Translations under genes and position numbers: made by a program
Notes under the pieces: model-generated
Told to the model about the DNA's origin: nothing
The model's input: only the letters and a program-made list of their open reading frames with translations
Database searches by the model: none
In this document: piece after piece, positions 1 through 33,571 of the stretch
Layout of the letters: every line of letters begins with the position of its first letter
Position numbering within the stretch: the stretch's first letter is position 1
Source of the DNA: Burkholderiales bacterium
GTDB taxonomy: Bacteria; Pseudomonadota; Gammaproteobacteria; Burkholderiales; Burkholderiaceae_C
Assembly: GCA_028868875.1 (NCBI GenBank)
Contig: JAGWTS010000014.1
Coordinates: forward strand, 1-33,571
Direction: 5' to 3'
DNA: 33,571 nt

Positions 1-896
<896 letters not shown>

Positions 897-900
<4 letters not shown>

Positions 901-1778
901 AGGTCTTGCGCACGCCCGACGAGCGCTTCGCGGCGCTCCCCGGATGGGGCTGGGCGCCGCGCTACATCGACCACGACGGCCTGCGCGTTCACTACGTCGA
1001 CGAAGGGCCGCGCGCTGCCGACGTCACCGCGCTGTGCCTGCACGGCAACCCGAGCTGGGGCTACCTCTACCGCCACATGCTGCCGGTGTTCACGGCCGCC
1101 GGCTTGCGCGTCGTCGTGCCCGACCTGGTCGGCTTCGGCCGCAGCGACAAGCTCGACGATCCGGCCTGGCACCGCTTCGAGTGGCACCGCAACCAGTTGC
1201 TGGCCTTCATCGACACGCTCGAGCTGAAGAACATCCTGCTCGTCTGCCAGGACTGGGGCGGCCTCTTCGGACTCACGCTGCCGATGGCAAGACCCGCGCG
1301 CTTCACGCGGCTGCTCGCGATGAACACGACGCTGGCCACGGGCGAGGTCAGCGTGGGCTTTCGCCAATGGCGCGCCTATTCGAATTCGCAGCCCGATCTG
1401 CAGGTCGGCCGGCTGCTGCGCCGCGGCCGGCGCGAGATGAGCGAGGCCGAGGCCGCGGGCTACGACGCGCCGTTCCCCGACGCCGGCTACAAGGCGGCCT
1501 TGCGCGCCTTTCCCGACCTCGTGCCCGATGGCGCCGATGCCCCCGGCGCCGCCGTCTCGCGCGCCGCGATCGATTTCTGGCGCGAGCGCTGGCAAGGCGC
1601 GAGCTTCATGGCCCTCGGCATGCAGGACCCGGTTCTCGGCCCCGAGACCATGCGCGCCTTGCACGCGGGCCTCCGCGGCTGCCCGCCGCCGCTCGAAGTG
1701 GCTGAGGCCGGGCATTTCGTTCCCGAATGGGGCGCGCCGATCGCGGCCGCGGCCCTGAAGCACTTCGACCTCGCATGA
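897..1778 (+). CDS. Haloalkane dehalogenase, HLD-I (DhlA)-like alpha/beta hydrolase
   Basis: GTG start overlapping thiolase stop (GTGA). [11 protein letters not shown], nucleophile VCQDWGG, cap Trp (FRQWRAYS, aligning with DhlA W175), acid GMQDPVLGP, base [10 protein letters not shown]-terminus resembles DhlA. Confidence 0.85.
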
Positions 1779-2194
1779 AGGTCGACCTCGAAACGATGCG
1801 CGGCTTCTTTGCACTCGCGCCTTTCATGGTCGACCTGGGGGTCGAGGTCACGGCGGTGGACGAAGGGCGGGTGAGTACGCAGATCGCCCTTGCCGAGCGC
1901 CATCTGCAACACACCGGCCAGGCCCATGCCGGCGTCACGGCGACGCTGGCCGACCACTCGATGGGGGCGGCGGCGCAGACCCTGGCCGCCGACGGCTTCT
2001 GGGTCGTCACCGCCGAGTTGAAGACCAGCCTGCTGCGCGCCGCCAAAGGCGAGCGCCTCGTCTGCGAAGCCCACGTCATCAAGCCCGGGCGCCAACTGAG
2101 CTTCACCGAAGCCGAGGTCTGGGCCGAGAGCGAAGGCCGGCGCGTGCTCGTCGCCAAGGCCTCGGCGACGATGGCCCTGGTCGCCAGAACCTGA
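1775..2194 (+). CDS. PaaI-family hotdog-fold thioesterase
   Basis: ATGA overlap with upstream gene; HTGQAHAGVTATLADHSMGAAA and KTSLLRAAKGERL motifs. Confidence 0.85.
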   Translation: MKVDLETMRGFFALAPFMVDLGVEVTAVDEGRVSTQIALAERHLQHTGQAHAGVTATLADHSMGAAAQTLAADGFWVVTAELKTSLLRAAKGERLVCEAHVIKPGRQLSFTEAEVWAESEGRRVLVAKASATMALVART

Positions 2195-2209
2195 GAGAAA
2201 GTCCGCCTC

Positions 2210-4015
2210 ATGCGCGCCACGCTCGACTTCCTGCTCGACGACTGGCTCGGCGTCACGTCGCTGCTCGCGCGGCCGCGCTTCGCCGACCATTCGCGCGAGA
2301 CCTTCGCCTCGGTGCTCGACATCTGCGAGCGCATCGCGCGCGAAAAATACGCGCCCTTCAACCGCCGCGCCGATGTCGAGGAGCCGCGCTTCGACGGCGA
2401 GCGCGTGCACCTGCCCGAGACCACCCACGCCGCGCTCGCGGCCTACGTCGAATCGGGCATGCTCGCCGCGGCGCAGGACTATGAGCAGGGCGGCATGCAG
2501 CTGCCCTGCGTCATCGAGATGGCGGCCAACGCCTTCTTCAGCAAGGCCAGCGTCGCGATGGGCGGCTACGCGATGCTCACCAGCGGCAACGCCAACCTGC
2601 TGATGGCCCATGGCACGGCGCTGCAGCGCGAGGTCTTCGCGAAGAACGAATTCAGCGGCCGCTGGTTCGGCACGATGTGCCTGTCCGAGCCGCAGGCCGG
2701 TTCGTCGCTCTCGGACGTGGCGACGCGTGCCTTGCCCGACGGCGAGGGCCACGGAGCCGATCCGCTGGGGCCGCGCTATCGGCTCAAGGGCAACAAGATG
2801 TGGATCTCGGGCGGCGAGCACGAGATCACCGAGAACATCGTCCACCTCGTGCTCGCGAAGATTCCCGGGCCGGATGGCAAGCCGGTGGCCGGCACGCGCG
2901 GCATCTCGCTCTTCATCGTGCCGAAGCAACTCGTGGACGAGCGCGGCGAGCTGACCGGCGAGAGCAACGACGTGGCGCTGGCCGGCCTGAACCACAAGCT
3001 GGGCTTCCGCGGCACGACCAACACGCTGCTCAACTTCGGCGAAGGGCGCTTCCCGGTGCGCGGCGGCGCGGGGGCAATCGGCTACCTCGTCGGCCGGCCC
3101 GGCGAAGGCCTGCGCTGCATGTTCCACATGATGAACGAGGCGCGCATCGGCGTCGGCCTCGGCGCGGTGATGCTGGGCTATGCCGGCTACGAAGCCAGCC
3201 TCGACTACGCGCGCCAGCGGCCGCAAGGCCGGCCGATCCAGGGCGGCGGCAAGGACCCAGGCCAGCCGCCGATTGCCATCATCGGCCATGCCGACGTGAA
3301 GCGCATGCTGCTGGCGCAGAAGAGCTACGTCGAAGGCGGGCTCGCGCTCGAGCTGTATTGCGCGCGCCTCGTCGACGAACTCCACACCGGCGCGGCCGAG
3401 GCGGCGCGCGAAGCCGGGCTGCTGCTCGAGGTGCTCACGCCCATCGCCAAGAGCTGGCCCAGCGAATGGTGCCTGGAAGCGAATTCGCTCGCGATCCAGA
3501 TCCACGGCGGCTACGGCTACACGCGCGACTTCATGGTCGAGCAGTACTGGCGCGACAACCGCCTGAACATGATCCACGAAGGCACGCACGGCATCCAGGC
3601 GCTGGACCTGCTCGGGCGCAAGGTCGTGATGGACGGCGGCGCCGGGCTGAAGCTGTTCGCCACGCGCGTCGACGCGACGATCGAACGCGCCGGCCACGTC
3701 GGCGGGCTGGCCGGGCGCGCGAACGAGCTCGCCGCCGCCCTGCAACGCCTGGGCGCGGCGACGAAGGCGGCCTGGGCCAGCGGCGTCGCCGAAGAAGCGC
3801 TGGCCAACGCCACGCCTTATCTGCAGGCCTTCGGCCACGTCGTGCTGGCCTGGATCTGGCTCGACGTGGCCCTGGCCTGCGGCGACGCGCGCGCCGGCCA
3901 GCTCGCCGCGATGAACTACTTCTACGCCTACGAACTGCCCAAGATCGACGCCTGGCTCGGCGTCGTGAGCCGGCGCGAAGCGCTGTGCCGCAACATGCGT
4001 GACGAGTGGTTCTGA
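2210..4015 (+). CDS. Acyl-CoA dehydrogenase (long form with C-terminal extension)
   Basis: MCLSEPQAGSSLSDV, GNKMWISGGEHEI, IQIHGGYGYTRDFMVEQYWRDNRLNMIHEGTHGIQALDLLGRK. Confidence 0.95.
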   Translation: MRATLDFLLDDWLGVTSLLARPRFADHSRETFASVLDICERIAREKYAPFNRRADVEEPRFDGERVHLPETTHAALAAYVESGMLAAAQDYEQGGMQLPCVIEMAANAFFSKASVAMGGYAMLTSGNANLLMAHGTALQREVFAKNEFSGRWFGTMCLSEPQAGSSLSDVATRALPDGEGHGADPLGPRYRLKGNKMWISGGEHEITENIVHLVLAKIPGPDGKPVAGTRGISLFIVPKQLVDERGELTGESNDVALAGLNHKLGFRGTTNTLLNFGEGRFPVRGGAGAIGYLVGRPGEGLRCMFHMMNEARIGVGLGAVMLGYAGYEASLDYARQRPQGRPIQGGGKDPGQPPIAIIGHADVKRMLLAQKSYVEGGLALELYCARLVDELHTGAAEAAREAGLLLEVLTPIAKSWPSEWCLEANSLAIQIHGGYGYTRDFMVEQYWRDNRLNMIHEGTHGIQALDLLGRKVVMDGGAGLKLFATRVDATIERAGHVGGLAGRANELAAALQRLGAATKAAWASGVAEEALANATPYLQAFGHVVLAWIWLDVALACGDARAGQLAAMNYFYAYELPKIDAWLGVVSRREALCRNMRDEWF

Positions 4016-4020
4016 AGTCC

Positions 4021-4209
4021 ATGTCGGCAGCCAAACGCATCGAAGCGCTGGTCTGGGTGCTGATCTATGCCGGCCTGCTGCTGCTCTGCCTGGGATTGTT
4101 CGTTCGCAGGCAGGCCGCGGCGCTCGGCCATACGATGATCGTCGTCGGCGCTTTGCTCGCCGCTGCGGGGGTGCTGCTGATCTGGCTGCGCTCGCGCATC
4201 AAATCCTGA
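4021..4209 (+). CDS. Small hydrophobic (two-helix) membrane protein
   Basis: Short ORF with two hydrophobic segments between co-directional genes; ATG 4021 preferred (MSAAKRIEALVWVLIYAGLLLLCLGLF...). Confidence 0.55.
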   Translation: MSAAKRIEALVWVLIYAGLLLLCLGLFVRRQAAALGHTMIVVGALLAAAGVLLIWLRSRIKS

Positions 4210-4241
4210 TCCCCACCCGCCTCGAGAGAAAGACCCAAGCC

Positions 4242-5033
4242 ATGAGCACACCGGTCCAGAAGTTGTTCGACCTGACGGGCAAGACCGCCCTCGTCACCGG
4301 CGGTTCGCGCGGCCTCGGGCTGCAGATCGCCGAAAGCCTGGGCGAGGCCGGGGCCAAGATCCTGCTCACCTCGCGCAAGGCGGCCGACCTCGAAGAAGCC
4401 GCGGCGCATCTGCAGGAGCGCGGCATCGACGCGCGCTGGGTCGCGGCCGACGCCTCCAACCCGGCCGACATCCAGCGCGTCGTCGACGAGGCCATGCAGC
4501 GCCTGGGGCGCGTCGACATCCTCGTCAACAACGCCGGCGCCACCTGGGGGGCGCCGGCCGAGGACCATCCGCTCGAGGCCTGGGACAAGGTCATGAACCT
4601 GAACGTGCGCAGCCTCTTCCTGTTCGCGCAGGGCGTGGCCAAGGCCAGCATGATCCCGAACGGGGGCGGGCGCATCATCAACATCGCGTCGATCGCGGGC
4701 CTGGCCGGCTCGATGGAAGTCAAGTTCATCGCCTACGGCACGAGCAAGGGCGCGGTCGTCAACTTCACCCGCACGCTGGCCGGCGAATGGGGCCCGTACG
4801 GCATCACCGTCAACGCGCTCGCCCCCGGCTTCTTCCCGAGCAAGATGACGCGCGGCACGCTCGAACGCCTGGGCAGCGAGCGCCTCGCGGCGGCGAGCCC
4901 CTTGCGCCGCATCGGCGACGACGACGACCTCAAGGGCGCGGCCCTGCTTTTCGCCAGCGCCGCGGGCAAGCACATCACGGGTCAGATCCTGGCCGTCGAC
5001 GGCGGCGTCTCGGTGGTCCACGCCGGCGGCTGA
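4242..5033 (+). CDS. SDR-family NAD(P)-dependent oxidoreductase
   Basis: TGGSRGLG, NNAG, YGTSKGAV, ILAVDGG motifs; ATG at 4242. Confidence 0.93.
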   Translation: MSTPVQKLFDLTGKTALVTGGSRGLGLQIAESLGEAGAKILLTSRKAADLEEAAAHLQERGIDARWVAADASNPADIQRVVDEAMQRLGRVDILVNNAGATWGAPAEDHPLEAWDKVMNLNVRSLFLFAQGVAKASMIPNGGGRIINIASIAGLAGSMEVKFIAYGTSKGAVVNFTRTLAGEWGPYGITVNALAPGFFPSKMTRGTLERLGSERLAAASPLRRIGDDDDLKGAALLFASAAGKHITGQILAVDGGVSVVHAGG

Positions 5034-5042
5034 AGGCGCGCG

Positions 5043-5483
5043 ATGCAGTTCAAGAGCCACATCCCCTTCGTCGAGCTGCTCGGCATGGAGCTGCTGCGCT
5101 TCGAGCCCGGCGAGTGCGAGCTCGCGCTCACGCTGCGCGAGGAACTCACCAACTCCTGGGGCGTGGCGCACGGCGGCGTCACGATGACGCTGATGGACGT
5201 GGCGATGGCCCATGCCGCGCGCACCCCGCTCGCGGACGGCGGCGAGCCGCAGCCCAGCGTCGTCACGATCGAGATGAAGACGAGCTTTCTGCGCCCGGGC
5301 CAGGGCCGGCTCGTCGCCCGGGGCCGGCGCCTGCACCGCACCGCGACGATGGCCTTTTGCGAGGCGCTGTTGCACGATGCGGACGGCCAGCTCGTCGGCC
5401 ATTCCACCGGCACCTTCAAGTACCTCGCAGGCCTGCCGGTCGACGGCGGGCGGCGCATCCAGCGCACCCACGCATCCGACTAG
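5043..5483 (+). CDS. PaaI-family hotdog-fold thioesterase (second copy in operon)
   Basis: NSWGVAHGGVTMTLMDVAMAHAA and EMKTSFLRPG motifs. Confidence 0.88.
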   Translation: MQFKSHIPFVELLGMELLRFEPGECELALTLREELTNSWGVAHGGVTMTLMDVAMAHAARTPLADGGEPQPSVVTIEMKTSFLRPGQGRLVARGRRLHRTATMAFCEALLHDADGQLVGHSTGTFKYLAGLPVDGGRRIQRTHASD

Positions 5484-5497
5484 GAGTGAACCGCACC

Positions 5498-6511
5498 ATG
5501 CAGAACCGCCAGATCGTCCTCGCTTCGCGCCCGAGCGCCGCCGCCTCGGTCGACAACTTCCGCCTCGTCCAGAGCCAGACCCCGGCGCTGCAGAGCGGCC
5601 AGGTGCTGGTGCGCCACCACTACCTGAGCCTGGACCCCTACATGCGCGGGCGCATGAACGAGGGCAAGAGCTACGCCGCGGCGCAGGCGCTGGACACGGT
5701 GATGATCGGCGGCACCGTGGGCGAGGTCGTCGAGTCGCGCAGCGAGGCCTTCAAGCCCGGCGACTCCGTGCTCGGCATGGGCGGCTGGCAGGAGTACTCG
5801 GTCGTCGACGCCGGCCAGCCCGGCATGCTGCGCAAGGTCGACACCTCCACGATCCCCGCGTCGGCCTACCTGGGCGCGGTCGGCATGCCGGGGGTCACGG
5901 CCTGGGTCGGGCTCAACCACATCATCGGGGCCAAGGCCGGCGAGACCGTGGTCGTCGATGCCGCCAGCGGCGCGGTCGGCAGCGTCGTCGGCCAGCTCGC
6001 GAAGGCGCGCGGCTGCCGCGCCGTGGGCATCGCCGGCGGCGCCGAGAAATGCGCCTACGTGCGCGACGAGCTGGGCTTCGACGCCTGCATCGACTACAAG
6101 GCGGCGCGCGATTTCAAATCCTTGGCGGCGGCGCTGGACGCGGCCGCTCCCGGCGGCGTCGACGGCTTGTTCGAGAACGTCGGCGGCCTGATCCTCGACG
6201 TCGTCCTCTCGCGCATGAACGCCTTCGGCCGCATCGCCGTCTGCGGCATGATCTCGGGCTACAACGGCGAGCCGATTCCGCTGGCCGATCCGCGCCTCGT
6301 GCTGACGCAGCGCCTGAAGATGCAGGGCTTCATCGTCAGCGAGCACCTGGCGCTGTGGCCGCAGGCGCTGGCCGAGCTCGGCGCCGGTGTTGCCTCGGGC
6401 AAGCTGAAGTACCGCGAATCGGTGGCGCAAGGGCTGGAGAGCGCGCCCGCGGCCTTCATCGGCCTGCTGGCCGGGCGCAATTTCGGCAAGCAGATCGTCA
6501 AGCTGGTGTGA
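5498..6511 (+). CDS. NADP-dependent oxidoreductase, MDR superfamily (CurA/prostaglandin reductase-like)
   Basis: LSLDPYMRGRM; AASGAVGSVVGQLAKARGCRAVGIAGG nucleotide-binding motif; NVGG. Confidence 0.92.
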   Translation: MQNRQIVLASRPSAAASVDNFRLVQSQTPALQSGQVLVRHHYLSLDPYMRGRMNEGKSYAAAQALDTVMIGGTVGEVVESRSEAFKPGDSVLGMGGWQEYSVVDAGQPGMLRKVDTSTIPASAYLGAVGMPGVTAWVGLNHIIGAKAGETVVVDAASGAVGSVVGQLAKARGCRAVGIAGGAEKCAYVRDELGFDACIDYKAARDFKSLAAALDAAAPGGVDGLFENVGGLILDVVLSRMNAFGRIAVCGMISGYNGEPIPLADPRLVLTQRLKMQGFIVSEHLALWPQALAELGAGVASGKLKYRESVAQGLESAPAAFIGLLAGRNFGKQIVKLV

Positions 6512-6999
6512 GCGCAGGCGCGGCCCCGGAGCAGTCCTGGCCAAGCTGGGGCTGGCAGCGCTTTGCCGAGCTCGGGGTCGACAACCTCTACGACGCCCTT
6601 GCCCTGCGCTGCCGCGTCTTCGTGCTCGAGCAAGGGCCTTACCAGGACCCCGACGGCCTCGACCGCGGTGCCTGGCATCTGCTGGGCCGCAGCACCGGCG
6701 ACGCAGGCGAGGGCGGCTTGATCGCCTACCTGCGCCTTGTCGACCCGGGGCTGAAGTACGCCGAGCCGTCGATCGGCCGCGTCGTCACCGCCGCCGAATG
6801 GCGCGGCCGCGGCCTGGGCCGGCGCCTCGTCGCCGAAGGCGTGGCGGGCTGTGCGCGCCTGTGGCCCGGGCGCGCCATCCGCATCAGTGCCCAGGCGCAC
6901 CTCGAGCGCTTCTACGCCGGCTTCGGTTTCGCCGCGGTCGGCGCGCCGTATCTGGAAGACGGCATCCCGCACCTCGAGATGCTGCGCCCCGCCGATTGA
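6508..6999 (+). CDS. GNAT-family N-acetyltransferase (ElaA-like)
   Basis: GTG start overlapping previous stop; ALRCRVFVLEQGPYQDPDGLD, IGRVVTAAEWRGRGLGRRLV. Confidence 0.85.
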   Translation: MSAGAAPEQSWPSWGWQRFAELGVDNLYDALALRCRVFVLEQGPYQDPDGLDRGAWHLLGRSTGDAGEGGLIAYLRLVDPGLKYAEPSIGRVVTAAEWRGRGLGRRLVAEGVAGCARLWPGRAIRISAQAHLERFYAGFGFAAVGAPYLEDGIPHLEMLRPAD

Positions 7000-7030
7000 A
7001 CGAACCAACGAACCCGACGAAGGAAGGCCG

Positions 7031-7960
7031 ATGACCGAGTTGATCCTGCACCAATACGAAGGCTCGCCCTTCGCCGAGAAGGCGCGGCTGATGCTGGGCT
7101 TCAAGGGCCTGGCCTGGCGCGCGGTGGCGATCCCGCAGATCATGCCCAAGCCCGATCTCGTCGCGCTGACCGGCGGCTACCGCAAGACCCCGGTGCTGCA
7201 GGTCGGCGCCGACGTCTATTGCGACACCGCGCTGATCGCGCGCCGCCTCGAGCAGGAGGCCCCCGAGCCGACGCTGTTCCCGGCCGCCGCACCGCTGGCG
7301 CCGATGCTGGCTCAATGGGCCGATACGACTCTGTTCTGGACCATGATTCCGGTCGCGATGCAGCCCGCCGGCATCGCGAAGATCTTCGCCGGGGTCGGGC
7401 CCGAGGTCGTCAAGGCGTTTGGCGCCGATCGCGCTTCGTTCACCAGCGGCATGCGGCGCCAGAGCTTCGTCGACGCCAGCGCCAACCTGGGGCTCATCCT
7501 CGCCCGCTTCGAATCGCAGCTCGGCGACGGCCGGCGCTTTCTCTTCGGCGATGCGGCCTCGATCGCCGACTTCTCGCTCGCCCACAACCTCTGGTTCCTG
7601 CGCCGCGCCGGCCTGCGCGAGGCCTGGATCGACCGCCACGGCTCGGTCTCGGCCTGGTTCGACCGCGTGCTCGGCTTCGGCCACGGCACGAGCCGGCCCC
7701 TGGACGCGGCCCAAGCCCTCGCGATCGCCGCCGCCGCGCCCGGCCATGCGGCTTGCGAGGTCGGCCCCGGCCTGGGCTTCGAGGCCGGGGCCGCGGTCAC
7801 GGTGGCCGCCACCGATTACGGGGTCGATCCGGTGGCCGGCCGCCTGGTCGGCCTCACGGCAGAAGAAGTCGTCGTCGAGCGGCGCGACGAACGCGCCGGG
7901 GCCGTGCACGTGCATTTCCCGCGCACGGGCTATCAAATCCGCAAACAGGAGGCAGCATGA
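7031..7960 (+). CDS. Glutathione S-transferase family protein
   Basis: LILHQYEGSPFAEKARLMLGFKGLAW thioredoxin-like N-terminus; FGDAASIADFSLAHNLWFLRRA C-terminal GST signature. Confidence 0.88.
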   Translation: MTELILHQYEGSPFAEKARLMLGFKGLAWRAVAIPQIMPKPDLVALTGGYRKTPVLQVGADVYCDTALIARRLEQEAPEPTLFPAAAPLAPMLAQWADTTLFWTMIPVAMQPAGIAKIFAGVGPEVVKAFGADRASFTSGMRRQSFVDASANLGLILARFESQLGDGRRFLFGDAASIADFSLAHNLWFLRRAGLREAWIDRHGSVSAWFDRVLGFGHGTSRPLDAAQALAIAAAAPGHAACEVGPGLGFEAGAAVTVAATDYGVDPVAGRLVGLTAEEVVVERRDERAGAVHVHFPRTGYQIRKQEAA

Positions 7961-8868
7961 ACGCAGACTGGGCCGGCCGCACCGCGGTCATCACCGGGGC
8001 CGCATCGGGCTTCGGACTCGAGGCCAGCCGCATCGCGGCGCGGCGCGGCATGAACGTCGTGATGGCCGATGTCCAGCCCGACGCGCTGGAGCTCTCGGCG
8101 CACGAGATCGAAGGCCTGGGCGCCCAGGTGCTGGCGCTGCGCGTCGATGTCTCCAAGGCGGCCGAGGTCGAGGCCCTGGGCGAGCGCACGAAGGCGCGCT
8201 TCGGCGCCCCGCACTTCGTCTTCAACAACGCCGGCGTCGGCTCGGGCGGCCTGATCTGGGAGCATTCGCTGAAGGACTGGGAGTGGGTCATCGGCGTCAA
8301 CCTGATGGGCGTGGCCCATGGCGTTCGCGTCTTCACGCCGATGATGCTGGCCGCGGCCGCGGCCGACCCCGCCTACCGCGGCCACATCGTCAACACCGCG
8401 AGCATGGCGGGCCTGGTCAACATGCCCAACATGGGCGTCTACAACGTCACCAAGCATGGCGTGGTCTCGCTCAGCGAGACCCTGTTCCAGGACCTGGCCC
8501 TCGTCACCGACCAGGTCCAGGCCCATGTGCTGTGCCCCTTCTTCGTCGCCACCGGCATCTTCAAGAGCGAGCGCAACCGCCCGGCCGACCTGAGCGAAGC
8601 GGCGGCGCCGACGCGCAGCCAGATGATCGCCAAGGCGATGGGCGAGAAAGCCGTCGGCAGCGGCAAGGTCACGGCGGCGCAGGTCGCGCAGTTCGTCTAC
8701 GACGCGATGGACGAAGGCCGCTTCTACGTCTTCAGTCATCCGCACAGCCTGGGCGCGGTGGAACAGCGGGCGCAGGACGTGGTGAGCCTGCGCAACCCGA
8801 CCGATGCCTTCGCGAGCCGGCCCGAGATCGGGGCCCAGCTGCGCGAGGCGCTGCGCGCCAAGGGCTGA
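7957..8868 (+). CDS. SDR-family oxidoreductase
   Basis: ATGA overlap with GST; TGAASGFG, NNAGVGSGG, YNVTKHGVVSLSE. Confidence 0.92.
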   Translation: MNADWAGRTAVITGAASGFGLEASRIAARRGMNVVMADVQPDALELSAHEIEGLGAQVLALRVDVSKAAEVEALGERTKARFGAPHFVFNNAGVGSGGLIWEHSLKDWEWVIGVNLMGVAHGVRVFTPMMLAAAAADPAYRGHIVNTASMAGLVNMPNMGVYNVTKHGVVSLSETLFQDLALVTDQVQAHVLCPFFVATGIFKSERNRPADLSEAAAPTRSQMIAKAMGEKAVGSGKVTAAQVAQFVYDAMDEGRFYVFSHPHSLGAVEQRAQDVVSLRNPTDAFASRPEIGAQLREALRAKG

Positions 8869-8928
8869 TCGGGTCGGCCCGCGCTGGCGGGACTGTCCTG
8901 GACCTACCCCTTTCCATCGCGCAAGGGC

Positions 8929-9141
8929 CTAGCGGAAGGTTGCGCGGTCGGCATCGCCGAGGCGGCCCGCGATCTCGTCCAGGCTGAGATCGGTGTCGCG
9001 CAGGGAAGGCCGGGCGAGCGGGGCGCGCACCCTGGCGAGGAGGCGACGGTGCGAGCGGCCTTCGGCGTCGAAGCCCGTTTCGTTGGCCGAGCGGCCGAAT
9101 AGCAGTTGGCAACCGCGCGCGACCGCGCTGCGGACCCCGCT
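8929..9141 (-). pseudogene. Remnant of AraC/OruR-like transcriptional regulator C-terminal HTH
   Basis: Minus-strand frame with no start codon encodes ...FDAEGRSHRRLLARVRAPLARPSLRDTDLSLDEIAGRLGDADRATFR*, resembling AraC HTH (AEGTSF..LL..VR..LA..YLRDTDLSL.EIA..LGFSD.S.FSRAF) but ending before the second helix completes. Confidence 0.55.
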
Positions 9142-9873
9142 TCAGCAGCCCAGCGAGGCGGCCTGCAGCGGCCGATGCGTCGTCGCATCGGTGACGACGA
9201 AGACGACGCGGCGCGGGTGCTGCGCCACGCCTTGCGACACGTCCAGGCTCAGGTTCGCGCCGGCCTGGGCGTCCCACGGCGACACCGGGCGATAAAGGCG
9301 GACGACCGCGTCATGGTGCAGCGTGGCCCCGGCGTTCTCGCCCGCGCCGACCTGGGTCTGGTAGCCGTCTTCGACGACGGCCCAATAGCCGTCGAGGCGC
9401 AAGGGCGCCGCGGCCGAGGCGTCGATGCGGGCGCTGACACGCTCGCCCTTGCGCTCCAGAGTCAGCGTCACCGGGCTGATGGCCACGCCGGGCAAGGGCG
9501 ATCGAGACCAGTCGGGCCAGTCGCGGCCGTTGACGACGACCTGGGGCGTGTAGACCGAGTTCGAGCCGGCTGCGCGGGCGATCTGGTATTGGCGCGCCGT
9601 GGCGTCGGCGCTCGCGAAGCGGTCGATCCAGCCCAGGCGGTCCCAGTAGTCGACGTGCAAGGCCAGCGCGATCAGGCCCGGGCGGTTCTTCAAGCCCGAG
9701 AGCCAGCGCTCGGCGGGCGGGCAGGAACTGCAGCCCTCGGAGGTGTAGAGCTCGACGACGACGGGTGCCGCGGCAGCCGAGCTGGCGCGGCAGACCGGCT
9801 CCGCCGCGCTGCCGAACGCGACGGCGAGGGCGCTGCAGGCAAGGGCGGTGGTGGTGATGCGCTTGCGGTTCAT
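9142..9873 (-). CDS. DUF1223 family secreted thioredoxin-like protein
   Basis: Signal-like N-terminus; VVVELYTSEGCSSCPPAERWLSGL, HVDYWDRLGWIDRFA, YTPQVVVNG. Confidence 0.9.
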   Translation of the reverse strand: MNRKRITTTALACSALAVAFGSAAEPVCRASSAAAAPVVVELYTSEGCSSCPPAERWLSGLKNRPGLIALALHVDYWDRLGWIDRFASADATARQYQIARAAGSNSVYTPQVVVNGRDWPDWSRSPLPGVAISPVTLTLERKGERVSARIDASAAAPLRLDGYWAVVEDGYQTQVGAGENAGATLHHDAVVRLYRPVSPWDAQAGANLSLDVSQGVAQHPRRVVFVVTDATTHRPLQAASLGC

Positions 9874-9982
9874 GGGCGGGACTCTGGAGCTCGGATCCCT
9901 GCGGGTCGGATGGCCGCGGCCGCTTCTTACGGCGCCCGCGGCGGCTAAACTCCGCCGCCTCGCCAGTTGCCATCCTCGTTTC

Positions 9983-12292
9983 TTGGACAAGATCGTTCTG
10001 CAAATCGCCGCCGAGCTCAAGGCCCGGCCGCAACAGGTGAAAGCGGCCGTCGACCTGCTCGACGGCGGCGCCACCGTCCCCTTCATCGCGCGCTACCGCA
10101 AGGAGGCCACCGACGGCCTCGACGACATCCAGCTGCGCGAGCTCGACACCCGCCTGGTCTACCTGCGCGAGCTCGAGGCGCGCCGCGCCGCCGTGCTCGA
10201 AAGCATCGAATCGCAGGGCAAGCTGAGCCCCGAACTGCGCGCCGCCGTCGAGGCCGCGCCGACCAAGCAGGAGCTCGAAGACCTCTACCTGCCGTTCAAG
10301 CCCCGTCGCCGCACCAAGGGAATGATCGCGCGCGAAGCGGGGCTGGAGCCGCTGGCGGACAAGCTGTTCGCCGATCCGACGCTGGATCCGCTGGCCGAGG
10401 CGCCGGCCTACATCAACGCCGAAGGCGGTTTCTCCGACGCCCACGCAGTGCTCGACGGCGTGCGCGACCTGCTCTCCGAGCGCTGGGCCGAGGACGCTGC
10501 GCTGGTCGGCGTCTTGCGCGAATGGCTGTGGTCCGAAGGCCTGCTGCGCAGCAAGCTTGCCGAAGGCAAGGACGGCAACCAGCCCGATGCCGCCAAGTTT
10601 CGCGACTACTTTGACTACGCGGAAGCCATCCGCACCGTGCCGAGCCACCGCGCGCTCGCGGTCTTCCGCGGCCGGACGCAGGAATGGCTGGACGCCAAAC
10701 TCGCGCTCGACGAGGAAGTGCTTCCCGGCCGCCCGAGCCAGGCCGAAGGGCGCATCGCGCGCCAGCTCGGCTGGAGCCATGCCTCTCGCCCCGGCGACGA
10801 ACTGATCCGCAAGACCGTGGCCTGGACCTGGAAAGTGAAACTCTCGCTGAGCCTGGAGCGCGACCTCTTCACGCGCCTGCGCGAAGGCGCCGAGACGGTG
10901 GCGATCAAGGTCTTCGCCGACAACCTGCGCGACCTGCTGCTCGCGGCGCCGGCCGGCAAGCGCGTCGTGATGGGGCTGGACCCCGGCATCCGCACCGGTG
11001 TCAAGGTGGCGGTGGTCGACGACACCGGCAAGGTGCTGGCGACGCACACGGTCTACCCGCACGAGCCGCGCAACGACTGGGAAGGCTCGCTGCACCAGCT
11101 GGGCCGCCTCGTCGCGACGCATGGCGTGACCCTGATCGCGATCGGCAACGGCACTGCGAGCCGCGAGACCGACAAGCTCGCCGGCGAGCTGCTGCAGCGC
11201 GTGCGCAAGATCGCGCCCGAGATGCAGATCGACAAGGTGGTCGTCAGCGAAGCCGGCGCTTCGGTCTATTCGGCGAGCGAATATGCGAGCAAGGAGCTGC
11301 CCGACCTGGACGTGAGCCTGCGCGGCGCGGTGAGCATCGCGCGCCGGCTGCAGGATCCGCTCGCCGAGCTCGTGAAGATCGACCCCAAGAGCATCGGCGT
11401 CGGCCAGTACCAGCATGACCTGAACCCGAGCGGCCTCGCGCGATCGCTCGACGCGGTGGTCGAGGACTGCGTCAACGCCGTCGGCGTGGACCTGAACACC
11501 GCGTCGGCGCCTTTGCTGGCGCGCGTCTCGGGGCTCTCGCCCGCGGTCGCGAATTCGATCGTGCGCTGGCGCGACGCACATGGCGCCTTCCGCAACCGCC
11601 AGCAACTGCTCGAAGTCTCGGGGCTGGGCCCGCGCACCTTCGAGCAGGCGGCCGGGTTCCTGCGCATCCGCGGCGGCGACAACCCGCTCGACCTGACGGG
11701 CGTGCACCCGGAAACCTATCCCGTCGTCGAGCGTCTGCTCGGCGGGCGACCGGTGGCCGAGCTGATGGGCCGCAGCGACGTGCTGCGAACGCTGCGCCCC
11801 GAGGCTTACGCCGACGAGCGCTTCGGCGCCATCACGGTCAAGGACATCATCGCCGAGCTGGAGAAGCCGGGGCGCGACCCGCGCCCGCATTTCGAAGTCG
11901 CGCGCTTCAACGAAGGCGTCGACGACATCGCCGACCTGAAGCCCGGCATGCTGCTCGAAGGCACGGTGAGCAACGTGGCCGAGTTCGGCGCCTTCGTCGA
12001 CCTCGGCGTGCACCAGGACGGGCTCGTCCACGTCAGCCAGATGAGCCACAAGTTCATCAAGGACGCGCGCGAGGCGGTGCGCACCGGCCAGGTCGTCAAG
12101 GTGCGCGTGCTCGAAGTCGACCTCGCACGCAAGCGCATCTCGCTCACGATGAAGCTCGACGCCCCGACACCATCGGTGAAGACCGGTGACAACGCCTACC
12201 GCCCAGCCGGCCGCGGCGAGCGCGCGCGCGGCCAGGAAGCGAGCGGCCAGAGCGCGATGGCCGCGGCCTTCGCCAAGCTAGGCAAGCGTTGA
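9983..12292 (+). CDS. tex: Tex-family RNA-binding transcriptional accessory protein
   Basis: VPFIARYRKEATDGLDD, LPFKPRRRTKG, GLDPGIRTGVKVAVVD, HhH region (LNTASAPLLARVSGLSP) and C-terminal S1 domain; TTG start proposed. Confidence 0.93.
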   Translation: MDKIVLQIAAELKARPQQVKAAVDLLDGGATVPFIARYRKEATDGLDDIQLRELDTRLVYLRELEARRAAVLESIESQGKLSPELRAAVEAAPTKQELEDLYLPFKPRRRTKGMIAREAGLEPLADKLFADPTLDPLAEAPAYINAEGGFSDAHAVLDGVRDLLSERWAEDAALVGVLREWLWSEGLLRSKLAEGKDGNQPDAAKFRDYFDYAEAIRTVPSHRALAVFRGRTQEWLDAKLALDEEVLPGRPSQAEGRIARQLGWSHASRPGDELIRKTVAWTWKVKLSLSLERDLFTRLREGAETVAIKVFADNLRDLLLAAPAGKRVVMGLDPGIRTGVKVAVVDDTGKVLATHTVYPHEPRNDWEGSLHQLGRLVATHGVTLIAIGNGTASRETDKLAGELLQRVRKIAPEMQIDKVVVSEAGASVYSASEYASKELPDLDVSLRGAVSIARRLQDPLAELVKIDPKSIGVGQYQHDLNPSGLARSLDAVVEDCVNAVGVDLNTASAPLLARVSGLSPAVANSIVRWRDAHGAFRNRQQLLEVSGLGPRTFEQAAGFLRIRGGDNPLDLTGVHPETYPVVERLLGGRPVAELMGRSDVLRTLRPEAYADERFGAITVKDIIAELEKPGRDPRPHFEVARFNEGVDDIADLKPGMLLEGTVSNVAEFGAFVDLGVHQDGLVHVSQMSHKFIKDAREAVRTGQVVKVRVLEVDLARKRISLTMKLDAPTPSVKTGDNAYRPAGRGERARGQEASGQSAMAAAFAKLGKR

Positions 12293-13365
12293 CGCGGGCT
12301 TTGCGGCTGTACGCCGGGCCGCGCGCCCGGGCTCAGTTGCGCGAGCGCGGGCTGAAGCCGGCCGACGTTCGCGTCATCCCGGCCGCGGCCGGCGGCCCGA
12401 AAGGGCTGGTGCTGAACCCGCTCGACCGCTTTCTCTTCGGCCATTGGCTCGCCGGCAGCACGCAGACGCTGCATCTGCCCGGCGCTTCGAGCGGCGCCTG
12501 GCGCCTGGCCTGCGCCTGCCGCGCCGACGCCGACCGGGCGCTGGCCGAATTCGCCGCCGACTACATCGCCCAGACCTATCCGCACGAACCCGGCAAGGCA
12601 CCCGCCGCGGCCGAGGTGAGCCGGATCTTCGGCGAGCGGTTGCAGGACCGGGTCGGCGACCATGGAGCCGAGATCCTCGCCCATCCGCAGCGCCGCCTCC
12701 ATGTCTTCGCCAGCCACGGCCGCGGCCTGCTCGCGCGCCCGGGGCCTTGGCGCACGCCGCTGGGCTATGCCGGCGCCATCGCCGCCAACCTGGTGAGCCG
12801 GCGCGCGCTCGGTGCCTGGCTCGAACGCGTCGTTCTCGGCGACCCGCGCGATGAACTGCCATTCCCGCTCGGCGACTTCCGCCACCGGCGCGCCGCGCTG
12901 ACTCCGGCCAACCTGCAAAGCGCCGTGCTCGCGAGCTGCACGATTCCCTTCTGGCTCGAAGCCGTGACCGACATCCCCGGCGCCCCGCCCGGCGCTTACT
13001 GGGACGGCGGCATCACCGACTACCACCTCCACCTCCACTACGCGGCGATGGGCGAGGGCCTCGTGCTCTACCCGCATTTCGAGCCGCAACTGGTGCCGAG
13101 CTGGTTCGACAAGCACCTGAAAAACCGCCATCGGGCGACCCCGTTCCTCGACAACCTGGTGCTGCTCGCCCCGAGCCCCGAATGGATCGCGACCTTGCCC
13201 GGCGGCCGCCTTCCGACCCGCCACGACTTCAAGACCTGGGTCGACGACGACGCCGCACGCCAGCGCGCCTGGCGCCTTGCGGTCGCCGAAAGCGCGCGTC
13301 TGGCCGATGATTTCGAGCATATCGTCTCGGCGCGCTCGATCAACGACGCGCTGCCCCTGATCTAG
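12289..13365 (+). CDS. Patatin-like phospholipase family protein
   Basis: GGPKG, nucleophile elbow GASSG, and DGG dyad (YWDGGITDYH); TTGA overlap with tex. Confidence 0.72.
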   Translation: MTRALRLYAGPRARAQLRERGLKPADVRVIPAAAGGPKGLVLNPLDRFLFGHWLAGSTQTLHLPGASSGAWRLACACRADADRALAEFAADYIAQTYPHEPGKAPAAAEVSRIFGERLQDRVGDHGAEILAHPQRRLHVFASHGRGLLARPGPWRTPLGYAGAIAANLVSRRALGAWLERVVLGDPRDELPFPLGDFRHRRAALTPANLQSAVLASCTIPFWLEAVTDIPGAPPGAYWDGGITDYHLHLHYAAMGEGLVLYPHFEPQLVPSWFDKHLKNRHRATPFLDNLVLLAPSPEWIATLPGGRLPTRHDFKTWVDDDAARQRAWRLAVAESARLADDFEHIVSARSINDALPLI

Positions 13366-13368
13366 AAT
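13363..13368 (+). promoter_or_regulatory. Possible -10 element (TAGAAT) for the thrS leader
   Basis: TAGAAT overlapping the upstream stop codon; no clear -35. Confidence 0.25.
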
Positions 13369-13418
13369 CAGGCCGCTTCGATCCACCTTCAGCAAGAGCA
13401 AGAAAGGCAGCACGGGTT

Positions 13419-13466
13419 ATGACACCGCGGACTAGTCGCTTCACCAGCCCCTTAACCGCCGCGTAG
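13419..13466 (+). CDS. Candidate leader peptide MTPRTSRFTSPLTAA* upstream of thrS
   Basis: ATG ACA CCG CGG ACT AGT CGC TTC ACC AGC CCC TTA ACC GCC GCG TAG; 4 Thr in 15 codons; AAAGG 11 nt upstream; followed by intrinsic terminator. Confidence 0.6.
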   Translation: MTPRTSRFTSPLTAA

Positions 13467-13492
13467 CCGTTCGCCCCTGCTCCTGAACGACC

Positions 13493-13518
13493 AAGCGCGG
13501 CATCCCCCGCGCTTTTTT
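13493..13518 (+). terminator. Intrinsic terminator/attenuator upstream of thrS
   Basis: AAGCGCGG-CATCCC-CCGCGCTT perfect 8-bp stem, 6-nt loop, T6 tract; ends 20 nt before thrS ATG. Confidence 0.85.
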
Positions 13519-13538
13519 CTTGCCCGAGGTTTTCCAAA

Positions 13539-15446
13539 ATGATCCAGATCACGCTGCCGGACGGCTCCCGGCGCGAATTTCCCGGCCCCGTCACGGTGGC
13601 CGAAGTGGCGGCTTCGATCGGCGCCGGACTTGCCAAGGCCGCGATCGCCGGCAAGGTCGATGGCCGTCTCGTCGACACGAGCGAACGCATCGAAGCCGAC
13701 GCGGCTTTGGCCATCGTCACCGACCGCGACCCCGAAGGCCTGGAGCTGATCCGCCATTCGACGGCCCACCTGCTCGCCTATGCGGTCAAGCAGCTCTTCC
13801 CCGAAGCCCAGGTGACCATCGGCCCGACGGTCGAGAACGGCTTCTATTACGACTTCGCCTACAAGCGCCCGTTCACGCCCGAGGACCTGGCGGCGATCGA
13901 GCAGCGCATGGCCGAGCTGGCGAAGAAGGACGAGCCGGTCGTGCGCCGCGTCCTGCCGCGCGACGAGGCGGTGGCCTACTTCAAGGGCCTGGGCGAGCAT
14001 TACAAGGCCGAGATCATCGAGAGCATCCCGGCCGACCAGGCCGTGTCGCTGTACCGCGAAGGCGGCTTCGAAGACCTCTGCCGCGGCCCCCACGTGCCGA
14101 GCACGGGGCGCCTGAAGCATTTCAAGCTCATGAAGGTCGCCGGCGCCTACTGGCGCGGCGACCAGAACAACGAGCAGTTGCAGCGCATCTACGGCACGGC
14201 CTGGGCGACGAAGGACGAACTGCAGGGCTATCTGCGCATGCTCGAGGAAGCCGAGCGGCGCGATCACCGGCGGCTGGGGCGCGAGCTCGACCTGTTCCAC
14301 CTCGACGAGCATTCCCCCGGCACGGTGTTCTGGCACCCCAAGGGCTGGACGCTGTGGCAGGAGGTCGAGCAGTACATGCGCCGCGTCTACCGCGAGAACG
14401 GCTACCAGGAGGTCAAGGGCCCGCAAATCCTCGACCAGGGGCTGTGGGAGAAAACGGGCCACTGGGGCAAGTACCGCGAGAACATGTTCACGACCGAGTC
14501 GGAGAAGCGCGAGTACGCGTTGAAGCCGATGAACTGCCCCGGTCACATCCTGATCTTCAAGCAAGGCATCAAGAGCTACCGCGACCTGCCGCTGCGCTAC
14601 GGCGAGTTCGGCCAGTGCCACCGCAACGAGCCCACGGGCGGGCTGCACGGCATCATGCGCGTGCGCGCCTTCACGCAGGACGACGGCCACATCTTCTGCA
14701 CCGAAGACCAGATCCTGGACGAATGCGTGGCCTACACGGCCTTGCTGCAAAAGGTCTACAAGGACTTCGGCTTCAGCGACATCATCTACAAGGTGGCGAC
14801 GCGGCCGGACGCCCGCATCGGCAGCGACGAAGTCTGGGACAAGGCCGAGCATGCGTTGATGGAAAGCCTGCGCCGCTCCGGATGCGACTTCATCGTCTCG
14901 CCCGGCGACGGCGCCTTCTATGGCCCGAAGATCGAGTACACGCTGAAAGACGCGATCGGCCGCCAGTGGCAGTGCGGCACGATGCAGGTCGACTTCTCGA
15001 TGGCCGAGCGCCTCGATGCGGTCTACGTGGCCGAAAGCGGCGAGCGCCTGCACCCGGTGATGCTGCACCGGGCCATCGTCGGCAGCTTGGAGCGTTTCAT
15101 CGGCATCCTGATCGAGCAGCATGCCGGTGCCTTGCCGGCCTGGCTCGCGCCGGTGCAGGTGGTGCTGAGCCCGATCACCGACGGGCAGCAGGAATACGTC
15201 GCCGAAGTGGCGAAAACGTTGCAAAAACAAGGAGTTAGGGTCTCGCTTGATTTGCGCAACGAAAAAATAGGATATAAAATCCGCGAGCATTCGATGCAAA
15301 AGGTTCCGTACATCCTCGTCGCAGGCGACAAGGAAAAGGCAAACGGGGCCGTTTCGGTGCGCGCCCGGGGCAACGTCGACCTCGGGGTGATGGCACTGGC
15401 CGACTTCCAAACCAAGCTCGCCAGCGACATCGCCCTGAAGGTCTAG
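13539..15446 (+). CDS. thrS: Threonine--tRNA ligase
   Basis: TGS domain, [59 protein letters not shown]. Confidence 0.98.
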
Positions 15447-15521
15447 CCGTCGCCCCCCGGCGCGCTTCGTTCATTGTTGGGTGGCCCAGCTTGCCTATGG
15501 GTCGCGCGAAGGAGTCGACAC

Positions 15522-16070
15522 ATCGCTACTTTCATGGACCGCCGCACGCCGAACGCGGAGCGCAAGCACCGCTTGAATCGGGAGATCCTGGCGCCGAGCG
15601 TGCGCTTGAACGGGGTGGAGAACGAACCCCTGGGAATCGTCCCCACGATCGAGGCGTTGCGAATGGCGGGCGAGCTGGACGTGGACCTCGTCGAGATCGC
15701 CGCCGCGGCGGATCCGCCGGTGTGCCGCTTGATGGACTACGGCAAGTTCAAGTACCAGGAACAGAAGAAGGCCGCCGAAGCCAAGTCCAAGCAGAAGGTC
15801 ATCGAGGTCAAGGAAGTCAAGTTCCGGCCCGGTACCGACGAAGGCGACTACGCGATCAAGATGCGCAATCTGCGCCGCTTCATCAGTGAAGACGGCGACA
15901 AAGGCAAGGTCACGCTGCGGTTCCGGGGTCGCGAGATCACGCACCAGGACATCGGCATGCGCCTGCTGGAGCGGATTCGCGACGAACTGGCCGATGTCTC
16001 GGTGGTCGAGCACATGCCCAAGCTCGAAGGACGCCAGATGATCATGGTGCTGGCGCCCAAGAGAAAGTAG
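15522..16070 (+). CDS. infC: Translation initiation factor IF-3 (ATC start proposed)
   Basis: AAGGAG 7 nt upstream of ATC at 15522; [35 protein letters not shown]. Confidence 0.93.
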
Positions 16071-16086
16071 AGAATACGAAGTTGCG

Positions 16087-16171
16087 CTCGTTCCGCGGTC
16101 TGGTCACCGCGGACGAGTCGAGAAGAAGCCGCTGCAAGGCCGGACAAGCACTCCGTCGGAGTCGCCTGCAG
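16087..16171 (+). promoter_or_regulatory. Structured leader of rpmI-rplT (two hairpins)
   Basis: CTCG-(T)-TCCGCGGT/CTGGTC/ACCGCGGA-CGAG and CTGCA-(A)-GGC...GCC-TGCAG enclosing ACTCC/GTC/GGAGT; no T tract. Confidence 0.5.
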
Positions 16172-16195
16172 GGGTGTCAAGAGAAGGAGCATTCA

Positions 16196-16399
16196 ATGCC
16201 CAAGATGAAGACCAAGAAGAGCGCGGCCAAGCGGTTCCGCGTGCGTCCGGGTGGCACCGTCAAGCGCGGCCAAGCCTACAAGCGCCACATCCTGACCAAG
16301 AAAACGACCAAGAACAAGCGCCACCTGCGCGGCGCCGTCAACGTGCACGAGACCAACATGGGCCACATCGCTGCGATGATGCCCTTCGCCGGTCTTTAA
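16196..16399 (+). CDS. rpmI: 50S ribosomal protein L35
   Basis: [46 protein letters not shown]. Confidence 0.98.
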
Positions 16400-16423
16400 C
16401 CACAACGCAGAAGGAGCACACAC

Positions 16424-16780
16424 ATGCCTCGCGTCAAACGTGGTGTCACGGCACACGCCCGCCACAAGAAGATCCTGGCCCTCGCAAAGGGCTTCCGCGG
16501 CCGCCGCAAGAACGTCTTCCGCATCGCCAAGCAGGCGGTGATGAAGGCGGGGCAATACGCCTACCGCGACCGCCGTACCCGCAAGCGCGTCTTCCGCCAG
16601 CTGTGGATCGCCCGCATCAACGCCGCCTCGCGCGAGTTGGGCGTGACCTACAGCAAGTTCATGGCCGGCCTGAAGAAGGCGAATATCGACATCGACCGCA
16701 AGGTGCTTGCCGACATGGCCGTCAACGATCCGGCCGCTTTCGGCAGCATCGTCGAGAAGGTGAAGGCCCAGTTGGCTTGA
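16424..16780 (+). CDS. rplT: 50S ribosomal protein L20
   Basis: [39 protein letters not shown]. Confidence 0.98.
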
Positions 16781-16828
16781 TGTCACTGCCTCCGCGGCCC
16801 ACGCGCCGCGCGGGCCCGTCCAGCGTAC

Positions 16829-16863
16829 GAAGGCCGTCACCTCGGGGCGGCCTTCACTTTTTT
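16829..16863 (+). terminator. Intrinsic terminator between rplT and pheS
   Basis: GAAGGCCG / 11-nt loop / CGGCCTTC, then AC-T6; 7 nt before pheS ATG. Confidence 0.8.
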
Positions 16864-16870
16864 GTGATCC

Positions 16871-17914
16871 ATGAACGACCTTGAACAGCTCGTGCAAGGC
16901 GCCGTCGTCGAGTTCGACGCCGCGCCCAGCCCGGCCGAACTCGAGAACGCCAAGGCGCGCTACCTGGGCCGCAGCGGTCGCGTCACCGAACTGCTGAAAG
17001 GCCTGGCCGCGCTCGACGCCCAGGCCAAGAAGGCGCGCGGCGCCGAGATCAACCAGGCCAAGGCCCGAATCGAAGCCGCCTTGAACGCCAGCCGCGAGCG
17101 CCTGGCCGAAGCCGAGCTCGCGTCGCAACTGCAGGCCGAGGCGCTGGACGTGACCCTGCCCGGGCGCCGTCGCGGCACCGGCGGGCTGCATCCGGTGAGC
17201 CGGACGATCGAGCGCATCGAGGCTATCTTCGCGTCGATGGGTTTCGACGTCGCCGAAGGCCCCGAGATCGAGACCGACTGGATGAGCTTTACCGCCTTGA
17301 ACAACCCGGAGAACCATCCGGCGCGTTCGATGCAGGACACCTTCTATGTCGACGTGAAGGACAGCGAAGGGCGCTGGCTCAACCTGCGCCCGCACACGAG
17401 CCCGATGCAGGTGCGCTACGCGCGCGCTCACGCCGCGAAATATGCCGGCGCGGCGACCATGCCCGAGATCCGCGTCGTCGCCCCGGGCCGCACCTACCGC
17501 GTCGACAGCGACGCGACGCATTCGCCGATGTTCCACCAGTGCGAAGGGCTGTGGATCGGCGAGAACGTGAGCTTCAAGGACCTGAAGTTCGTCTTCATCG
17601 AGTTCATCCGCCAGTTCTTCGAGACCGACGACTTCGACGCCCGCTTCCGGCCCTCGTTCTTCCCCTTCACCGAGCCTTCGGCCGAGATCGACATCGCCTT
17701 CCGCAGCGGGCCGCTGGCCGGGCGCTGGCTCGAGGTGGCGGGCTCGGGCCAGGTGCATCCGAACGTGGTGCGCAACTACGGGCTGGACCCCGAGCGTCAC
17801 ATCGGCTTCGCCTTCGGCATGGGACCGGACCGCCTCGCCATGCTGCGCTACGGCGTTTCCGACCTGCGCCAGTTCTTCGAAGGCGACCTTCGTTTCCTCA
17901 CCCAGTTCAAGTAA
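16871..17914 (+). CDS. pheS: Phenylalanine--tRNA ligase alpha subunit
   Basis: [54 protein letters not shown]. Confidence 0.98.
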
Positions 17915-17919
17915 GCGCG

Positions 17920-20325
17920 ATGCAATTTCCGGAATCCTGGTTGCGCGAGTTCTGCAACCCGCCGATCACCACGCAAGCCCTGGCCGATCTGCTCACGATG
18001 TCGGGCATGGAGGTCGAGGAACTGCGCCCCGTGGCGCCGCCTTTCAGCGGCATCGTCGTGGCCGAGATCGTCGAGGCCCAGCCCCACCCGCAAGCCGACC
18101 GCCTGCGCGTGTGCAAGGTCAACGCCGGCGGCGAGCTGCTGCAAATCGTCTGCGGCGCGCCGAATGCGCGCGCCGGGCTGCGCGCGCCGCTGGCCCTGGT
18201 CGGCGCGCAACTGCCGCCAGGCGCCGACGGCAAGCCCTTGCAGATCGGCGTCGGCAAGCTGCGCGGCATCGAGAGCCGCGGCATGCTGTGCTCGGCCAAG
18301 GAACTCGGCATCGCCGACGACCACGGTGGCCTGCTCGAGCTGCCGGCCGACGCGCCCGTGGGCGCCGACATTCGAGCCTACCTGAACCTCGACGACCATG
18401 TCTTCACGCTCAAGCTCACGCCCAATCTGGCGCATGGCCTGAGCGTCTACGGCGTCGCGCGCGAGGTCTCGGCGCTCACCGGCGCGCCGCTGCTCACCCC
18501 GCTCATCGAGCCGGTGCAGCCCGGCCACGACCAGCGCCTGCCGGTCGAGGTGCAGGCCCCCGAGCTCTGCGGCCGCTTCTCGGGCCGCGTCGTGCGCGGT
18601 GTCAACACGAAGGCGAAGACGCCGCAATGGATGGTCGACCGCCTGGCGCGCTGCGGCCAGCGCAGCGTCACGGCCCTGGTCGACATCTCGAACTACGTGA
18701 TGTTCGAATACGCGCGGCCGACCCACATCTTCGATCTCGACCGCATCCACGACAAGCTCATCGTGCGCTGGGGCCGGCCGGGCGAGACGCTCGAACTGCT
18801 CAACGGCAACACGGTCACGGTCGATGAGCAGGTGGGCGTGATCGCCGACACCCAGGCCGTCGAGTCTCTGGCCGGCATCATGGGCGGCGAGGCGACCGCG
18901 GTCTCCGACGAAACGAAGAACATCTACATCGAAGCCGCCTTCTGGTGGCCGGAAGCGGTGGCGGGGCGCTCGCGCCGCTTCAACTTCTCGACCGAGGCCG
19001 GGCACCGCTTCGAACGCGGCGTCGACCCGGCGCTGACGGCCCTGCACATCGAGCGCATCACCGCGCTCGTGATCGAGATCTGCGGCGGCAGCGCGGGCCC
19101 GATGGACGACCAGGTGCTGCGACTGCCCGAGGCGGCGCCGGTCAGCTTGCGCGTCGCGCGCGCCTGCAAGGTGGTCGGGATGCCGATCACGCAGGAGCAG
19201 TGCACGCAGGTCTTCGCGCGCCTGGGCCTGCCGTTCACGGAAGAACCGGGCCGCATCACGGTGCGCCCGCCGAGCTGGCGCTTCGACCTCGAGATCGAGG
19301 AAGACCTGATCGAAGAGGTGATCCGCGTCATCGGCTACGACAGGCTGCCCGCGACGCCGCCGATCGCCCCGGTGACCGCCCGCGTGCGCCCCGAGGCGCG
19401 GCGCGGAGTCTCGGCGCTGCAGCACGCGATGGCCGCACTCGACTACCAGGAGACGATCAATTTCGCCTTCGTCGAGGAGCGCTGGGAGCGCGAACTGGCA
19501 GGCAACGACGATCCGATCAAGGTGCTGAACCCGATCGCCGCGCCGCTGGCGGTGATGCGCTCGAGCCTCGCCGGCAGTCTGATCGCGGTGCTGCGCCACA
19601 ACCTCGCGCGCAAGGCCTCGCGCGTGCGCGTGTTCGAGGTCGGCCGTGTCTTCAAGCGCAACCCGCAGGCCGCCGAAGGCCCGCTTGCGGTGGCCGGGGT
19701 CGACCAGCCGGCGCGCCTCGGTGGCCTGGCCTACGGCAGCGCCGAGCCGCTGCAATGGGGCGAGAAAGAGCGCGCGGTCGACTTCTTCGACGTCAAGGGC
19801 GACATCGAGTCCCTGCTCGCGCCGCTCGAACCGGTCTTCGTCGCCGCCACCCACCCGGCCCTGCACCCGGGGCGCTGCGCACGCATCGAAGTGGGCGGGC
19901 ACGCGGTCGGCCATGTCGGCGAACTCCATCCCAGGTGGCGCCAGGCCTACGACCTGCCGCAGGCGCCTGTGCTGTTCGAGCTCGAACTCGTCGCGGTGCT
20001 CGAGCGGCGGGTTCCAGCTTTCGAAGCGCTGCCGCGCCAGCAGGCGGTGCAGCGCGACCTCGCGCTCGTGGTGGGCGAGGGCGTGGCCCACGATGCCTTG
20101 GTCGAGTGCCTGGCTGCCGACCCGCTGATCCGCGCCGCGACGCTGTTCGACGTCTACAAGCCGACGGCACCGCAGCCCGGAATCGGCGCGGGCGAGCGCA
20201 GCCTGGCGGTGCGCATCGAACTGCTCGACGACGAGAGCACCCTTACCGACGAGCGCATCGATGCCGCGGTAGCGGCCGCCTTGGCGCGTGCCCAGGCCGC
20301 CTTCGGCGCGCGCCTGCGCGCCTGA
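17920..20325 (+). CDS. pheT: Phenylalanine--tRNA ligase beta subunit
   Basis: [14 protein letters not shown]; tRNA-binding domain; B5 domain; C-terminal FDX-ACB domain. Confidence 0.98.
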
Positions 20326-20350
20326 GAACGAGCGACGGAGACAACAAGAC

Positions 20351-20713
20351 ATGGACGACGAAGATCCTTCCGCAGAGCGCGTCATCCTGCCTTCGCTGGA
20401 GACGCCGACGCTCACCAAGGCCGAACTGGCCGAGCTGCTGTTCGACCGCCTGGGCTTGAACAAGCGCGAGTCCAAGGACATGGTCGAAGCCTTCTTCGAG
20501 ATCGTGCACGGCAGCCTCGTCGAAGGCTGCGACGTCAAGCTCTCGGGCTTCGGCAACTTCAATATCCGACGCAAGGCGCCGCGCCCGGGGCGCAACCCGC
20601 GCACCGGCGAGTCGATCCCGATCAAGGCCCGCCATGTCGTGACGTTTCACGCCAGTCACAAACTGAAGTCGCTCGTGCAGGGGGATACCCCGACCGACGA
20701 AGACTTCGAGTAG
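20351..20713 (+). CDS. ihfA: Integration host factor alpha subunit
   Basis: [57 protein letters not shown]. Confidence 0.96.
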
Positions 20714-20747
20714 AGTCTGCTTTTGCCGATGGATCCCATTGATTTCA

Positions 20748-21176
20748 ATGGAGAAAGCGCTGCCCGTCATCCCCGCCAAGCGGTACTTCACCATCGGTGA
20801 GGTGAGCGAACTGTGCGCGGTCAAGCCCTACGTTCTGCGCTACTGGGAACAGGAGTTCACCCAGCTCAAGCCGATGAAGCGGCGCGGCAATCGGCGCTAC
20901 TACCAGCACCACGAGGTGCTCCTGATCCGGCGCATCCGCGAACTGCTGTACGACCAGGGATTCACGATCAGCGGCGCCCGCAACCGCCTTGCCGATGGGC
21001 CGATGCGCACGGGGCCGGAGGCAGGTGCGGCCTCCGCGGAAGGGGCCGCCAGCGCCCCGGCGGCCGGGCTCGATCCCGAGATCGTCGTGGCGGCAGAAAC
21101 GTCCGCGACCGACGAATTCGGCGCCGAAGCCCTGCGGGCCGAGCTGATTTCGATCCGCGAGCTGCTGACCGCCTGA
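20748..21176 (+). CDS. MerR-family transcriptional regulator
   Basis: RYFTIGEVSELCAVKPYVLRYWEQEFTQLKPMKRRGNRRYYQHHEV; conserved position after ihfA. Confidence 0.92.
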   Translation: MEKALPVIPAKRYFTIGEVSELCAVKPYVLRYWEQEFTQLKPMKRRGNRRYYQHHEVLLIRRIRELLYDQGFTISGARNRLADGPMRTGPEAGAASAEGAASAPAAGLDPEIVVAAETSATDEFGAEALRAELISIRELLTA

Positions 21177-21194
21177 GAGAGACGCCGGGCAGGC

Positions 21195-21200
21195 TATAAT
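21195..21200 (+). promoter_or_regulatory. -10 box (TATAAT) for tRNA-Pro
   Basis: Consensus TATAAT 12 nt upstream of the mature tRNA 5' end; -35 weak. Confidence 0.5.
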
Positions 21201-21212
21201 GCGAGGCTTCGT

Positions 21213-21289
21213 CGGGGTGTAGCGCAGCCTGGTAGCGCACTTGCATGGGGTGCAAGGGGTCGCGAGTTCGAATCCCGCCACCCCGACCA
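21213..21289 (+). tRNA. tRNA-Pro (GGG anticodon), CCA encoded
   Basis: Acceptor CGGGGTG/CACCCCG; anticodon arm CTTGC-ATGGGGT-GCAAG; GTTCGAATC T-loop; ACCA end. Confidence 0.95.
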
Positions 21290-21297
21290 TATGAATC

Positions 21298-21333
21298 AAC
21301 GGGTTAGCTCTCAAAAGGGGCTAGCCCGTTTGG
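21298..21333 (+). terminator. Hairpin terminator-like structure after tRNA-Pro
   Basis: AACGGGTTAGC / TCTCAAAAGGG / GCTAGCCCGTT 11-bp stem with one G-U pair; short T run. Confidence 0.5.
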
Positions 21334-21469
21334 CTTTCTGGGCCTGGCAGTCGCGCTGGCGCCCTTTCGCTTACCTGCGCGGGCTACGCCGGAGCCGGGC
21401 GTGCGCCCCAGGTTCGATGAATTTGCACGGTCGACGCATGATCTGACGCAAAACCGCAACCCTTCGTTC

Positions 21470-21497
21470 TTGATTGATTGCGGGTAAACCCTATAAT
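21470..21497 (+). promoter_or_regulatory. Sigma70-like promoter
   Basis: TTGATT - 16 nt - TATAAT, upstream of the 82-aa ORF. Confidence 0.55.
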
Positions 21498-21545
21498 TTC
21501 GTCAAAGAACGGGTCAAGTCCGACGCCGTCCAACGAAGGAAGATC

Positions 21546-21794
21546 ATGTCAATCGCGTCAATGAGCTTCGGTCATTCAAACGCCCGTGGATTCGGCCTGC
21601 ACTCCGTCGGAGCGCAGATATCGCGCTTCGTGCATTTCGTGGTTGATTCGTTCGAAAAATTCGAATTCAGTTCTGCCCGCTCCGAGCTGAACATGTCGCC
21701 GCAAGCCGTGCTGGCCTGGGCCAACCGGATCCAGGACTCCGACCCGGACCTCGCTTCCGATCTCCGGGCAGCGGTATTCCGCGGGCAGAACTGA
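21546..21794 (+). CDS. Hypothetical protein, 82 aa
   Basis: ATG preceded by GAAGGA and a good promoter; MSIASMSFGHSNARGFGLHSVGAQISRFVHFVVDSFEKFEF... Confidence 0.65.
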   Translation: MSIASMSFGHSNARGFGLHSVGAQISRFVHFVVDSFEKFEFSSARSELNMSPQAVLAWANRIQDSDPDLASDLRAAVFRGQN

Positions 21795-21859
21795 GCGCCC
21801 TGTGCTTGCCATCGAACGCCGCGCAGCCGACGGGGCGTTCGGGCGTGGTTCTCGCGCCC

Positions 21860-21994
21860 TCAGGTGAAGAGCCAAACGTAGAGCAGGGTCGCGGCGACGA
21901 TGGCCGACACGAGTGCGACGACCCCGATGAAGCTGCCTTCGGCAAATGCCTTCGTCATCTGGACGGTATGCGGGGAAATTCGCGAGCGCGTCAT
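21860..21994 (-). CDS. Small single-pass membrane protein, 44 aa
   Basis: MTRSRISPHTVQMTKAFAEGSFIGVVALVSAIVAATLLYVWLFT; strong AAGGAGG ribosome-binding site upstream on minus strand. Confidence 0.65.
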   Translation of the reverse strand: MTRSRISPHTVQMTKAFAEGSFIGVVALVSAIVAATLLYVWLFT

Positions 21995-22269
21995 GGAACC
22001 TCCTTCGAACCGGGCGAGGGTCGAGCCTCGCATGCCTTGTGCGGCCCGTCCCTCGGGGCCCAAGTTACGCCGCGCCGGCCGCTCGAACAAGAGGCGACGC
22101 GGCTTCGCCTTGCGCTGGATCAAGAACGCGGCCGCCTCGCCCCGTGCCCGACTGCGCCACGAGGACAGGCGCGCTGGGGAATAATCGGTGGGCGTGCGAA
22201 TGCCGCCCGGCCTGCCTTCGCGACGGGCCGTCGAACCGTCTCCTGCGGGCCGTGAGCGGCCGGCTCCCG

Positions 22270-22280
22270 CCCCCCCCCCC
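22270..22280 (+). repeat. Homopolymeric C11 tract
   Basis: Direct reading; 16 nt upstream of proposed MFS start. Confidence 0.9.
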
Positions 22281-22295
22281 GAGCGCCCCATCCAG

Positions 22296-23534
22296 ATGTC
22301 CGAATCCGCCTCCGCGACGATCCCTTCTTCCCCGCGCATCGAATCCGGGAGCCTGGGCATGACCGCGCTCGAATTGCGCGCCAGCATCACCCTGGCCTCG
22401 ATCTACGGGCTGCGCATGCTGGGTCTGTTCCTGATCTTGCCGGTGTTCTCCATCTACGCGGCGACGCTGCCCAACGGCAACGACCACGCGCTCGTCGGCC
22501 TGGCGCTGGGCATCTACGGCATGACCCAGGCGCTGCTGCAGATTCCATTCGGCTTCGCGAGCGACCGCTTCGGGCGCAAGAACGTGATGATGGTCGGCCT
22601 TGCGGTCTTTGCTGCCGGCTCGTTCATGGCCGGGAGCGCGCACACGATGGAGGCCATCATCGTCGGCCGCGCGGTGCAGGGCGCGGGCGCGATCTCGGCC
22701 GCGATCTCGGCCATGATCGCCGACTCCACCCGTGCCCAGCACCGGACCAAGGCGATGGCGATGGTCGGCATGACCATCGGCACGAGCTTCATCGTCTCGC
22801 TCGTCGGCGGGCCGCTGTTGTTCCGCTGGATCGGCGTGCCGGGCATGTTCGACCTCACCGGCGTGCTCGCGCTGGTCGCGATCGGCGTCGTGCGCTGGGT
22901 CGTGCCGGATGTGCCGATGGCCGCTCCCGCCGAAGGCCTGGCTTCGGCCGATGCACGCGCCTCCGTGTTCGCGCCGCCGCTGCTGCGGCTGCACTTCAGC
23001 ATCTTCTGCGTCAACTTCATGCAGATGGCGATGTTCGTGGTGGTCCCGCTCGCACTGCTCCATGACGCCGGCATCGAGACGAACCACCACTGGATGGTCT
23101 ACCTGCCAGTGACGCTCGGTTCGTTCCTGATCGCGGTGCCCGGCATCATCTGGGCCGAAAGCCGCGGTCACATGCGCGCCGTCTTCGTCAGCGCCGTACT
23201 GCTCCTGGCGGCGGTGATGTTCGGCTTCGCGTTTGGCTACGACCGCACGGTGCCGCTGATCGCAGCGCTGTTCTTCTTCTTCGTCGGCTTCAACGTGATG
23301 GAGGCGCTGATCCCCTCGCTCGTCTCGCGCACCGCGCCGGTCGCGCGCAAGGGGCTGGCGATGGGCGTCTACAACACCGCGCAGTCGCTCGGCCTGTTCG
23401 CCGGCGGTGCTCTCGGCGGCCTCATCGCCAAGGTCGGATCGGATCGCGCGGTGTTCCTGGCCTGCGCCGCGCTGGCGCTGGCCTGGACGGTGGTGGCCTG
23501 GTTCATCCAGCCGCCGCCGCGCCACGCCGGCTGA
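22296..23534 (+). CDS. MFS transporter
   Basis: Multiple hydrophobic helices; GFASDRFGRKNVMM MFS motif; start 22296 or upstream in-frame start. Confidence 0.9.
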   Translation: MSESASATIPSSPRIESGSLGMTALELRASITLASIYGLRMLGLFLILPVFSIYAATLPNGNDHALVGLALGIYGMTQALLQIPFGFASDRFGRKNVMMVGLAVFAAGSFMAGSAHTMEAIIVGRAVQGAGAISAAISAMIADSTRAQHRTKAMAMVGMTIGTSFIVSLVGGPLLFRWIGVPGMFDLTGVLALVAIGVVRWVVPDVPMAAPAEGLASADARASVFAPPLLRLHFSIFCVNFMQMAMFVVVPLALLHDAGIETNHHWMVYLPVTLGSFLIAVPGIIWAESRGHMRAVFVSAVLLLAAVMFGFAFGYDRTVPLIAALFFFFVGFNVMEALIPSLVSRTAPVARKGLAMGVYNTAQSLGLFAGGALGGLIAKVGSDRAVFLACAALALAWTVVAWFIQPPPRHAG

Positions 23535-23540
23535 TGCCGC

Positions 23541-23858
23541 CTACTTGCCGACCACGACCTCGCTGATCTGGATCACCGGGCTGAGGTCGGTGTAGTTGGC
23601 GATGTCGGCCATGATCTCCTTCACGTGCGGGCCGAACGCCGCCTGGAAGCCTTCGACCGAGTCGCAGAAGATGTGGCACATGCCGACGTAGGTCGGCGGC
23701 GCGCCCGGGTGGTCGCCGGCCAGGCCCTTGTCCACGGTGTAATAGCGGCAGGCGTCGCCCATGCGCGCCTTGACCAGCGGCATGTGCTTGTCCTTGTAAT
23801 AGCCGTGATCGAACCGGCTGCCGGGCTTGTTGGGATACATCACGCTCACCTTGATCAT
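23541..23858 (-). CDS. EthD family protein
   Basis: MIKVSVMYPNKPGSRFDHGYYKDKHMPLVKARMGD... Confidence 0.9.
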   Translation of the reverse strand: MIKVSVMYPNKPGSRFDHGYYKDKHMPLVKARMGDACRYYTVDKGLAGDHPGAPPTYVGMCHIFCDSVEGFQAAFGPHVKEIMADIANYTDLSPVIQISEVVVGK

Positions 23859-23989
23859 CGTTCGTCTCCGGGGTTGCGGCCTTGCGGGCCGGTGAAGCTG
23901 CCGATGTTGCCCGAGCCACCCAAGCGCCTGCAAGAGACCCAGGCGGCGGCTGAGACAATCGCGCTTTCGCACTGCCGCGGGAATCCCGC

Positions 23990-24256
23990 ATGACGATCGA
24001 ACTCTCCAAGGAAGCGCGCCAGCAGGCGATCGCCTCGATCGAGCGCTATTTCGCCGCCCACATGGACGAGAAAATCGGAAACATCGCCGCGGGCGCCCTG
24101 CTCGGCTTCTTTCTGGAAGGAATCGCACCTTCGGTCTACAACCGCGCGGTCGCCGAGGTTCAGGAGCGGCTGCAGGCGCGGGTGATGGAGGTCGACATCG
24201 AGGTCCACGAGGACGAGTTCGGCTACTGGCGCAAGTTCGAACGCAAGCCGCGATGA
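23990..24256 (+). CDS. DUF2164 domain-containing protein
   Basis: MTIELSKEARQQAIASIERYFAAHMDEKIGNIAAGALLGFFLEGIAPSVYNRAV. Confidence 0.88.
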   Translation: MTIELSKEARQQAIASIERYFAAHMDEKIGNIAAGALLGFFLEGIAPSVYNRAVAEVQERLQARVMEVDIEVHEDEFGYWRKFERKPR

Positions 24257-24636
24257 AGACGGGGCAGGGCGCAGGGATGTTTGCGGGACCGCCGGGTCGG
24301 ATCCGCATCGGCGGTTTGCTCGTTTTCGTGGTCGGGATGGTCGCGGCGCTGGCCGTCTACCTGTTCACCCCGCCGTCGCACGCGGATGATTCGGCCACCA
24401 GCTGGCAGATCGTCGGCGGCCAGACCTTCACGGGTGACGAGGGCAACGCGCGCGATGACCAGCAACTCGCGCGCATCGGCGGCCAGGCGGCCGTCTTTGC
24501 CGTCACATTCAACCGTTGGCTCGCTTCGCTCTGGCATGGGCGGCGCTTGGCCTGGACCCTGGCGCTGCTGGCGGCGGCGGTCGCTGCGCTGTGTTTCCAC
24601 ATCGCGGCGCTGATGGCCGAGCCGCTCGACGACTGA
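24253..24636 (+). CDS. Hypothetical membrane protein
   Basis: ATGA overlap with DUF2164 gene; two hydrophobic segments. Confidence 0.6.
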   Translation: MKTGQGAGMFAGPPGRIRIGGLLVFVVGMVAALAVYLFTPPSHADDSATSWQIVGGQTFTGDEGNARDDQQLARIGGQAAVFAVTFNRWLASLWHGRRLAWTLALLAAAVAALCFHIAALMAEPLDD

Positions 24637-24637
24637 T

Positions 24638-25156
24638 TCAGTCGTTGGCGCGGCTGCCGGCGGGCAAGCCCAATTGCAGCAGCCACCAGCGCCATTTCGA
24701 AACGGCGTGGTAGGCCAGGTTGTGCACGCCGGGGGTGGGAACCGGCACGCCGCGCCGCATTTCCTGGGTGAAGGACCGCGCGCTTTCCGTGCTCGGCGGG
24801 CAGTTCCAGTTGCGGCCATCTTCGACGCTGCAGGCCTCGAACTTGGCCGAAGGTTCGGCTGCGCCGACGCGCCAGAAGACGACTTCGCGGTGGGCCTTGA
24901 GCGCGCGGTAGCGCAGGCGCTCGCCAGCCGCGAGTTCGCCATGGCAGCGGCTGCCTTGCCAGACGCCGTCTCGGCATTCGGCGGTGAACACGGTGCGTTC
25001 GCCATCGAGCGTGAGGCAGTCGCTGGCCCAGGCCAGTCCGAGCAAGAGGCCGACCACAGCGGCGACGAAAAGCCAGATCCGCAGCGGCGAAACGGCCCGC
25101 GTCCGCGCGGCGGGCCGCGTTGCGGAGGGAGCCGGTTTCGCAATCGTTGCGGTCAA
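24638..25156 (-). CDS. Hypothetical membrane-anchored protein
   Basis: TTG start; one N-terminal TM helix (PLRIWLFVAAVVGLLLGLAWASDCLTL), Cys-containing soluble part. Confidence 0.6.
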   Translation of the reverse strand: MTATIAKPAPSATRPAARTRAVSPLRIWLFVAAVVGLLLGLAWASDCLTLDGERTVFTAECRDGVWQGSRCHGELAAGERLRYRALKAHREVVFWRVGAAEPSAKFEACSVEDGRNWNCPPSTESARSFTQEMRRGVPVPTPGVHNLAYHAVSKWRWWLLQLGLPAGSRAND

Positions 25157-25263
25157 GCGGGGCCCTTCGGACTGTCGGGACTCTTGATGGGGCAGGTCGC
25201 GGGGGACCGGTGCGCGCCAGGCGCCGACTCGCGTCAGCTCCGGCGATTCCGGCCCGACTGCGT

Positions 25264-27732
25264 TCAGCGCAGCGACACCTCGACGCGCCGCGCTTCGGCG
25301 GCCTCACCGCTGCCGGTCGCCCCGGCAGCGGGCTTCTCGAGCGCGATCTTGTCTTTGGCGATGCCGGCCGCCTCGAGGGCGTCGCGGACCGCAAAGGCGC
25401 GCTGCTTGGCCAGTTCCTCGTTCTTTGCGGGGTCGCCGCTGGAGTCGGCGAAACCGGTCACGACGGCCGTCTTGCCTTCGCCCACGCCCTTGACGATGTC
25501 GGCCAGCGCGGCGGGCGCGCCATCGGCGATGTCGGCCTTGCCGCTCGCGAAGTAGAACTTCACGACGCCGTTGGCGACGCTGATGCTCGCGGCATCGGTC
25601 GCTGCGGCACCCGGTGCGACGGGCGCCGCCGCCGGAGCCGCCGCCTCGACCTTGGCCGGCGTGGTCGACATCGGCAGCAGCGGCACGATGAGCAGGGCGA
25701 CGATGTTGATGATCTTGATCAGCGGGTTGACGGCCGGGCCGGCGGTGTCCTTGTAGGGGTCGCCCACGGTGTCGCCGGTGACGGCGGCCTTGTGCGCTTC
25801 GCTACCCTTCTTGTGGAGCACGCCGGACGAGTCGGTGAATCCTTCCTCGATCAGCTTCTTGGCGTTGTCCCAGGCGCCGCCGCCGGTGCACATCGAGATG
25901 CCGACGAACAGGCCGGTGACGATCGTGCCCATCAGCAGGCCGCCGAGCGCGGCCGGGCCGAGCAGCAGGCCGACGACGATCGGCGCCACCACGGGCAGCA
26001 GCGAGGGGACGATCATTTCCTTGATCGCGGCCGTGGTGAGCATGTCGACCGCGGCGCTGTAGTCGGGCTTGCGCTTGCCGGCCATGATGGCGCCGTCGGC
26101 GAACTGCTTGCGCACTTCGACGACGACCGCGCCTGCGGCCCGGCCCACGGCCTCCATCGCCATCGCGCCGAAGAGGTAGGGAATCAGGCCGCCGATGAAG
26201 AGGCCGACGATGACCTTGTGGTCCGACAGGTCGAAGCTCAGCGACATGCCGCGCGCTTCGAGGGCGTGGGTGTAGTCGGCGAAGAGCACGAGCGCGGCGA
26301 GGCCGGCCGAGCCGATCGCGTAGCCCTTGGTCACGGCCTTGGTGGTGTTGCCCACGGCGTCGAGCGGGTCGGTGATGTCGCGCACGCTCGCGGGCAGCTC
26401 GGCCATCTCGGCGATGCCGCCGGCGTTGTCGGTGATGGGGCCGTAGGCGTCCAGCGCGACGACGATGCCGGCCATGCTCAGCATCGAGGTCGCGGCGATC
26501 GCGATGCCGTAGAGGCCGGCGAGCGCGTAGGCCACCCAGATCGCGATGCAGATGAAGACCACCGGCAAGGCCGTGCTCTTCATGCTCACGCCCAGGCCGG
26601 CGATGATGTTGGTGCCGTGGCCGGTGGTCGAGGCCTGGGCGATGTGCTTGACCGGGCCGTAGTCGGTGCCGGTGAAGTATTCGGTGATCCAGACCATGGC
26701 CGCGGTCAGCACGAGGCCGACGAGGCAGGCACCCGAAAGCACCATGGCACCGACGTGGCGGCCGTCGGAGAGCACGAGCGCGTTCGGGATCATCAGCTTG
26801 GTGACGCCGACGAAGGCGATGGCCGAGAGCACGCCGGCGACGATCAGGCCCCGGTACAGCGCCGGCATCACGTTCTTCATGCCCGGGCTGGCCTTCACGA
26901 ACTGGCAGCCGATGATCGAAGCCACGATCGACACGCCGCCGAGTGCGAGCGGGTAGATGACGGCCGAGAGCGGCGCGCTCTTGACGAGCAGGGCGCCCAG
27001 GGCCATCGCCGCGATCAGGGTCACGGCATAGGTCTCGAACAGGTCGGCGGCCATGCCGGCGCAGTCGCCGACGTTGTCGCCGACGTTGTCGGCGATCACC
27101 GCCGGGTTGCGCGGGTCGTCTTCGGGGATGCCGGCTTCGACCTTGCCCACGAGGTCGGCGCCCACGTCGGCGCCCTTGGTGAAGATGCCGCCGCCCAGGC
27201 GCGCGAAGATGGAGATCAGCGACGAGCCGAAGGCCAGGCCGAGCATCGGCTTCAAGGTCTCGGGGTCGACCCGGGTGCCGCCGGTGAGGAACCAGAAGAA
27301 GCCGGTCACGCCCAGCAGGCCGAGGCCGACGACGAGCATGCCGGTGATGGCGCCACCCTTGAAGGCGACGTCCAGCGCCGGCCCGATGCCCTTGGTCGCG
27401 GCCTGCGCGGTGCGCACGTTGGCGCGCACCGAGACGTTCATGCCGATGAAGCCGCAGGCGCCCGAGAGCACGGCGCCGAGCACGAAGCCGCCCGCGGTCA
27501 TGCCGCCGAGGAAGAAGAAGATCAGGATCGCGAGCACGACGCCGACCATCGCGATCGTCTTGTACTGGCGTGCCAGATAGGCCGCCGCGCCCTGCTGCAC
27601 GGCGCCCGATATTTCCTGCATGCGTGCGCTGCCCGCATCCTGGGCCAGGATCCAGCTGCGCTGGACGAAGCCGTAGGCCACGGCCAGCAGGCCGCACACA
27701 AGCGCTGCGTACAGCGCCATGGTCGTCGACAT
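25264..27732 (-). CDS. hppA: Membrane-bound proton-translocating pyrophosphatase (K+-independent type) with C-terminal OmpA-like domain
   Basis: [87 protein letters not shown]-terminus [11 protein letters not shown]...[29 protein letters not shown]. Confidence 0.95.
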
Positions 27733-27958
27733 GGAAGGAGCTCCTTGCTCGGTTCTGTTTTGGGTGTTTTCGCCGGCCCGCGCAGGGGCGAACCCGCTTG
27801 GAAGGGAAGGCGCGGCGATGCTAAGTGAAGCCTAACACGGCCCGCCTGTGGGTTTTCCCTGCGCCGCATACCGATCGCGGCGGGCCTTGACCGGCGTCAG
27901 GGCGGGGCAAGGGCGCTTCGTAGAATGCCTCGCAGTCCACCTGTTCCCGAAAGACTGC

Positions 27959-28495
27959 ATGAGCCTGCACAACGTGACCCCCGGCGCCAAGGCGCCCGCC
28001 GAGTTCAACGTCATCATCGAGATCCCGATGAATGCCGACCCGATCAAGTACGAGGTCGACCACGACAGCGGCGCCTTGTTCGTCGACCGCTTCATGAGCA
28101 CGGCCATGCACTACCCGTGCAACTACGGCTACATCCCGAACACGCTCTCCGACGACGGTGATCCGGTGGACGTGCTCGTCATCACCCCGGTGCCGCTGAT
28201 CCCCGGCGTCGTCGTCACCTGCCGCGCTCTGGGCCTGCTGAAGATGGAAGACGAGGCCGGCGGCGACAACAAGCTGCTGGCGGTGCCGATCGACAAGATC
28301 CTGTCGATCTACACCCAGTGGCAGAAGCCCGAGGACCTGAACCCGGCGCGCCTGAACACCATCAAGCATTTCTTCGAGCACTACAAGGACCTCGAGGAAG
28401 GCAAGTGGGTGAAGGTCCTGGGTTGGGAAGGGCGCGATGCGGCGCACCGCGAGATCCTCGGCGGCATCGAGAACTTCCGCAAGCACCGCTCCTAG
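27959..28495 (+). CDS. ppa: Inorganic pyrophosphatase (soluble family I)
   Basis: [52 protein letters not shown]. Confidence 0.97.
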
Positions 28496-29664
28496 GCCGA
28501 CTTGAACGGGTTGCGCTCGCGCAGCTCGTCGACGTATTGCTCGATGCCCACGCCCTCGCTGGCCAGGAACTCGGCCACGGCGCCGGCAAAGCGCTCGTCG
28601 CGCAGCCAGTGGGCCGAGAAGGTGCGCACCGGCAACAGCCCGCGTGCCATCTTGTGCTCGCCCTGGGCCCCGCCCTCGAAGCGGCGGTAGCCGCGCTCGA
28701 TGCACCAGGCCAGGGGCTGGTAGTAGCAGGCCTCGAAGTGCAGGCAGGGCAGGGGCTCGGTGCAGCCCCAGTAGCGGCCCCAGGCAGCGCCGCGATCGGG
28801 GTCGATCGCGATCAGCGAGGCCGCGATCGGCGCGCCCTCGCGCCAGGCCACGAACATCAGCCAGTGGCGTGCCATCGTCGCCGCCATGCGGGCGAAGAAG
28901 TCGCGCGTCAGGTAGGGCGTCGAGTGGTGCGCCTCGTAGGTGAGGGTGTAGCAGCGGTGGAAGAAGTCCCACAGCCGCGTGTCGATCGCCTCGCCTTCGT
29001 GGACCGTGAAGCTCACGCCCTGCTCGGCAACGCGGCGCCGTTCCTGCGCGATCTTCTTGCGCTTGTCGCGCTGCAGCCGCGCGAGCAGGGCGGCGAAGTC
29101 GGGCAACGGCTCGGCCTCGTCCTGCGTCCAGTGGAACTGCACGCCCTCGCGCAGCATCCAGCCCGCGCCTTCGAGGGCGGCGCGGTCGGCCTCGTCGATG
29201 AACAGCAGGTGTGCCGACGACAGCTTCGAATCGGCCGCCAGGCGCCGCACGACCTGGGCCAGCCGGGCGCGGTCGGCCGGCGTGCCGGCCAGCAGACGGG
29301 TGCCCGGCACCGGCGTGAACGGCACGGCGCCGAGAAGCTTCGGGTAGTAGCGCAGGCCGTGGCGGCGATAGGCATCGGCCCAGGACCAGTCGAAGACGTA
29401 TTCGCCGTAGGAGTGGCTCTTCAGATACAGCGCGCAGGCGCCGACGAGGCGCGCTCCGGCACGCATCTCGACGAGCTGCGGGGCCCAGCCGGTCTCGGGC
29501 ACCGCGCTCGCCGATTCGTGCAGCGCGGCGAGGTATTCGTGGCGCATGAAGGGCGTCGGCGAGGGTTGCTGCGCGAGCAGTTCGTTCCACTCGCCGGCGC
29601 CGATCGCACGCGGGTCGGCATGGACCCGGATGACATAATCCTTCGCGGTGAGTTCTTCAGACAT
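28492..29664 (-). CDS. GNAT family N-acetyltransferase (DUF482 / COG3146-like)
   Basis: [78 protein letters not shown]. Confidence 0.9.
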
Positions 29665-29680
29665 TCCGAAGGCGACCGTC

Positions 29681-31339
29681 GTGAAAGTCGCGCTGGCGCA
29701 AATCAATGCCACCGTCGGCGACATCGCCGGCAATTCGCGCCGCGTGGCCGACGCCGCTCGTGCCGCCCACGCCGAGGGGGCGACCGTGGTGCTGGCGCCC
29801 GAACTCGCGCTCACCGGCTACCCGCCCGAGGACCTGCTGCTGCGTCCGGCCTTCATGCAGGCCTGCGCCGACGCGCTGGCGGCGCTGGCGGCGGAGTTGG
29901 CGGATTGCGAGGGTTTGCATCTGATCGTCGGGCACCCGCACCAGTTTGGCGAGCGGGGCGATGTTAGGACCAAGTCGATGGCGGTGCAGCGGCGCTTCAA
30001 TGCGGCCTCGCTGCTCGCCGGCGGCAAGGTGCAGGCCACATACTGCAAGCGCGAGTTGCCGAACTACCAGGTCTTCGACGAGCGCCGCTATTTCGCCTCC
30101 GGGCGCGACGAGGGGCTGCCGCCGCTGGTGTTCGAGGCCGGCGGCCTGCGCCTGGGCGTGCTGATCTGCGAAGACGCGTGGTTCGACGAACCGGCCGAGC
30201 TCGCACGCCAGGCCGGGGCCCAGGTGCTGTGCGTCGTCAACGCTTCGCCGTTCCACGTCGAGAAGGCGGAGGAACGCGAAGAGCGCATGGCCCAGCGCGC
30301 GCGCGAATCCGGCCTGCCGCTGCTGTACTCGCACCTCGTCGGCGGCCAGGACGAAGTCGTGTTCGACGGCGCCTCGTTCGCGCTCGATGCCACCGGCCAG
30401 ATCCGGGCGCGGGCGCCGAGTTTCGAGGAAGCGCTGCTCGTCGTCGACCTCGACGCGCACGCCAGCCCGCATGGCCCGCTCGCGCCGCTTCCGGGCCCCG
30501 AGGCCCAGGCCTGGGGCGCGCTCGTCACGGGCGTGCGCGACTACCTCGGCAAGAACGGATTCCCGGGCGCGATCATCGGGCTCTCGGGCGGCATCGATTC
30601 GGCCCTGGTGCTGGCGGTCGCGGTCGACGCGCTCGGCGCCGACCGGGTGCGCGCGGTGATGATGCCCTCACCCTACACCGCCGACATCTCCTGGATCGAC
30701 GCGCGCGACATGGCCGCGCGCCTGGGCGTGCGCTACGACGAGATCGCGATCGCGCCGATCTTCGATGCCTTCCGCGCCGGCCTGGCGCCGCAGTTCGCCG
30801 GACTGGCCGAAGACACGACCGAAGAGAACCTGCAGGCGCGCATCCGCGGCACGCTGCTGATGGCGCTGTCGAACAAGACCGGCGCGATCGTGCTCACCAC
30901 CGGCAACAAGAGCGAGATGGCCACCGGCTACTGCACCTTGTACGGCGACATGGCGGGCGGCTTCGCCGTCATCAAGGACGTGGCCAAGACCCTGGTCTAC
31001 CGCCTGGCGCGCTGGCGCAATGCCCAGGGGCCCGAGATCATCCCCGAGCGCATCATCACGCGCGCACCCTCGGCCGAGTTGCGTCCCGACCAGACCGACC
31101 AGGACAGCCTGCCGCCCTACGAGATGCTCGACGCCATCCTCGCGCGCTACATGGAGGACGACCAGAGCATCGAGGAGATCGTCGCCGCCGGCCATGCGCG
31201 CGCCGACGTCGAGCGCGTGACCCGGCTCATCAAGCTCAACGAGTACAAGCGGCGCCAGGCGCCGGTGGGAATCCGCATCACGCACCGCGCTTTCGGCCGC
31301 GACTGGCGATACCCCATCACGTCGAAGTTCCGTGCTTAA
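29681..31339 (+). CDS. nadE: Glutamine-dependent NAD+ synthetase
   Basis: N-terminal nitrilase domain (VALAQINATVGDIAGN, APELALTGYPPEDLL, LICEDAWF) plus NAD synthase domain (GLSGGIDSALVLAVAVDALG, TTGNKSEMATGYCTLYGDMAGG). Confidence 0.97.
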   Translation: MKVALAQINATVGDIAGNSRRVADAARAAHAEGATVVLAPELALTGYPPEDLLLRPAFMQACADALAALAAELADCEGLHLIVGHPHQFGERGDVRTKSMAVQRRFNAASLLAGGKVQATYCKRELPNYQVFDERRYFASGRDEGLPPLVFEAGGLRLGVLICEDAWFDEPAELARQAGAQVLCVVNASPFHVEKAEEREERMAQRARESGLPLLYSHLVGGQDEVVFDGASFALDATGQIRARAPSFEEALLVVDLDAHASPHGPLAPLPGPEAQAWGALVTGVRDYLGKNGFPGAIIGLSGGIDSALVLAVAVDALGADRVRAVMMPSPYTADISWIDARDMAARLGVRYDEIAIAPIFDAFRAGLAPQFAGLAEDTTEENLQARIRGTLLMALSNKTGAIVLTTGNKSEMATGYCTLYGDMAGGFAVIKDVAKTLVYRLARWRNAQGPEIIPERIITRAPSAELRPDQTDQDSLPPYEMLDAILARYMEDDQSIEEIVAAGHARADVERVTRLIKLNEYKRRQAPVGIRITHRAFGRDWRYPITSKFRA

Positions 31340-32310
<971 letters not shown>

Positions 32311-32318
32311 TCCAGGGT

Positions 32319-32834
32319 TCAGCCCGGCCGGCGCCAGACCACGAGCCGGGTGCCGCAGAGCGCGTCGTGCCAGTACTGGCGTTGCGGGTGCAGCCGCGCC
32401 AGCACGGCATACACGAGCACGCCGACGACGACGGCGCCGAAGGTGCGCCACACCCCGTGCAGGCCGAATGCCGCGACCGTGCCCAGCGCCGGGAGGAACC
32501 AGATCCAGCAAAGCAGGTAGCGCGCAAGGGCGCGCAGCGGCGGCACCGGGGCGCCCTGCAGCGTGACGAGACGGATGCGCCAGGTCTTCATCGCCAGGGT
32601 CTGGCCGCTGCGGGTCCAGAACCAGATGAAATACACGCCGATGACGGCGAACAGCAGCGCCTGAAGGCCGCGCTGGCCGACCTGGGAGTCGCGCTGGCCG
32701 ATCGCGACGCCGTAGATCAGGCCGGCGACCATCACGACGCCGAACAGCAGCAGGCCTTCGTAGACGAAGCAGGCGAGGCGGCGCCCGAGCCCCGGCGTAT
32801 CGAGGGCGCCCGCGCCTGCTGCCGGCCCGCTCAT
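32319..32834 (-). CDS. RDD family membrane protein
   Basis: [47 protein letters not shown]. Confidence 0.9.
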
Positions 32835-33568
32835 CGTGGCGCGTCTTCGGGCTGCTGGGGCGGCATCGCGATCATCGCCGCACCTTGCGGGCCGAGCAGC
32901 GGCAGCAGCGTTCGGGGATCGACGAAGCCGCGGGTTGCGGCGATCTTGGGCAGCCCGGACTGGGGTTGGGTGACGGACGGCGGGCGGGCCGTCATCAAAC
33001 TGGTCGTGGCGCCCGGATTGGCCTGCACCAGGGTCGGGGCCACGGGCTTGACCGGCGGATGCCGCCTCGGGCTGACCCGGTTGTGCTTGGCGCCAGCGGC
33101 GTGCCCCTCGGCGCCATGGGGTGCGCCCGCCCTGGCGGCAGGGCGGCGTGCCCGGCGCGCCAGTTCGCGCCGTTCGGCGTCGGGCAGGGCCTTGTAGGCC
33201 TGCCAGCGTTCCTCGCGATCCTCGGCGCTGAACTCGCGCGACTCGAGGAACTGCAATCGGGCCTGGGTGCGCTCGGCCGCCGACATCCCGGCCCAGGTGG
33301 CCATGCGGCGCTGGATGCGCTCGCGCTCGGGTGCCGGAAGGCTGGGGAATCGGCGCGCCATCTCGATCCACTTCTGCTTGCGCCAGGACGGCAGGGTGGC
33401 CCATTCGGGCTGCAGCGGTCCGAGCACGGCTTGCTGCTGCGCCGAGAGCGTCGTCCAGGCCGGGCCTTGTTCCGGTCGCGCCGCGGTCGCGGCGAAGGCC
33501 GGCAAGCCCCCCGCCGCCAGCATGAGCACGAGGACGACGATCGAGGCGAGGGCCGGGGGTCTCGTCAC
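32831..33568 (-). CDS. DUF3106 domain-containing protein (may extend past window edge)
   Basis: [71 protein letters not shown] overlap with RDD gene; GTG start at the window edge. Confidence 0.85.
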
Positions 33569-33571
33569 GGC

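Follow-up and report, generated by a model that had tools for sequence, protein, structure and literature searches.

A conserved leader ORF and terminator upstream of thrS in Burkholderiales form a probable threonine-responsive transcription attenuator

The gap upstream of thrS in a Burkholderiales bacterium contig very probably holds a ribosome-mediated transcription attenuator of the trp/thr/pheST type, which would make thrS answer to the supply of charged tRNA-Thr. A first-pass annotation of the window (the whole stretch of DNA analyzed, 33,571 nt) had proposed threonine attenuation from the letters alone. That reading is now supported by a conserved ORF, Thr codons specific to one frame, a conserved terminator, and, within the genus, above-chance complementarity between a leader segment and the terminator. 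Translation of the leader, ribosome stalling, and termination and readthrough in vivo are predictions from these sequence features. The genes that follow thrS on the same strand, infC, rpmI, rplT, pheS, and pheT (named from their protein sequences), are probably under the same control.

The stretch studied is the 173-nt gap at 13366–13538. A check of the sequence placed the end of the upstream gene's stop codon at 13365 and the thrS ATG at 13539; the upstream neighbor is a patatin-like gene. The annotation had described a 15-codon leader ORF, a terminator, and a segment able to pair with the terminator arm in this gap, and every coordinate agrees with the sequence. The features are as follows.

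13363–13368, plus strand: probable −10 box TAGAAT, 56 nt 5′ of the leader ATG and overlapping the stop codon of the upstream gene; promoter activity is predicted.
13402–13407, plus strand: Shine-Dalgarno-like GAAAGG of the leader ORF; GAAAGGCA is kept in most of 70 leaders.
13415–13433, plus strand: near-invariant core GGTTATGACACCGCGGACT, with little or no variation among 70 leaders apart from the third base of codon 4.
13419–13466, plus strand: leader peptide ORF, MTPRTSRFTSPLTAA followed by a stop, identified from the sequence and from frame-specific Thr enrichment in relatives.
13426–13430, plus strand: segment 1, CGCGG, which can pair with 13459–13463 by exact complementarity.
13458–13464, plus strand: segment 2, GCCGCGU, the 5′ strand of the putative antiterminator, which pairs with 13495–13501 in the nascent-transcript model.
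13468–13473 and 13484–13489, plus strand: inner antiterminator helix CGUUCG/UGAACG, predicted in the lowest-energy structure when the ribosome occupies Thr2, Thr5, or Thr9.
13493–13518, plus strand: intrinsic terminator with an 8-bp stem and T6, found by terminator scan; relatives have a hairpin at the corresponding place. The 5′ arm of the terminator constitutes segment 3.
13539–15446, plus strand: thrS, threonyl-tRNA synthetase, with 60–90% identical full-length relatives in all complete genomes searched.

The window leader carries Thr codons at positions 2, 5, 9, and 13 (ACA, ACT, ACC, and ACC) and ends with a TAG stop at 13464–13466. ACA and ACT are as rare as had been suspected, accounting for 1 and 3 of the 94 Thr codons in six window genes. 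The hairpin described as a perfect 8-bp terminator with T6 is present: AAGCGCGG (13493–13500) pairs with CCGCGCTT (13507–13514), T6 spans 13513–13518, and thrS begins 20 nt farther on. This leader is untypical in two respects: at codon 6 it has Ser instead of the Thr seen in most relatives, and its ORF extends two codons into the antiterminator segment. The structure in the window is not striking by itself. Taken without its relatives, it is only mildly suggestive: the whole-leader fold scored z = −1.2; chance alone would give about five terminator-like matches in the 4.8 kb that the scan covered, and the observed count did not exceed that of shuffled sequence; and there was no match to a strict-consensus promoter. 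It is conservation that lifts the leader far above chance.

To assess this conservation, we gathered thrS upstream regions from genomes of the same genus, from named genomes, and from one representative per family of Burkholderiales. The annotation had named absence of the ORF or its Thr codons from relatives as a refuting outcome, and the opposite was found: both are conserved upstream of thrS in the genus and, to a lesser extent, throughout the order, and the same holds for the terminator and the segment complementary to it. The leader start GGTTATGACACCGCGNACT lies directly upstream of thrS throughout the genus of the window and widely in Burkholderiales. Nearly all genus members contain the block AAGAGCGAGAAAGGCA-N4-GGTTATGACACCGCG(A/G)ACTAC, as do genomes named Roseateles, Methylibium, Piscinibacter, Rhodoferax, Acidovorax, Comamonas, Variovorax, Massilia, Janthinobacterium, and Undibacterium. 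Of 201 family genomes, 148 held a 17-nt core, each in exactly one copy, and reversed-pattern controls gave no match. The 53 family genomes that lack this core include many small ones (about 2.3–3.4 Mb), which suggests loss with genome reduction.

With the third bases of codons 2 and 4 left free, the pattern matched 36 of 300 order genomes at one site each, and its reversal matched none. Thirty loci were examined, and 29 lay directly upstream of thrS; the remaining one (L135) was a chance match in coding sequence. Codon 2 was ACA, the rarest Thr codon, in all 36 matches even though its third base had been free to vary. In a class-wide sample outside the order, we saw only scattered one-mismatch matches, no commoner than those of the reversed control. 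The start block is invariant also at synonymous or untranslated positions (GGTT and CCG), and this invariance exceeds what control codons alone need. The listed genus members have a hexamer, TANAAT or TAAACT, 5′ of the leader ATG, in most of them 45–72 nt away; this conserved, probable −10 box suggests that transcription is initiated shortly before the leader and does not depend on the upstream gene. Three relatives (L009, L042, and L050) keep a hairpin before thrS and have no leader ORF.

Threonine codons are concentrated in the leader frame. Among 70 distinct leaders, 10–22 codons long, Thr accounted for 25.8% of the in-frame codons that follow the core (154 of 596), compared with 1.3% (8 of 596) and 2.9% (17 of 596) in the other frames. 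These leaders share descent and are not independent samples, so nominal p-values are overstated. The peptide start MTPRT is constant across core-bearing leaders and the rest of the peptide varies, as do the third bases of the later Thr codons. The control codons thus specify the amino acid that matches the downstream gene, as is characteristic of ribosome-mediated attenuators. Both the ORF and the GAAAGG before it, its putative ribosome-binding site, are conserved, and translation of the leader is predicted. In diverged and distant families the MTP start is lost and the Thr run is kept, as in MQLNRTTTTS, MQRTSTKTITYLG, MSPNYARTTTSSPR, and MFFPPARTTTRNFRPMSR, each followed by a stop; Bordetella, Achromobacter, and others likewise retain the run and have lost the start block. 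ORFs with at least three Thr in four codons occurred in 7 of 65 core-less regions compared with 0.7 expected from shuffles. About four of the seven appear genuine, since L042 and L050 resemble the upstream gene read out of frame and L173 is doubtful.

Two other readings of the ORF were considered. Purifying selection on the peptide outside the Thr codons found no support, with 30 synonymous and 70 nonsynonymous changes where about 25% synonymous are expected; this is what one would expect if the product of the leader is unimportant. A TAG stop closes the leader, and in many relatives its spacing to thrS is not divisible by three, which ruled out an N-terminal extension of ThrRS.

An intrinsic terminator separates the leader from the gene in the window (13493–13518), and matching hairpins do so in relatives: we found a terminator-like hairpin behind all 70 leaders, the assignment in L038 being poor. 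Within the genus it lies mostly 17–35 nt before thrS, and its outer pairs vary yet stay complementary. The annotation had paired GCCGCG (13458–13463) with CGCGGC (13496–13501) as an antiterminator. The two are exact reverse complements; the predicted structure is larger than claimed, a 7-bp GCCGCGU/GCGCGGC helix that encloses CGUUCG/UGAACG. The alternative pairing of CGCGG (13426–13430) with CCGCG (13459–13463) fared less well: the complementarity is exact, but the 1:2 duplex in the window is no better than in shuffled sequence (z = +0.5, compared with −1.4 for the 2:3 duplex). The 2:3 pairing is the better supported of the two; its support comes from the genus, and for the window alone it did not rise above shuffles. 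Across the genus, the longest helix between the leader-stop segment and the terminator 5′ arm averages 7.8 bp compared with 5.9 bp after shuffling, and its variants include changes on both sides; a weaker helix is seen beyond the genus (7.0 compared with 6.0 bp). When pairing segments were swapped between species, own 2:3 pairs were only slightly better than swapped ones (−15.2 compared with −14.6 kcal/mol) because the segments are conserved. The Massilia–Janthinobacterium group may use a different pairing, TAGTCG with CGGCTA.

We modeled the switch by folding the nascent transcript up to the terminator 5′ arm with the ribosome footprint blocked, its edges assumed to lie 15 nt either side of the first base of the P site. 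For the window, the modeled antiterminator probability was 0.75 when the A site held Thr2 or Thr5 and dropped to 0.43 at Thr9 and 0.12 at Thr13; it was 0.22 without a ribosome and 0.27 with the ribosome at the stop codon, part of the latter effect being built in because the footprint covers segment 2. The modeled probability at Thr5 exceeded that at the stop by at least 0.3 in 46 of 69 leaders, and the opposite was seen in one. For genus leaders stalled at Thr5, it averaged 0.70 compared with 0.53 with shuffled spacers, and it was higher in 32 of 33 leaders; outside the genus, the modeled antiterminator was no better than with shuffled spacers. At equilibrium the complete terminator is more stable in the model than the antiterminator, and the switch would therefore need to work kinetically.

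In the mechanism that we propose, transcription would initiate just 5′ of the leader, and a ribosome would translate MTPRT and the codons that follow as the polymerase makes the leader. When Thr-tRNA is scarce, the ribosome would stall at Thr codon 2, 5, or 9 and cover segment 1, leaving segment 2 (13458–13464) free for the terminator 5′ arm (13495–13501); with segment 2 paired, the terminator would not form in time, and thrS would be transcribed. When Thr-tRNA is ample, the ribosome would reach the stop (13464–13466) and mask segment 2, the terminator would form, and transcription would end 20 nt before thrS. The near-invariant start GGUUAUGACACCGCGNACU, with the ribosome loaded on MTPRT, might serve a purpose beyond its control codons, an addition that we consider unlikely. 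It could be a signal for threonine-specific arrest, acting through the nascent chain or close to the start, or a ThrRS-binding element in a translated leader. If it were true, the ThrRS-binding variant would join charged-tRNA sensing and synthetase binding in one RNA.

The conserved bases of the start block that codon choice leaves unexplained would also fit a leader that is chiefly a ThrRS binding site, with the short ORF secondary and autogenous control acting on termination. There is precedent in E. coli, where thrS is autoregulated at translation and ThrRS represses its own mRNA by binding a tRNA-Thr-like element in the 5′ UTR (PMC8058203). We nevertheless regard this explanation as quite improbable: the Thr codons are confined to one frame with their third bases free, Bordetella, Achromobacter, and others have the Thr run without the block, and merely 20 nt separate the terminator from thrS. 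The leader also gave no tRNA-like match, although a short anticodon-arm mimic would escape the tools used. The strong conservation of the core might also point to a small RNA or small protein with a role away from thrS, and attenuator leaders such as S. meliloti peTrpL can act in trans (PMC7298713). Here, however, only MTPRT is constant and the remaining peptide is free to vary, no Rfam family matched, and the core is always at thrS, which makes a function in trans highly improbable.

We find it scarcely credible that the terminator only ends the transcript of the upstream gene and that the short ORF is incidental. Many betaproteobacteria do have a hairpin between an upstream tRNA-Val gene and thrS, and a few family members (L009 and L042) have the hairpin without the leader, as such a role would allow; against it, the ORF and its Thr codons are kept behind different upstream genes, and in the genus a −10 box lies between the body of the upstream gene and the leader. 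The tRNA-Val (GAC) gene stands directly upstream of thrS in L095, L097, L103, L109, L155–L160, and others, often with the hairpin between, and a different gene occupies this place in the window.

Threonine attenuation as proposed here has close parallels. Like the window leader, the enterobacterial thr operon leader thrL places a peptide with Thr codons ahead of a terminator; it differs in also having Ile codons and in controlling biosynthesis genes. The pheST attenuator of gamma-proteobacteria likewise combines a short cognate-rich leader peptide, a terminator before the synthetase gene, and an alternative antiterminator (putative in the window), whereas here the gene is thrS, the amino acid is Thr, a near-invariant ribosome-loading block is present, and the lineage is Burkholderiales. 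Classical attenuators have been noted for pheST in gamma-proteobacteria and for trpS and leuS in Streptomyces (PMC1262725). The E. coli thrS operator concerns the same gene and also feeds back on ThrRS supply; the window is predicted to use a translated leader and a terminator instead. The T-box of Firmicutes thrS senses tRNA-Thr charging and acts by antitermination, as is proposed here, but by direct tRNA binding without a leader peptide, and no T-box covariance-model match was obtained at the curated cut-off, nor at E values up to 10 on the leader. The Rfam threonine operon leader was absent even from the permissive match list of the window leader, and no other curated Rfam family matched the leader. 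Identity with BcKCsr7 (RF02884) was rejected: the full-length match in the window was weak (14.6 bits against a cut-off of 59), and there was none in two other leaders of the order, L112 and L113.

Among the papers searched, none describes a thrS leader peptide in betaproteobacteria or an expression test of one; the comparative study of amino-acid and aminoacyl-tRNA operons by Lopatovskaya et al. 2010, cited in PMC4833913, may contain such a leader. The attenuator type is already known (pheST, thr, and trp), and thrS may be a new member of it unless the 2010 study predicts it. The gene thrS is a standard example of protein-mediated translational autoregulation in E. coli and of T-box control in Firmicutes; a conserved leader-peptide attenuator in Burkholderiales would, if true, be a third wiring of this gene. 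The Thr codons of the leader are defined and include an invariant ACA, the rarest of them, which would make isoacceptor-specific sensing testable, and a short gene of many Burkholderiales without an Rfam family would be annotated.

Phe codons are also frequent in leaders of the genus, 49 of 292 in frame (16.8%) compared with 1.4% in frame 1 and a gene background of 3.6%. Examples of Phe-rich leaders are L004, L005, L008, L014, and L017, and the leader in the window has one Phe. With pheS and pheT in the same gene row, added sensing of Phe in this genus is possible on these codon counts. Farther along this row, the rplT–pheS gap (window 16781–16870) has a terminator-like hairpin, AAGGCCGTCACCTCGGGGCGGCCTT, and a T run immediately preceding the pheS ATG. 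The idea of a Phe attenuator at this site was set aside, no Phe-rich leader ORF being seen there; the stem and the loop bases GTCACC of this hairpin are kept in nearly all genus relatives. In infC (window 15522–16070) there is no ATG at the usual N terminus, and homology suggests a non-AUG start at ATC (IATFMDRR...), a non-AUG start being usual for this gene.
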